A DNA stretch of 60,113 nt, taken from Bacteroidales bacterium. GTDB taxonomy: Bacteria; Bacteroidota; Bacteroidia; Bacteroidales; F082. The DNA lies in assembly GCA_017549805.1 (NCBI GenBank), contig JAFYNJ010000025.1, forward strand, positions 1 through 60,113, written 5' to 3'. Shown here one piece after another: positions 1 through 60,113 of the stretch (position 1 is the stretch's first letter; every line of letters starts with the position of its first letter). Below the pieces are notes generated by a model. The model saw only the letters and a list, made by a program, of their open reading frames with translations, made no database searches and was not told where the DNA came from. The position numbers and the translations under genes were made by a program.

Positions 1-13
1 AACAACTAAAAAT

Positions 14-1222
14 ATGAAAATAGGTATCATCAAAGAAACCAAGACCCCGATTGACAATCGCGTGGCCTTGTCGCCCAAGCAAGTGGCGGAACTGAACAAG
101 AGATTCCCCCAACACGAAATCGTAGTGCAAGCCAGTGACATCCGTGCCTTTTCGGATGACGAATATCGCGCCGAAGGTGTGAAGGTGGTGGATAATCTGC
201 AAGACTGCGATGTGTTGTTCGGTATCAAAGAGGCTAAGATTGAAAGCCTGATTCCGAACAAGCATTACTTTTTCTTCGGCCATATCGCCAAGATGCAGGA
301 ATACAACCGTCCGCTGCTGCAGGCTTTCATGCAGAAGCATATTACCTTCTGCGATTATGAATACTTGGTTGACGACAACAATATCCGCGTTTGTGCCTTT
401 GGCTGGTGGGCTGGCGTGGTGGGTGCCTATTACACCCTGCGTGGCTATGGCTTGAAGCATAAACTCTATACCTTGCCTAAGCCCGACCGTCGTTTCACCC
501 TTGACCAGTTGCTGAGTGCACTGAAAAGCGTTGAACTTCCCAAAGTGAAACTGATGGTGACAGGTGCAGGCCGTGTTTCCCAAGGTGCACAATATGTCTT
601 GGATAACATCGGTGCCCAAAAGTTGACGGAAGAAGAATATCTTGCAACAGACAAAGTTGATAAACTATCCTATTGTTTCGCCGATGTGGACCGTTTGGTG
701 AAACGCAAGGACGGTGGTGCCTTCTCTTGGAACGACTTCACGCACAATGCCAAGGCGTATGAAAGCGACTTCATGCGTTGGGCAAAGAAAACCGATGTGT
801 TGGTGTGCGCCCATTTCTGGGGACCAGAGGCACCGGTTTATCTGAGCGAAGAAGACTTGCGCAACAAGGACATGCACATCCGAATGATCGGTGATGTGAC
901 CTGCGACATCAAGGGTAGCATTAAATCGACGGTGCGTCCTGCCACACACGATGATCCGTATTACGATTACAACCCGATGACGGAACAAGACGAGCCCGCT
1001 TTCTCGTCGCCCAACAACATCTCCGTGATGGCTGTGGACACCTGCCCGAACGCCTTGGCCATGGACACCAGTGCCTATTTCGGTGAAATGTTGACGAAGC
1101 ATGTGTTTGAACCCTTGCTGAAAGGCGAGCACTCTGATGTGATTGACCGTTCCATGATCCTGAAAGACGGTGTTTTGACTCCAAGATTCGATTATTTGAC
1201 CGATTTCGCAAAGGGTAAATGA
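14..1222 (+). CDS. Saccharopine dehydrogenase-like (LYS1/AlaDH-PNT family) oxidoreductase
   Basis: This 402-residue protein resembles NAD-dependent saccharopine dehydrogenase (lysine-forming) and alanine dehydrogenase. The N-terminal AlaDH/PNT-type domain opens with IGIIKETK. K72 and H90 are spaced much like the catalytic Lys/His pair of yeast Lys1. FGWWAGVVGAYYTLRGYG and the nucleotide-binding VTGAGRVSQGA (about residues 182-192) also match that family. The length fits (Lys1 is about 370 residues). Family membership is clear. The substrate is inferred: it could make or oxidise saccharopine or another opine-like amino acid, and AlaDH is less likely. It precedes the surface-polymer locus with a 64-nt gap and is probably not part of it. 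Confidence 0.75.
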   Translation: MKIGIIKETKTPIDNRVALSPKQVAELNKRFPQHEIVVQASDIRAFSDDEYRAEGVKVVDNLQDCDVLFGIKEAKIESLIPNKHYFFFGHIAKMQEYNRPLLQAFMQKHITFCDYEYLVDDNNIRVCAFGWWAGVVGAYYTLRGYGLKHKLYTLPKPDRRFTLDQLLSALKSVELPKVKLMVTGAGRVSQGAQYVLDNIGAQKLTEEEYLATDKVDKLSYCFADVDRLVKRKDGGAFSWNDFTHNAKAYESDFMRWAKKTDVLVCAHFWGPEAPVYLSEEDLRNKDMHIRMIGDVTCDIKGSIKSTVRPATHDDPYYDYNPMTEQDEPAFSSPNNISVMAVDTCPNALAMDTSAYFGEMLTKHVFEPLLKGEHSDVIDRSMILKDGVLTPRFDYLTDFAKGK

Positions 1223-1286
1223 GACTATTTAAGTAGTTCTGTTAGAACGAGGGGAACGTCAAAACAAATCAAATCACAACCTTCTA

Positions 1287-2180
1287 ATGATTATTAAGGA
1301 ACATATCAATGTGGACGATGATCGGTTGTTGGATGGACTGATACCCGTGGTTCGTATAATGTCTCGAGTGGAAGGGTTGTTGGAGGAAGAGACGGTAACC
1401 ATTGATTTTAGTGACACGGTTTTTATTACTCCTTTGTGTACGTTGTCGTTGGTGGTTTATCTTTCTGGATGTGGAAGAAAGGTTTTGTTGAGAAATGTAC
1501 CTGAGTATCTTGGAATAATAGGAATAACCAGTGGCGGAATCAGATCTGACCAAATGCGTCAGACAGAGTTCCTAGCCACAATGGAAAGGTATTCAACGAA
1601 GACATACCTACCCATCATTAGTTTTGCATCAGGCAAGAACATGGATGATAAAGAGGCTGTTTCATCCGTTGTAGAGAACATCCTAATACGACAGTTGAAT
1701 ATTCGTCCGAATGTGGCTATGGGTTTGAAGTATATGGTGGAGGAGACCCTTGACAATATTACGGAACACTCTGAGTCCGAACGAGGATACATCATCGCTC
1801 AGGCCTATCCAAGAAAAGGCTATCTTGATATTTGCATGGCTGATAATGGTGTTACTTTGTTGGGAAGTTACATGAAACTTGCCGACAACGAAATTGTTTC
1901 TGACCTGGAGGCTATTAAAGCAGCCAATAGGGGAATTTCAAGTAAGAATTTGCCTGAAGCCGAGAATCGCGGATATGGTATCCAAACCTCAAAACGAATG
2001 TTGGTGGAGGGTCTTGGTGGGCAGTATTTGATGATATCGGGTAGTTGTATCTATGTGAAGAGCCCAGGACATGATAACGTAATCAGTGTGCCTGATGGTT
2101 TGCGTTGGAATGGAACAGTTGTTGCGTTGCGAATACCAGTAAATTCATCTAGGTTTAATTATATCAATTATTTAGAGTAA
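1287..2180 (+). CDS. STAS-like / GHKL ATPase regulatory protein
   Basis: The 297-residue protein has two parts. Residues 1-100 look like a STAS-type fold (VTIDFSDTVFITPLCTLSL). The C-terminal half is a GHKL ATPase, with an N-box EETLDNITEHS (152-162), a G1-like DNGVTLLGS (186-194) and a G2-like NRGYGIQTSKRM (227-238). No transmembrane segment or sensor domain is seen, so it is probably cytoplasmic. It resembles the anti-sigma kinase side of a partner-switching module. The next gene starts on the base after its stop codon, so the two are surely co-expressed. It sits directly upstream of the flippase and ATP-grasp genes, which suggests control of that locus (inference). Confidence 0.7.
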   Translation: MIIKEHINVDDDRLLDGLIPVVRIMSRVEGLLEEETVTIDFSDTVFITPLCTLSLVVYLSGCGRKVLLRNVPEYLGIIGITSGGIRSDQMRQTEFLATMERYSTKTYLPIISFASGKNMDDKEAVSSVVENILIRQLNIRPNVAMGLKYMVEETLDNITEHSESERGYIIAQAYPRKGYLDICMADNGVTLLGSYMKLADNEIVSDLEAIKAANRGISSKNLPEAENRGYGIQTSKRMLVEGLGGQYLMISGSCIYVKSPGHDNVISVPDGLRWNGTVVALRIPVNSSRFNYINYLE

Positions 2181-2537
2181 ATGAAAACAATAGATATTGC
2201 CCAAGTTTTTTCTCCTGATTTGAAGTCGAGAATGCGGGCGCAGGATTTGAAGTTGTTGATAGAGAACAGCGAAGAGACAGAGATTGAGCTGGATTTCCAG
2301 GGTGTGAAGTTTGCCACACGCAGCTTTATTGATGAGTTTTATAATCTTTTTCTGAAGAACCCGAAGGCAAATGCCTTTCAAGTATTATTGAACAATGTGC
2401 CTGAGGATATCAAGACTATGCTTGACACGGTGAGTCGTACCCAGGTCCGAGCCCAAGTGATCCCCTCGCAGACGCAGGAAATATCGTTTAAGAACGTGAA
2501 AGATTTTTTGAATTATTTAAGTTCGATAACATTGTAA
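2181..2537 (+). CDS. STAS-like DUF4325-type protein
   Basis: A 118-residue protein with the look of a DUF4325 STAS-like domain: IELDFQGVKFATRSFIDEFYN (split around residues 34-54) matches the beta-strand/helix with the FxxxSFxDEF pattern of that family. The ATG abuts the stop codon of the upstream GHKL ATPase with no spacer, implying translational coupling. DUF4325 proteins are commonly encoded next to histidine-kinase-like ATPases, and the pair probably works as switch partner and kinase. What it regulates is not shown by the sequence. Confidence 0.7.
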   Translation: MKTIDIAQVFSPDLKSRMRAQDLKLLIENSEETEIELDFQGVKFATRSFIDEFYNLFLKNPKANAFQVLLNNVPEDIKTMLDTVSRTQVRAQVIPSQTQEISFKNVKDFLNYLSSITL

Positions 2538-2544
2538 CAATAAA

Positions 2545-2573
2545 CCAAACTTCAAACTCTCTCAACTCTAAAC
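2545..2573 (+). repeat. Degenerate heptamer array (CTCTCAA/TCAAACT type)
   Basis: About four imperfect 7-nt units (CCAAACT, TCAAACT, CTCTCAA, CTCTAAA) lie in the gap between the DUF4325-like gene and the flippase gene. It belongs to the same TCTCAAC-related family found in the DegT and manC genes. No other function is seen in this 64-nt spacer. Confidence 0.55.
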
Positions 2574-2601
2574 TTTTTGAACAGTTATTTGAAAAAAAAT
2601 A

Positions 2602-4074
2602 ATGGCTGAAAAAAACTTAAAACAGAAAGCTACTTCTGGCGTAATATGGACCGCCTTGCAGAAGTACTCGACGATATTCATCCGATTCATTTCGGGAATT
2701 ATTTTGGCACGTCTGTTAACCCCGTATGATTATGGTTGCATTGGCATGCTTGCCATATTTATGACATTGGCCGAAGCATTCATTGATGGTGGTTTTGGTT
2801 CGGCTTTGATACAGAAGAAACGTCCTACCCAAGAAGACTATTCAACGATTTTTTATTGGAACTTGGGAATGGCTGTTATAATGTATGCCATTTTGTTTGT
2901 TTGTGCTCCTGCGATTTCACGATTCTATAAAATCCCGTTATTGTGTGATGTTTTACGAGTACAAGGTTTGGTGCTTTTTATCTATGCTTTTAATGTTGTT
3001 CAACGTAACCAGTTAAGAAAAAATCTGAATTTTAAAGTGTTATCAATAGTTACGATAGCTACTTCTATTATTGCGTTGGGTGTTACTATCTATATGGCTT
3101 ACAAAGGCTTTGGTGTATGGGCTTTGGTGGCACAAAATCTGATTACAGCGGCAATCCCAGCGATTGTATTCTGGTTTTACATCAAATGGAGGCCGATTCG
3201 GGTTTTCTCGTGGAAATCATTCAAGGAATTATTTAGTTTTGGGTTTTATATGTTTTTGACCCATTTGTTGAATAATTTTTCAATAAAAATACAAGGATTG
3301 TTAATTGGAAAAATCTATAGTCCTGTAACAATGGGTTATTATTCAAAAGCCCATAGTACGGAAAGTTTGGCTTCAGAAAGTGTTTCGTCTATTATGACAC
3401 AGGTGACTTATCCACTTTATGCAGAGGCTCAAAATGACCTTAAGCAATTGGCTAATATGATTAGAAGAGTGACTACGACAATAGCCTATATTACATTTCC
3501 TTTATTGTTTATTTTGTTGCTACTTGCTAAACCTATCTTTATCTTGTTGTATTCGGAACGTTGGTTGGCTAGTGTGCCCTATTTTCAGGTGTTGTGTATT
3601 GCGGGCATGGGCATTAGTTTAACAGCAGTAAATACTCAAGCGATTGCTGCTATTGGTAAGAGCAAGTTGATGTTTGTTTGGACTGTGGTTAAAAGAACAA
3701 TTGGACTAGCGGCAATTGTGGGAGGGTTGTTTTGGTTTGGTATGAAAGGACTTCTTGTTGGAGTGGTTTTTAGCAATTGGTTTTCTTATTTTGTCAATAT
3801 TTGTTTGGTTTCAAAGCATGTTGGATATCATTTTTGGAACCAGATTCGTGATTTAATTCCTGTTACATTGGCATCTGTAATTGCAGCCGCGATAGCTTAC
3901 GGAGTTGGCTATTTGCTTCATTTGAATTTATATATGGATGGTTTGGTGAAATTAGTCGTATATGTAGCTGTTTATTTGGGCTGGTCTTTTGCTTTTAAAC
4001 CTGAGGCATATTCCTATTTTTTAAGCGTCATGCCTAAGAAATTCAAGTTCATGAAAAGGTTTAATAAGAAATAG
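2602..4074 (+). CDS. Wzx-type polysaccharide flippase (MOP superfamily)
   Basis: A 490-residue integral membrane protein with about 12-14 hydrophobic segments across its length. It starts with LKQKATSGVIWTALQKYS and then RFISGIILARLLTPYDYGCIG (split by the first helix), the hallmark opening of WzxC/polysaccharide-export flippases, where the 'ARLLTPxDYG' stretch is highly conserved. It would move an undecaprenyl-linked glycan, or a related lipid-linked unit, across the inner membrane. It begins the AT-rich part of the locus and is followed by ATP-grasp ligase genes rather than glycosyltransferases, which is unusual. No wzy-like polymerase is visible in the window. Confidence 0.9.
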   Translation: MAEKNLKQKATSGVIWTALQKYSTIFIRFISGIILARLLTPYDYGCIGMLAIFMTLAEAFIDGGFGSALIQKKRPTQEDYSTIFYWNLGMAVIMYAILFVCAPAISRFYKIPLLCDVLRVQGLVLFIYAFNVVQRNQLRKNLNFKVLSIVTIATSIIALGVTIYMAYKGFGVWALVAQNLITAAIPAIVFWFYIKWRPIRVFSWKSFKELFSFGFYMFLTHLLNNFSIKIQGLLIGKIYSPVTMGYYSKAHSTESLASESVSSIMTQVTYPLYAEAQNDLKQLANMIRRVTTTIAYITFPLLFILLLLAKPIFILLYSERWLASVPYFQVLCIAGMGISLTAVNTQAIAAIGKSKLMFVWTVVKRTIGLAAIVGGLFWFGMKGLLVGVVFSNWFSYFVNICLVSKHVGYHFWNQIRDLIPVTLASVIAAAIAYGVGYLLHLNLYMDGLVKLVVYVAVYLGWSFAFKPEAYSYFLSVMPKKFKFMKRFNKK

Positions 4075-4177
4075 GTTTTGAAGGTGAATATGTGTTAAAT
4101 AATGATACATGGATAACACATATCATATGTAATGACAGAAAAACAAAAATCATAAAACAAACAAAAATTGGAAAAAG

Positions 4178-5281
4178 ATGATAAAAAGAAAACTAATGGC
4201 TTCTATTAGAAGATTGATGGCAAAAAGAAGTAAAAGGAAAGCCTGTCGTCGTTGGGATAGAACTATTGAGAAAGGTTTAAAGGGCTTAAAAGATAGAAAA
4301 GAACTAACAAAAGAGCAAAAGCAAGAAATTGAAGACTTTTATGTGAGTATGATTGGGAAAAAAGTTCCATTGTCTTCTCACGAGTATTTTTATTCACGAA
4401 CTGGAGTATATTCAAAGGAATATGTCCCCAAAGGATTCTATACTGTCGAATTATTACCAAAAGCAAATATGGTAAAGTATAGGGATGCCTATGCTGATAA
4501 AAATATGGTTGATGTTTATTTGCCTAACGTAAAGCATCCACATACAATACTGAAAAGAATGAATGGTTATTATTATTATGAAGGGAATCCGGTTTCGGAA
4601 GATGAAGCAATTGAAAAATGCTTGAATCTCCAGGATTGTATTATTAAGCCTACTCTAGAATATAGTGGTAAAGGTGTCTGTGGGTTGGAGGTTAAGGATG
4701 GAACAACTAATATTGATGAGTTGAAAGTAGGAGATTTATTTAAAAAATATGGTAAGAATTTTCAGATACAAAAGCGATTAAAGCAACATGAAAGAATGAA
4801 CTTACTCAATCCTACTTCGGTAAATACGATTAGAATATTAACGTATCGATCCAAGATGGAAATTTTGGTCGTTTATTCGGTAGTAAGAATTGGAAGGAAG
4901 GGACAGGTTATTGACAATCAGTGTGCTGGAGGTATTAGTACTATAGTTGGAGAGGATGGCAGATTAGGTAAATATGCTTATGGAGGATATACCGAAAATG
5001 ATGTTTTGAAAACTGATGTAGGTACAGTTCTTGAGGGTTTTGAAATCCCCTCATACAATAAAGCTATTGAAACAGTAAAGAAACTCCACTTCCAATTGCC
5101 ATTTTTCGATTTAATTGGCTGGGATGTGGCTATTGACGAAGAAGGAGACCCTGTTGTTATAGAATGGAATGTAAACACAGGGTTGAGTCAATCGGCTTTC
5201 GGTCCGGGGTTTGGAAAATACACTGAACGAATTATTAGAGAACTTTGGCCAAGAGAAAACTCGAGGAATCGTTTGTGGTAA
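4178..5281 (+). CDS. Sugar-transfer-associated ATP-grasp protein, copy 1
   Basis: A 367-residue protein of the ATP-grasp type often found in sugar-transfer loci. After a very basic N-terminus (residues 1-40) come KEYVPKGFY, an ATP-binding CIIKPTLEYSGKGV (about 150-163) and the metal/ATP site DLIGWDVAID with VVIEWNVNTGLSQS near the C-terminus. ATP-grasp enzymes form carboxylate-amine or carboxylate-thiol bonds through acyl phosphates, so it probably links an acid to an amine on a glycan or a peptide-like polymer (inference). It is AT-rich compared with genes after 8700 and is roughly 70% identical by eye to the protein at 7602-8705, so the two are paralogues. It is cytoplasmic, with no signal peptide. 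Confidence 0.8.
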   Translation: MIKRKLMASIRRLMAKRSKRKACRRWDRTIEKGLKGLKDRKELTKEQKQEIEDFYVSMIGKKVPLSSHEYFYSRTGVYSKEYVPKGFYTVELLPKANMVKYRDAYADKNMVDVYLPNVKHPHTILKRMNGYYYYEGNPVSEDEAIEKCLNLQDCIIKPTLEYSGKGVCGLEVKDGTTNIDELKVGDLFKKYGKNFQIQKRLKQHERMNLLNPTSVNTIRILTYRSKMEILVVYSVVRIGRKGQVIDNQCAGGISTIVGEDGRLGKYAYGGYTENDVLKTDVGTVLEGFEIPSYNKAIETVKKLHFQLPFFDLIGWDVAIDEEGDPVVIEWNVNTGLSQSAFGPGFGKYTERIIRELWPRENSRNRLW

Positions 5282-5394
5282 TTGGAATTTCTATATTAAT
5301 CACTTTTGCGGCATCCATTAGTTAGTTTGCAAACATTAATAAGCATAGAGCAAAGTAATAAGGCATAATAAGAAGTTCATTAAAACTCAAAAAA

Positions 5395-6318
5395 ATGAAT
5401 ATAAAACAATTAAAAAAGATTCCAGTGGTCGATAAGATTATCTATAAGTGCATTGTTGATAAACGAACATTGCCAATGGAGAAACAAGTCGAGAAACTGA
5501 TGAACAAGTATGAAGAAAATATGGGATATAGGATGGACATCCAGCATCCTAAAACTTATACTGAAAAAGTTCAATGGTATAAATTGTATTATGAGGGAGA
5601 TGGTCATCTTGATCGGATTGTTGATAAATACCTAATGAAAGAGTACGTCAAAGAGAAAATAGGCGATGGGTATACAGTACCGCTCATTGGAGCTTGGACG
5701 GATGTTGAGAGTCTGGTTAAGGATTGGGACAAACTACCTAAAGAATTCTGTTTAAAATCAACGATTCATAGCCAAGGAATGTGCATAGATTTCATTCACG
5801 ACAAATCAAAAGTTGATCTTAAAACAAAGAAAAAAGAATGGGCAAATTGGTTGCTTCCAAAATATACCTTAATTAATAGTTTTACTAAAGCTTATCACAA
5901 TTGTGTTCCAAGGATTATTGCAGAGCAATATTTGGAGAATATTAAGGATCAATTGTTTGATTATAAAGTTTTTTGTTTTGACGGGCAGCCATTTTGCATA
6001 GAGTCAGCCATGGAGCGATTTGAGGGAGGAGTTCCGACGTTCACATTTTATGATTTGGAATGGAACAAACTAGATGTGACTTCAGGTCATCATCCGAACG
6101 GGGATGTTCCCAAGCCAAAACATTTGGATGAAATGTTGGAATTGTCAAAAGTTCTTTCGACGGGTTTTCCGCATCTTAGGGTTGATTTTTTTGATACAGA
6201 TGAAAAACTATACGTTGCTGAACTGACGTTATATACCGGCGGAGGGTATTCAATATACGATCCACAAAGTTTTAATGAAAAGATGGGAGCGCTGTTCAAG
6301 CTGCCTATAGATAACTGA
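5395..6318 (+). CDS. TupA-like ATP-grasp protein
   Basis: A 307-residue protein resembling the TupA-like ATP-grasp family, named after the teichuronopeptide gene tupA. Features include HPKTYTEKVQWYKLYY (about residues 51-66), DKYLMKEYVKEKIGDGYTVP, the ATP-grasp-type EFCLKSTIHSQG, a mid-protein IIAEQYLENIKDQLFDYKVF (about 179-198) and a C-terminal HLRVDFFDTDEKLYVAELT acid cluster that would bind metal. Family members are often annotated as glycosyltransferases, but the fold suggests ligase activity. It sits between the ATP-grasp paralogue and the CapA-like gene, in AT-rich DNA typical of exchanged surface loci. Its substrate is unknown. Confidence 0.75.
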   Translation: MNIKQLKKIPVVDKIIYKCIVDKRTLPMEKQVEKLMNKYEENMGYRMDIQHPKTYTEKVQWYKLYYEGDGHLDRIVDKYLMKEYVKEKIGDGYTVPLIGAWTDVESLVKDWDKLPKEFCLKSTIHSQGMCIDFIHDKSKVDLKTKKKEWANWLLPKYTLINSFTKAYHNCVPRIIAEQYLENIKDQLFDYKVFCFDGQPFCIESAMERFEGGVPTFTFYDLEWNKLDVTSGHHPNGDVPKPKHLDEMLELSKVLSTGFPHLRVDFFDTDEKLYVAELTLYTGGGYSIYDPQSFNEKMGALFKLPIDN

Positions 6319-6348
6319 TTTCAGACAATTTGAAGAGAAAGACAAAAT

Positions 6349-7479
6349 ATGAATAGTGTAAAGTTGTTTTTTGCTGGCGACTTCTGTTCCAAGCCATCTA
6401 CTTCAAGAATTGTAGTTTCGAAAGAATTGAAGGAGTTGATTCAATCATGTGATTTAAAAGTAGTGAATTTTGAAGTGCCGTTGAAACCTGAAATTAAATT
6501 GCCTTCGCAAAGGAGAGAAAGATTCTTTCAAAATGATGATGCCCCAGATTTCCTTCGCAGTTTGGGTTTCAATTTGTTCTCACTGGCCAACAATCATGCC
6601 TTTGATTGGGGTGATGAAGGGTTTAAGAAGACCAAAGTTGCGTTAGGTGATGACTCTTTTGGTGCTGGAAACTACGAAGAAGCATTTAAGGTGAAAGTGG
6701 TTGAGGTGAATGGTGCGAAGATTGGTTTTATGGCATTATCGTTTGCCGCTTACACTGGTGTGTTTGATGATGTGACCAAACATGAAGGTTTAGGTTGTGC
6801 TTATATCAACGACCTGCGTGTGAACCATGATATCATCGAGGCCAAGAAACACGTGGATTATCTTTTTATTCTTCCGCATGATGGAATAGAGTATATTGAT
6901 GTTCCGATGCCTGAAACCATTGCTCGTTACCGTGATTTTATTGATTATGGGGCTGATGGCGTAATAGCAGCTCATCCTCATTGTCCGCAAGGTTGGGAAG
7001 AATACAAAGGGAAACTTGTTTTCTATAGTTTAGGCAATTTCTTTTTCAATAGTAAGGAAAGCTACGATTTTCGCGCTGACAAACCCCATTGGTACGAAGG
7101 ATTGTGTGTTGTGATGACAATTGTAGACGGACGTGTATCATGGGAAGTGGTGAATACAAAAAATGTGGATAATATTGCGATAGAGATAGATCATGATAAC
7201 AAAAGAATTACCCAAAATGAAAAGCTTTGTCTGTATTTGAAAGACAAAAATGAGTATGATTTATATCTCAGAAAAGTGTGTGCAGAATTGGGACTTGGAA
7301 AAGAAATGAATTATATAGATAATACTTTTCATCCTAATAGTTTGTCTAAAAGTACATTAAGAATTATAAAGAATTGGTTTTATAAGATTAGAGGGAAGGA
7401 TTTTACGGATGACAAAGAGTTGAAAAACTTAATTAAAAATGACCAAAGAAGGAATCTAGTCTTGCGGTCCATCAAATAA
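6349..7479 (+). CDS. CapA-family metallophosphatase-like protein
   Basis: A 376-residue CapA/PgsA-like protein with the metallophosphoesterase-type motifs of that family: FFAGDF near residue 10, VVNFEVPL at about 38-45, SLANNHAFDWGDEG at about 78-91, AAHPHCPQGWE at about 205 and FYSLGNFFFN. The C-terminal 100 residues are lysine-rich and unassigned. In Bacillus, CapA/PgsA takes part in poly-gamma-glutamate capsule synthesis and export. This version lacks a signal peptide or N-terminal membrane anchor, so it is predicted to be cytoplasmic. Its place among three ATP-grasp genes supports an amide-linked polymer or amino-acid decoration, though classic capB/capC genes are absent. Confidence 0.8.
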   Translation: MNSVKLFFAGDFCSKPSTSRIVVSKELKELIQSCDLKVVNFEVPLKPEIKLPSQRRERFFQNDDAPDFLRSLGFNLFSLANNHAFDWGDEGFKKTKVALGDDSFGAGNYEEAFKVKVVEVNGAKIGFMALSFAAYTGVFDDVTKHEGLGCAYINDLRVNHDIIEAKKHVDYLFILPHDGIEYIDVPMPETIARYRDFIDYGADGVIAAHPHCPQGWEEYKGKLVFYSLGNFFFNSKESYDFRADKPHWYEGLCVVMTIVDGRVSWEVVNTKNVDNIAIEIDHDNKRITQNEKLCLYLKDKNEYDLYLRKVCAELGLGKEMNYIDNTFHPNSLSKSTLRIIKNWFYKIRGKDFTDDKELKNLIKNDQRRNLVLRSIK

Positions 7480-7601
7480 GAAAGCATTTATATAAGAAAA
7501 TAAATAATAGTGGAAATACTCAAGCCGAAGAAGCAGCCAATGGGACTTGGGCGGTCTGTCGGTTATTATAATCTTGTCCCGTTAATTCAACACTAATTGC
7601 C

Positions 7602-8705
7602 ATGGATGTTTCAAAATCTTTATTCAATCGGTTTGACGTTTTTATTAATAAAATGAAAATGAAGCATGCTTACAAGCAGTCCGATAAGGTCTTTAAAAAC
7701 AGCATGAAAAACCTGCCGGCCGAGAAAAAACTCACCAAAGAACAAAAAAAGGAGATTCAGGATTTCTATAAAGGCCTGATCGGGAAAGAGATCCCGCTTT
7801 ATTCACATGAGTATTTCTATTCCCGAACGGGTATTTATTCAAAGGAATATATCCCGAGAAGTCTTTACTATGTTGAACTGCAGCCCAAGGCTTGCATGGT
7901 TCCTTATCGTGATGCCTATGCAAATAAGAACATGGCAGATACGTTGCTTCCGGATGTAAAGCATGCCCATACGATTCTTAAAAGAATGAATGGCTATTTC
8001 TATTATGAAAACAAGCCTGTCACCAAGGAAGAAGCAATAAAAGCATGCAGTAACCTCAAGAATGCAATCATCAAGCCTGTTTTGGAGAGTAGTGGTAAAG
8101 GCGTCCAAGGGCTTGAAGTTACTAATGGTAAGACTAGTATCGAAGGTTTGTCTATTGAACAGTTGTTTGATAAATACGGCGATAACTTCCAGATACAGGA
8201 AAAGCTTAAGCAGCATGCCAAAATGAATGAATTGAATGCTACTTCGGTCAATACATTAAGAATTCTCACGTATAGGTCTGGCATGGAGATACTGCTCATT
8301 TATTCCGTTGTTCGTATTGGAAGACAAGGACAGGTGATTGACAACCAAAATGCCGGTGGCATGAGCACGATTATCGGTGAAGATGGCAAGTTGGGTAAAT
8401 ATGCCTTTAGCGGTTACACTGGAGAGCGAGTCGAAAAGACCGACTCGGGAACGGTATTGGAAGGCTTTGAGATCCCCTCATACGCCAAGGCTATTGAAAC
8501 AGTAAAACGTCTGCATTTTGAGTTGCCTTTCTTTAACTTGATTGGTTGGGATATTGCCATTGATGAAGTTGGCGATCCAGTGCTTATCGAATGGAATTCA
8601 AATCCCGGATTAAGCCAATCGGCCTTTGGTCCTGGATTTGGCAAATACACTGAAAGGATTATCCGTGAGTTGTGGCCAAGAAAGAATACAAGGTACAATC
8701 TTTAA
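7602..8705 (+). CDS. Sugar-transfer-associated ATP-grasp protein, copy 2
   Basis: A 367-residue paralogue of the 4178-5281 protein with the same length and motifs: AIIKPVLESSGKGV for ATP binding, LIGWDIAIDEVGDP and LIEWNSNPGLSQS for the metal/ATP site, and a shared C-terminus FGKYTERIIRELWP. The DNA is visibly less AT-rich than copy 1. The pair may therefore have diverged in different genomes before coming together, or copy 2 may be older in this chromosome. The N-terminal 40 residues differ most. The 122-nt spacer before it carries no recognised gene. Confidence 0.8.
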   Translation: MDVSKSLFNRFDVFINKMKMKHAYKQSDKVFKNSMKNLPAEKKLTKEQKKEIQDFYKGLIGKEIPLYSHEYFYSRTGIYSKEYIPRSLYYVELQPKACMVPYRDAYANKNMADTLLPDVKHAHTILKRMNGYFYYENKPVTKEEAIKACSNLKNAIIKPVLESSGKGVQGLEVTNGKTSIEGLSIEQLFDKYGDNFQIQEKLKQHAKMNELNATSVNTLRILTYRSGMEILLIYSVVRIGRQGQVIDNQNAGGMSTIIGEDGKLGKYAFSGYTGERVEKTDSGTVLEGFEIPSYAKAIETVKRLHFELPFFNLIGWDIAIDEVGDPVLIEWNSNPGLSQSAFGPGFGKYTERIIRELWPRKNTRYNL

Positions 8706-8732
8706 TTTGTAAACAATAAAAAATCAATCATC

Positions 8733-9629
8733 ATGAAATACTACACCATGCCTGAAACGCGTGCGTTTCTTGAAAGTATAGGTATGCCTGGCGGCGACCT
8801 CTACGACTTGCCAACATCAGAAAAACGTTTCCCCGACGGAGGCCAATACCGTTTTGAGGTTCCCGGCATTCAGGGACCTGGCCCAATGAAGGCCCTGCTT
8901 GAGGCTTTGGACGAATACGGCATCCAGATTCACCGTGTCACACAGACCAAAGGTATCATGTTCCTTACGGATGACGAAATCAGCAAGATGGTGGAATACG
9001 CCAAGAAGTGGAATGTTCAATTGGTGCTGGCCTGTGGGCCACGTGCCACTACCGACACATCTGCTTCAGTGAAGACCGAGGAAGGCCAACGTATGGGTTA
9101 CCGCTTACGCGGCGAAGAGCAAATTGCCCGTGGCATTGAGGAAATCCGTCGTGGTGCCCGCCTGGGCGTGCGTGGCTTCCTTGTCTATGACGAAGGTCTG
9201 CTTTGGGCCTTGGGCGAAGCCCGCAAGAAGGGCTTTATCCCTGCCGATTGCCACTTCAAGGTGAGTGCCCACTCGGGTCACGGCAACCCATGCTCGGCCC
9301 ATGTGCTTGAGACCTTGGGCGCCGATAGCATCAACCCCGTGCGCGACATCCAGGTGCAGATGCTGGCCGCCATGCGTGCCGCCATCGACGTGCCGATCGA
9401 CCTCCATACGGAAAACCCGAAATCGAGCGGCGGCTTCATCCGTCACTATGAGGTGCCCGACTTCATCCGCGTGGCTGCTCCCGTGTATCTGAAGACTGGT
9501 GGCAGTGTGGCCGCCAACCACAGCTACGACACCACTGAGAAGGAAGCCAAGCAGCGTGCCAAACAAGTCATGCTGGTGAAGCGCGTCATCGACGCCTACT
9601 ATCCTGAAGCCATCGTCTCCCCAAAATAA
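8733..9629 (+). CDS. Uncharacterised TIM-barrel protein (possibly U32-peptidase-like)
   Basis: A 298-residue protein, apparently cytoplasmic, whose alternating helices and strands suggest a TIM barrel: QLVLACGPRATTD, GARLGVRGFLVYDEG, FKVSAHSGHGNPCSAHVL, LGADSINPVRDIQVQML, VPIDLHTENPKSSGG, VAAPVYLKTG. Some similar proteins carry a U32-peptidase label, but I cannot see a clear U32 signature, so the function is left open. It starts a GC-richer gene run that continues to the fumarase-like genes with short gaps and overlaps, suggesting a role in the same small-acid pathway. No PEP-mutase signature is seen. Confidence 0.5.
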   Translation: MKYYTMPETRAFLESIGMPGGDLYDLPTSEKRFPDGGQYRFEVPGIQGPGPMKALLEALDEYGIQIHRVTQTKGIMFLTDDEISKMVEYAKKWNVQLVLACGPRATTDTSASVKTEEGQRMGYRLRGEEQIARGIEEIRRGARLGVRGFLVYDEGLLWALGEARKKGFIPADCHFKVSAHSGHGNPCSAHVLETLGADSINPVRDIQVQMLAAMRAAIDVPIDLHTENPKSSGGFIRHYEVPDFIRVAAPVYLKTGGSVAANHSYDTTEKEAKQRAKQVMLVKRVIDAYYPEAIVSPK

Positions 9630-9662
9630 CTGCTAACATAAAACTGCAAATTGTCAACGTAT

Positions 9663-10808
9663 ATGCGTCATCACAACTACAACCCAAACTTCAACTTCGT
9701 AAAAGCCCCCGTTGAATTCAACAAATACACCGACCGCGACACACTCCAGTATTGTCTCGGTGCCACGCTTTACATGCCTGGCACCAAGGACATCAAAGAC
9801 AAGGTGTTGCACCATCAACTGGATGTCACTTCCTTGGTGATGTGTTGTGAGGATGCCATCAAGGAAGAGGATTTGCCAAAGGCAGAACAGAACATCCTCG
9901 ACCACATGGACTTCTTCGCCGACAAAATTGCAGCTGGCGAACTCACCCACGACGACATCCCGTTGATTTTTGTCCGTGTCCGTAACCCCGAACAGTTTGA
10001 GCGATTTGCCGACCGCATGACGGCCAAGCAGGCCTCGGTGCTGACGGGATTCAATTTCCCAAAATTCAGTAGCAAAAATGCGTTGCATGTGCTGCAGACC
10101 TTGGTGAAAGTCAACAATAGGATAGGGGTGGTGTTGTATGGCATGCCCATCTTGGAAGGTCCAGAGGTCGCTTTCCGTGAGCTTCGTGGACAGGAGCTGT
10201 TGTTGTTGCGTAACATCCTTGAACCCTATAGGAATCTGATTCTGAACATCCGTGTGGGAGGAACAGATATGTCTTCGCTGTTTGGTGTGCGTCGTGGAAT
10301 CAATTCGACCGTTTATGACATCATGCCTGTACGTGACGCATTGAGCGATGTACTTAATTTCTTTAACCGTTACAACGACTATTGCGTTTCGGCTGCGGTA
10401 TGGGAGTATTTCCGTGCGTATAAGGACGATGATATCAACGATGTCATTAAGCGAAATTTCCATAATGCCCTCATCAAGGGTCAGGACATTGTGAATCCCG
10501 CTATCGACGGTTTGATGAAAGAGGTCCTTATTGACCGTGCCAACGGTTTTGTGGGCAAGACCATCATCCATCCGACACACGCCCGGTTTGTGAATGCCAT
10601 GTTTACCGTGGTGGAGGAGGAATACAACGATGCCGTGCAGGTTCTGAATACATCGGGTGGTGTCGTGAAGAGTGCCCATGGCGACAAGATGAATGAGATC
10701 GGGCCGCACCGTCGCTGGGCGGAGAAAATCGTCAAGCGGGCTGCTGTTTATGGTGTGGTCAAAAATGAGGACTCAGTGTTAAGCCTCGTTCTGGGTGAAA
10801 AAGAATAG
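9663..10808 (+). CDS. HpcH/HpaI-citrate-lyase-like C-C bond lyase
   Basis: A 381-residue protein resembling the C-C bond lyase branch of the HpcH/HpaI aldolase/citrate lyase beta superfamily. Supporting segments are LNIRVGGTDMSSLFGVRRG, a metal- and acid-binding-type stretch, then DIMPVRDALSDVLNFF and the C-terminal GKTIIHPTHARFVN, which matches the citrate-lyase-beta 'GK..IHP.Q' strand. Such enzymes make or break C-C bonds of malyl-, citramalyl- or citryl-type thioesters and related acids. ATG 9663 is preferred over the in-frame TTG at 9651. It is followed by a small palindrome and then the aldo-keto reductase. Confidence 0.7.
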   Translation: MRHHNYNPNFNFVKAPVEFNKYTDRDTLQYCLGATLYMPGTKDIKDKVLHHQLDVTSLVMCCEDAIKEEDLPKAEQNILDHMDFFADKIAAGELTHDDIPLIFVRVRNPEQFERFADRMTAKQASVLTGFNFPKFSSKNALHVLQTLVKVNNRIGVVLYGMPILEGPEVAFRELRGQELLLLRNILEPYRNLILNIRVGGTDMSSLFGVRRGINSTVYDIMPVRDALSDVLNFFNRYNDYCVSAAVWEYFRAYKDDDINDVIKRNFHNALIKGQDIVNPAIDGLMKEVLIDRANGFVGKTIIHPTHARFVNAMFTVVEEEYNDAVQVLNTSGGVVKSAHGDKMNEIGPHRRWAEKIVKRAAVYGVVKNEDSVLSLVLGEKE

Positions 10809-10835
10809 TAGAGACGTAGCGCGCTGCGTCTCTAC
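10808..10835. repeat. 28-nt palindromic repeat-like element
   Basis: GTAGAGACG and CGTCTCTAC form a 9-bp stem around an inner self-complementary AGCGCGCT. The element begins inside the stop-codon region of the lyase gene and fills most of the gap to the aldo-keto reductase. There is no U-tract, so it looks more like a REP-type intergenic palindrome than a terminator. Confidence 0.65.
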
Positions 10836-10850
10836 AAAAATGTCATTATA

Positions 10851-11792
10851 ATGAAGATTGTATTAGGAACCATGAACTTTGGTCCCCAGCTTGACCTTGA
10901 GTCAAGCCGCACGATGGTAAAGGCGTACCTTGCCACTGGTGGTCGCGAATTGGATACGGCATACGTCTATAATGACGGAACGACGGAGAACTATCTTGGG
11001 GAGATTCTGCTGGATATAGATCCGTCAAGCTACGAAATTGCGACGAAGGTGCATCCCCGTATCACAGGGAAGCTTGACAGGGCTACCATCATGATGGAGT
11101 TCCCCGAATCATTGCGACGCATGAAACGCGACAGCGTGGATTTGCTCTATTTTCATTTCCCCGATGGAAAAACTCCTATAGAGGAGGCCTTGGAGACCGT
11201 GGCGGAACTGCATGAGCAGGGCAAGGTCAAGGAACTTGGCCTTAGCAACTATCCCGCTTGGCAGGTGGTTGACATTGCCTACAAATGCGACAAAATTGGC
11301 TGTCCGCGCCCCACAGTGTATCAAGGCATGTATAATGCGCTTTGTCGCAATGTGGATCCCGAACTGTTTCCAGCGATAAGAAGTCTTGGAATGCGTTTTT
11401 ATGCGTTCAATCCCTTAGCGGGAGGCTTGCTTACCGGCAAGCACCATCATTTTGAGGACAGTCCTGAACCTGGTCGGTTTGCCAGACTGAAAAGCTATCG
11501 TGACCGCTATTGGAAAAACTCCTATTTTGATGCCATTGAGGAAATCCGTTTGGCCTGCGAAAAGGAAGGCATTGTGATGGTTGAGGCAGCCTACCGATGG
11601 ATGGTGAACCACTCTTGCATGAAATCGGAGTTGGATGACGGCATCCTATTGGGTGCATCGCGTCAAGAGCAGATGGAACAGAATCTGGCTGCTGCCACAA
11701 AAGGTCCGTTGCCCGAAAGCATCATTGCCGCCATGGACGAGGCCTGGGAGATAGCCAAGCCTGATAGTCCGGCTTACTTCAAATTCTTTTGA
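10851..11792 (+). CDS. Aldo/keto reductase (AKR7-like)
   Basis: A 313-residue NADPH-dependent aldo/keto reductase. It shows GTMNFGPQ, the catalytic region ELDTAYVYNDG (Asp and Tyr of the tetrad), ATKVHP (Lys), a DLLYFHFPD segment where His is expected, and the strand-end VKELGLSNYPAWQV typical of AKRs. The closest flavour is the aflatoxin-aldehyde/succinic-semialdehyde reductase branch. It would reduce an aldehyde or ketone made by neighbouring enzymes, for example a semialdehyde released by the ThDP decarboxylase at 13146 (inference). It overlaps or abuts the next gene. Confidence 0.85.
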   Translation: MKIVLGTMNFGPQLDLESSRTMVKAYLATGGRELDTAYVYNDGTTENYLGEILLDIDPSSYEIATKVHPRITGKLDRATIMMEFPESLRRMKRDSVDLLYFHFPDGKTPIEEALETVAELHEQGKVKELGLSNYPAWQVVDIAYKCDKIGCPRPTVYQGMYNALCRNVDPELFPAIRSLGMRFYAFNPLAGGLLTGKHHHFEDSPEPGRFARLKSYRDRYWKNSYFDAIEEIRLACEKEGIVMVEAAYRWMVNHSCMKSELDDGILLGASRQEQMEQNLAAATKGPLPESIIAAMDEAWEIAKPDSPAYFKFF

Positions 11793-11797
11793 AAACC

Positions 11798-13141
11798 ATG
11801 AATGTCTCACAGTCGTTTTTTTACGAAATCGACAAGATAGCCCATCAGGAGATTCCTTCTGATGTGATGGCAAGAGCTCGTCGCTCGTTGCTTGACTATT
11901 TGGCGGTGACTTGTGCGGGTACTGCTTTCCAAAAAGACAAGCTAAAAAACTATTTTGGTTTTGCTTGTCCTGAAGCAGGTGGCTTCAAGGCCATTGGTAC
12001 AGGCAAAAAACTGGCTTTGAAAGAAGTTGTGTTTCTTAACGGCCTTAACGCTCATGCTTTGGACTTTGACGATGGAACCAATTCGGGTATCATTCATTTA
12101 GGATCTCCCATTTTTTCGCTTCTGTTGCCGCTTTCCCAACGCTACAACAAAGGAATAGAAGAAATGCTGAAAGCGGCTATCGTTGGCTATGAGGCTTCCT
12201 ATACCTTGGCAGTTTCCATTCAGCCACAACACAAGGCCCTTGGATTTCATGCCACGGGAACATGCGGTACGATAGGGGCAACTTTGGCCGCGGCCTACAT
12301 GCTTGGTTTTACTGAAGAAGAACGCTATCAGGCTTTTGCCACGGCATGTGTGTCGGCATCAGGAATGCTGAAGGTGCTTGACGACGGATCGGAACTGAAG
12401 CCATACAATGTTGCTAAAACGGCGCTTTTGTCGTTGACCAGTCTTCAGTTAGCCAAGGCTGGTTTCAAAGGCCATGTCGATCCCATGGGTGGCTATCGTG
12501 GTTTTCTGAAGATGATGACGGGTGATGAGCATACACCCATAAAGTCGACCTTGCTGAATGGCACATACGCCATCATGAAAAGCTATACCAAGCCTTACGC
12601 TTCCTGCCGTTATACACATCCTCCCGTGGAAGCTGCAATTCATTTGCGGAACCAATTTGGCTTGAAGCCAGAGGCAATAGAGAAAATCAAAGTGGAGACT
12701 TATAGTCTTGCCGTTTCTGGTCATGACCATACGGAAATTGCAAGCCCTTATTCGGCCAAGATGAGTACCCCCTATAGCACGGCTGTTGCTTTAATCTATG
12801 GTAAAGCGGGTTTGAAAGAGTTCGAGCATGCATGTTTGACGGATGCAACAGTCAAGGCATTGACAAAAAAAGTTGAAGTAGTGTCAGATGAAGAAATGAG
12901 TCTCATTTTTCCAGAAAAGCAAAGTGCGACACTTACTGTAATGGCCCAAGGCAACACTTATTCTGAACGAGTTGATTTTCCAAAAGGTGAACCGGAGAAT
13001 CCGATGAGTGAAGAAGAGTTTCGTGGACGATACGAAGACTTGATGACATACGGGCAAGTTGACAGAGCCGTGTTTGAGGCAATTTATAAAATGGTTAGTA
13101 AACCGAACACCAAGGTTTCGGAATTAATTAAAGACTTGTAA
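11798..13141 (+). CDS. MmgE/PrpD family protein
   Basis: A 447-residue member of the MmgE/PrpD family, which includes 2-methylcitrate dehydratase and cis-aconitate decarboxylase. Typical segments are ARRSLLDYLAVTCAG, FLNGLNAHALDFDDG (about residues 74-88), HATGTCGTIGATLAAAYMLG, KPYNVAKTALLSLTSLQLA and KPYASCRYTHPPVEAAI (the histidine- and arginine-rich active-site strand). It probably dehydrates or decarboxylates a tri- or dicarboxylate. ATG 11798 lies 5 nt after the previous stop; an in-frame TTG at 11789 would overlap it by 4 nt. Which substrate it uses is unknown. Confidence 0.85.
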   Translation: MNVSQSFFYEIDKIAHQEIPSDVMARARRSLLDYLAVTCAGTAFQKDKLKNYFGFACPEAGGFKAIGTGKKLALKEVVFLNGLNAHALDFDDGTNSGIIHLGSPIFSLLLPLSQRYNKGIEEMLKAAIVGYEASYTLAVSIQPQHKALGFHATGTCGTIGATLAAAYMLGFTEEERYQAFATACVSASGMLKVLDDGSELKPYNVAKTALLSLTSLQLAKAGFKGHVDPMGGYRGFLKMMTGDEHTPIKSTLLNGTYAIMKSYTKPYASCRYTHPPVEAAIHLRNQFGLKPEAIEKIKVETYSLAVSGHDHTEIASPYSAKMSTPYSTAVALIYGKAGLKEFEHACLTDATVKALTKKVEVVSDEEMSLIFPEKQSATLTVMAQGNTYSERVDFPKGEPENPMSEEEFRGRYEDLMTYGQVDRAVFEAIYKMVSKPNTKVSELIKDL

Positions 13142-13145
13142 AAGA

Positions 13146-14273
13146 ATGGTAAACCAAAAAGAATTATTTGATGCATTGAGCGAAATGGGTGTTGACTTTT
13201 TCACAGGTGTGCCCGATTCGCTGTTGAACGACTTTTGTCTATATATGACCAACAACATGACTGCCAAACAACATGTGATGGCTGCCAACGAAGGCAATGC
13301 CATTGGCATTGCTGCTGGTCACTATATGGCCACGGGCAAATTGCCTTTGGTCTATATGCAGAATTCTGGTATTGGCAATGCGACCAATCCTTTGCTTTCG
13401 CTCACGCACGATTGCGTGTATGGCATCCCGATGTTGCTGGTCATCGGTTGGCGCGGCGACCCGTCCATCAACGACCATGCCCAACATAAGAAACAAGGGG
13501 AGCTGACCCCTGTCTTGATGAAAGATATGGACATCCCTTACGAAATCCTCGACGATGAGAATACGGTGATTGAGAAGTTCCGTTGGGCAGCCGACAAAGC
13601 TCGTGAGATTTCCTCACCAGTTGCCTTGATTGCCAAAAAAGCCATATTGACGCAAAAAGAAAAGAAACAACAGTATCCCGAAAGTCCCTTGATGAATCGT
13701 GAGGAAGCCATATCAGCCGTTATTGATGTGTTTGGCGAAGATGCTATTTATCTCGGAACCACGGGTCGTGCCACACGTGAAGTGCACGAACAATTAAAAA
13801 TGCATGGCATTGGAGAGGGGCACGAATGGCAGAATGTAGGTTCGATGGGCCATGTGTCGTCCGTGGGTCTGGGCTTGGCCTTGGGAAGACCTGACAAGAA
13901 GATAGTCGTTTTCGATGGTGATGCCGCAGCGGTGATGCATTTGGGTGCTTTTGCCACCAATTGCCGCTACAAAGCCGGTAACTTGATTCATATCGTGCTC
14001 AATAATGGTGTGAACGAATCGGTTGGAGGACAGAAGTCATCGGGTCAGCTTATCAGTATTACGGATGTGGCCAAAGCTTGTGGATATAGAACACCGGGTC
14101 ATGCCGTGAAAACAAAGGAAGAGCTTCAGCAGGTGCTAAAAACCATGTGTGAAGGCGAAATGCCGTTGTTAATCGATGTGTATGTTCGCCAAGGCATCCG
14201 TAGCGATATGCCGAAACTGGCCATCGACCATAAGGCACAGAAGGAAGCCTTGATGAACCAAATGAAGAAATGA
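13146..14273 (+). CDS. Phosphonopyruvate decarboxylase-like ThDP enzyme
   Basis: A 375-residue single-chain ThDP enzyme resembling phosphonopyruvate decarboxylase (AepY) and sulfopyruvate decarboxylase. FFTGVPDSLLNDF, AANEGNAIGIAAGHY (with the catalytic Glu) and the ThDP/Mg motif VVFDGDAAAVMHLGAFATN are clear, as is HIVLNNGVNESVGGQKS. The family decarboxylates 3-phosphono- or 3-sulfo-pyruvate to the acetaldehyde. No PEP phosphonomutase or 2-aminoethylphosphonate transaminase is seen nearby, so the substrate may be supplied by genes elsewhere or may differ. The stop codon overlaps the next ATG (ATGA), implying coupling to a secreted hydrolase. Confidence 0.85.
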   Translation: MVNQKELFDALSEMGVDFFTGVPDSLLNDFCLYMTNNMTAKQHVMAANEGNAIGIAAGHYMATGKLPLVYMQNSGIGNATNPLLSLTHDCVYGIPMLLVIGWRGDPSINDHAQHKKQGELTPVLMKDMDIPYEILDDENTVIEKFRWAADKAREISSPVALIAKKAILTQKEKKQQYPESPLMNREEAISAVIDVFGEDAIYLGTTGRATREVHEQLKMHGIGEGHEWQNVGSMGHVSSVGLGLALGRPDKKIVVFDGDAAAVMHLGAFATNCRYKAGNLIHIVLNNGVNESVGGQKSSGQLISITDVAKACGYRTPGHAVKTKEELQQVLKTMCEGEMPLLIDVYVRQGIRSDMPKLAIDHKAQKEALMNQMKK

Positions 14274-15577
14274 ATATGAATAAAAAGTGTCTGTTTATAG
14301 TAGCTTTTTTGGCAGTGGTGATGTGTGGCTCTGGCCAGATTAAAATTAACCTTTCCCAGCCTAATAATGATCTGGTGGATGATGTAGGAACTCCAGGAGC
14401 CCAGTGCGCGGTTAAGAAAGCGCATCAGTTGACTGATTTGGAGTTTGTTATACTCGACACGCTCAAAGCCAACTCTAAGAAAACATATTCCCCGAATAAG
14501 CAATACAAAGGTGTCATCTATTCGTTTCCTCAGGAGATCAGCACTTTTGTCGGATTAGACGTGAGTATTCATACTTTTATGACTGCTTTGAACAATCCAA
14601 GAAGTGTTGTTTATACTGAACACTTAGACAAATTGCCTTATTACTCTGACCGAATTGCATCGTATTATGGGACGGTTTGTAGTGGTTTTGTTTCATACGC
14701 CTTGGGCTTTAAAGCCTTTCAAACCACTTATGACATTGATGAACATGATTTCATGACATATCTTCGGGATCAGTCTGCAAAGGGAATCCAATTAGCCGAT
14801 GTATTATGGCAAAAAGGGCATGTAGCATTGATTACCGGAATACGAAGAAATAAAAATACTGGCGAAATTGTTTGGATAGAAATCAGTGAAGCATGGCCTT
14901 CGGGAGCCCGACGCAGAGTGGTAGAAGGTGAAGTGGCATTCAATAAGATGCTGAAGGATGGGAAGTGGAAGATTTATCGCTACAATAACCTTGAAGAAAA
15001 CACATACACTCCTTGGACGGATTTTGTTGCGGTTGAAGGCGAACAACGTACGCCGTTCCAATATAATGATGCGATATGCCCTAACAAAGGTGACAAGTCG
15101 TGTTACATTACAGGAGAGGATGTGGTTTTAAACATTGCTGATGGATATAGAACCATAGAGGTATATAAAGATAATAAGCTATACCAACAGATAGGAATTG
15201 GCGGTAGCTTAGACATTGTATTGAAGGATCTGCCATACGGCGATTATAAGGCTAGGGTGACAAATGGTAAGGAAAGCAGTGATTTTGCCTATTGGAAAGT
15301 GATAGATGTTCAAGTTAGTGTCAATAAAGGAAAAGTCGTGTTTCATTCCGAAAATGCTACTCCAATATACATGGAGTTTTGTACTATTTCTGGATCCAGA
15401 CCTACTTGGGCATGGTATATCTTCACACAGAATGACGTTAAAAATGGCTATGTGAAGGTTTCGAAACGATCTCTGTCTAGATTGGACAAAAAGAAGTCAA
15501 ATATGTATGTAAAGGTGCATTTTGAGTGCGATTATGGCAGGGTGATTAACAAGTTGGTTCCTTGGAATAAAAAATGA
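14270..15577 (+). CDS. Secreted NlpC/P60-like cysteine hydrolase
   Basis: A 435-residue exported protein. The signal peptide is CLFIVAFLAVVMCGSGQ, with cleavage probably after SGQ or nearby. The catalytic domain has TVCSGFVSYALGF (nucleophile Cys, about residue 138), GHVALITGI (His, about 183) and ISEAWPSGARR (third polar residue), in the order seen in NlpC/P60 and related amidases. The C-terminal 180 residues look beta-rich and may bind wall or glycan. NlpC/P60 enzymes usually cut peptidoglycan stem peptides. Placement inside a metabolic operon, with 4-nt overlap to the decarboxylase, hints at an envelope polymer carrying amide bonds as substrate (inference). An alternative start is ATG 14276. 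Confidence 0.65.
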   Translation: MNMNKKCLFIVAFLAVVMCGSGQIKINLSQPNNDLVDDVGTPGAQCAVKKAHQLTDLEFVILDTLKANSKKTYSPNKQYKGVIYSFPQEISTFVGLDVSIHTFMTALNNPRSVVYTEHLDKLPYYSDRIASYYGTVCSGFVSYALGFKAFQTTYDIDEHDFMTYLRDQSAKGIQLADVLWQKGHVALITGIRRNKNTGEIVWIEISEAWPSGARRRVVEGEVAFNKMLKDGKWKIYRYNNLEENTYTPWTDFVAVEGEQRTPFQYNDAICPNKGDKSCYITGEDVVLNIADGYRTIEVYKDNKLYQQIGIGGSLDIVLKDLPYGDYKARVTNGKESSDFAYWKVIDVQVSVNKGKVVFHSENATPIYMEFCTISGSRPTWAWYIFTQNDVKNGYVKVSKRSLSRLDKKKSNMYVKVHFECDYGRVINKLVPWNKK

Positions 15578-15590
15578 AATTAGAACGACA

Positions 15591-16097
15591 ATGATAGCGC
15601 TTACAACCCCATTTAGTGAAGAAGCAATCCGTCAGTTGAAAGTCGGCGATGTGGTGACCATTACGGGCAACATCTACACGGGCCGTGATGCGGTGCTTCC
15701 CAAGATTGTGAAGGCAGCAGAAGAAGGTACTTTGAAAGACTTGGGCATTGATTTGCAAGGCTCGGTCATCTTCCATACGGCTGTCAGTCCCGCAGGTGTA
15801 GGACCTACTTCGAGCAATAAAGTGGAGATAGAATGCACCTTTGAGCCATTGTCAAAAGCAGGTGTGAAAATGCATCTTGGCAAAGGAGCCATTTCAAAGG
15901 AAACGGTAATGGCTTTGGCTAGGCAGAATGCGGTTTTTGCCATCATTCCGCCTGTCACTGCTTTGCTGGGTAGCCAGACTGTGGAACAGGAAATTGTGGC
16001 CTTCCCTGAGTTGGGAATGGAAGCTTTCAATCGTTTGAAAGTGGTCAAGTATCAAGCTATTATCGCCGCAGCGAAAGGAGAATCCATCTATGACTAG
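15591..16097 (+). CDS. Class I fumarase/tartrate dehydratase, beta subunit
   Basis: A 168-residue protein matching the C-terminal (beta) half of iron-sulfur class I fumarases and L-tartrate dehydratase TtdB: LKVGDVVTITGNIYTGRDAV, then VIFHTAVSPAGVGPTSSNK and LGKGAISKE. It pairs with the alpha subunit encoded next, which overlaps it by 8 nt. The complex would add or remove water on a C4-type dicarboxylate such as fumarate, mesaconate, malate or tartrate. The beta-before-alpha gene order is the reverse of E. coli ttdA-ttdB. The context suggests a dedicated substrate rather than the TCA cycle. Confidence 0.85.
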   Translation: MIALTTPFSEEAIRQLKVGDVVTITGNIYTGRDAVLPKIVKAAEEGTLKDLGIDLQGSVIFHTAVSPAGVGPTSSNKVEIECTFEPLSKAGVKMHLGKGAISKETVMALARQNAVFAIIPPVTALLGSQTVEQEIVAFPELGMEAFNRLKVVKYQAIIAAAKGESIYD

Positions 16098-16935
16098 TAT
16101 CAAAGAAAAAGTGGCTGATTGCCTGGTTAGGGCTGGATCGACATTCCGGGAAGACCAAAAAGATGCCTATCGTAAGGCAATAGCAGATGAAATCAATCCT
16201 CAATCCTGCTGGGTGATGCAACAGGTGCTCGACAATGCGATTGTCGCCGAAGAACGGAGAAGTCCGCTTTGCGATGACACTGGCATCCCGCATCTTTTCC
16301 TTGAGGTTGGAAAGAACCGTTCCGTTTCGGGAGAGATGATGCAGGAAATCATGGAAGGCGTAGAGATGGGGCTTCGCAAGTTGCCAGGTCGTCCCATGGC
16401 CATCATGGGTGACGACTATGCAAGGATAGACCAAAGCGGTGGCTTGAATCCCGATTCTGGCGCCTTGAAACCGTCTCCATTTTTAATCAAACCGGTGGAT
16501 GAAGATGTCGTTCGTTTGACGATCTTGATGTTGGGTGGAGGCCCTGCCATTCGTGGTATTACCCAACGGGTGTTCCATAAGCATAGTGTTGAGGTGGTGA
16601 TCGACGAGATTGTCAACCGAGCCAAGGAAGGCGTTTCCAAATTGGGTTGTAGCCCTTGTGTCTTGGCAGTTGGCATCGGCCGTTCGCAATTCGAGGCCAC
16701 CAGCATGATGATGGAAGCCATGGCGTATGGTGATTTCGGAAAACAATCGGATTTTGAAAAGAGAATCACTGAAAAAGTGAATGAAGCCAATATCGGTCCT
16801 CTCGGATTGGGTGGCAAACATAGTGTGTTGGCCACTTTTGCAAAGATAGGCCCTCAACGTGCCAGCGGTGTTCGCATTGTGGCATTGAGACCTTGTTGTT
16901 GCTTTGAGCCGAGAAGAGCAAGCGTGGTATTATAA
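16090..16935 (+). CDS. Class I fumarase/tartrate dehydratase, alpha subunit
   Basis: A 281-residue iron-sulfur hydratase subunit. Cysteines likely to hold the 4Fe-4S cluster lie in SPLCDDTGIP (about residue 60), LGCSPCVLAVGIG (about 190) and RPCCCFEPRRA at the C-terminus, matching the three-cysteine pattern of FumA/TtdA. GGGPAIRG and GIGRSQFEATSMMMEAM are also conserved-looking. An oxygen-sensitive cluster suits an anaerobe. The start codon lies within the end of the beta-subunit gene, so translation is probably coupled. The exact dicarboxylate cannot be told from sequence. Confidence 0.85.
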   Translation: MTSIKEKVADCLVRAGSTFREDQKDAYRKAIADEINPQSCWVMQQVLDNAIVAEERRSPLCDDTGIPHLFLEVGKNRSVSGEMMQEIMEGVEMGLRKLPGRPMAIMGDDYARIDQSGGLNPDSGALKPSPFLIKPVDEDVVRLTILMLGGGPAIRGITQRVFHKHSVEVVIDEIVNRAKEGVSKLGCSPCVLAVGIGRSQFEATSMMMEAMAYGDFGKQSDFEKRITEKVNEANIGPLGLGGKHSVLATFAKIGPQRASGVRIVALRPCCCFEPRRASVVL

Positions 16936-16950
16936 ATTTTAGTTTTAAAA

Positions 16951-18240
16951 ATGGAAAGGAAACGTATTTACCTCTGCCTGGCCCACATGTCGGACGCAGG
17001 CCTTGAACAAAAGTATATCCAAGAAGCTTTCGACACCAATTGGGTGGTGCCGCTTGGACCGAACGTTAACGGATTCGAGAAAGACCTTGAGGACTTTGTC
17101 AACGACACTTCTCAATTCTCACCTCTCAACTCTCACCTCTCAAAACGTGTAGTTGCCCTCTCTGCCGGTACTGCCGCTGTGCATCTGGCACTGATCGGCT
17201 GTGGCGTGAAGCCTGGCGATGAGGTGCTGGTACAGAGCTTCACCTTCTGCGCAAGTTCCCATCCGATTACCTATCTCGGCGCCACACCCGTGTTCATCGA
17301 CTCGGAGAAAGACTCTTGGAACATGGATCCTGAGCTTCTCGAAGAAGCCATCAAGGATCGCATCGCCAAGACGGGTCGCAAGCCCAAGGCCATCGTTCCA
17401 GTTGCGCTCTATGGCATGCCCTACGATGCGGACCGCATCATGGAGATTGCCAACCGCTATGGGATCCCTGTGGTGGAAGACGCCGCCGAGGGCTTTGGCA
17501 GCCGCTGGAAAGGCCAGGTGCTGGGCACCTTCGGCAAGTATGGCGTGCTCTCGTTCAACGGCAACAAGATGATCACCACCTCGGGTGGCGGTGCACTGAT
17601 TACCGCTAATGAAGATGAGTGGCGTGAAATCATGATGTATGCCACGCAATACCGCGAGAGCTATCCCTACTACCAACATGAGAAAATCGGCTACAACTAC
17701 CGCATGAGCAACATCTGCGCGGGTATCGGCCGCGGTCAGATGACCATCGTCAACGACCATATCAACCACCACAAGCACGTCTTCGAGCTCTACAAGGAAC
17801 TGCTGAAGGACGTTGAAGGCATTGAGGTGCACGGAAATCCCGACGAACGCTACGATTCCAACTTCTGGCTCAATACCATCACCATTGCCCCGGACATCCG
17901 CATAAAAGGGCAGGAGAATGCCTATAAGACGGTGGTCCAGGGCGCCGTCGGCGGTGCTGCCGGTGTCATCCATGTGGCTGAGTCGGCCGTTACCGATTGT
18001 CAGCCCAACGACAACGTGGAAGCGCTGCGTGTCATCCTCGACCAAGCCGGTGTGGAGGCCCGTCCGGTATGGAAGCCCATGCACAAGCAGCCGGTCTATA
18101 AAGATGCTCCTGCATACGTCAACGGTGTTTCGGAAAGCCTGTTCAAGGTGGGTATGTGCCTGCCTTCGGGACCCTATGTCAGCGATGACGACGTGCGCTA
18201 CATCGTGGATTGCATCAAGGGAGCCATTGTGAAGGATTGA
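16951..18240 (+). CDS. DegT/DnrJ/EryC1/StrS-family aminotransferase
   Basis: A 429-residue PLP-dependent nucleotide-sugar aminotransferase. The opening (SDAGLEQKYIQEAFDTNWV, then PLGPNVNGFE), the cofactor region ALSAGTAAVHLAL, PVVEDAAEGFGSRWKG and the PLP-lysine stretch SFNGNKMITTSGGG all fit the family. It probably makes an amino sugar such as a 4-amino-4,6-dideoxy sugar for the polymer, together with the PglC-like transferase at 20260. Residues about 54-66 (TSQFSPLNSHLSK) are an in-frame insertion encoded by a heptanucleotide array (17110-17144), just before the conserved ALSAGT strand. A change of one unit would shift the frame. Confidence 0.88.
   Translation: MERKRIYLCLAHMSDAGLEQKYIQEAFDTNWVVPLGPNVNGFEKDLEDFVNDTSQFSPLNSHLSKRVVALSAGTAAVHLALIGCGVKPGDEVLVQSFTFCASSHPITYLGATPVFIDSEKDSWNMDPELLEEAIKDRIAKTGRKPKAIVPVALYGMPYDADRIMEIANRYGIPVVEDAAEGFGSRWKGQVLGTFGKYGVLSFNGNKMITTSGGGALITANEDEWREIMMYATQYRESYPYYQHEKIGYNYRMSNICAGIGRGQMTIVNDHINHHKHVFELYKELLKDVEGIEVHGNPDERYDSNFWLNTITIAPDIRIKGQENAYKTVVQGAVGGAAGVIHVAESAVTDCQPNDNVEALRVILDQAGVEARPVWKPMHKQPVYKDAPAYVNGVSESLFKVGMCLPSGPYVSDDDVRYIVDCIKGAIVKD
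17110..17144 (+). repeat. Heptamer array in the DegT aminotransferase gene
   Basis: Five 7-nt units (TCTCAAT, TCTCACC, TCTCAAC, TCTCACC, TCTCAAA) lie in frame within the coding sequence. The encoded segment is absent from the usual family alignment position between the first helix region and the PLP-fold strand. The same unit recurs in the broken manC gene 1.9 kb downstream. Confidence 0.85.
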
Positions 18241-18744
18241 GCCGTAATGAAAGAACAAAACGACATGAACAATCACCATGTGGTCATTATGGCAGGCGGT
18301 ATCGGAAGCCGTTTCTGGCCGTTGAGCACTCCCGAGTTTCCCAAACAGTTCATCGACATCCTTGGCTGCGGACGCACGCTCATCCAACTGACGGTGGACC
18401 GCTTCCAAGGCGTTTGTCCTAAAGAGAACTTCTGGGTGGTGACCAATGCCGCATACGTGGAGATTGTGCGTCAGCAGCTGCCCGAGATTCCCGAAACGCA
18501 TATCCTTGCAGAGCCTGCTGCACGCAACACGGCGCCATGCATTGCCTGGGCCTGCTGGCGCATCAAGGCGGAAGACCCGAACGCCAACGTGGTAGTCACC
18601 CCATCCGATGCGGTGGTTATGAATCCTGAAGAATTCCGCAGGGTGATCGGGAATGCCTTGGATTTCACGACAACAAACGATGCCATCGTCACCATCGGCA
18701 TCAAACCGACGAGACCTGAGACAGGGTATGGTTATGTGGAGATA

Positions 18745-18799
18745 GTTGAGAGTTCAGAGTGTAGAGTTGAGAGTCAGTTTAGAGTTGAGAGTGGTGAGA
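18745..18799 (+). repeat. Degenerate GTTGAGA-type heptamer array inside manC
   Basis: Imperfect 7-nt units (GTTGAGA, GTTCAGA, GTGTAGA, GTTGAGA and relatives) are the reverse complement of the TCTCAAC family. They encode an in-frame insertion of about 18 residues rich in E, S, V and R between the conserved TGYGYVEI and VREFKEKPD segments of the guanylyltransferase. Confidence 0.75.
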
Positions 18800-18970
18800 T
18801 TAGGAGAGTGCGTGAATTTAAAGAGAAACCTGACCGTGATACTGCTGAGAAGTACCTCAAAGCAGGTAACTATCTGTGGAATGCCGGCATCTTCGTGTGG
18901 AACGTCAAGACCATCACGCAGAGCATTACAACCTACAAACCCATCTTGGCTTCCCAAATGGATCAAATTG

Positions 18971-18997
18971 TCACCTCTCACCTCTCACCTCTCACCT
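18971..18997 (+). repeat. TCACCTC heptamer array at the manC frameshift
   Basis: Three perfect TCACCTC units plus six of seven bases of a fourth. The reading frame of manC enters in one phase and the conserved C-terminus continues in another. Adding one unit gives an uninterrupted reading through SHLSPLTSHLETIFPQCEK, which supports copy-number change as the cause. Confidence 0.85.
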
Positions 18998-19362
18998 TGA
19001 AACAATATTCCCCCAATGCGAGAAGATCTCCATCGACTTCGCCGTGATGGAACCTGCTGCCGCCGATGGTAAGGTATATACCCATCCCGCTGATTTCGGA
19101 TGGAGCGACCTGGGCAACTGGGCATCGCTGTATGACAAGCTTCAGCACGATGACAACGGCAATGGGGGTGTGGGCAACATCCATTTCCACGAATGCCATG
19201 ATTGTGTGGTGCATGTCGAGGATGCCGAGAAGGTGGTGCTTCAGGGCTTGGACCACTACATCGTGTCCATGAAGGATGGAAGGCTCTTGGTTTGCAAGCG
19301 TAGCGAGGAACAGCGCATCAAGGATTTCTCGGTGCAGTAAAACACCCTCGCTTGGATTTTTA

Positions 19363-19400
19363 AAAACGGATTCGACGATTTGTCGGGTCCGTTTTCTTTT
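19363..19400 (+). terminator. Rho-independent terminator after manC
   Basis: AAAACGGATTCGAC and GTCGGGTCCGTTTT pair in a stem of about 14 bp (two G-U pairs) with a GATTT loop, followed by CTTTTT. It separates manC from the lipoprotein gene, which has its own promoter. Confidence 0.7.
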
Positions 19401-19432
19401 TGTATGAATGATCTGAAAATTTCGTATATTTG
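19399..19432 (+). promoter_or_regulatory. Bacteroidetes-type promoter for the lipoprotein gene
   Basis: TTTG at 19399-19402 and TATATTTG at 19425-19432 (consensus TAnnTTTG), 22 nt apart, slightly longer than the usual 19-21. It lies directly after the terminator and 20 nt before the start codon. Confidence 0.65.
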
Positions 19433-19451
19433 CAACATGGAATAGTAAACA

Positions 19452-20249
19452 ATGAACAATATGAAAAAGTATTTATTGCCCCTTTTAGTGCTCTGCCTGC
19501 TGGCAGCTTGCAACAGAAACGCAACGAAACTCGATGATTTTTCGGTAAACACCTTGACGGTAATCGACAGCGTCCAGTTCCCAGAAGAATACCTGGAAGG
19601 ATGGGAACTCTCCGACATGTCGTATTACACCATGGAAGTCGATGAGCCGATCACCAAGAACAAGGCGCTTCACGACAGCATTATGGCATGGATGACCAAA
19701 TATATGGTTGACCCTGAGGAGACTGGTTCGAAAAGCCTCTTGGCCATTATCGAGAATGACAAGGACGTCTCTCTTGCCCTGGATAACACCGGACCGGGTT
19801 ATTCTTCGGAGACTTATCGTAAGCTGTTAGAGGTGACCGACCGCTATGTTACCTATTCGGATGACTCATATCTCTATTTCGGCGGCGCTCACGGCATGCC
19901 ATTTTATTGTGGCGTCACCTTCGATAGGATGACCGGTAAGCGGTTTACGTTCAACATGTTCAATACGCTCGAGGGTCTGAACGAGCTGGTTAAGGAAGGC
20001 ATCATCGAACAGCATTTTTTCGAGGTGATGCCGGAAGATGCCTTCGATTTCGATCTGATGTTGCAAGTTAGCGAGGATGAACCCTTCCCGTTGCCCAGTA
20101 CCGATCCTTGGATTGAAAACGACAGCATCCATTTCGTTTACGGCCCCTACGAGATTGCTGCTTTCGCCGCTGGCATGCCTGAATGCGCCTTCCCGTATTC
20201 GGTGATGGAGAAGTACTTGACTGAGGAAGGAAAGAAGTTCTTCCAGTGA
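19452..20249 (+). CDS. Lipoprotein with DUF3298-like C-terminal domain
   Basis: A 265-residue predicted lipoprotein. KKYLLPLLVLCLLAAC gives a lipobox LAAC, so the mature protein starts at the cysteine and is anchored in the envelope. The SYLYFGGAHGMPFYCGVTFDRMTGKRF segment (about residues 140-166, here split across the text) and the closing DSIHFVYGPYEIAAFAAGMPE resemble DUF3298/RsiV-like periplasmic domains, where 'GGAHG' and 'YEIAPYAxG' are typical. The function is unknown. ATG 19461 is an alternative start that gives a tidier signal peptide. It has its own promoter and lies just before the initiating sugar transferase. Confidence 0.75.
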   Translation: MNNMKKYLLPLLVLCLLAACNRNATKLDDFSVNTLTVIDSVQFPEEYLEGWELSDMSYYTMEVDEPITKNKALHDSIMAWMTKYMVDPEETGSKSLLAIIENDKDVSLALDNTGPGYSSETYRKLLEVTDRYVTYSDDSYLYFGGAHGMPFYCGVTFDRMTGKRFTFNMFNTLEGLNELVKEGIIEQHFFEVMPEDAFDFDLMLQVSEDEPFPLPSTDPWIENDSIHFVYGPYEIAAFAAGMPECAFPYSVMEKYLTEEGKKFFQ

Positions 20250-20259
20250 TGACGGCGAC

Positions 20260-20895
20260 ATGGGTCTTTTCGGACGCTGCATAAAATTCATTTTCGACCG
20301 GGTGATGGCGCTCCTGGGGCTGCTGGCCTTGGGATGGCTGCTCATCGCCATCGGCATCTGGATCAAGGTCAAGATGCCGGGATCGCCTGTCTTGTATGTC
20401 CAAGACCGTATTGGACGTCACGGGAAACGTTTCAAGATCCATAAGTTCCGCACCATGTATGAGGACAACGAAGGTCCCAGTGTGGCCTATCCCGTGGAAG
20501 GGAGGGTCACGCCGCAAGGCGAGAAGCTCCGACGTACCAAGCTCGACGAACTGCCTGAGCTTTGGGACGTGCTCATCGGCAATATGAGCTTCGTGGGGCC
20601 GCGTCCCGACGTGCCAGGCTATGCCGACATGCTGCAGGGCGACGACCGCGTGGTGCTGGAGATGCGTCCGGGCATTACGGGACCGGCAACGCTGAAATAC
20701 AAGCACGAAGAGAAACTGCTTGAGGATTATGTGACCAAAGCCAAGGCGGAGGGCGACACACGCTCCGAAACGGAGATTGCCCTCTGGTATAACGACAATG
20801 TGATCTATCCCGATAAAGTGCGAATCAACTGCGAGTATTATCGGAATTATTCATTTTTCAAAGACATCAAGCTGATTTTTAAGACCGTTTTCTGA
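20260..20895 (+). CDS. Initiating sugar-phosphate transferase (PglC/WcaJ C-terminal type)
   Basis: A 211-residue monotopic phosphoglycosyl transferase. A hydrophobic re-entrant N-terminus (RVMALLGLLALGWLLIAIGIW) precedes PVLYVQDRIGRHGKRFKIHKFRTM (split here; the 'KFRTM' motif is diagnostic), LDELPELWDVLIGNMSFVGPRP and RPGITGPATLKYKHE. It moves a sugar phosphate, commonly an N-acetylated diamino or hexosamine sugar, onto undecaprenyl phosphate to start glycan assembly at the inner membrane. The size equals the catalytic core only, as in PglC. It likely acts with the DegT aminotransferase and the flippase of this locus. Confidence 0.9.
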   Translation: MGLFGRCIKFIFDRVMALLGLLALGWLLIAIGIWIKVKMPGSPVLYVQDRIGRHGKRFKIHKFRTMYEDNEGPSVAYPVEGRVTPQGEKLRRTKLDELPELWDVLIGNMSFVGPRPDVPGYADMLQGDDRVVLEMRPGITGPATLKYKHEEKLLEDYVTKAKAEGDTRSETEIALWYNDNVIYPDKVRINCEYYRNYSFFKDIKLIFKTVF

Positions 20896-20915
20896 TTCCC
20901 AACAATCCCAAGACT

Positions 20916-22094
20916 ATGAAACTGTTACATACCAGCGATTGGCATTTGGGTCATCTGTTGTATAACTTTGACCGTAGGGAAGAGCAACTGGCCATGCTGG
21001 AACAAATGGCGGAAGTGGTCCGCGCGGAACAGCCCGATGTGTTCTTGCTGTCGGGCGATGTGTATGACAGCTCCCAGCCGTCGGCGTCGGTGCAGACCCT
21101 CTTTTCGGACGGACTCCTGAAGATCCATGAGGCGTGCGAGGACATGCAGATCGTATGCATCGCGGGCAACCACGACAGTGCCAGTCGCCTGACCATTTTC
21201 CACTCGCCGTGGGCCAAGATGAACGTTGCCATTTTGGGTGGCGTGAACCGCGAGGTGGAGAACCTGTCGGACTACATCGTGCCAATCGAGGGGAAAGGCT
21301 ATGTGGTGGCTGTCCCATACGCCGCCGACCGCAACATGCCTGCGGATTTCTTCAAGCAACTGCAGGAAGAGGTGGCTCGACAAAACCAAGAGCAGTTGCC
21401 AGTGGTGCTGATGGCGCATCTGGCTGTGAGCGGTAGCGATTTCAAGGGTCATGAGAATGTCAATGACATGATGGTGGGAGGTCTCGATTGCCAGCAAGCG
21501 GAGATCTTTGGCGAGGGTTACGACTATGTGGCTTTGGGCCATATCCACAAGGCACAATACATCTTCAACACCGACCATCGTGTGCGCTATAGCGGCACTC
21601 CCATCCCGATCAGTTTCGACGAGGCGATGGGCGCCGACGAGCATGGCGTGACGATGGTGGAACTGGAAAAACACGGCGACTTGCCTCAGATTCGTACTAT
21701 CCCCATCACGAATCCCCGTCCCTTGGTGAACCTTCCCGTAGAGGGCTTCGGGGAATGGAAAGCGGTAAAAGAGCAGTTTGAGGTTTTTCCGGATGACATC
21801 CCTGCCTATATTCGGTTGAACGTGCTCGTTGACGGACATCTTTCTGTTGCGGCAAATAGTGAGGCAAATGAGATCGCCTCAAGGAAACAGTGCCGTTTCT
21901 GCCTCATCAACCTCAAACGCAGGGTGCAGCTACAACAAAGCAACGGATACCAACAGTTTTCCACCTCGGAATTCCAGAAAATGACACCGATGGAGGTGGC
22001 AAAGATGGTTCTGACCACCAAGCAGGAAGAGCAAACGGAAGAATTGCTGAAATTGTTTGAAATGGCTATGAAGGAGGTGGGTGATGAAGATTAG
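20916..22094 (+). CDS. sbcD: Nuclease SbcCD subunit D
   Basis: A 392-residue Mre11-type metallophosphoesterase. The five motifs are visible: HTSDWHLG (residues 5-12), LLSGDVYDSSQPS (about 45-57), CIAGNHDSASR (about 81-91), LMAHLAVSG and LGHIHKAQ. With SbcC it forms the ATP-dependent nuclease that opens DNA hairpins and processes ends, which is relevant in a chromosome rich in palindromes and tandem repeats. The 3' end overlaps the sbcC start by 11 nt, and the last codons contain a strong Shine-Dalgarno-like sequence. Confidence 0.95.
   Translation: MKLLHTSDWHLGHLLYNFDRREEQLAMLEQMAEVVRAEQPDVFLLSGDVYDSSQPSASVQTLFSDGLLKIHEACEDMQIVCIAGNHDSASRLTIFHSPWAKMNVAILGGVNREVENLSDYIVPIEGKGYVVAVPYAADRNMPADFFKQLQEEVARQNQEQLPVVLMAHLAVSGSDFKGHENVNDMMVGGLDCQQAEIFGEGYDYVALGHIHKAQYIFNTDHRVRYSGTPIPISFDEAMGADEHGVTMVELEKHGDLPQIRTIPITNPRPLVNLPVEGFGEWKAVKEQFEVFPDDIPAYIRLNVLVDGHLSVAANSEANEIASRKQCRFCLINLKRRVQLQQSNGYQQFSTSEFQKMTPMEVAKMVLTTKQEEQTEELLKLFEMAMKEVGDED
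22071..22079 (+). promoter_or_regulatory. Strong Shine-Dalgarno site before sbcC
   Basis: AAGGAGGTG, a 9-nt match to the usual anti-SD, sits 4 nt before ATG 22084. It is embedded in the final codons of sbcD. Such strong sites are uncommon in this Bacteroidetes-like window, so it may drive reinitiation at sbcC. Confidence 0.6.
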
Positions 22095-25011
22095 GCAGTT
22101 GGACATCTTGAATATCGCTTCCATTGAGAAGGCTACTATCGACTTTGAAAAAGCACCGTTGAAAGACAGCGATGTGTTTCTCATTACAGGCAAGATCGGC
22201 GCTGGAAAGTCAACCATCCTGGATGCCATCTGTTTGGCCCTGTATGGCACCACGCCGCGTATCAATGTGGGCATTCGCGAAAAGATTGAAGCCAACGATG
22301 ACGGACTCACCGGCCGTGATCCAAGGCAGTTGATGCGACAACATACCGGTGAGGCATGGGCTCGCTTGGTGTTTGATGGAACCGATGGCAACAGCTATGA
22401 GGCGGAATGGCAAGTGCAACGCGGAACGAGAAAGAAACCCACTTCGGCTATGGATGCCGATGTGTGGACCCTCAAGAACTTGACTACAGGTGAAGTGCTC
22501 GCCGGTAGCACCAACAAGGACAAAGGCGTCCGTGAAGCCATCCAAAAGGCTGTGGGACTGGATTTCGACCAGTTCTGCCGCACCACCATGCTGGCCCAGG
22601 GCGAGTTTACCAAGTTCCTGAAAAGCGACGAGAAGGAGAAAGCCGCCATCCTGGAGAAAATCACTGGGACCAAAATCTATTCGAAAATTGGTGTCAAGAT
22701 CTATAACATCACCAAAGAAAAGCGGGATGCCTTGAAGCAGCAAACCGACAAGATGAGCGGCATCAAGCTGTTGACACAAGAGGAAATCCAGGAGAAGAGC
22801 GACAGGATCAAGGAAATCGGGGAGAACAGCAAGGTGCTCGACAAGGAGTTGGAACAGGCCTTGGAGGCGCGTCGCGACTTGAAGGAAGTGGAAGAATGCC
22901 AAGCGGAAATCGATCGTTTGGCCAAAGAGATTGGCGTTCAGCTCAAAGAGCAATATGTTGTGGGCCTTAAGGGCAAAAAAGGCCTGGAAGATGGTATTCA
23001 ACGCCTGAAAGACCAGCAAAAAACCGTTTCCGACAGGTTGGAACTTCAGAAGGAGAAGTCTGGCGTATATGAACAAAGCCAGACCATCATCCAATTGCTG
23101 AGGACCATCTATTCGACCCAACAGCAAATCCAGCAGAAGAAGCGGGGTTTGCCTGAAGTGTCGTGCGCTGAGCAAGAGACAGCCTTGAAGGCCGACGAGG
23201 AACGGTTGAAAGCCTTGAACCTGCCTGCCTTAAGGACGCAGAAAGAAACACTGACCAAGACCGTCAATGAGTTGCATAACCTTCAGATCCGGTTGGGATC
23301 ACTGTCAGTTCAAAACGAGAAACTCCAAGAGTCTGAGCAACAAAACAAAGAGCTGTGGACTGAGATGGAGCAGCTTGAACGGGAGTTGCCGGTTCATCAG
23401 GAAAAGCTGAAGGCAGGGAAGGAGTTGCTGGCTTCGTTGGAGACGCTCAAGAACATGAGTGCCCAAACCGTGGATCAATGGGCCAAACAAATCCGAGCCA
23501 CCCTGAAAGAGGGTTGCACATGCCCGGTTTGCCAACAAACGCTAAAACAGGCGCTTCCCGTGGAATCGGAGTTGGACAAAGCCTATCAGGACCATCTGAA
23601 GAAATACGATGATCAGAAACTTGCTGTTAACGACTTGGAAAGCGGGATGAACAAGGCGAATGCCAATCTTGAAGCCAAGAAACGCCAACATGGACTGAAT
23701 GATGCAAACCTGACGAAATTCCGCGAGGACTTGCAACGGGAAGTACAGAAGTTCTTGGAGGATGCCGCCAAGCATGGGATACAAACGATGCCCGAAGCGA
23801 AAGAAAAGCTTCAGACGCTCAAGCAGGCCAAAGAAGACGAGGCCTTCCAGCTGGGGCTGCGCATTACCGACGCCGAAGGCTTGGAGCGACAGGTCAACGA
23901 GAAACGGACACAGTTGAATCAGCTGGCTGCATTGGCTGAGTTGGAGAAGAGTGTCGTTGATTTGGGCCATGAGGTGGATACCTATCTTGGCAAGGATTTA
24001 ACATGGCCTGTGGATTGGCACACTGACATAACCGCCTTTGCCAATCATCTGAAAGAGCATGCCAAGCAGTACACGGACGACAAAGAATTATCCAAATCGC
24101 TTGAAAACCAACTGAGAGAGAAGGATAAAATGCTTCAGGAGGTGTATGAGATCCAGTCGAGGATTGTCGGCATGCAATCGGATTGGAGGGACTTGGAAAC
24201 AGACGAGGTTCAAGCCATGGAGCGTTTGGAGACCTATTGGAACGGCCTTCATGCCCAACTGGACACCAAACGGCAGCTGAAAGCGGCTTCCGAACAGAAG
24301 AAATTGCAGGCCCAACAGCGTTTGGAGGCCTTGCAGGTGAAAGATACACCTGAGGCGTTGGATGCCAAGATCGACGATGTGAAGGCTCGTAACAACGCCT
24401 TGAAAGAGGAGGGTACGCTGTTGGTCAAGGCCTTGGAGGATGACGCTGCCCAAAGGAAGGACAAGGAGGCCTTGCAGGAACGCATCGACAAGATGAGCGA
24501 AGAAGTTGCACAGTGGAAGACCCTTGACGATTATTTTGGAAGTGCCGATGGCAGTAAGTTCCAGAAGATCGCCCAAAGTTTCATCTTAGGCAACCTGTTG
24601 CTCTCAGCCAACAACTATCTGCAATCGCTGCATCCGCGCTATAGTTTGGAGGTGGTGCCGGGCACCCTGCACATTTCGCTGGCGGATGCCTACCAAGGCT
24701 ATGCCACCCGATTCGTCTCTACCTTGAGTGGTGGCGAGAGTTTCCTGGTGTCGTTGGCATTGGCATTGGCCTTGGCCGATATCGGGCAGAACCTCGCTGT
24801 GGACACTTTGTTTATTGACGAGGGCTTCGGCTCTTTGAGTGGCAATGAGCTGACAAACGCCATCAACACCTTGCGCGCCTTGCATCGTTCCAATGGACGC
24901 CGTGTAGGCATCATCAGCCATATCGATGCCGTAAAGGAGAACATCCCTGTACAGATTCAAGTGATACAAGAAGGGCATCACTCGAGCAGTCTGGTGAAAG
25001 TTGAAAGTTGA
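22084..25011 (+). CDS. sbcC: Nuclease SbcCD subunit C (SMC-like ATPase)
   Basis: A 975-residue Rad50-type ATPase. The N-terminal Walker A GKIGAGKSTILDAICLALYG (about residues 36-55) is followed by DQFCRTTMLAQGEFTKFL. Two long coiled coils flank a zinc hook CTCPVCQQTL near residue 480. The C-terminus has the ABC signature TLSGGESFLVSLALALALA and Walker B DTLFIDEGFGSL. ATG 22084 is chosen over GTG 22081 because of the adjacent SD site. The last residues (VKVES) and stop codon are encoded by a heptamer array shared with the end of the convergent glucan-synthase gene. Confidence 0.95.
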   Translation: MKIRQLDILNIASIEKATIDFEKAPLKDSDVFLITGKIGAGKSTILDAICLALYGTTPRINVGIREKIEANDDGLTGRDPRQLMRQHTGEAWARLVFDGTDGNSYEAEWQVQRGTRKKPTSAMDADVWTLKNLTTGEVLAGSTNKDKGVREAIQKAVGLDFDQFCRTTMLAQGEFTKFLKSDEKEKAAILEKITGTKIYSKIGVKIYNITKEKRDALKQQTDKMSGIKLLTQEEIQEKSDRIKEIGENSKVLDKELEQALEARRDLKEVEECQAEIDRLAKEIGVQLKEQYVVGLKGKKGLEDGIQRLKDQQKTVSDRLELQKEKSGVYEQSQTIIQLLRTIYSTQQQIQQKKRGLPEVSCAEQETALKADEERLKALNLPALRTQKETLTKTVNELHNLQIRLGSLSVQNEKLQESEQQNKELWTEMEQLERELPVHQEKLKAGKELLASLETLKNMSAQTVDQWAKQIRATLKEGCTCPVCQQTLKQALPVESELDKAYQDHLKKYDDQKLAVNDLESGMNKANANLEAKKRQHGLNDANLTKFREDLQREVQKFLEDAAKHGIQTMPEAKEKLQTLKQAKEDEAFQLGLRITDAEGLERQVNEKRTQLNQLAALAELEKSVVDLGHEVDTYLGKDLTWPVDWHTDITAFANHLKEHAKQYTDDKELSKSLENQLREKDKMLQEVYEIQSRIVGMQSDWRDLETDEVQAMERLETYWNGLHAQLDTKRQLKAASEQKKLQAQQRLEALQVKDTPEALDAKIDDVKARNNALKEEGTLLVKALEDDAAQRKDKEALQERIDKMSEEVAQWKTLDDYFGSADGSKFQKIAQSFILGNLLLSANNYLQSLHPRYSLEVVPGTLHISLADAYQGYATRFVSTLSGGESFLVSLALALALADIGQNLAVDTLFIDEGFGSLSGNELTNAINTLRALHRSNGRRVGIISHIDAVKENIPVQIQVIQEGHHSSSLVKVES

Positions 25012-25029
25012 GAGTTGAGAGTTTAGAGG
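24995..25029. repeat. Heptamer array supplying both convergent stop codons
   Basis: Five 7-nt units (TGAAAGT, TGAAAGT, TGAGAGT, TGAGAGT, TTAGAGG). The sbcC stop TGA (25009-25011) and the reverse-strand stop TAA of the glucan synthase (25023-25025) both lie inside the array. Confidence 0.8.
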
Positions 25030-28000
25030 GTTACTAGATGTTCTTGGCCGTCATCGACTAAGTCGATGGTGGTAGGTTCGACAGTTTCCTTGCGTTCATA
25101 CTTGATGACGTAGGTGCTGCTGCCAAAGCGGTAGCGGACGGTGAAGCCGTTCCAGTCGGAGGGCACATGCGGCGTGATCGTAAGCTTGTCGCCTTCCTTG
25201 TGGAAGCCCAGGATGTTCTCGATACCCGTCTTGTAGGCCCATGAGGCCGATCCCGTGTACCATGTCCAACCGCCGCGGCCTGGATGCTGCGGATTGCTGT
25301 AGATATCGGCTGCGATGCAGTACGGCTCCACTTTGTATTTGAGCACATCGGCTAGCGACTGGGTGCGGTGGATCGGGTTGATGAGTGAGTAGAGGAAGTA
25401 AGCCATGTCCTTGCGGCCTTCCTTGACCTGGGCCATGATATACCACATGGCGCCGTGGGTGTATTGGCCTCCATTCTCGCGGACACCTTCAGGATACTGC
25501 ATGATGTAGCCGGGATCGTCGGCCGAGTTCTTGAAAGCGGGCGTGAGAAGCTGGATGATCTCGTGCTCGCGGTTGACGAGTCGTCCGTCAGTCTCGCGGA
25601 AGATGGAGTTCTTCTGCTCGGGTGTGGCGACATCTGTGAGGATACTCCAAGCCTGAGAGATCAAGTCGATTTGGCACTCGGTGTTGTTGCGTGAACCCAT
25701 CGGGTCGCCGTTGTCGAAGAAGGCGCGGAGGAACCAGAAGCCGTCCCAGGCCTTTTCTTGCAGCGCCTTGACCAGCTTGTTGCGGAATTGTGACAACTCC
25801 TCGCAATAGCTGAGGTCGGCATCGGGCATCTTTTGGGTGATTTCCTCCATCTTTGGCAGGAGATCGCACAGGAAGAAGGCCACCCAGACGCTCTCGCCCT
25901 TGCCTCCGACACCGACGCGGCTCATGCCGTCGTTCCAGTCGCCACAGCCCATCAATGGGAGACCATGCGCACCTATTCTGCTCATGGACCTGTTGATGGA
26001 ACGGCGCAGGTGTTCAAACAAGGAGGCTTTGTTCTCGGAAGTCGTGTAATGGACGCAACGCTCTGCATCGCCTGCAGCGAGCTGTTCGGCTTGGCAGAAA
26101 GGCACCTCTTCCGTGAGGATACTGAGGTCGCCCGTGATGCTGATATATTGGTAAGTCACATAGACGAGCCACAGATAGTCGTCGCTGAAGGTGGTGCGGG
26201 CACCGAGTTTCATGCTCTCATGCCACCAATGCAGCACGTCGCCTTCGGCGAACTGGTGTGCTGCATGGTCGAGGATCTGACGGCGTGCGTAGCCCGGATC
26301 GCTGTAGAGGCAGCTCATCACGTCTTGCAGCTGGTCGCGGAAGCCAGTGGCGCCGCCGACCTGGTAGAAGCCGGCGCGGGCAAAGAGACGGGAGGCATAG
26401 ACTTGATAGAGATACCAGCGGTTCAGCATGTAGTTGAACGACTTGTCGGGTGTCTCCACCTGGATCGTGCTGAGCTTGTCGTCCCAGAAACGTACCACCT
26501 TGTCGAATTCAGCGTCAATCATCGCTTTGGTATAGTGGCTCGATTGGCGTTTGCCATCTTCTGGCACTGCGATGATGAAGGCGATGGCGCTTTCGCCGTT
26601 GGCCGGTACTTTCACCGTCATGCCAAGACGTTTGCGGTTCGGGTATTTCAGCGAATAGTCGAAGCCCTTGCCGTCCATGGCATCGCTGACCGCCGTGAGT
26701 TGCACCCATGTGTCGCGGTACAGGTCGTGATAGACGTTGCGGACGAAGATGCTGTTGGAGGCCTCATCCCATTCGGAGTAGAGGTAACGGGCCGTCTTCT
26801 CTTCGTTGTTGCCCAACACGAGCTTATAGACCATGTCGAGTTGCACATCGAGTTCTTCCTTGGTCTTGTTCTCAAGGATGATCTGGTAGTATTTCTCAAG
26901 GCGTTCGGTGGCGACAAACACACGGACTTTGACATTGAGTTCGTCATACTGTGCATCGAAGGCGGAGAAACCTTGACCGTGGCGTGCCGTGGCGGGAACA
27001 AACTGTTTCTTGTTGATGAGCAGCATCTCAGAGGCGTTGTCGCGGACGATGTCGTTGCTCCAGCTTGTGAGCTTGAACTGCTGGGCGTTGTGGGCAAAGG
27101 TAAAGCCTGCCATGGTAGAGCTGACGATGCATCCAAAGCGTGGGTTGGCGATGACGTTGATCCACGGCATTGGAGTGTTGGTGTTGGTCACCACATAGTC
27201 GCGTCCCTCATTGTCGAAACCTCCATATTGGTTGTAGAAGTCGAGCGAGCTCCATACATGGAACTGGGCGCTGGGCTTCATCACAGGGTATTCCACCTTA
27301 TCCTGATACTTCTGGTTGACGGTCTCCAGCCGTTGCAGCTGCTGCTCGATGCGTTCGTGGTTGTTGAAGTCGATGCGTGCCACGGTGCGGAGCAAGATGC
27401 GCTCTTCCTCGCTGATTTCGTTGCCGTTGAGGATGAACACTTTGCCGGTTTGCTCATGTGAGACCCAGAGATGCTCCGTATTGGCCATGTTGCGGATAAA
27501 ATGGGTGAGGCCGTCGTGGTCGTTGCCAGGCACGTCGTTGATAAAGACGAGATCGAGCACCATGCCGTGCACCTTGTAGTATTCGAAAGCGCGCAGCATC
27601 TCCTTGGCGAATCCCGACTTGTTGATGTCGTCGATTTCCATCAAGACGATAGCATGGTCGCCGCTGATGCCGAAACGCCACAGGCCGTTCTGCGAGAGGG
27701 TGTTCTTGGCCAACAGCTCCTGACGCTGGTCGCCGAAGGTGGCCGTCTGGAGGATGTATTTCGAGATGCTGTTGTAGAGGCGCATCTGCGAGCCTTTCAA
27801 CAAGGACATGCCGGTGCGCATGTTGTTGAACACGGAGGATTTCTTGAAGGCGTCTTCGATATCCACCGAGTTGCGGTATTGCTCCGCCAGTTGGAAGAGC
27901 TGTTCCTTGGCTTTGGCAAATCCTGTGATGATGAAAGCCGAGACGGCTTTGCCTGCCGGGATATGGATACGGCGCCGCATGCTCATGATCGGGTCGAGGG

Positions 28001-31000
28001 TGGTGCCAACGGTGTTGCTCAAGGTTCGATGGTTGTCGATGACGTGGGCATGGCGAATGCTGCCTCCACGGCCAAGGAACTTGATTCTCGACGTCTCATA
28101 TTCCACCAAGTTGGAGTTGACGATATTGAAATTGGATGTTTCGTTAGAGAACTCTGGTTGGTCCACAAAGAGTTTGTGGAGTACATAATAGTAAACGTCC
28201 TGTTTGTCTTGCGACGGCTTGCTGAAGATCAAGGCCTCGTGCTCGTTGTCGTATTCGCTGAGGATCTTCATGCCGTTGAACACACGGTGTCCGGCATCCA
28301 CTTCGCGCGGTGCCATGACAACTTCACCGTAGCTGGTGATTTCAAGATCGACATCCACATCGCTGGTGTTGGTGAAAGTGAAGCGGCGGATCTCGGCGAA
28401 ATAATCTTTGACGACGGTGACTTCGGTTTTGGTCTCGATCTCGTCATCCACACGCATGAAGCTTACCTTGTCGGAAGCGAAGCTGACACGGTATTGCGAC
28501 GGCATCACGTCGAGCGGGGAGTAGGTGTTGCACCAAAGCTTGTCGTTGCGCAGATTCCTTATATAGAGATAGGTGCCGTGATGGTCGGCAGTGATCTTTC
28601 TGTAACGGTTGATGAGGATATTGCGGTAGCGTGAGAAACCTGAACCGCGGTCGTTGAGCAGCACGGTGTAGAGGCCGTTGCTGACGACACCGATCTCCGG
28701 CACGTTGGCAATGCCGTCATAGTCGCGTGCGTCGCTCTCGGTTTGCACCTTGGAGTATTGGTAACGCTTGTATTGTGTGACTTTCAAATCGATATAAGGC
28801 TGAACCTGTGCCTTTTCTTTCAGCAAGGTCTCCATGGACTTGAAGACGGGCTCCTGCATGAAGAAGCGTTGTAGGCAATGGTCGCCGAGATAGTTGGCGA
28901 GGGAGGCCAGAATCATGCCCTGATGGTGTGCGTAGTGGGCGTACACCGGCACGTGGTCGTCTTCGTCGTAGCTCTCATAGAAGCCCATGTCGTCATACAT
29001 ATTAAGCTTCTTGAACCGCTGTAGGTTGTCATACACCGCCTTGTCGTTGACGCTGATGGATAGCAGGGAACTGTATGGCGAGATGACGATACGGTCGGGC
29101 GTGGTGTTCTGGAACTTGAGGTATGGCACGCCAAAAGCATGATACTTGTAGTTCTGGGCATCATCCAGCTCGTTATATGCCGTCTCTGAAATACCCCAAG
29201 GCAATTCTTGCTTCTTGCTTCTTCCTTCTAAATTCTTAATAAACGCCTTCTGCGCTCTCACTGCGAAACTGTACGTCTCGTCCATGAGGGTGTGCTTGTA
29301 GGTGGGCAGGAAGATGAGCGGCATGAAGTATTCGAAGAGGGTGCCGTACCACGATGCCACGCCCTTGTAGCCCTTGTACTGGACAAGGGTCTTGTCGAGG
29401 CAGAACCAATGCTTGTAAGGCGCATCGCCTTGGGAGATGGTGAGGAAGCTGGTAAGACGGGCCTCCGATGCAAAGTTGTTGTAATGGTAGGGCAGTAGGG
29501 CATGTGCGCCATAGTCGTAGCCGATGCTGAACACATCCAATTCGGGATTATACAGTTTTGAGAAATCCGTCTCCTCAATCAGCTTATTAACCCTCTCAAG
29601 CAACTTTCCGTTTTCCGTTTTTCGTTCTCCGCTTAAAAATCCCTTCAGCGTATAAAGGCACGCCACGAAGTTGCCGCTATCACAGGTGGAGATGAAGAAA
29701 TTCGGCAGCGCTTGAAGTGTGTTGACATGGTACCAGTTGAACAGGTGTCCGTTCCATTTTTCCAACTTCTCAATGGTGTCGATGACATGGCCGAGTCGAT
29801 CCACGGCTTCTTCTTTGGTGATGAAGCCAAGCTCTGAGGCGGAAATGATGGACGTTATGGAGTAACCGATGTTGGTCGGCGAAGTCTTGTAGTCGGCCTT
29901 CTTCTCTCGGTTGAGCTGATAGTTGTCGGGAATCAGGTAATGGGTCTCTTCAGTGATTTGGCTGTCGAAGAAATGCCAAGTGTCTTTGGCCAGTTTCTTG
30001 ATTTCCTCTGTCTCGTTGGCAGTAAGGTTCTTCTTGTCTTGAGGGAATTTCTTGCCGAGCCAGAACATGAGGAAGGGGGCTCCGCACCAGGCCACCACAC
30101 AGAAGATCAAGGCGATCAGTCCGAGGACGCTGCCGGGGCCGAGGATATAGAGCACAATCAGGATGGCAGAGGCGACATAGTTGAACCAGAATTTGCCGAG
30201 ATAGTCGCCGAGGGTGCCTTTGGTGCTCTTGGCGGCTTCGTCGCTGGTGATCCAGTTGAGGAGGTTCTTATGGCTGAACCATAGGCGGTAGCAGGCGCGC
30301 ACCAAGGCGTCGGTGTACATCCAGGCTTCTTTGGGAAGCAACGCGAACTGCACGAAGGAACGGTAGATGATCACCCGGAAACCACGCATCAAGGTGGCGT
30401 AGTAGTGATATCGTTTGCCGAAGCTGGGCAGTTTGGTGATTTGTCCTAAGATGAAGAACACGATAGGGCTGGCCACAGCGATCAGCGCCACGAGCACATA
30501 CCAGAAGGGGGAGATAGTGAGGAGTGAGGAGTTGGGAGTTGGGAGTTGGATGGCGAAGCCGAAAAGGATGACCACCATCAAAGCCAAGCTCAAAACGGAG
30601 CGGCGCAGGTTGTCGAAGATCTTCCAACGGCCGATGGTGTTGACTTGATTCTTGACTTTTTCGCCTTTCTCGTTGCGCACCTTGTTGCGCAGCCATCCGA
30701 TGATCTGCCAGTCGCCGCGGGTCCAGCGGTGGTGGCGCTTGGCATCGTCGATGTAGTTGGACGGGTTGTCGTCGAAGAGTTCAAGGTCGTTGATCAATCC
30801 GCAGCGGATATGGCATCCCTCGATGAGGTCGTGACTGAGGATGAGGTTTTCGGGGAAGGTGCCTTTCAAGACCTTTTGGAAGACCTTCAGGTCATAGATG
30901 CCCTTGCCGCAGAAACTGCCTTCGTTGAAGATGTCCTGATACAGTTCAAAGGAGGCGGTGGTATAGACGTCGAGACCACCCAAGCCGGCGAAGAGTTGGG

Positions 31001-32681
31001 CATAGCGGCTCTTGTTGGTGACTTCCACATCCACGTTGACACGAGGCTGCATGATGCCATATCCGGCGTTGACGCGTTTGCCGTCGGGCGATAGCTGGGC
31101 GCGGTTCAGAGGGTGTGCCATGGCACCGATGAGTTTCTGTGCGGAATAAAGCACCAACTCCGTATCGGTGTCCAGGGTGATGATGAACTGGATTTCCGGC
31201 ACGGCCAACTGCTGCCATGCACTGATGGTCTCGCAGCGGAAGCGTTTCTGTTTTTCGGCTTCGGTAGTGTTGCCTAACACGAGGTCGTTGAAGTGCAGGA
31301 TGGCACCGCGTTTGCGCTCATGTCCCAGCCAGCAGTTTTCACCGTCGCTCCAAGCACGTTTTCTATAAACGAAGTTGAAGATGGGAGCGCCGTATTTCTC
31401 GTTGAGTTCCTTGACTTTGGCAAGACCTGCCTCTACCACTTCATTGTCCCAAGGCATGTCTTCGTTGGGACCGGCTGCGGCGTCACCGATAAGGGTATAG
31501 TATAGGTTTTGTGGACGGCTTTCCAAGCGTTGTCCCTCGCTGGCGCGGTTGATGTTGGAGAGGTAATAGACTTCCAGCTGTTCCAGTAACTCCACGGTTC
31601 TTGCCTTGTTCTTCAAAATGGTCGGCATGATGACCATGGTGGCGTATTCCTTGGGAATCAAGCCGTCCTTGAACTTAATCTTGAAGGTGTTGACGGGTTT
31701 GTGGATCTTATAAAGCAGCTGGTTGAACAGGTCGATGATGATCTGGCTCATGGGCACCCACATCAAGATGGTGAGGATGATGGTGAGCCAAATGTCACGC
31801 GTGGAGCCGAGTCCGAAGGCCCAACAGGCAAAGCCGAATGCCAAGCCAAGCGATGCCAGCACCACAATCCAAACATACCAATGGGCACGGGCGTTCCATT
31901 TTTTGGGTGGAAACAGCTGCCATCCCACATGTTCGCCTTTCTCGTCGGCCTTGGCCACCAGTTCCTTCACTAACTCATATTCCGTCTTCCGTTTTCCGTC
32001 TTCCGTCTTCCGCTTTGCCAGTCGTGTAATCTTGGCCCGGTAGTCGTCCTTGGTGCGGTCATACATCTGGTCGTACATGTCTGCCTTCTCTTCCTTGAGC
32101 ATCTTCTCAGAATAGCTCACACTGTCGATGAGTTCCGATACCGGCAGTTTGGTCATCTTCTTCAAGGTGTTGAAGAGATTCATCATCATCAGGTTTTGAC
32201 GAGCGGCCAAGTCCAGTTTCTCCATATCGGCCTGGGCACGGTCGGTGGGAGAGTAGTGGTAGGCATTATCAGCCTTCAGCTGTCGGCACAGCGTTGCCAG
32301 GTCGTTCAACAGGGTGCACTTCATCAAAGGGAGCAGCGCGCAAACCTCAGGATAGGAAAGGTAGTCTTTTTGTTCGTCCTGCACCTGAAGCAAGTGGTTG
32401 AACAGCATGGTCTTGTCAAACTGATAATGGCAGCGGATCAGGAAATCATGAAGTAATTGCTCAAGATACTTCATGCGGGGACCTTCCAATCTCTTGAAAT
32501 CCTTGCTTTGAAGGTCGATCTTCAGCACTTTTTCCTGTTCGCTGATCATGTAATAATTGTCAAGAACCCATTCGTTGGTGCTGCCCACGAGGCGTTGCGA
32601 CTTGGTTTCTTCAACAAGTAGGAGATAGTAATCAGTAATGGTCTTTATGCTTTCCTTGAAAGTCTTGTAGGTGCTTTTCAT
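25023..32681 (-). CDS. Cyclic beta-1,2-glucan synthase-like protein (NdvB/ChvB type)
   Basis: A 2552-residue inner-membrane protein with the NdvB/Cgs layout. An N-terminal helical region is followed by TM helices (about 267-318). A glycosyltransferase core has TLDTDTEL near 504 and RHHRWTRGDWQ further on, and more TM helices lie around 700-750 and 850-910. A glycoamylase-like domain has GISETAYNE (about 1165) and MYDDMGFYESYDEDD. A GH94 phosphorylase-like C-terminal half has GISGDHAIVLMEI, GGATGFRDQLQDVMS, GCGDWNDGMSRVG near 2250 and GRGGWTWYTGSASW. Such enzymes make and trim cyclic beta-1,2-glucans. Four heptamer arrays are read in frame as linkers. Its ATG overlaps the radical SAM stop codon (ATGA). 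Confidence 0.85.
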   Translation of the reverse strand: MKSTYKTFKESIKTITDYYLLLVEETKSQRLVGSTNEWVLDNYYMISEQEKVLKIDLQSKDFKRLEGPRMKYLEQLLHDFLIRCHYQFDKTMLFNHLLQVQDEQKDYLSYPEVCALLPLMKCTLLNDLATLCRQLKADNAYHYSPTDRAQADMEKLDLAARQNLMMMNLFNTLKKMTKLPVSELIDSVSYSEKMLKEEKADMYDQMYDRTKDDYRAKITRLAKRKTEDGKRKTEYELVKELVAKADEKGEHVGWQLFPPKKWNARAHWYVWIVVLASLGLAFGFACWAFGLGSTRDIWLTIILTILMWVPMSQIIIDLFNQLLYKIHKPVNTFKIKFKDGLIPKEYATMVIMPTILKNKARTVELLEQLEVYYLSNINRASEGQRLESRPQNLYYTLIGDAAAGPNEDMPWDNEVVEAGLAKVKELNEKYGAPIFNFVYRKRAWSDGENCWLGHERKRGAILHFNDLVLGNTTEAEKQKRFRCETISAWQQLAVPEIQFIITLDTDTELVLYSAQKLIGAMAHPLNRAQLSPDGKRVNAGYGIMQPRVNVDVEVTNKSRYAQLFAGLGGLDVYTTASFELYQDIFNEGSFCGKGIYDLKVFQKVLKGTFPENLILSHDLIEGCHIRCGLINDLELFDDNPSNYIDDAKRHHRWTRGDWQIIGWLRNKVRNEKGEKVKNQVNTIGRWKIFDNLRRSVLSLALMVVILFGFAIQLPTPNSSLLTISPFWYVLVALIAVASPIVFFILGQITKLPSFGKRYHYYATLMRGFRVIIYRSFVQFALLPKEAWMYTDALVRACYRLWFSHKNLLNWITSDEAAKSTKGTLGDYLGKFWFNYVASAILIVLYILGPGSVLGLIALIFCVVAWCGAPFLMFWLGKKFPQDKKNLTANETEEIKKLAKDTWHFFDSQITEETHYLIPDNYQLNREKKADYKTSPTNIGYSITSIISASELGFITKEEAVDRLGHVIDTIEKLEKWNGHLFNWYHVNTLQALPNFFISTCDSGNFVACLYTLKGFLSGERKTENGKLLERVNKLIEETDFSKLYNPELDVFSIGYDYGAHALLPYHYNNFASEARLTSFLTISQGDAPYKHWFCLDKTLVQYKGYKGVASWYGTLFEYFMPLIFLPTYKHTLMDETYSFAVRAQKAFIKNLEGRSKKQELPWGISETAYNELDDAQNYKYHAFGVPYLKFQNTTPDRIVISPYSSLLSISVNDKAVYDNLQRFKKLNMYDDMGFYESYDEDDHVPVYAHYAHHQGMILASLANYLGDHCLQRFFMQEPVFKSMETLLKEKAQVQPYIDLKVTQYKRYQYSKVQTESDARDYDGIANVPEIGVVSNGLYTVLLNDRGSGFSRYRNILINRYRKITADHHGTYLYIRNLRNDKLWCNTYSPLDVMPSQYRVSFASDKVSFMRVDDEIETKTEVTVVKDYFAEIRRFTFTNTSDVDVDLEITSYGEVVMAPREVDAGHRVFNGMKILSEYDNEHEALIFSKPSQDKQDVYYYVLHKLFVDQPEFSNETSNFNIVNSNLVEYETSRIKFLGRGGSIRHAHVIDNHRTLSNTVGTTLDPIMSMRRRIHIPAGKAVSAFIITGFAKAKEQLFQLAEQYRNSVDIEDAFKKSSVFNNMRTGMSLLKGSQMRLYNSISKYILQTATFGDQRQELLAKNTLSQNGLWRFGISGDHAIVLMEIDDINKSGFAKEMLRAFEYYKVHGMVLDLVFINDVPGNDHDGLTHFIRNMANTEHLWVSHEQTGKVFILNGNEISEEERILLRTVARIDFNNHERIEQQLQRLETVNQKYQDKVEYPVMKPSAQFHVWSSLDFYNQYGGFDNEGRDYVVTNTNTPMPWINVIANPRFGCIVSSTMAGFTFAHNAQQFKLTSWSNDIVRDNASEMLLINKKQFVPATARHGQGFSAFDAQYDELNVKVRVFVATERLEKYYQIILENKTKEELDVQLDMVYKLVLGNNEEKTARYLYSEWDEASNSIFVRNVYHDLYRDTWVQLTAVSDAMDGKGFDYSLKYPNRKRLGMTVKVPANGESAIAFIIAVPEDGKRQSSHYTKAMIDAEFDKVVRFWDDKLSTIQVETPDKSFNYMLNRWYLYQVYASRLFARAGFYQVGGATGFRDQLQDVMSCLYSDPGYARRQILDHAAHQFAEGDVLHWWHESMKLGARTTFSDDYLWLVYVTYQYISITGDLSILTEEVPFCQAEQLAAGDAERCVHYTTSENKASLFEHLRRSINRSMSRIGAHGLPLMGCGDWNDGMSRVGVGGKGESVWVAFFLCDLLPKMEEITQKMPDADLSYCEELSQFRNKLVKALQEKAWDGFWFLRAFFDNGDPMGSRNNTECQIDLISQAWSILTDVATPEQKNSIFRETDGRLVNREHEIIQLLTPAFKNSADDPGYIMQYPEGVRENGGQYTHGAMWYIMAQVKEGRKDMAYFLYSLINPIHRTQSLADVLKYKVEPYCIAADIYSNPQHPGRGGWTWYTGSASWAYKTGIENILGFHKEGDKLTITPHVPSDWNGFTVRYRFGSSTYVIKYERKETVEPTTIDLVDDGQEHLVTL
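29204..29238. repeat. TTCTTGC-type heptamer array in the glucan-synthase gene
   Basis: Five units (TTCTTGC, TTCTTGC, TTCTTCC, TTCTAAA, TTCTTAA), in frame on the minus strand near residue 1152, encoding a basic stretch around EGRSKKQE just before the glycoamylase motif. Confidence 0.65.
29605..29632. repeat. TTTCCGT heptamer array in the glucan-synthase gene
   Basis: Four units (TTTCCGT twice, TTTTCGT, TCTCCGC) encode SGERKTENGKLL near residue 1020 on the minus strand. The ERKTENGK peptide is also produced by the array at the end of the 49149 gene. Confidence 0.75.
30516..30550. repeat. AGTTGGG/AGTGAGG heptamer array in the glucan-synthase gene
   Basis: Two AGTGAGG units, two AGTTGGG units and AGTTGGA. 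On the coding strand they read LPTPNSSLLTIS, forming the turn between two transmembrane helices near residue 716. Confidence 0.8.
31980..32014. repeat. TTCCGTC heptamer array in the glucan-synthase gene
   Basis: Five units (TTCCGTC, TTCCGTT, TTCCGTC, TTCCGTC, TTCCGCT) encode the hydrophilic KRKTEDGKRKTEYE linker near residue 228, just before the first transmembrane helix. Confidence 0.85.
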
Positions 32682-33760
32682 AGGGCGGTATTTTGTATCA
32701 TGTTATATTGGCAGACTTGCAGCTTGCCGTCGCCGTCGCGTAAGTGGAATCCGTTGCCTTGGCAATAGCGCCACATCTTACAGTGCGTGCATTGGTCGGT
32801 CTTCATCCACTTGCGGTTGCGGTAAACCTGGAACTGGTTGGTCCAGACGTCCCAGAAACTGTCTTGGTAGATGTTACCTTGGTGGTAGTCGCTGCGGATG
32901 CTTAGGCATCCTGAGATGGAGCCGTCCGCCAGCACGGAGGCCACATTGATGCCGGCACTGCAGGAATAGTAGTGGTTGCGAACCTCGCCTTCGTATTTCC
33001 CGAGGAAGCCGTCACAGCCATAGTCAGCACGGATGCGTCCTTCCAGGCGTGTTTTCTTGATGAACTCCATCATCTCGACGAATTGGCTGTTGGAGAGCTT
33101 CAGGTCGGGGTCGTTGGCGGCACGGCCGAAGGGGAAGACCGTAAACAGACGCCAGCGTTTGATGCCCAGCGAGATCATATAGTCGCGGAACTTGGGCAGG
33201 TATTGTATGGTGCGTTGGTTGACGCAGGTGATGACATCCCAGGTGAGGGAAGGGTGCTGCTTCAGGGCTTCCACGGCAACCAGCACATTCTTGTAGCTGT
33301 TGGGGTTGCCGCGCATCCAGTTGTGGTCGTCCTCGAAGCCGTCGAAGCTGACCGCGATGGATTTCAGACCGGCGTCCACATATTCATTGAGCGTTTCGGG
33401 AGTGAGCAGCATGCCGTTGCTTACCATGCCCCACACGAAGCCGCGTTGGGTGATCTCGCGCCCGCATTCGGCCAAGTCGTGCCGCACGGTAGGCTCACCA
33501 CCTGTGGTGATGACCATCACTTTCGAGGGGTCTTCGTGTTCCTTGATTTCGTCCAATACCTTGGCGAAGTCGGCAAAGGGCATGTCGTCCTTTTCTGACA
33601 GCATGCGGCAATCGCTGCCGCAATGGCGGCAGTTGAGGTTGCAACGCAGGGTGCATTCCCAAAACAGCTGGTGCAGTTCATGCTCGTCGATGCGCTTCTG
33701 CAGCACGGCGTGGTTGAGTTCCAGCATCAGCTTTTTGTAAAAGCCTAGCCGATCACTCAT
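32678..33760 (-). CDS. Radical SAM/SPASM enzyme paired with a lipoprotein
   Basis: A 360-residue radical SAM protein. The AdoMet cluster motif is CNLNCRHC (CxxxCxxC) within ECTLRCNLNCRHCGSDCR, followed by TTGGEPTVRHD. The C-terminal SPASM region supplies auxiliary-cluster cysteines: YSCSAGINVASV, GCLSI, CTHCKMWRYCQG and LQVCQYN. It closely resembles the Bacteroidetes radical SAM enzymes that occur with a small lipoprotein (the rSAM/lipoprotein system). The start is placed at 33760 because its ATG overlaps the lipoprotein stop by 8 nt; upstream in-frame residues duplicate lipoprotein coding DNA. It presumably modifies that lipoprotein before export (inference). Confidence 0.88.
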   Translation of the reverse strand: MSDRLGFYKKLMLELNHAVLQKRIDEHELHQLFWECTLRCNLNCRHCGSDCRMLSEKDDMPFADFAKVLDEIKEHEDPSKVMVITTGGEPTVRHDLAECGREITQRGFVWGMVSNGMLLTPETLNEYVDAGLKSIAVSFDGFEDDHNWMRGNPNSYKNVLVAVEALKQHPSLTWDVITCVNQRTIQYLPKFRDYMISLGIKRWRLFTVFPFGRAANDPDLKLSNSQFVEMMEFIKKTRLEGRIRADYGCDGFLGKYEGEVRNHYYSCSAGINVASVLADGSISGCLSIRSDYHQGNIYQDSFWDVWTNQFQVYRNRKWMKTDQCTHCKMWRYCQGNGFHLRDGDGKLQVCQYNMIQNTAL

Positions 33761-34337
33761 TTTCGAGGGCTTTGAGCTGTTCAATAAGGTCGGCAGCTTC
33801 TTTCCTGATGCGCTCGGTCTCTTGGCCGTATTTCTTGATGATCTCGGGTGAGCCGTACACACAGGCGCCTTCACGTTTTCTCAGAATCGTGTTGAGGGAG
33901 TCGATCCGTTGCTCCAAATCTCGCCTCTCCTGGTCCTTCTTGAATTGCAGATAGCCGGGGTCGTTGACCGGTGGGCCATAGACGCAAGGAGGTATGTTGG
34001 CTCGAATGACTTGTTTCAGGGAGTCGATTTCCCGGTTGATTTTTCCCATCTCGTTGTTGTTGTCGAGAGTGGCTTGCTTGTCGCCAAGGAGGTTGTTGAT
34101 CTCGTCCAAACGTGAGCGGAATGCCAGCTCGTCTTGCTTGGCGGCCATCACCTTTTCGGCGTCACTGTAAACAATGGCATCCTGTTTTACCTGTTCAATC
34201 TGGTCAAGGATGACAGCGCGCTCTTGTTTCAATTGTTTCTTTTCCGCTCTTGAGAGCTTGTTCTGGCAGGAGCAGGCAACCAGGAATGCCAATCCTGAAA
34301 GGAGGCTGATCCAAACGGTTCTGACGACTTTTTTCAT
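33753..34337 (-). CDS. Coiled-coil lipoprotein with two CVYG motifs (rSAM partner)
   Basis: A 194-residue predicted lipoprotein. The signal peptide VRTVWISLLSGLAFLVACSC has overlapping lipobox cysteines. The mature part is almost all charged heptad-like helix (coiled coil). It is broken by two matching motifs, PPCVYGPPVNDPGY (about residues 115-128) and GACVYGSPEI (about 156-165), each at a junction between helices. The pair with the SPASM enzyme 3' to it, overlapping by 8 nt, makes the CVYG(P/S)P sites the best candidates for radical SAM modification. Duplication of the motif within a coiled coil is notable. Final location would be the envelope. Confidence 0.75.
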   Translation of the reverse strand: MKKVVRTVWISLLSGLAFLVACSCQNKLSRAEKKQLKQERAVILDQIEQVKQDAIVYSDAEKVMAAKQDELAFRSRLDEINNLLGDKQATLDNNNEMGKINREIDSLKQVIRANIPPCVYGPPVNDPGYLQFKKDQERRDLEQRIDSLNTILRKREGACVYGSPEIIKKYGQETERIRKEAADLIEQLKALENE

Positions 34338-34354
34338 GGTATGTTGTTTTTATG

Positions 34355-34837
34355 TTAATATTCGGTTTTGTCTTCCTTTTCCGACCAAAGACGGAAGGAA
34401 TGCAAGGCTTCCTCGTTGAGCAGATGGATGAAGGGTACGGAGCGGCGGTCGATGGGTTTGTCGAGTTCCTCGTAGATAAAGTCATCAGCAAAATCGATGT
34501 CACGGGCGTCCTTCTTCGTGTTGCCATAATACACACAGCGCAGGTGAGCCCAATAGATGGCGCCGAGGCACATGGGGCAGGGCTCGCACGAAGTGTAGAT
34601 GACGCAGTCGGAGAGGTCGAAGGTGCCCAGTTTTCGGCAGGCTTGGCGGATGGTATTGACTTCAGCGTGGGCAGTAGGATCGTTGTCGAGGGTGACGCTG
34701 TTGGAGCTGCCGGCGATGATCTCACCGTCTTTGACGATGACGGCTCCAAAAGGGCCGCCGCCGTTCCGCACGCTCTCGTCGGCCAAGCGGATGGCTTCTC
34801 GCATAAAGGCTTTATCTTTCGCTGTAATTCTCATCAT
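34355..34837 (-). CDS. Nucleoside/guanine deaminase (CDA superfamily)
   Basis: A 160-residue zinc deaminase. The catalytic HAEVNTIRQA (His/Glu) and the zinc ligands in CEPCPMCLGAIYWA are clear, and the length and AFMREAIRLADESVRNGGGPFGA opening (split here) match Bacillus-type guanine deaminase GuaD more than cytidine or tRNA deaminases. It would convert guanine to xanthine in purine salvage. MM at 34837/34834 is the start; the longer reading upstream overlaps the divergent promoter region. It is first in the operon with the lipoprotein, radical SAM and glucan-synthase genes (17-nt gap). Confidence 0.75.
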   Translation of the reverse strand: MMRITAKDKAFMREAIRLADESVRNGGGPFGAVIVKDGEIIAGSSNSVTLDNDPTAHAEVNTIRQACRKLGTFDLSDCVIYTSCEPCPMCLGAIYWAHLRCVYYGNTKKDARDIDFADDFIYEELDKPIDRRSVPFIHLLNEEALHSFRLWSEKEDKTEY

Positions 34838-34853
34838 TGCAGAAAAATTCAAG

Positions 34854-34861
34854 CAAATATA
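34854..34861 (-). promoter_or_regulatory. -7 box (TATATTTG) of the deaminase-lipoprotein-rSAM-glucan operon
   Basis: On the minus strand TATATTTG lies 17 nt before the deaminase start. A good -33 partner at the right spacing is not evident. Confidence 0.5.
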
Positions 34862-34894
34862 ATGTTTTTTTTCAAAAACGATATTTAAATCGTG

Positions 34895-34902
34895 TATTTT
34901 TG
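34895..34902 (+). promoter_or_regulatory. -7 box (TATTTTTG) before the SDR gene
   Basis: TATTTTTG ends 4 nt before GTG 34907, so transcription would begin at about the start codon and the mRNA may be almost leaderless. No TTTG -33 box is seen. Confidence 0.4.
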
Positions 34903-34906
34903 TAAG

Positions 34907-35749
34907 GTGAAAAACGAAAAAGTAATCTTGATTACCGGTGCCAGCAGCGGCATCGGTTTCGATGCGGCGGAAACGCTGGCCAAACAAGGCCATCGCGTGT
35001 ATGCGGTTGCCCGTCGGGTGGAACGGATGGAGCCCTTGAAAGCCTTTGGAGTGCATGTCATGCCAATGGATGTCACCGACGATGTTTCAATGCGGCAGGG
35101 TGTGGGTGCCGTGCTGCAAGCTGAGGGACGCATCGACGTGTTGGTCAACAACGCAGGTTACGGGCAATTGGGTGCCATTGAGAATGTAAGCCTTGAAGAG
35201 GCGAGGCGTCAGGTGGAGGTGAATGTGTTCGGCCTAGCTCGCCTGACCCAGTTGGTGCTTCCCGTGATGCGCCAACAGGGGAGTGGCCGTATCGTCAATA
35301 CCTCATCCGTGGCAGGCAAGATGGCGATTTTTCTCGGTGGTTGGTACAACGTCACGAAATTCGCCGTGGAGGGCTTCAGCGATGCGCTTCGCATGGAAAT
35401 GAAGCCTTTCGGCATCGATGTAGTGAAGATTGAGCCAGGTGCCATCAGGACCAACTGGGGCACCATTGCCGTGGATAGTTTGAAGAAATCGTCGGCAGGC
35501 ACAGCCTACGAGGACATCGGAAACCAATGGGCCGATTCCATCAATTGGTTCTATGCGACGAGCATCGGTTCATCGCCTGCAGTGGTCACTCGAGCTATCA
35601 GCCGTGCCGTCAACAAACGGCATCCACGCGCCTGTTATCGCGTGGGACGTTTCGCCGGACTTGGGGTGTTTTTCCATTCCATCCTTCCTGCCCGTTGGTG
35701 GGATGCCATCATGTGGCGGATGGGAAAAATCAAGGTAAAAAGTCGTTGA
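34907..35749 (+). CDS. Short-chain dehydrogenase/reductase
   Basis: A 280-residue classical SDR. The cofactor motif ITGASSGIG is near residue 9, then NNAGYGQLGA, IVNTSSVAGKMA with the catalytic Ser, and YNVTK with the catalytic Tyr and Lys. The C-terminal 60 residues are long for the family and contain a hydrophobic segment (GRFAGLGVFFHSILPARWW), as in SDRs acting on lipophilic substrates. GTG 34907 is chosen because the earlier GTG (34892) overlaps a -7 promoter box. The 3' end overlaps the convergent HD-domain gene by 20 nt. Substrate unknown. Confidence 0.85.
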   Translation: MKNEKVILITGASSGIGFDAAETLAKQGHRVYAVARRVERMEPLKAFGVHVMPMDVTDDVSMRQGVGAVLQAEGRIDVLVNNAGYGQLGAIENVSLEEARRQVEVNVFGLARLTQLVLPVMRQQGSGRIVNTSSVAGKMAIFLGGWYNVTKFAVEGFSDALRMEMKPFGIDVVKIEPGAIRTNWGTIAVDSLKKSSAGTAYEDIGNQWADSINWFYATSIGSSPAVVTRAISRAVNKRHPRACYRVGRFAGLGVFFHSILPARWWDAIMWRMGKIKVKSR

Positions 35750-36344
35750 ACAACTGCCTGAGCACTTGTTCGTCGTCGATCATATCGCGTAGCTTTTCCA
35801 GTCTCGCAGCGTTGGGCGAATCGGGAAACCATAGCTTCAGGTAGCCGTTGCGGCCGTATTTCTCTTTCAAATGTGTCACCATCCGCTGAAACTGTTCTTC
35901 CCGGTCGAGTTCGGGATAATGGTCCAGTCCGTATTGGATCGTGCGTTGCGTGATGGTCACAGGGTCGATGAAGCGGTCTGCCTCGGCCACGATGCGTCCG
36001 TAGATGGTGCGCGAGGCTTTCTTGGCCGAGGCACGATGGTCTTCGGCGGCATCGGCCATGGTCTGGATCTGCTCTTCAGTAAACCATTCCCTCAGCTTCT
36101 GGTCGGCCTTGATAATCCGAGCCGACACCACATGATGGAGCTCGCGGCCTTCGCACAGCCCCGTGTCGTGATACGCGGCAATGGCATAGACCATATCCTT
36201 ATCGACATCAAGGCGCGAGGCGATGTCCATGCTCTGTTGGATGACCATGAGGACATGGTCGCGCTGGTGGGCCTTGTCGAAATGGTCGTAGCGGGGGATA
36301 ATCTCCTGCTCGACATATTGTTTCAAAGCTGGTTTGACTTCCAT
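35730..36344 (-). CDS. HD-domain protein
   Basis: A 204-residue HD-superfamily phosphohydrolase. QRDHVLMVI (first His), AIAAYHDTG (the HD pair, about residues 66-74), DAAEDHR and AEADRFID (the terminal Asp) form the metal-binding set. The substrate is likely a nucleotide or small phosphate ester but cannot be named. It starts 2 nt downstream of the stop codon of the outer-membrane barrel gene, so it is the last gene of the 40241-35730 operon. A longer in-frame reading upstream is only barrel-gene shadow. Confidence 0.8.
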   Translation of the reverse strand: MEVKPALKQYVEQEIIPRYDHFDKAHQRDHVLMVIQQSMDIASRLDVDKDMVYAIAAYHDTGLCEGRELHHVVSARIIKADQKLREWFTEEQIQTMADAAEDHRASAKKASRTIYGRIVAEADRFIDPVTITQRTIQYGLDHYPELDREEQFQRMVTHLKEKYGRNGYLKLWFPDSPNAARLEKLRDMIDDEQVLRQLFNDFLP

Positions 36345-36346
36345 GG

Positions 36347-38968
36347 CTATAAGGTGTCGCCTGTTTCGCCGTCGCCCTCCTTGGCTTGGTTTTCGAGTTC
36401 CAACTTGCCGAAACGCAAGGTGACTCCGGCCGAGATGTATCGGCTGTTCATCATCTTGTTGGTGGCATCCAAGAGATAGTAGGGGTTGGTGTTGGAGGAT
36501 CCCGAACCGATCCTTGCTCCCCAGTTGAAGAGGTCCTGCACGTTGACGAAAACCGACAAGCGACGTTTGAAGAAGTCGCTGCGGGCGCCGAGATTCAGGA
36601 AATAGCGTGCCTTGCGTTCGCTCATCAGGCTGAGGGTGGGGGAATTGTAATTGGCCGAGGCGGTGAGCTGCAGCTGGTTGAAGACTTTTGCCCAAGCGTT
36701 GACCCGCACACTCCACGACCATTTGTCGCGCTGGTCGATTTGGTGCACGCCGTCGCGGTCATATTCCATTTTGTAGCCGTAGTTATAAAGGTTGGCATAC
36801 ATCCTCACGTTGAAGAATCCCGTTGGACGGTAGGTCATGTTGAGCGAGGTGCCGTAGCGCCATGAGGTGCCCATGTTGTAAGGCATGGAAAAACTGACGA
36901 TACGTTCCAAGTAGTCGTCGTATTCGGCATCGGTTAGTGAGCTGATCTCGTTGGTGCTCCAACGACCGTAGGTTTCCAATCCGATGTTTCCGAAACGTTC
37001 AAAGAACTTTTGCCACCCCGCTTCAATGCTGTGTGTGTATGAGTCTTTCAATCCATTGGGATTTCCGACGGAGTAGTTGTTCTCGCCATAGTTGCGGAAG
37101 CTGGTAAGCTGGAAATAATCAGGTGCGGACATGCGCATGGTATAGTTGAGCTTCCAGTTGTGCATACTCTCTGTGCGGTAGGTGAGGTGGATGGAAGGAC
37201 GCAGGTAGATGTTCCAATAAGTGCTGTCATCGGCAAAAGGCGTGTTGCTAAAGGCATAACTCGTGCGTTCCGATTCCACTCCTAATCCTGTGCTGAGGGT
37301 GAAGCCGCCCCAACGACGGGTCCAGTTGACATCGCCTCCTATGTTTGCTTCCGTTGCCTGCAGGTGATAGGTTCGTAAGGAATCCACCAAAATGCCGATC
37401 GTGTCGTTGTATCGATCGTAATTGTTGTCGGTAGTGTGATGCTCGGCTCGAAGACCGTAACTCAGCTCGCCATGCTCGCTGTACGGACGGTTGTAACGTG
37501 CATCAAGGTTGACTCCGTAACTGTAGGCTTTCGTGAGTAGATAACGGTGTTCATCAAGGTCCGAATAGGTGTCATAGAAACGGTTGTACCATTGGTCGTT
37601 GGCGTTTTTGGAAAGATTCGCATTGAGTCCGAGACGTAAGTTGTGGCCTTCATTGTCGAACTTTTTGGTGTAGTCTGTGCCAAAACGGCCGAAAACCGAT
37701 CGGTTCTCATATTCGCTGATGGTTTGGTCGGTATAAAGCTGCGAATAGGGAGGAACGGAGTCCAGATAATAATAGGTTTGCCGTTCGTAACGAAGCATGT
37801 CGTTATTGTTGAGGTTGTAGAAGCCGCCGCCGTCAACAGAGATTTCGCTTGTTGAATCGATCTCATAGTTGATGTTCATAAAGAGGTTGGCATTCGTGCT
37901 GCGGTTCTCGTTGTTTTGGCTCGTGGTATCGGCCCAGGTCACTTCATACTCCCCGGGAATAGCGGCATCGCGGCGTTTCAATGCCCACGATTCAGAGGCG
38001 TTTTTGCGGTTGCTGTAACGTCCTGAGCCGAACAGGTTGATGCTCAGCTTTTCCTTCTTCCACATGTAGCTGATCCAAGGCGAGACGAAGGGCTGGTTGG
38101 AGCCGTTGACGCCGAAACTCACGAATTGGTTGCTCTTGATGTGGGCCGAGGTGACGATGTTGATGACCGCCTCGGAAGAAGTGGCGTATTTTGCAGATGG
38201 GTTGGTGATGGTCTCAATGCGCGCGATGGCATTGGCAGGCAGGGTTTGGAGATAGGTCTTGAGGTTCTCCTCGGTGAGTTTCGAGGGCTTGTCGTTGATC
38301 CAAATCTCCACGCTCGAGACACCGCGCAAGGTGATGTTGCCTTCCACGTCCACCTCGACGCCGGGCGCGTTCTGCAAGGCATCCTCGGTGGTGCCCGTTT
38401 GGATGGACGGGTCTTCGCTGACGTTATAGACCAACTTTTCACCGTCCATGGCATAGATGGGTTTCTCGGCGGTGACGGTGACCTCGTTGAGCGAGGTGAC
38501 GCCTTGTTTGATCCGTAGGGTGCCTAAATCGGTGTTGTTGGTGACATTGAAAGGCAATATGAAGTTTTCGTAGCCAATGGCCGAGACGCGTAACAGGAAA
38601 GCGCCTTGCGGCACTTCGTTGATCTCGAAGCGGCCATCCATGTTGCTGATGCCACCTTTGACAAAACCCTGGTCGATGGAGTCGAGTACCGCCACGTTGA
38701 CATATGGCAGGTATTCGCCGTTGTCGGCATCGCGCAACACGCCCACCACCGTGAAGGTGTCGCCTTCGCGCACCCTTTTTTTCTTCCTGATGGGCATCTC
38801 ATTCTGTTCAGGGTTCCATCCACCAGGGGGACGACCTCCTGGAGGCCTGCCACCGGGTGGTCTTCCGCCGGGAGGCGGACCGCCGCCGGGGAATTGCGCT
38901 TCACAAACTACCGCCAACATGAAAAAAGCGGTAAAAAACAAGGATCTGAACAAAAAGGATTTCTTCAT
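36347..38968 (-). CDS. Outer-membrane beta-barrel protein with CarboxypepD-like domain
   Basis: An 873-residue TonB-receptor-like outer-membrane protein. The signal peptide FLFRSLFFTAFFMLAVVCEAQ is followed by a Gly/Pro-rich stretch of repeated PPGGR (residues 27-50). A CarboxypepD-regulatory-like domain (FTVVGVLRDADNGEYLPYVN, about 72-91) comes next, then a plug-like region (GVEVDVEGNITLRGVSSVEI, about 204-223) and a barrel rich in aromatic beta-strands. It matches the Bacteroidetes 'outer membrane beta-barrel family' rather than SusC, as there is no SusD neighbour. The ligand is unknown. It lies between the thioesterase and HD genes, 11 and 2 nt away. Confidence 0.85.
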   Translation of the reverse strand: MKKSFLFRSLFFTAFFMLAVVCEAQFPGGGPPPGGRPPGGRPPGGRPPGGWNPEQNEMPIRKKKRVREGDTFTVVGVLRDADNGEYLPYVNVAVLDSIDQGFVKGGISNMDGRFEINEVPQGAFLLRVSAIGYENFILPFNVTNNTDLGTLRIKQGVTSLNEVTVTAEKPIYAMDGEKLVYNVSEDPSIQTGTTEDALQNAPGVEVDVEGNITLRGVSSVEIWINDKPSKLTEENLKTYLQTLPANAIARIETITNPSAKYATSSEAVINIVTSAHIKSNQFVSFGVNGSNQPFVSPWISYMWKKEKLSINLFGSGRYSNRKNASESWALKRRDAAIPGEYEVTWADTTSQNNENRSTNANLFMNINYEIDSTSEISVDGGGFYNLNNNDMLRYERQTYYYLDSVPPYSQLYTDQTISEYENRSVFGRFGTDYTKKFDNEGHNLRLGLNANLSKNANDQWYNRFYDTYSDLDEHRYLLTKAYSYGVNLDARYNRPYSEHGELSYGLRAEHHTTDNNYDRYNDTIGILVDSLRTYHLQATEANIGGDVNWTRRWGGFTLSTGLGVESERTSYAFSNTPFADDSTYWNIYLRPSIHLTYRTESMHNWKLNYTMRMSAPDYFQLTSFRNYGENNYSVGNPNGLKDSYTHSIEAGWQKFFERFGNIGLETYGRWSTNEISSLTDAEYDDYLERIVSFSMPYNMGTSWRYGTSLNMTYRPTGFFNVRMYANLYNYGYKMEYDRDGVHQIDQRDKWSWSVRVNAWAKVFNQLQLTASANYNSPTLSLMSERKARYFLNLGARSDFFKRRLSVFVNVQDLFNWGARIGSGSSNTNPYYLLDATNKMMNSRYISAGVTLRFGKLELENQAKEGDGETGDTL

Positions 38969-38979
38969 TGCAAAAAGGA

Positions 38980-39369
38980 TTATTGTAACCGTTCAAACAG
39001 TTCGGGCAAGCGCTTTGAGATGACCACGGGACGCCCGTTTTCGGTGAAACAGTGGGTGCTTTGTCCAATGCACACAACCTTGTCGCCCACCCGCATCGTA
39101 TAGGTGAATTCGAACTTGAGATCCTGCATCTTGCTGATGGATACGTCAATTTCGATGACATCCTTGAAGGTGGTGGGATGCTTGTAGTTGCAGCTGATGG
39201 CGATGACAGGGGAAAAGACCCCCTCGGCCTCGATCCGGTCGAATCCATAGCCGATCTTGTCGAGGAAGTCCACGCGTGCCTCTTCCATGAAACGGACATA
39301 GTTGGAATGGTGCGTGATGCCCATTCGGTCGCATTCGTAGTATTTTACTTCGTGCCGGTAGGTGTGCAT
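38980..39369 (-). CDS. YbgC-like acyl-CoA thioesterase
   Basis: A 129-residue hot-dog thioesterase of the YbgC/4-hydroxybenzoyl-CoA family. VKYYECDRMGITHHSNYVRFMEEAR (residues 8-32, split) carries the active-site Asp of the 'YxDxxGxxxHxxY' motif. It would hydrolyse short or medium acyl-CoA esters in the cytoplasm. It is second in the minus-strand operon beginning with the flavodoxin-lipoprotein gene, 17 nt downstream of it. Confidence 0.85.
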   Translation of the reverse strand: MHTYRHEVKYYECDRMGITHHSNYVRFMEEARVDFLDKIGYGFDRIEAEGVFSPVIAISCNYKHPTTFKDVIEIDVSISKMQDLKFEFTYTMRVGDKVVCIGQSTHCFTENGRPVVISKRLPELFERLQ

Positions 39370-39386
39370 GCTGTTGAATCGTTATG

Positions 39387-40241
39387 TTATCTTACCACCT
39401 GAGTGAACACTGGGGCTTCACCGTCCAAAACCGTCACATAGACTTTCATTTCACCCGCAGGAGGCATGTTCGGCATGTCCTCGCGAGGAAGGTCTTTGGC
39501 GATGAACAGGTATTCGATGCCGCCGGGAATGGCGCGAGACGAGGCAAGCTCGGCTTTGGCATGCATCATCGGATAGTCGCCCGTGGCAGCGTCGAAGATG
39601 GCTTCTTCTTCCGAAGTGACGGCTGTTGGTTCGGCAAACTCTTCCAGTTTTACAAATTCGCCTTCAATGAAACCGTTGGCTTTCAGGAACTGGTCGATTT
39701 CCTTGGGTATGGCATTCAAACGGGCTGCACGGACGCCGTAGCCGGAATCAACCCTTGCTTTGGGTTGCTTTTCTCTCAAGTCTTTCATGCTGGATTCCAA
39801 TCCACCGCTGCCAAAGGTGCAGAACGGAACAATCTTCTTGCCGCTCAAGTCCACTTGGTTGAGGAAGGTGGCGATGGGCGGTGCGTAGGTGCCGAACCAA
39901 ATCGGATAGCCGAGGAAGATGATGTCGTAGTTGGCGACATCGGCTTTCAGGGGCTGGATTTCGGGGGTGATGCCCTGTTCGCGCTCCATGGCGGAACGTT
40001 CGATGGTGGCTTGGAAGTCGCCTTCGTAAGGTTCTACAGGAATGATCTCCTCCATGTCGGCTTCAAGCCGGGTGGCGATTTCCTGGGCTACAGCTTTGGT
40101 GTTGGAAGTTTGGGAATAGTAGAGCACCAGCACCTTGGGTGTCTCTTCCTTTTGGGCTTCTTCTTTCTTTTCTTTCTTTGGACCGCATGAAACGGCGGCC
40201 AGGGTTACGGTCGCAAGGACCAACAAGTTGACAGTTTTCAT
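39387..40241 (-). CDS. Lipoprotein-anchored flavodoxin
   Basis: A 284-residue protein with a lipoprotein signal (NLLVLATVTLAAVSCG, lipobox AVSC), a charged linker KKEKKEEAQKEETPK and a flavodoxin domain. The FMN phosphate loop is LVLYYSQTSNTKAVA (about residues 38-52), followed by DIIFLGYPIWFGTYAPP and PFCTFGSGGLESS, which contact the isoalloxazine ring. Bacterial flavodoxins are normally cytoplasmic, so export and membrane anchoring is unusual. The C-terminal 80 residues are an extra domain of unknown role. The start is set at 40241 to give the signal peptide directly. Confidence 0.8.
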   Translation of the reverse strand: MKTVNLLVLATVTLAAVSCGPKKEKKEEAQKEETPKVLVLYYSQTSNTKAVAQEIATRLEADMEEIIPVEPYEGDFQATIERSAMEREQGITPEIQPLKADVANYDIIFLGYPIWFGTYAPPIATFLNQVDLSGKKIVPFCTFGSGGLESSMKDLREKQPKARVDSGYGVRAARLNAIPKEIDQFLKANGFIEGEFVKLEEFAEPTAVTSEEEAIFDAATGDYPMMHAKAELASSRAIPGGIEYLFIAKDLPREDMPNMPPAGEMKVYVTVLDGEAPVFTQVVR

Positions 40242-40274
40242 ATTGATAGTTTTAAGAATATTCAAATCCAAATG

Positions 40275-40306
40275 CAAAGGAAACAAAAATTGATGAGAAG
40301 CACAAA
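40275..40306 (-). promoter_or_regulatory. Possible promoter of the flavodoxin-thioesterase-barrel-HD operon
   Basis: On the minus strand TTTG (40306-40303), a 20-nt spacer and TTCCTTTG (40282-40275), one base off the TAnnTTTG consensus, 33 nt before the start codon. Confidence 0.4.
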
Positions 40307-40361
40307 TCATGTCCCAAAAAATTGTTAGTATTGCATATTCTTTTTCAAATCATTATTTGCC

Positions 40362-41441
40362 ATGAAGAAAATAGCAATCGTACTTGTCTTAGGTGTTTTC
40401 GCTCTGGCGTCCTGCACCAAGGCCATCCAAACCATCGACCAGGTCCATGAACAATGGCCTAACAAAAGCATCAAGGCTCCCAAGAACGCCAATGTCGTTC
40501 AATTGGTCGAAGCTTTCAACAAGGCTTTCCCGACCTATTCCGTCGAGCAGTTTCTCAAGGATGTCCAACTTCCCGAAGAGGAACAGCAGTTCATAGTGGT
40601 TACGGACTTGAACAACGGTTCATTGAGTTTTGCCGAAGGCAGCGACGACCAGTCGTCGGAAAGCATGAAGGCCCATGTCTGGAACCGCAACGACGGTCAT
40701 CAGCTTCTGGTCATCGTCTTTGACCAACTGTCCTCCCAAGTGGGTACCTTTGCAGCTTTCTATGACTATGATCCGGGCAAGGGTTTGCTGAAGCCGGAAG
40801 CAAGTCCCATCGAAGGCTTCTCTCCTTCGTATCCCAATGCCATGGTCGGCATCAGGTTGCCGGAAGAGGGCAACGACCTTGTCGTCAGTGAGTATTTCAT
40901 GAACTGGTGGTCGTCCATCGAGCATGTGTATGCTTGGAACGGCCAGGGTTTTGACCAGCCCAAGGTGGATATCTTCATCATGGATGAACTGGAGCGTTTG
41001 GAGGACTTTGACTCCTATTTCACCAGCAGTGATCCGCCGGTCAAATATACGTTGATCGACATTGACGGCGATGACGAGCCCGAGCTTTGGCTCGCTTCGG
41101 AAAACGAGGAATGCCAGGAGGTGTTCTCAGTGGTGGAGGGTAAGCCGTATTACCTTGCCGGGACGGACTTCAGGCGTTCGTTGTGTTTCTATGACGGTGT
41201 GGTGGGCGATGTCGGCGGTTGTGGAACGGGTTGCTACTATACCTATTACACAAAGCTGAAAAACAGCATTCCGGAGTTTTGGATGAGCTGTATCCAATCC
41301 AATTATTATGACATGGATACGGATCAACAAGTGGACGTGTCAGAGTATGTCAAGAACGAGGAAGAGATCAGCGTGGAGGAAGGCGAAAGCATCCACGCAT
41401 CCTTTGGCGAACCGAAAGAGGTTGTGCCCAATTGGATTTCG

Positions 41442-41447
<6 letters not shown>
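40362..41447 (+). CDS. Lipoprotein of unknown function
   Basis: A 361-residue predicted lipoprotein: KKIAIVLVLGVFALASC with lipobox LASC. The mature protein is acidic. An isolated DIDGDDEPELW stretch (about residues 230-240) resembles a calcium-binding DxDxDG loop. A cluster VGGCGTGCYYTYY has two cysteines that could form a disulfide or bind metal. I do not recognise the family. The gene ends convergent with psuG, overlapping it by 6 nt. Confidence 0.65.
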
Positions 41448-42348
<901 letters not shown>

Positions 42349-42365
<17 letters not shown>

Positions 42366-43218
42366 AAAGCTCTTTCAGTTGTTTGTTGACCGTGTCGGGG
42401 CTCTCGCAGGTGAGTTTGGCACAACGGAGTCCCACTTGTGCGGCTTCCTCGATGCTGGCATTTGCTCCGGCATGGATGATGCCCGCCATCAAGGCATCGC
42501 CAGCTCCGGTGACATTAACCGTGTCGCAAGGCAGGGCGGGGAAGATGCAGGTGTTCTTTTTCACTGTCACCTCCAAACCGTCGGAACCCAGGCTGACGAA
42601 GCGCCTGTCAATGCCTTTCGCCTTGGCGAGCAAGTCGCCTTCCATCCGGTTGCACTTCAGGGTGTGGATGTGCTTCTTCTTGGATTGCTTCAAGGCATCC
42701 AGGATCTTGGGTGCCTTGGGACCTGAAACGGCATCTACATAAAGCGGCTTGTTGGCATGGTCGATGAGGAATGCCAAGGACTCCACCGAGAGGTTGGCAT
42801 CGGCCACAAACACGTCAACAGCGCCGACTTCCTCAACCTTCTGCAGTTTCAGCTCCAGCCAATCGGGTGTGACACCGTTGATGGCATTCATGTCGGAAAC
42901 GCCGCCGATCATCTCGCCGTCGGCATTGTTGATGCTGAGGAAAATGGACCGGCTGCCGAGCGGTGCCGTGTCGCACAGGCTGATGTCGATGCCGGCTTTG
43001 CGGCAGCTGTCGGCGGTAAACCATCCGAAGGTGTCGCCGGCGAAGATGGTCAGGAAAACCACCTCATGGCCGAGCAAGGCAAGGTTATGGGCGATGTTGC
43101 GCGCCACTCCGCCAGAAGAGAGACGGATGACTCCTGGGTTGGAGTCGTTCGGGACGAATTCTTTGGTAGTTGTGGCGGTAATGTCCGCATTGGCACCGCC
43201 TATCACACAGATTTTCAT
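42349..43218 (-). CDS. psuK: PfkB-family kinase, probable pseudouridine kinase
   Basis: A 289-residue ribokinase/PfkB-family sugar kinase. ICVIGGANADITA opens the sugar-binding half and SSGGVARNIAHNLALLG is the family signature. The catalytic NVTGAGDALMAGIIH (about residues 235-249) contains the anion hole and Asp base. Pairing with psuG, overlapping by 17 nt, identifies pseudouridine as the likely substrate. It has a possible divergent promoter upstream. Confidence 0.88.
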
Positions 43219-43245
43219 AGATTGTAGGAAATGTGTTATTCATGG

Positions 43246-43253
43246 CAAATATA
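43246..43253 (-). promoter_or_regulatory. -7 box (TATATTTG) for psuK-psuG
   Basis: TATATTTG on the minus strand 27 nt before the psuK start. A -33 box was not found at the usual spacing. Confidence 0.5.
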
Positions 43254-43296
43254 ACAAAAAACAATAAACTATGCCGTTCATGTCAAAAAAAATCAG

Positions 43297-43304
43297 TATC
43301 ATTG
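43297..43304 (+). promoter_or_regulatory. Possible -7 box (TATCATTG) for the secreted protein gene
   Basis: One base off TAnnTTTG, 30 nt before ATG 43335, in the divergent psuK/secreted-protein region. Confidence 0.35.
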
Positions 43305-43334
43305 CAAGGAATAACAACTAAAAAACAATTCATT

Positions 43335-44036
43335 ATGAACAAAAAGACTCTGATTTTAGCTATTGTGGCGACGACCACGGTAGGCGCAGCCAATGCGCAA
43401 AACAGCATGAAGTATGGTTCGCATTCCTACGAGGTCAAGGGTGAAATGTTCACCGAAGAGGACAACAACTATTATGGACCTCGCAAGACCCCGACGGCTT
43501 GGGTGACCTTCACGAACATCCCTTCGGACTACGAAGAGTTCGAGGCAGTCTATAAGGGATTGTTAGGGAAGTCGATACAAGGTACGGTTGCCATGATCCC
43601 TATGGCAATCGAGCTCTATGCCCGTGACAGTTCTGTGGGTGAGCGTTGTTTCAACTTGATTTGCAACGGTCCTGCCACGGTGAGCGAGATGCTCCGTATC
43701 TTGAAGACCAAGCTGGTCCCGTCGCAATACGGACCTGCCAACGATCCTTACATCCAGCGTTACATGGCCGCCGCCTTGCTCAAGGGTGCCCAGGCCAGCA
43801 ACGCCTACACGCCCACGGAGCCATACACCGTTGAGATGTGCTCGTCGGCAAATAGGCCGCGTGGAAGTATGAACGGCACGGTGTATTATGTTTATATTCT
43901 GGCCAAGGGCTGGGATACGGAACAGCGCCAAGTGGAAATCCTGGAGTCCAGCGACGGCCTTTACAAGGTGTTCAACTGCCCGTCGTGCTATGTTCAATGC
44001 AAGAACATCCAGGGTCAGTGGGGCGGCTTGAAATAA
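43335..44036 (+). CDS. Secreted protein of unknown function
   Basis: A 233-residue exported protein. MNKKTLILAIVATTTVGAANAQ is a clean signal peptide with an ANAQ cleavage site. Mature motifs include YYGPRKTPTAWVTFTNIP and NGTVYYVYILAKGWD, plus a C-terminal pair of cysteines in NCPSCYVQC. I do not recognise the family with confidence. An in-frame ATG 34 codons upstream is rejected since it would bury the signal peptide. It is followed by a bidirectional terminator and a convergent tRNA gene. Confidence 0.7.
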   Translation: MNKKTLILAIVATTTVGAANAQNSMKYGSHSYEVKGEMFTEEDNNYYGPRKTPTAWVTFTNIPSDYEEFEAVYKGLLGKSIQGTVAMIPMAIELYARDSSVGERCFNLICNGPATVSEMLRILKTKLVPSQYGPANDPYIQRYMAAALLKGAQASNAYTPTEPYTVEMCSSANRPRGSMNGTVYYVYILAKGWDTEQRQVEILESSDGLYKVFNCPSCYVQCKNIQGQWGGLK

Positions 44037-44054
44037 GGTAGTTCGCCATGCACA

Positions 44055-44094
44055 AAAAAAGAACTCAGCCCGAAAAGGCTGAGTTCTTTTTGTT
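44055..44094. terminator. Bidirectional rho-independent terminator
   Basis: AAAAGAACTCAGCC and GGCTGAGTTCTTTT form a stem of about 16 bp with loop CGAAAA. It is A-rich on the left and T-rich on the right, so it can serve the secreted-protein gene on plus and the tRNA on minus. Confidence 0.9.
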
Positions 44095-44098
44095 TTCG

Positions 44099-44172
44099 TG
44101 ATCCGGTTGGGATTCGAACCCAAGACCCACAGCTTAGAAGGCTGTTGCTCTATCCAGCTGAGCTACCAGACC
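44099..44172 (-). tRNA. tRNA-Arg (anticodon UCU)
   Basis: A 74-nt cloverleaf on the minus strand: acceptor GGTCTGG/CCGGATC with discriminator A, D-arm AGCTCAGCTGGATAGAGC, anticodon loop CTTCTAA (anticodon TCT), T-loop GGGTTCGAATCCC. CCA is not encoded. It reads AGA codons. Confidence 0.95.
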
Positions 44173-44223
44173 ATCTGAATTGCGAGTGCAAAATTACGCT
44201 TTTTTTCTGAGTTGTCAAGTGGT

Positions 44224-44523
44224 TTAGGCGAAAAAATTGCGCTTTTGGTTCCCTCCGGGCCTGTTGTGGCTGGGTTTTTCGTTCTGTGGGCGCGATTTCT
44301 TCACCTGCAGGACGCTCCCTTGGAAATCCATGTCATCGGTTTCGACGATGGCTTTATAAGCCTCGTTATCGTTGGGCATCTCAACGAATCCATAACACTT
44401 TGAACGACCGGTTTCATGATCCATGATTACCTTGCATTCGTCAACTTGTCCGAACTGTTCAAAATAGGCGCGCAAATCATCCGCCGTGGTCTTAAATGCC
44501 AATTTGGCAACGAAAATTTTCAT
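44224..44523 (-). CDS. RRM-type RNA-binding protein
   Basis: A 99-residue single RNA recognition motif protein. RNP2 is KIFVAKL (residues 2-8) and RNP1 is KCYGFVEM (about 42-49), with a short basic, glycine-containing tail (KKSRPQNEKPSHNRPGG). Such RRM proteins are common in Bacteroidetes, where they act as post-transcriptional regulators in place of Hfq-like chaperones. ATG 44523 is chosen: it fits the promoter and family length. Divergent to the MalY-type lyase gene. Confidence 0.93.
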   Translation of the reverse strand: MKIFVAKLAFKTTADDLRAYFEQFGQVDECKVIMDHETGRSKCYGFVEMPNDNEAYKAIVETDDMDFQGSVLQVKKSRPQNEKPSHNRPGGNQKRNFFA

Positions 44524-44553
44524 GTTATTTATTTTTAATAAAATATGTTTCCG

Positions 44554-44584
44554 CAAAATTAAACAGATTTTGCAATTTTGCAAA
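44554..44584 (-). promoter_or_regulatory. Consensus promoter of the RRM protein gene
   Basis: Minus strand: TTTG (44584-44581), 19-nt spacer, TAATTTTG (44561-44554). This matches the Bacteroidetes sigma consensus at both boxes, 30 nt before the start codon. Confidence 0.8.
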
Positions 44585-44603
44585 AAATATTAAAAAAATT
44601 TTC

Positions 44604-45764
44604 ATGTTATACAATTTTGATATTGTTATCGACCGTTCCAACACCAATTGTGTGAAATATGATTTGCGGCATAAGGTTTTTGGGAATCCTGACGTGCTGC
44701 CCATGTGGGTGGCCGACATGGATTTTGAGACGCCTGACTTTGCCCGCGAGGCCGTAATGAAAAGGGCAGAGCACCCCATATATGGCTATCATTTCAAGGA
44801 CGAGCCGTATTTTAACGCGATCCGCGGTTGGCTGCTGCGGCATCATCAATGGGAGGTGCCAACGGAATGGATGTCGTTTGTGCCGGGCGTGGTTTGCGGT
44901 TTCAACATGGCTGTGATGGCATTCACCCAAGAATGGGACGAGGTTGTCATCCAGTCGCCTGTGTATCCGCCATTCCATCATGCAGTGGCCAGCCATGGTC
45001 GGAAGCTCGTGTATAACACGCTGAAGCAAGGCGAACAGGGTTACGAGATGGATTTCGACCTGCTGGAGAAACAAGCTAAAACGGCAAAGATGCTGATCCT
45101 CTGCAATCCCCATAACCCAGTGGGGCGCTGCTGGACCAGGGAAGAGCTGCTGCGATTGAGCGAGATCTGCCTGCGCAACGACGTGTTGGTCATCTCCGAT
45201 GAGATCCATTGCGATCTGGTGCTTCCTGGCTATAAGCACACGCCGTACGCTACGTTGAGTCAAGATGCAGCCGATCATTGCATCGTGTTCCATGCCGCAA
45301 GCAAGACCTTTAATTTAGCGGGATTGGCGACTTCCACTGCCATCATCCCGAACAAGGCGATGCGCGAAACCTATAATAACTATGTGGAAGCCATGGAAGC
45401 CCATCTCGGCAACATTTTCGGGAAAGTGGCCACCCAAGCCTCCATGGAACAAGGCGATGAATGGCTGCAACAACTGCTGGACTATGTGCAGGGCAATATC
45501 GACTATGTGTCGGATTTCCTTAGCGAGCATTTGCCGAAGGTGAAGTTTTTCAAGCCTCAGGCTACCTATATGATGTGGCTCGATTTCAACGGCTATGGCC
45601 TTTCGGAAGAGGAACTGTGGCGAAAGATGACGCAAGAGGCAAGGCTCGGCTTCAACCGAGGCAGCGATTTTGGCCAGGAAGGCACAGGCTTTTTCCGGAT
45701 CAATTTGGCATGTCCGAGGGCGACGGTGGAGGAGGCGATGAGACGATTATTGGTATTCTATTAA
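44604..45764 (+). CDS. MalY/PatB-type PLP C-S lyase / aminotransferase
   Basis: A 386-residue fold-type I PLP enzyme. LPMWVADMDFETPDFAREA near the N-terminus, ILCNPHNPVGRCWTREEL (about residues 160-177), ISDEIHCDLVLPG and the PLP lysine in HAASKTFNLAGLATS are diagnostic of the MalY/PatB cystathionine beta-lyase group. It likely cleaves cystathionine or other cysteine S-conjugates, releasing pyruvate, ammonia and a thiol. ATG 44604 is used; upstream in-frame residues overlap the divergent promoter region. Confidence 0.88.
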   Translation: MLYNFDIVIDRSNTNCVKYDLRHKVFGNPDVLPMWVADMDFETPDFAREAVMKRAEHPIYGYHFKDEPYFNAIRGWLLRHHQWEVPTEWMSFVPGVVCGFNMAVMAFTQEWDEVVIQSPVYPPFHHAVASHGRKLVYNTLKQGEQGYEMDFDLLEKQAKTAKMLILCNPHNPVGRCWTREELLRLSEICLRNDVLVISDEIHCDLVLPGYKHTPYATLSQDAADHCIVFHAASKTFNLAGLATSTAIIPNKAMRETYNNYVEAMEAHLGNIFGKVATQASMEQGDEWLQQLLDYVQGNIDYVSDFLSEHLPKVKFFKPQATYMMWLDFNGYGLSEEELWRKMTQEARLGFNRGSDFGQEGTGFFRINLACPRATVEEAMRRLLVFY

Positions 45765-45814
45765 TTTAATAACGAATCATCTAAAAAAAAGTTGAAAATA
45801 AAAATATTTATTTG

Positions 45815-45846
45815 TTGGTAGAATTAATATAATATTAGTATCTTTG
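45815..45846 (+). promoter_or_regulatory. Promoter of the DUF5618-like gene
   Basis: TTG at 45815-45817 and TATCTTTG at 45839-45846, 21 nt apart, 28 nt before ATG 45875. Confidence 0.6.
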
Positions 45847-45874
45847 CTGGCTGAAACCATAAAAACTGCCAGCT

Positions 45875-46318
45875 ATGAAAAAAAAGACCCATCTCCCAAA
45901 ACAAAAATCGAATACTGGAATGAAAAAAAGAGAGCCGATAAGTGAAGCGCGTCGTTATGTGGATAACGCCCGAGAAATCTTAAAAGAACGAGGAAAACTT
46001 GACGATGAGGGTTTCCAGTATGAGGATGAGAAATATGTCCGTGCTGCTGGCAACTACCTCTGGCTTGGTGTATTGATGGCTCTTGACGGAGTGTTCCATG
46101 TGAGGGAAGACCGCCGTACGCGTGTTAATATCGAAGCCTATCAGGAAGCTGTGAGCAAACGAGACTTAAAACTGCTTTCATGGCTCACAGATGGTTACAA
46201 TATTATCCATCTTTATATGACTTACGATGGCGTTGCTAGCAAAGACCTTTGTGACTTGGGCTTTGAATATGCTAGGCGTATCATCAATCGCTGCGAGTCT
46301 ATGATGCCTTCGGCATAA
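45875..46318 (+). CDS. DUF5618-like protein
   Basis: A 147-residue, mostly helical protein. A lysine-rich N-terminus precedes ISEARRYVDNAREILKE, KYVRAAGNYLWLGVLMALDG and YNIIHLYMTYDGVAS, the pattern of the Bacteroidetes DUF5618 family. This has a HEPN-like look, but no RxxxxH catalytic motif is apparent. Function unknown. It has its own promoter and ends with no gap against the convergent ligA stop. A second ATG at residue 16 is possible. Confidence 0.7.
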   Translation: MKKKTHLPKQKSNTGMKKREPISEARRYVDNAREILKERGKLDDEGFQYEDEKYVRAAGNYLWLGVLMALDGVFHVREDRRTRVNIEAYQEAVSKRDLKLLSWLTDGYNIIHLYMTYDGVASKDLCDLGFEYARRIINRCESMMPSA

Positions 46319-49083
<2,765 letters not shown>

Positions 49084-49102
49084 GATGATTCAGTTTATCG
49101 TA

Positions 49103-49129
49103 CAAAAATACAAAAAATTCGTAAATTTG
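49103..49129. promoter_or_regulatory. Divergent -7 boxes
   Basis: TATTTTTG on the minus strand (49110-49103) faces the membrane protein/ligA operon. TAAATTTG on the plus strand (49122-49129) faces the thioesterase gene. The -33 boxes are not clear for either. Confidence 0.5.
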
Positions 49130-49148
49130 CCTCTAAAATACTTAAAAC

Positions 49149-49574
49149 ATGCATTCTTGTCCCATCCAAATCCGCATGAGCGACCTTGACCCCTACAACC
49201 ATGTGAACAACGGGTCGCAATGCAATTACTTCGACATGGGTCGAAGCCGCTTTTTCGAAGATGCTTTCCAAGAGAAGATCGACTGGCTCACCTTCAAGTA
49301 TGTGCTGGTTCATGTCGACATGGACTTCAGGCTGCCGATCCATTTCCACGACGAGCTGGTTTGTGAGTCGGCCATCCTTGAGGTCGGCAATTCGAGCTTT
49401 AAGATGGTCCAACAGCTTGTGGATCAACGTACTGGAGAGATAAAGACCCTCTGCTATGCCGTGGTGGTCTATTTCGACCGCGATGCAAATAAATCGGAAA
49501 GGATTCCGGATAGGGACAGGAAGATGCTGGGGAAGTGGAAAACGGAAAACGGAGAACGGAGAACGGAAAGCTGA
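49149..49574 (+). CDS. Hot-dog fold acyl-CoA thioesterase
   Basis: A 141-residue 4HBT-type thioesterase: IRMSDLDPYNHVNNGSQCNYFDMGR (residues 8-32, split) carries the Asp/His/Asn active-site motif, followed by YVLVHVDMDFRLPIHFHDEL. The role would be acyl-CoA hydrolysis. The last dozen residues (WKTENGERRTES) and the stop are encoded by a heptamer array and are probably a late extension rather than part of the fold. Confidence 0.8.
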   Translation: MHSCPIQIRMSDLDPYNHVNNGSQCNYFDMGRSRFFEDAFQEKIDWLTFKYVLVHVDMDFRLPIHFHDELVCESAILEVGNSSFKMVQQLVDQRTGEIKTLCYAVVVYFDRDANKSERIPDRDRKMLGKWKTENGERRTES

Positions 49575-49592
49575 AAGTTTAGAGTTTAGAGA
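49537..49592 (+). repeat. Eight-unit heptamer array at the thioesterase 3' end
   Basis: Units GGAAAAC (twice), GGAGAAC (twice), GGAAAGC, TGAAAGT, TTAGAGT, TTAGAGA follow without interruption. Two of the window's heptamer families (TTCCGTT-type and TCTCAAC-type, both in reverse complement) are joined here in a single array. Confidence 0.85.
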
Positions 49593-49675
49593 ACCCCCGT
49601 AGGGGGTGCGAGCTCGGCAGCCCAGGGCAACGCCCTGGGTGACAATAAACGATAATAATAACGCCCTGCAAGGGC
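49593..49675. repeat. Three GC-rich hairpins before the beta-galactosidase gene
   Basis: ACCCCC/GGGGGT (49593-49607), CCCAGGGC/GCCCTGGG with an AAC loop (49621-49639) and GCCCT/AGGGC (49663-49675) lie in the 117-nt gap. They resemble dispersed intergenic palindromes of Bacteroidetes. The last one is 16 nt before the next ATG. Confidence 0.6.
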
Positions 49676-49688
49676 AAAAGCAATATAA

Positions 49689-54052
<4,364 letters not shown>

Positions 54053-54079
54053 AAATGAAATATTAGTGTAACAAGGCTG

Positions 54080-54110
54080 CAAAAATACAAAATTATTTGA
54101 ATCGGGTCAA
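54080..54110 (-). promoter_or_regulatory. Promoter of arcA
   Basis: Minus strand: TTG (54110-54108), 20-nt spacer, TATTTTTG (54087-54080), 27 nt before the start. Confidence 0.6.
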
Positions 54111-54628
54111 TACAATTCAAGAAATTCGTAAGTGTTGCCCATCGCATCTAGGAACTTAATGAAGTCCTCATTTTTAATGACAATAGTGGCTGTATTGTCG
54201 TTAGGATGGAAGCTCAACCTTGGTGCATTCTTCAGGTTTTGATCAATGAAAACGTGAACGTGATGCTCGGTGTCGTTGATGAGACCGAATGGGGAGACGC
54301 TGCCGGGTTTCAGGCCTAGATACTTCTCCATGCGGGCTTCGGAAGCGAAGGTCAGCTTGCCTTGGTGCAGGCGATGCTCCAGGTCGTGGATGTCCATCTG
54401 ATGCATGCACTCGAAGAGCACCAGATAATGCCTGTTGCCCTTGTGGTTACGGAAAAACAGGTTTTTGCAATGAGTGGAGTCGAATTCCTTCCAGTAGTTG
54501 ATGGCCTCCTCGATAGTGGGAATGGGCGGATGGAAGTGGATGTCGAATTCGATACCTAAGGCTTTCAGCGTGTCAACGACCTTTTGTTGACGCTCGCTCA
54601 TGGGATGTGTTATTTCGGTTGATTTCAT
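54107..54628 (-). CDS. Prolyl-tRNA editing protein (YbaK/ProX family)
   Basis: A 173-residue stand-alone editing-domain protein. FHPPIPTIEEAI (residues 33-44), the conserved lysine in HCKNLFFRNHKGNRHYLV, LEHRLHQGKLTFAS and KPGSVSPFGLIND are typical of ProX/PrdX (ProXp-ala) proteins, which hydrolyse mischarged Ala-tRNA-Pro. An alternative start is the ATG at residue 10. The 5' region lies next to a 34-nt palindrome-arm repeat shared with the 3' end of uvrA. Confidence 0.85.
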   Translation of the reverse strand: MKSTEITHPMSERQQKVVDTLKALGIEFDIHFHPPIPTIEEAINYWKEFDSTHCKNLFFRNHKGNRHYLVLFECMHQMDIHDLEHRLHQGKLTFASEARMEKYLGLKPGSVSPFGLINDTEHHVHVFIDQNLKNAPRLSFHPNDNTATIVIKNEDFIKFLDAMGNTYEFLELY

Positions 54629-54642
54629 ATTCGAGTCAGGTT

Positions 54643-54676
54643 GGATTGCCACGTCGCTACGCTCCTCGCAATGACG
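54643..54676. repeat. 34-nt repeat arm overlapping the uvrA stop codon
   Basis: The sequence starting GGATTGCCACGTCGCTACG and ending CGCAATGACG matches, with a few changes, both arms of the inverted repeat at 59798-59898. It provides the final codons (TSLRGA) and TAG stop of uvrA. Confidence 0.8.
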
Positions 54677-57461
54677 TAGCTGTATAGGATTTATCGCATT
54701 TCATTAAGTCTTCAGGGGTGCCTTCAAACACGATGTAGCCGCCTTCCTTGCCGCCTTCGGGGCCGAGGTCGATGACCCAGTCGGCGGAACGGATGACGTC
54801 GAGATTGTGTTCGATGACGATCAGCGTGTGACCGTTGTTGATCAAGGCGTTGAACGAATCCAAAAGCTTGCTCACGTCGTGGAAATGCAAGCCCGTGGTG
54901 GGCTCGTCGAAGATGAACAAAGTGGGCTTCTCAACACTGCCTTTGATGAGGAAATAGGCCAGTTTGACGCGTTGTGCCTCGCCGCCCGAAAGGGTGTTCG
55001 ACGGCTGGCCGAGCTTGAGGTAACCCAATCCTACATCCCGCAAGGGTTTGAGTCTGCTGATGATACGATTGACGACAGAACTGTTGCGGTCGCTGGAGGT
55101 GTTGAAGAAGTCGATGGCCTGGTCGACCGACATGTCAAGGATGTCGGAGATGTTTTTGCCGTCGTATTTGATCTCCAGCACCTCTTCCTTGAAGCGTGTG
55201 CCGTGGCACACCTCGCAAGGCAGATAGAGGTCGGCCATGAACTGCATCTCGATCTTGGTCACGCCTTCGCCCTCACAATTGTCGCAGCGTCCGCCGGGCA
55301 TGTTGAAAGAAAAGTAGGCCGGCTTGATGCCTCGCAGCTTGGCCAGTTTCTGGTCGGCAAAGAGCTGTCGTATCTCATCGTAGGCCTTGAGGTAGGTGGC
55401 GGGGTTGGAGCGCGACGACTTCCCGATGGGGTTTTGGTCGATGAACTCAACGGCCTGGATCTGTGAAAGGCTTCCTTCCAAGGAGCTGAAACTGCCGCAT
55501 TTGTCGGCTGTCTCGCCCAGATGGCGCCGCATGGCAGGGAAGAGAATGTCCTTGACCAAGGTGGATTTGCCCGAGCCACTCACGCCGGTGATTACCGTCA
55601 TCACGTTGAGCGGGAATCTCACTTCGATATTCTTCAGGTTGTGCTGGCTGGCACCTTTCACGACAATGGCGTTATGCCAGCTGCGGCGGTGTTTGGGAAC
55701 GGGAATGGACTTCTCACCCTTGAGATATTGGCCTGTGAGGCTGTTGGGACATTGGATGATTTCGTTGTAATCGCCTTGGCATACCAGCTCGCCGCCGAAT
55801 TCTCCAGCCATGGGGCCGATGTCGATGATGTGGTCGGCATTGCGGATGATCTTCTCGTCGTGTTCCACCACGATGACGGTGTTGCCGATGTCGCGGAGCC
55901 GTTTAAGCACCTTGATGAGCCGGTCGGTGTCGCGTGGATGCAGGCCGATGCTGGGCTCGTCGAGGATATAGGTGGATCCTACGAGGCTGCTGCCCAGGGA
56001 GGTGGCCAGGTTGATGCGTTGCGACTCACCTCCAGAAAGCGTGTTGGAGAGCCGGTTTAGGGTCAGGTATCCCAGACCCACGTCGAGGATGAAGTCGAGT
56101 CGGTTGTTGATCTCCACCAACAATCTGGAGGCGATTTTCTGGTCGGTCTCATCAAGCTTCAGCTGGCCGAAGAACTGCTTGAGTTCGTCGAGTGGCATCA
56201 GCACCAAATCGGTGATGCTCTTGCCACCCACCTTGACATATTGTGCTTCTCGCTTGAGCCTTGATCCATGACATTCGGGGCATATCGTCTTGCCACGGTA
56301 GCGCGAGAGCATCACGCGGTATTGTATCTTGTAGGAGTTGCTTTCCACCATCTGGAAGAAGGCGTTGAGCCCCTCGAAGTATTCGTTGCCGGTCCACAGC
56401 AGCTCCATTTGTTCCTCGGTAAGCTCGAACACAGGCTTGTGGATGGGGAAGTTGAAATGATGTGCCGTTTGGATCAGGGCGTCCTTCCATTCGCTCATCT
56501 TTTCGCCACGCCAGCAAGCAACAGCGTTCTCATAGATCGACAGGCTTTTGTTGGGAAACACCAGGTCGGGGTCGATGCCGATAACACTGCCGAAACCTTG
56601 GCAGGTAGGGCAGGCGCCGTAAGGGTTGTTGAAAGTGAACATGTTGACCGAAGGCGATTCGAAAACGATGCCGTCGGCCTCAAAACGCGAGGAGAATTCG
56701 GCCGTGGTGTGGTTTCCGTCCAATTCGGCCATCACCTGGCAGCATTCCTTGCCTTCGTAGAAGGCGGTCTGCACCGAGTCGGAGAGGCGGCTGACTTCCC
56801 CATGCACCTTCTCGTTGACTTTTACGCGGTCGATAAGCAGCTTCACGTCCTGTGCCTGTACCTTTGGCTTTGAATGCATGAAATCCTCGATGCGCTGGAT
56901 GCTGTCGTCGGCCATCACCCTGAAAAAGCCCTGCTGGAGAAGGATCGCGAGATGGTCTTCCAAAGATCTTCCTTCGGGAAGATGGAGTGGGGCAAGTATG
57001 TAGGCCGTCGTGCCCAAGGGCAGGTTGAGGATGTGCTCGACCACGTCGCTGACCTGATGTTTTTTCACCTGTACGCCAGAGACGGGGGAATAGGTCTTTC
57101 CGATGCGGGCGAAAAGCAGTTTGAGGTACTCATAGATCTCCGTGCTGGTGCCCACCGTAGAACGCGTGTTGTGCGAGTTGACACGCTGTTCGATGGCGAT
57201 GGCGGGAGAGAGGCCGGTGATCGATTCCACATCCGGCTTGTTCAGTCGTCCCATGAACTGACGGGCATAGGAGCTCAAACTCTCCACATAGCGCCGCTGT
57301 CCTTCGGCGTACAAGGTGTCGAATGCCAATGACGACTTGCCCGATCCTGACAATCCCGTGACAACGATGAGTTGGTTTTTGGGAATCTTTAAACTGATGT
57401 CTTTCAGGTTGTTGACCTTGGCGTGACGGATGTCGATATATTTATTAGGAATCTGTTCCAA
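54657..57461 (-). CDS. uvrA: Excinuclease ABC subunit A
   Basis: A 934-residue UvrA from the proposed TTG start, close to the usual 940. It has two ABC ATPase modules: Walker A TGLSGSGKSSLAFDTLYAEG and GVSGSGKSTLVKDI; signatures NTLSGGESQRINLA and NTLSGGEAQRVKLA; Walker B regions LDEPSIGLHPRD and FDEPTTGLHFHD. Zinc-binding cysteines lie in CPTCQGFG, CPECHGSRLK, CDNCEGEG and CEVCHG. It recognises DNA damage for nucleotide excision repair. No ATG is available near the family N-terminus: the only upstream ATG (57560) would add 33 atypical residues and overlap the divergent promoters. The stop codon comes from a dispersed repeat. Confidence 0.95.
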   Translation of the reverse strand: MEQIPNKYIDIRHAKVNNLKDISLKIPKNQLIVVTGLSGSGKSSLAFDTLYAEGQRRYVESLSSYARQFMGRLNKPDVESITGLSPAIAIEQRVNSHNTRSTVGTSTEIYEYLKLLFARIGKTYSPVSGVQVKKHQVSDVVEHILNLPLGTTAYILAPLHLPEGRSLEDHLAILLQQGFFRVMADDSIQRIEDFMHSKPKVQAQDVKLLIDRVKVNEKVHGEVSRLSDSVQTAFYEGKECCQVMAELDGNHTTAEFSSRFEADGIVFESPSVNMFTFNNPYGACPTCQGFGSVIGIDPDLVFPNKSLSIYENAVACWRGEKMSEWKDALIQTAHHFNFPIHKPVFELTEEQMELLWTGNEYFEGLNAFFQMVESNSYKIQYRVMLSRYRGKTICPECHGSRLKREAQYVKVGGKSITDLVLMPLDELKQFFGQLKLDETDQKIASRLLVEINNRLDFILDVGLGYLTLNRLSNTLSGGESQRINLATSLGSSLVGSTYILDEPSIGLHPRDTDRLIKVLKRLRDIGNTVIVVEHDEKIIRNADHIIDIGPMAGEFGGELVCQGDYNEIIQCPNSLTGQYLKGEKSIPVPKHRRSWHNAIVVKGASQHNLKNIEVRFPLNVMTVITGVSGSGKSTLVKDILFPAMRRHLGETADKCGSFSSLEGSLSQIQAVEFIDQNPIGKSSRSNPATYLKAYDEIRQLFADQKLAKLRGIKPAYFSFNMPGGRCDNCEGEGVTKIEMQFMADLYLPCEVCHGTRFKEEVLEIKYDGKNISDILDMSVDQAIDFFNTSSDRNSSVVNRIISRLKPLRDVGLGYLKLGQPSNTLSGGEAQRVKLAYFLIKGSVEKPTLFIFDEPTTGLHFHDVSKLLDSFNALINNGHTLIVIEHNLDVIRSADWVIDLGPEGGKEGGYIVFEGTPEDLMKCDKSYTATSLRGA

Positions 57462-57485
57462 CTTCGGTTTCTTGAAAAAATTGCA

Positions 57486-57493
57486 CAAAATTA
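57486..57493 (-). promoter_or_regulatory. -7 box (TAATTTTG) for uvrA
   Basis: TAATTTTG on the minus strand, 24 nt upstream of the proposed TTG start at 57461 and downstream of the alternative ATG 57560. This supports the shorter protein. Confidence 0.5.
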
Positions 57494-57504
57494 CATGATT
57501 TTTC

Positions 57505-57534
57505 TTGACTTTATGGTTTTTTGCACTATCTTTG
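57505..57534 (+). promoter_or_regulatory. Promoter of the sigma factor gene
   Basis: TTG (57505-57507, within CTTGAC), 19-nt spacer, TATCTTTG (57527-57534). Leaves an untranslated leader of about 90 nt before ATG 57631. Confidence 0.7.
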
Positions 57535-57630
57535 CATAAAAATTCATGTATAACCAACAATAGGAGGACAGACTATCGATCGCTATTTACCCTGATTAAC
57601 AGGCACTAGTGCCATAAAAAACAGGGCCGT

Positions 57631-58218
57631 ATGTCCGAAATAAGAAAAACTGATTACGAGCTGATAGAGGGCTATAGAAAAGGTCGTCTATCAGATTTTG
57701 AATTGTTGGTTAGCCGTTACCAGGAACAAATATACAATTATGTCTTGTCGTTGGTGAAAGACAAGCAGTTGACGGATGATATTTTCCAGGATACCTTTGT
57801 GAAGATCATTAGGGTGATCAAGTCGGGCGTCTATAAGGACGAAGGCAAGTTCATCCAGTTTGCCATGAGAATCGCCCACAATCTGGTCATCGACCATTTC
57901 CGCAAGGAAAACAGGATTCCGTTGGTGGAGTCGTCCAGTGAAGACTATAGCTATGTGGACAATGCGCCCATCACCGACCCGTCGGTGGAGCAGGGGATGA
58001 TCATCGACCAGATACACAGCGATCTTCGGAAGATGGTTGAGATGCTTCCTTTGGAGCAAAAAGAGGTGCTCCGCATGCGAATCTATGACGATCTGAGCTT
58101 CAAGGAGATTGCCGATATCACCAATGTGAGCATCAACACGGCGTTGGGTCGCATGCGCTATGCGCTGATCAACCTGCGCAAGATGGCCGAAAGCAACAGG
58201 GTTTGCTTAATGTATTGA
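57631..58218 (+). CDS. RNA polymerase sigma factor, ECF-like
   Basis: A 195-residue sigma-70 family factor with only regions 2 and 4. Region 2 is QIYNYVLSLVKDKQLTDDIFQDTFVKI (about residues 34-60, split) plus AHNLVIDHFRKENR. Region 4 is LPLEQKEVLRMRIYDDLSFKEIA with the helix-turn-helix ITNVSINTALGRMRYALINLR. There is no adjacent anti-sigma FecR-type gene. Instead a 64-residue protein follows after 103 nt. The 90-nt leader could hold regulation, but I see no known riboswitch. The target promoters are unknown. Confidence 0.9.
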   Translation: MSEIRKTDYELIEGYRKGRLSDFELLVSRYQEQIYNYVLSLVKDKQLTDDIFQDTFVKIIRVIKSGVYKDEGKFIQFAMRIAHNLVIDHFRKENRIPLVESSSEDYSYVDNAPITDPSVEQGMIIDQIHSDLRKMVEMLPLEQKEVLRMRIYDDLSFKEIADITNVSINTALGRMRYALINLRKMAESNRVCLMY

Positions 58219-58321
58219 TAATTAACTATTTATAAATTATTTAATAAAAAATATCGCGAGAATAAAATAAAATGCGTTCGATTCCGTTTTGAAGGTGTAA
58301 GTTAAATGAAACAAACCGCCT

Positions 58322-58516
58322 ATGATCGGAAACGCTACTCTAAATTGCAACGAACCCTATCTTGATGAAATCCTTGTGGCGCAACTCAGAAATGTGTTTG
58401 CAGCCGAAAAAAGCAAACCGGGCAAATCGGTTATGAGTTTTATCTTGGGCTACGCTGCCTCGTACGAATCCATTGAGAACGAAATGATCGGGACCATGGG
58501 GTTCATGAAGAACTAA
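58322..58516 (+). CDS. Small 64-residue protein downstream of the sigma factor
   Basis: A 64-residue protein opening MIGNATLNCNEPYLDEILVA (first 20 residues), with a helical centre and a C-terminus YESIENEMIGTMGFMKN. It has one cysteine, no signal peptide and no transmembrane segment. I do not recognise it. A strong terminator follows the gene, consistent with real transcription, and co-transcription with the sigma factor makes a regulatory partner role conceivable (inference). Confidence 0.55.
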   Translation: MIGNATLNCNEPYLDEILVAQLRNVFAAEKSKPGKSVMSFILGYAASYESIENEMIGTMGFMKN

Positions 58517-58558
58517 AACACTAAGTTACAAGCAACAAACATTTGTTATTTTCGATGG

Positions 58559-58589
58559 AAGACGCGACGTGAGTCGCGTCTTTTTTTTA
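58559..58589 (+). terminator. Rho-independent terminator
   Basis: AAGACGCGAC / GTCGCGTCTT, a perfect 10-bp stem with a GTGA loop followed by a run of T. It ends the sigma factor/small protein unit. Confidence 0.92.
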
Positions 58590-58634
58590 TTAAAAAGTTC
58601 GCGCGTTTTTAAATAAAAAATAATATAGGTTTCG

Positions 58635-58666
58635 TTTGTTTTCCCAGACTAAAATCACTACCTTTG
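58635..58666 (+). promoter_or_regulatory. Consensus promoter of the lysine-fermentation operon
   Basis: TTTG (58635-58638), 20-nt spacer, TACCTTTG (58659-58666). Both boxes and the spacing match the Bacteroidetes consensus; the leader is about 40 nt. Confidence 0.82.
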
Positions 58667-58712
58667 CAGCCAAATTTCCAGACAAATTCACAAATTCAAA
58701 ACATAACAAATT

Positions 58713-59363
58713 ATGAACAAACAGATTACATTAGAGCAGGCCGTTGAGAAGGTTCACGACGGCATGACCATTATGATCGGTGGTTTCCTCGGCGTGGGAA
58801 GTCCAGTTCAAATTATCGACGCTCTCGTCGCTAAAGGCGTGAAAGATCTTACCATTATTGCCAACGACACCGCTTACGATGAAGTGGCTCACGGCAAGTT
58901 GGTGACCAACCACCAAGTGAAGAAGGCCATCGTGTCGCACACTGGCACCAACAAGCAGACCGCCCTCCAGAAGAACGAAGGCACTTTGATCGTGGAATAC
59001 GTACCTCAGGGCACCCTCGCAGAGCGCATCCGCGCCTACGGTGCAGGTCTCGGTGGTGTGTTGACTCCCACGGGCATGGGCACCATCATGGCTGACGGAA
59101 AGCAAGTGGTCAATGTGGACGGCAAAGATTACCTCCTCGAGAAGCCTCTGAAGGCCGACATCGCCTTCCTGCGCGCCAACATCGTCGATGAGTTCGGCAA
59201 CATGGTGTTCCTGGGCACCACCAACAATTTCAACCCGCTGATGGCTACCGCCGCCGACTATGTGGTGGTCGAAGCCGAAAAGCTGGTTCCCGTTGGCGAA
59301 ATCAAGCCCGAGTGCGTGCATGCCTCCGGAATTTATGTTGACGGAATCTATGTCGAGAAATAA
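58713..59363 (+). CDS. atoD: Acetate/butyrate-acetoacetate CoA-transferase, alpha subunit
   Basis: A 216-residue class I CoA-transferase alpha subunit: TIMIGGFLGVGSPVQIIDAL near the N-terminus (the G-rich CoA loop), then YVPQGTLAERIRAYGAGLGGVLTPTG (about residues 88-113, split) and AFLRANIVDEFGNMVF. Together with a beta subunit it swaps CoA between butyryl-CoA or acetoacetate and acetate. The beta subunit does not follow directly; kal and kce do, so the partner must lie to the right or elsewhere. First gene of the operon, driven by a consensus promoter. Confidence 0.88.
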   Translation: MNKQITLEQAVEKVHDGMTIMIGGFLGVGSPVQIIDALVAKGVKDLTIIANDTAYDEVAHGKLVTNHQVKKAIVSHTGTNKQTALQKNEGTLIVEYVPQGTLAERIRAYGAGLGGVLTPTGMGTIMADGKQVVNVDGKDYLLEKPLKADIAFLRANIVDEFGNMVFLGTTNNFNPLMATAADYVVVEAEKLVPVGEIKPECVHASGIYVDGIYVEK

Positions 59364-59395
59364 CTCCTAACTCCTAACTGCTAACTCCTAACTAA
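59361..59395 (+). repeat. TAACTCC heptamer array after the CoA-transferase gene
   Basis: Units TAACTCC (twice), TAACTGC, TAACTCC, TAACTAA. The first three bases are the stop codon of the CoA-transferase gene, and the array fills nearly the whole 37-nt gap to kal. Confidence 0.85.
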
Positions 59396-59400
59396 ACAAA

Positions 59401-59790
59401 ATGGAATACAGAACAAAGATCAGACTTCGCATGAGTGCGAAGGATGCCCACTATGGTGGCAATTTGGTTGACGGCGCCCACATGGTTCACCTCTTCGGTG
59501 ACGTGGCTACCGAGCTTTTGATTATGCGTGACGGCGACGAAGGCCTGTTCTGCGCATACGACATGATTGAATTCAAGGCCCCTGTCTATGCAGGCGATTT
59601 CATCGAAGCCGAAGGTTGGATCGACCGCGAAGGCAACACCTCTCGCCACATGATGTTTGAGGCCCGCAAGGTGGCCGTCGCTCGTCCCGACATCTCCCCG
59701 TCGGCCGCCGACGAACTGGATGAGCCCATCCTGGTTTGCCGCGCTTCGGGAACCTGCGTAACTCCTAAGGATTGTCAACGTAAGAAATAG
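59401..59790 (+). CDS. kal: 3-aminobutyryl-CoA ammonia-lyase
   Basis: A 129-residue hot-dog fold protein matching Kal of lysine fermentation: [39 protein letters not shown] and [20 protein letters not shown]. It removes ammonia from 3-aminobutyryl-CoA to give crotonyl-CoA, which leads on to butyrate. The next gene encodes Kce and the previous one a CoA-transferase subunit, the expected pathway companions. It is followed by a large inverted repeat in the spacer. Confidence 0.9.
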
Positions 59791-59797
59791 TCAAGTT

Positions 59798-59898
59798 GGA
59801 TTGCTTCGTCGCTGCGCTCCTCGCAATGACGTACCCGACACTAAAAAGGACAAAGGGCGCTTTGCGTCATTGCGAGGGAGGAACGACCGAAGCAATCC
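59798..59898. repeat. 101-nt inverted repeat between kal and kce
   Basis: Two 34-nt arms (59798-59831 and 59865-59898), each beginning or ending with the GGATTGCTTCG/CGAAGCAATCC type sequence, pair across a 33-nt loop. The same arm occurs at 54643-54676. The right arm ends 20 nt before the kce ATG, so the hairpin would form in the operon mRNA. Confidence 0.85.
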
Positions 59899-59918
59899 AT
59901 AAAAACCAATAAAAGAAA

Positions 59919-60113
59919 ATGGATAAACTGATCATCACTGCCGCCATCTGCGGCGCAGAAGTCACCAAGGAACAGAATCCTAACGTGCCTTATACCGTTG
60001 AGGAGATCGTGCGCGAGGCCAAGTCGGCCGTCGACGCCGGTGCCGCCATCGTGCACCTGCACGTCCGCTGGGACGACGGCACGCCCACCCAGGACCGTGG
60101 CCGTTTCCAAGAG
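59919..60113 (+). CDS. kce: 3-keto-5-aminohexanoate cleavage enzyme, 5' part
   Basis: The first 65 codons of a BKACE-family enzyme, cut by the window edge. LIITAAICGAEVTKEQNP and AVDAGAAIVHLHVRWDDG contain the zinc-binding His-x-His (HLH, about residues 48-50) near the N-terminus. Kce condenses 3-keto-5-aminohexanoate with acetyl-CoA to give acetoacetate and 3-aminobutyryl-CoA, the substrate of Kal encoded just upstream. Confidence 0.88.
   Translation, partial: MDKLIITAAICGAEVTKEQNPNVPYTVEEIVREAKSAVDAGAAIVHLHVRWDDGTPTQDRGRFQE

What the first reader, a model, noticed from the sequence alone, without database searches (positions are those of the whole stretch)
18971..18997. manC is switched out of frame by a 7-bp tandem array that could act as a phase-variation locus
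The N- and C-terminal halves of a complete mannose-1-phosphate guanylyltransferase lie in two frames that meet in TCACCTC x 3.9. Seven is +1 modulo 3, and exactly one more unit joins the conserved halves with no stop. Slipped-strand change of a 7-mer would toggle GDP-mannose supply and so the surface glycan. Collapse of the repeat in assembly, or fixed decay, are alternatives.
Basis: partly seen in the sequence, partly recalled or inferred. Interest (0 to 1): 0.85.

Follow-up and report, generated by a model that had tools for sequence, protein, structure and literature searches.

The report
Seven-base repeat array splitting manC
In this gut-type Bacteroidales genome a sugar-activation gene (manC) is cut into two reading frames by a short 7-base repeat, but the repeat is one of many similar unstable arrays scattered through the genome, so it looks like a by-product of a genome-wide habit, or a miscount in the assembly, rather than a dedicated switch.

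Summary
manC lies in two frames that meet in TCACCTC x 3.9 (18971-18997); the downstream frame is -1. Both halves are conserved, only one copy was found, and both halves share one frame in all 107 of 109 relative loci that could be assessed.

The array is not special to manC. Period-7 arrays of some 30 heptamers crowd this genome (11 runs in the window against 0.1 simulated; 74 in a 653 kb sample) and a sister species, G033. Inside genes they are mostly kept in frame: of 20 genic arrays with a G033 counterpart, 17 differ by multiples of 3 and an 18th is open in both species. The other two, in asd and a sulfatase gene, are 7 bp shorter here and split the gene. At the sulfatase the same array has one more unit in G033 and an open frame. 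Three relatives carry heptamer arrays in the same manC linker, all open.

So unit-number change between species is shown at the sulfatase, and a one-unit slip is the likeliest cause at manC. A dedicated manC switch is not shown. Single-copy, normally essential asd is split in the same assembly (7.58% contamination), so some OFF states may be consensus errors. No reads were available.

The parts
18971..18997 (+). TCACCTC x 3.9, the junction array in the manC linker
   Evidence: a (TCACCTC)n array encodes SPLTSHL in all three frames
18247..19047 (+). manC N-terminal part, ends 50 bp past the array
18999..19340 (+). manC C-terminal part in the -1 frame (ORF listed as 18876-19340; conserved from about 19005)
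18744..18792 (+). another manC array (AGTTGAG family), in frame, in the loop after ETGYGY
   Evidence: also in G003, 18 bp shorter (counted by eye)
17106..17143 (+). in-frame heptamer array in the upstream DegT-type aminotransferase gene
   Evidence: Pfam; same coding frame on both sides
16951..18240 (+). DegT/DnrJ/EryC1 aminotransferase gene upstream of manC
20260..20895 (+). predicted sugar transferase downstream (label from reading the translation, not from a search)
25023..32681 (-). 2552-aa ORF holding four further heptamer arrays, frame kept
24995..25023 (.). array at a gene end (TGAAAGT/TGAGAGT)
49537..49591 (.). arrays GGAAAAC / AACGGAG / AGTTTAG at a gene end
59361..59393 (.). TAACTCC array between genes; G033 has TAACTGAA-like copies at the same site

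Best explanation
The array is one of a genome-wide class of short, unstable 7-bp tandem arrays that this clade carries at gene ends, in intergenic gaps and in tolerant protein loops. In the manC linker, some related species also carry such arrays, in frame. In this genome the manC array, like those in asd and a sulfatase gene, has a length that leaves the downstream half in the -1 frame, most simply by loss of one unit through slipped-strand replication or recombination. This gives a truncated ManC, probably inactive because it lacks the conserved SIDFAVME and GWSDLGNW blocks. Shown: the frames, the conservation, the array class in the sampled part, the one-unit difference at the sulfatase, and open relatives with arrays at the same linker. 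Inferred: slippage as the cause, loss of activity, reversibility.
For: Period-7 runs: 11 in the window, 74 in 653 kb of this genome and 41 in 500 kb of sister G033, against 0-6 at each other period from 4 to 13; 0 in 140 kb of G011 and 1 in 60 kb of G003. Sulfatase: same array and site, one unit more in G033, 817-aa open frame there against 422 + 378 aa here. asd: 7 bp shorter than open G033. Of 20 genic arrays with a G033 counterpart, 17 differ by multiples of 3; the other three are these two genes and one that is open in both species. Linker arrays in L059, L065 and L060 with open manC. dN 0.09-0.15 in both manC halves with dS from 0.9 to saturated. Away from arrays, none of 101 compared genes shows a frame junction here.
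Against: Single-copy asd is split too while a dapA-type gene is open; a dominant clone without Asd should not grow without supplements, so at least that count may be wrong. The assembly is 7.58% contaminated. All three split genes have the TCACCTC unit on the coding strand and the same -1 offset. Exact 7-bp differences run mostly one way: this genome shorter at 4 sites, longer at 1. These facts would also fit a systematic miscount. The manC array region differs from L059 by 25 bp, not by a multiple of 7, so the ancestral manC length is not known. An earlier, less strict comparison gave one junction in this genome away from arrays (C7 about 95660, 2 junctions in 83 genes with asd); the gene-score filter dropped it and it was not resolved.
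Confidence: 0.5

Rival explanations
1. Assembly or consensus error: the true sequence is in frame and the assembler dropped a unit in these multi-copy perfect arrays, or mixed strains.
For: asd is single-copy, normally essential and split in the same way; contamination 7.58%; the split genes share one unit and one offset, 3 of 8 genic coding-sense TCACCTC arrays against 0 of 22 other genic arrays seen split (Fisher p about 0.014, my arithmetic, not every one of the 22 checked by homology); exact 7-bp differences mostly make this genome the shorter one; asd of another draft genome, G016, is also not open, without an array.
Against: Arrays of 28-49 bp were assembled elsewhere in this genome; AACTCTC arrays of similar copy number are in frame in three genes; frames away from arrays look clean in 101 compared genes (but).
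Confidence: 0.3
2. Dedicated phase variation of manC: selection maintains the array as an ON/OFF switch of GDP-mannose supply and surface glycan.
For: Frame arithmetic; heptamer arrays at the same linker in three relatives, open; the gene lies beside a DegT aminotransferase and a predicted sugar transferase; one-unit ON/OFF difference between species at another gene, the sulfatase.
Against: The same kind of array is common in the genome, also in housekeeping genes (asd; OadG-like and U32 peptidase-like genes, named by eye); most genic arrays are kept in frame; only 3.9 units; no within-species variation could be looked at; 3 of 105 parsed manC relatives have linker arrays.
Confidence: 0.12
3. 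Fixed recent loss of manC function in this lineage.
For: The frame is broken in the only genome of the species available, and the N part finds a single copy at E<=1e-30.
Against: No other disabling change seen; both halves conserved.
Confidence: 0.06
4. Programmed recoding (ribosomal -1 frameshift or bypass at the array) yields full-length protein in manC, asd and the sulfatase.
For: Three conserved genes share the same unit, sense and -1 offset; the array encodes SPLTSHL in every frame, so slipping inside it would not change the peptide.
Against: In G033 the same sulfatase array is in frame without recoding; other coding-sense TCACCTC arrays here lie in open genes; no known stimulator was looked for beyond reading by eye.
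Confidence: 0.02

Closest known systems
Simple-sequence contingency loci, e.g. heptanucleotide SSRs of Haemophilus influenzae (PMC2651432, passages read)
   Same: 7-bp tandem units whose number can break a reading frame; one in-ORF (AATTTTG)14 tract with a frame shift is described there
   Different: Here few units (3-4), many arrays of many units genome-wide, mostly kept in frame, genes not mainly surface genes as far as looked at, switching not observed
TAACTGA heptamer direct repeats of Beggiatoaceae, Cyanobacteria and five Bacteroidetes (PMC4679880, abstract, passages and the Bacteroidetes section read)
   Same: Dispersed heptamer arrays, often next to gene starts, some inside ORFs; some Bacteroidetes arrays absent from near relatives
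   Different: There a single unit, near relatives of it rarely repeated; here 30 heptamers in the sample, mostly purine-rich on one strand, that replace one another at orthologous sites
GGGAATC / GGGGA(C/T)T heptamer arrays of Xanthomonas and Nostoc (PMC4692102, abstract and passages read)
   Same: Genome-wide heptamer arrays, preference for four units, near gene ends; the longest ones not at the same genes in two species
   Different: [quoted passage not shown] these units have no GGG tract as a rule, and 30 of 77 arrays lie inside predicted genes
Long simple sequence repeats in prokaryotes, 7 bp the commonest class (Mrazek and co-workers; seen only as cited in the two papers above)
   Same: Excess of period 7, with polymerase slippage proposed
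   Different: Arrays in coding linkers and unit turnover between sister species were not described in the passages I read

Membership tests
SSR contingency (phase-variable) locus | Tandem repeat inside or near a gene with a unit not a multiple of 3, so that unit number sets the frame | tested here: met
SSR contingency (phase-variable) locus | ON and OFF alleles of the same locus differing by whole units | tested here: inconclusive
   Met between species at the sulfatase; at manC, open relatives have other heptamers or no array, and the region differs from L059 by 25 bp
SSR contingency (phase-variable) locus | Frequent reversible change within a clone | not testable with these tools
   no reads, no strains of the species
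SSR contingency (phase-variable) locus | Array-bearing genes are mainly surface or host-interaction genes | tested here: inconclusive
   Split genes include asd, and arrays also lie in OadG-like and U32 peptidase-like genes (named by eye) and at many gene ends; the array-bearing genes were not classified as a set
TAACTGA repeat class | Unit TAACTGA, other heptamers rarely repeated | tested here: not met
   30 unit types, none TAACTGA, in runs of >=9 matches in 653 kb
GGGAATC-type G4 arrays | Four G3 tracts able to form a quadruplex | tested here: not met
   TCACCTC / GAGGTGA has no GGG
Short mannose-1-phosphate guanylyltransferase (ManC) | Both halves of the GMP domain in one frame | tested here: not met
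   profile 4-228 and 237-340 in two frames; the own match stops at residue 236 of 354, all other listed matches reach at least 349

The most novel reading that the evidence does not exclude
This clade carries a genome-wide network of some hundreds of interchangeable 7-bp arrays that copy or switch units between sites (orthologous arrays keep their place but change heptamer), that read as the same peptide in any frame, and that make many genes, housekeeping genes included, toggle by one-unit changes: a genome-wide and largely non-selected source of reversible gene loss rather than a few contingency loci.
Probability: 0.15. Interest if true: 0.75.

Novelty: new variant of a known kind. Interest (0 to 1): 0.45.

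Why it matters
If the counts are real, some rumen and gut Bacteroidales hold a genome-wide slippage system with a unit length that breaks frames, making genes conditionally lost in part of the population; its rate and use could be measured from deep metagenomes. If they are miscounts, genes with such arrays may be wrongly called broken in assembled genomes. Either way the orthologous arrays with changed units suggest that these arrays evolve by some rapid homogenising or replacing process that is not explained here.

Tried and rejected
Early reading that the linker array is unique to this genome: rejected after L059, L065 and L060 showed heptamer arrays at the same linker. Old decay of manC: no relaxation in either half (L062 gave no value). 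Gene splits at C8 187266 and C8 134064: these are gene boundaries (TatD next to an HflX-like GTPase, PriA next to a T9SS plug protein). A G033 split opposite C8 270791: an antisense ORF by codon score. C8 299282: the local length difference of 17 bp looked frame-breaking, but both species are open there (18 bp by my residue count). k-mer collapse as a hard cap on array length: not seen, arrays reach 33 and 49 bp. Stops flagged in manC of G007, G029 and G014: from the AGGIGSR motif on, all three are open; the flagged hits in G016 (C66) and G046 (C65), and G313 with two stops, were not looked at. In the reverse comparison 2 of 105 genes have a frame junction in G033, neither at an array; not followed. 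TCACCTC also equals the anti-Shine-Dalgarno core of 16S rRNA (recalled); no use was found for this.

Full report
What is there. The window is contig C28 of a 2.73 Mb, 33-contig genome listed as 100% complete and 7.58% contaminated. manC starts at 18247. Its N-terminal part covers most of the nucleotidyl transferase domain and TIGR01479 4-228. The C-terminal part covers 237-340 in the -1 frame. The junction is TCACCTC x 3.9 at 18971-18997. A TCACCTC array encodes SPLTSHL in all three frames on this strand and contains a stop on the other. A search with the N part at E<=1e-30 found one copy in this genome; two other nucleotidyltransferase hits lie on C15 and C17.

The array belongs to a class. 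Runs of >=10 matched positions at period 7 number 11 in the window against 0.1 expected, and 74 in 653 kb of this genome, against 0-5 at each other period from 4 to 13 (no simulation was run on the larger sample). Units are 30 different heptamers; 81 of 93 runs of >=9 matches have 5 or 6 purines of 7 on one strand. By simple scaling the genome should hold about 300 such runs. Of 77 merged arrays, 30 lie inside predicted genes and 47 at gene ends or between genes. The sister species G033 (80.7% DNA identity over 142 kb) has 41 runs in 500 kb; G011 of the same genus has none in 140 kb and G003 one in 60 kb.

Frames are guarded, with exceptions. For 39 arrays of this genome with a counterpart site in 900 kb of G033, 17 of 20 genic ones differ in length by multiples of 3, against 10 of 19 non-genic. 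The three genic exceptions are asd (-7), the sulfatase (-7) and C8 299282, which on inspection is open in both. Several sites keep an array but change its unit, for example CTCTCAA here and CTCTCAC in G033 at C8 266681, or TCACCTC here and ACTCCTC in G033 at C17 22982; at other sites G033 has no array. A codon-score scan of this genome gave 23 arrays with one open frame on both sides, 9 with one frame but a stop between, 22 shifts, and 65 non-coding or strand-changing. Of the 22 shifts I judged three to be split genes: manC, asd and the sulfatase. The other 19 were taken as gene boundaries from how far each frame stays open; two were checked by Pfam and two by listing ORFs, the rest not further. 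The same scan of 500 kb of G033 gave 20 in frame, 6 with a stop between, 21 shifts and one weak candidate.

The three split genes. asd: the N part matches NF011456 at 5-173 and the C part at 224-343 of 346; PF02774 is found only as these two pieces; a dapA-type gene is open. G033 asd is open with other heptamers and 7 bp longer. asd of G016 is not open either, without an array, so a broken asd in a draft genome is not by itself proof of biology. Sulfatase (PF00884, 1-156 and 173-299 of 301): G033 has the same array at the same place with one more unit and an 817-aa frame. manC: the G033 match is only 51% identical, so it gives no comparison. All three have TCACCTC on the coding strand and a -1 downstream frame. 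Of 8 genic arrays with that unit and sense, 3 are split; of 22 other genic arrays, none was seen split (not each of the 22 was checked by homology).

manC in relatives. Of 109 relative loci (L030-L138), 90 passed a motif test for both halves in one frame; 17 others show both halves in one frame by eye with variant motifs, and 2 (L056, L057) failed the N motif and were not assessed. A looser parse read 105 of 109: six have heptamer arrays in the loop after ETGYGY, with six different units, and one has a REP-like palindrome there (L049). Two pass the array threshold in the linker (L059, L065), and L060 has degenerate heptamers there; all three are open. In an order-wide search 142 of 393 genomes, this one included, matched at E<=1e-100; the match in this genome stops at residue 236 of 354 while all other listed matches reach at least 349, one of them (G313) with two stops inside. 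G003, G008, G016 and G236 have an ordinary short linker. dN is 0.09-0.15 in both halves with dS from 0.9 to saturated, much as between intact relatives.

How it most likely works. The tolerant linker carried a heptamer array in this allele group (relatives L059, L065, L060). A length change not divisible by three, most simply one unit by slippage, put the C half out of frame. A one-unit difference is seen directly, between species, at the sulfatase. At manC it is an inference, because the closest array-bearing relative differs by 25 bp.

Why not a dedicated switch. The class is widespread, is mostly kept in frame in genes, and splits asd. Why not simply an error: in 101 compared genes the only frame junction here is asd itself (an earlier, less strict run showed one more away from arrays), and longer arrays were assembled elsewhere. 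Both real OFF alleles and miscounts remain open, and only reads can decide.

Literature. Eight searches found heptamer arrays in other bacteria (PMC4679880, PMC4692102, PMC2651432; abstracts, passages and one section read). In their listings I saw no description of this Bacteroidales class or of manC switching by it; most subscription papers are not held in that library.

Noticed in passing
C8 274522-275624 of the own genome (L025 14522-15624): Single-copy asd is split into two frames at an AAAGGTG/TCACCTC array; the sister species is open with different heptamers at the same place.
   Followed up: yes
C7 52973-55380 of the own genome (L153 12973-15380): Sulfatase-family gene split at a TCACCTC array; G033 has one more unit and an open 817-aa frame (L213).
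   Followed up: yes
C8 266681, 265487, 319044; C17 22982; C15 18638: Orthologous arrays keep their site but carry different heptamers in the sister species, as if units were replaced in concert.
   Followed up: partly
L049 manC loop; C15 15002 vs G033; G033 C7 104244 vs own: A REP-like palindrome (CATTGCGAG...GAAGCAATCC; label recalled) sits at sites where relatives have heptamer arrays, including the manC loop, in frame.
   Followed up: no
C17 24105-24171 of the own genome (L157): Longest exact array seen (49 bp, CAACTCT), at the end of one gene and 5 bp before the next.
   Followed up: no
window 25023-32681 (-): A 2552-aa ORF with four different heptamer arrays, two of them unchanged or nearly unchanged in G033.
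   Followed up: partly
G016 C94:6875-7375 (L142): asd of G016 is also not open after KGVNQLKA, without a heptamer array; perhaps a deletion or contig error.
   Followed up: no
C7 about 95660 of the own genome; G033 C6 64310 and C10 17585: Frame junctions between own and G033 genes away from arrays, unresolved.
   Followed up: no
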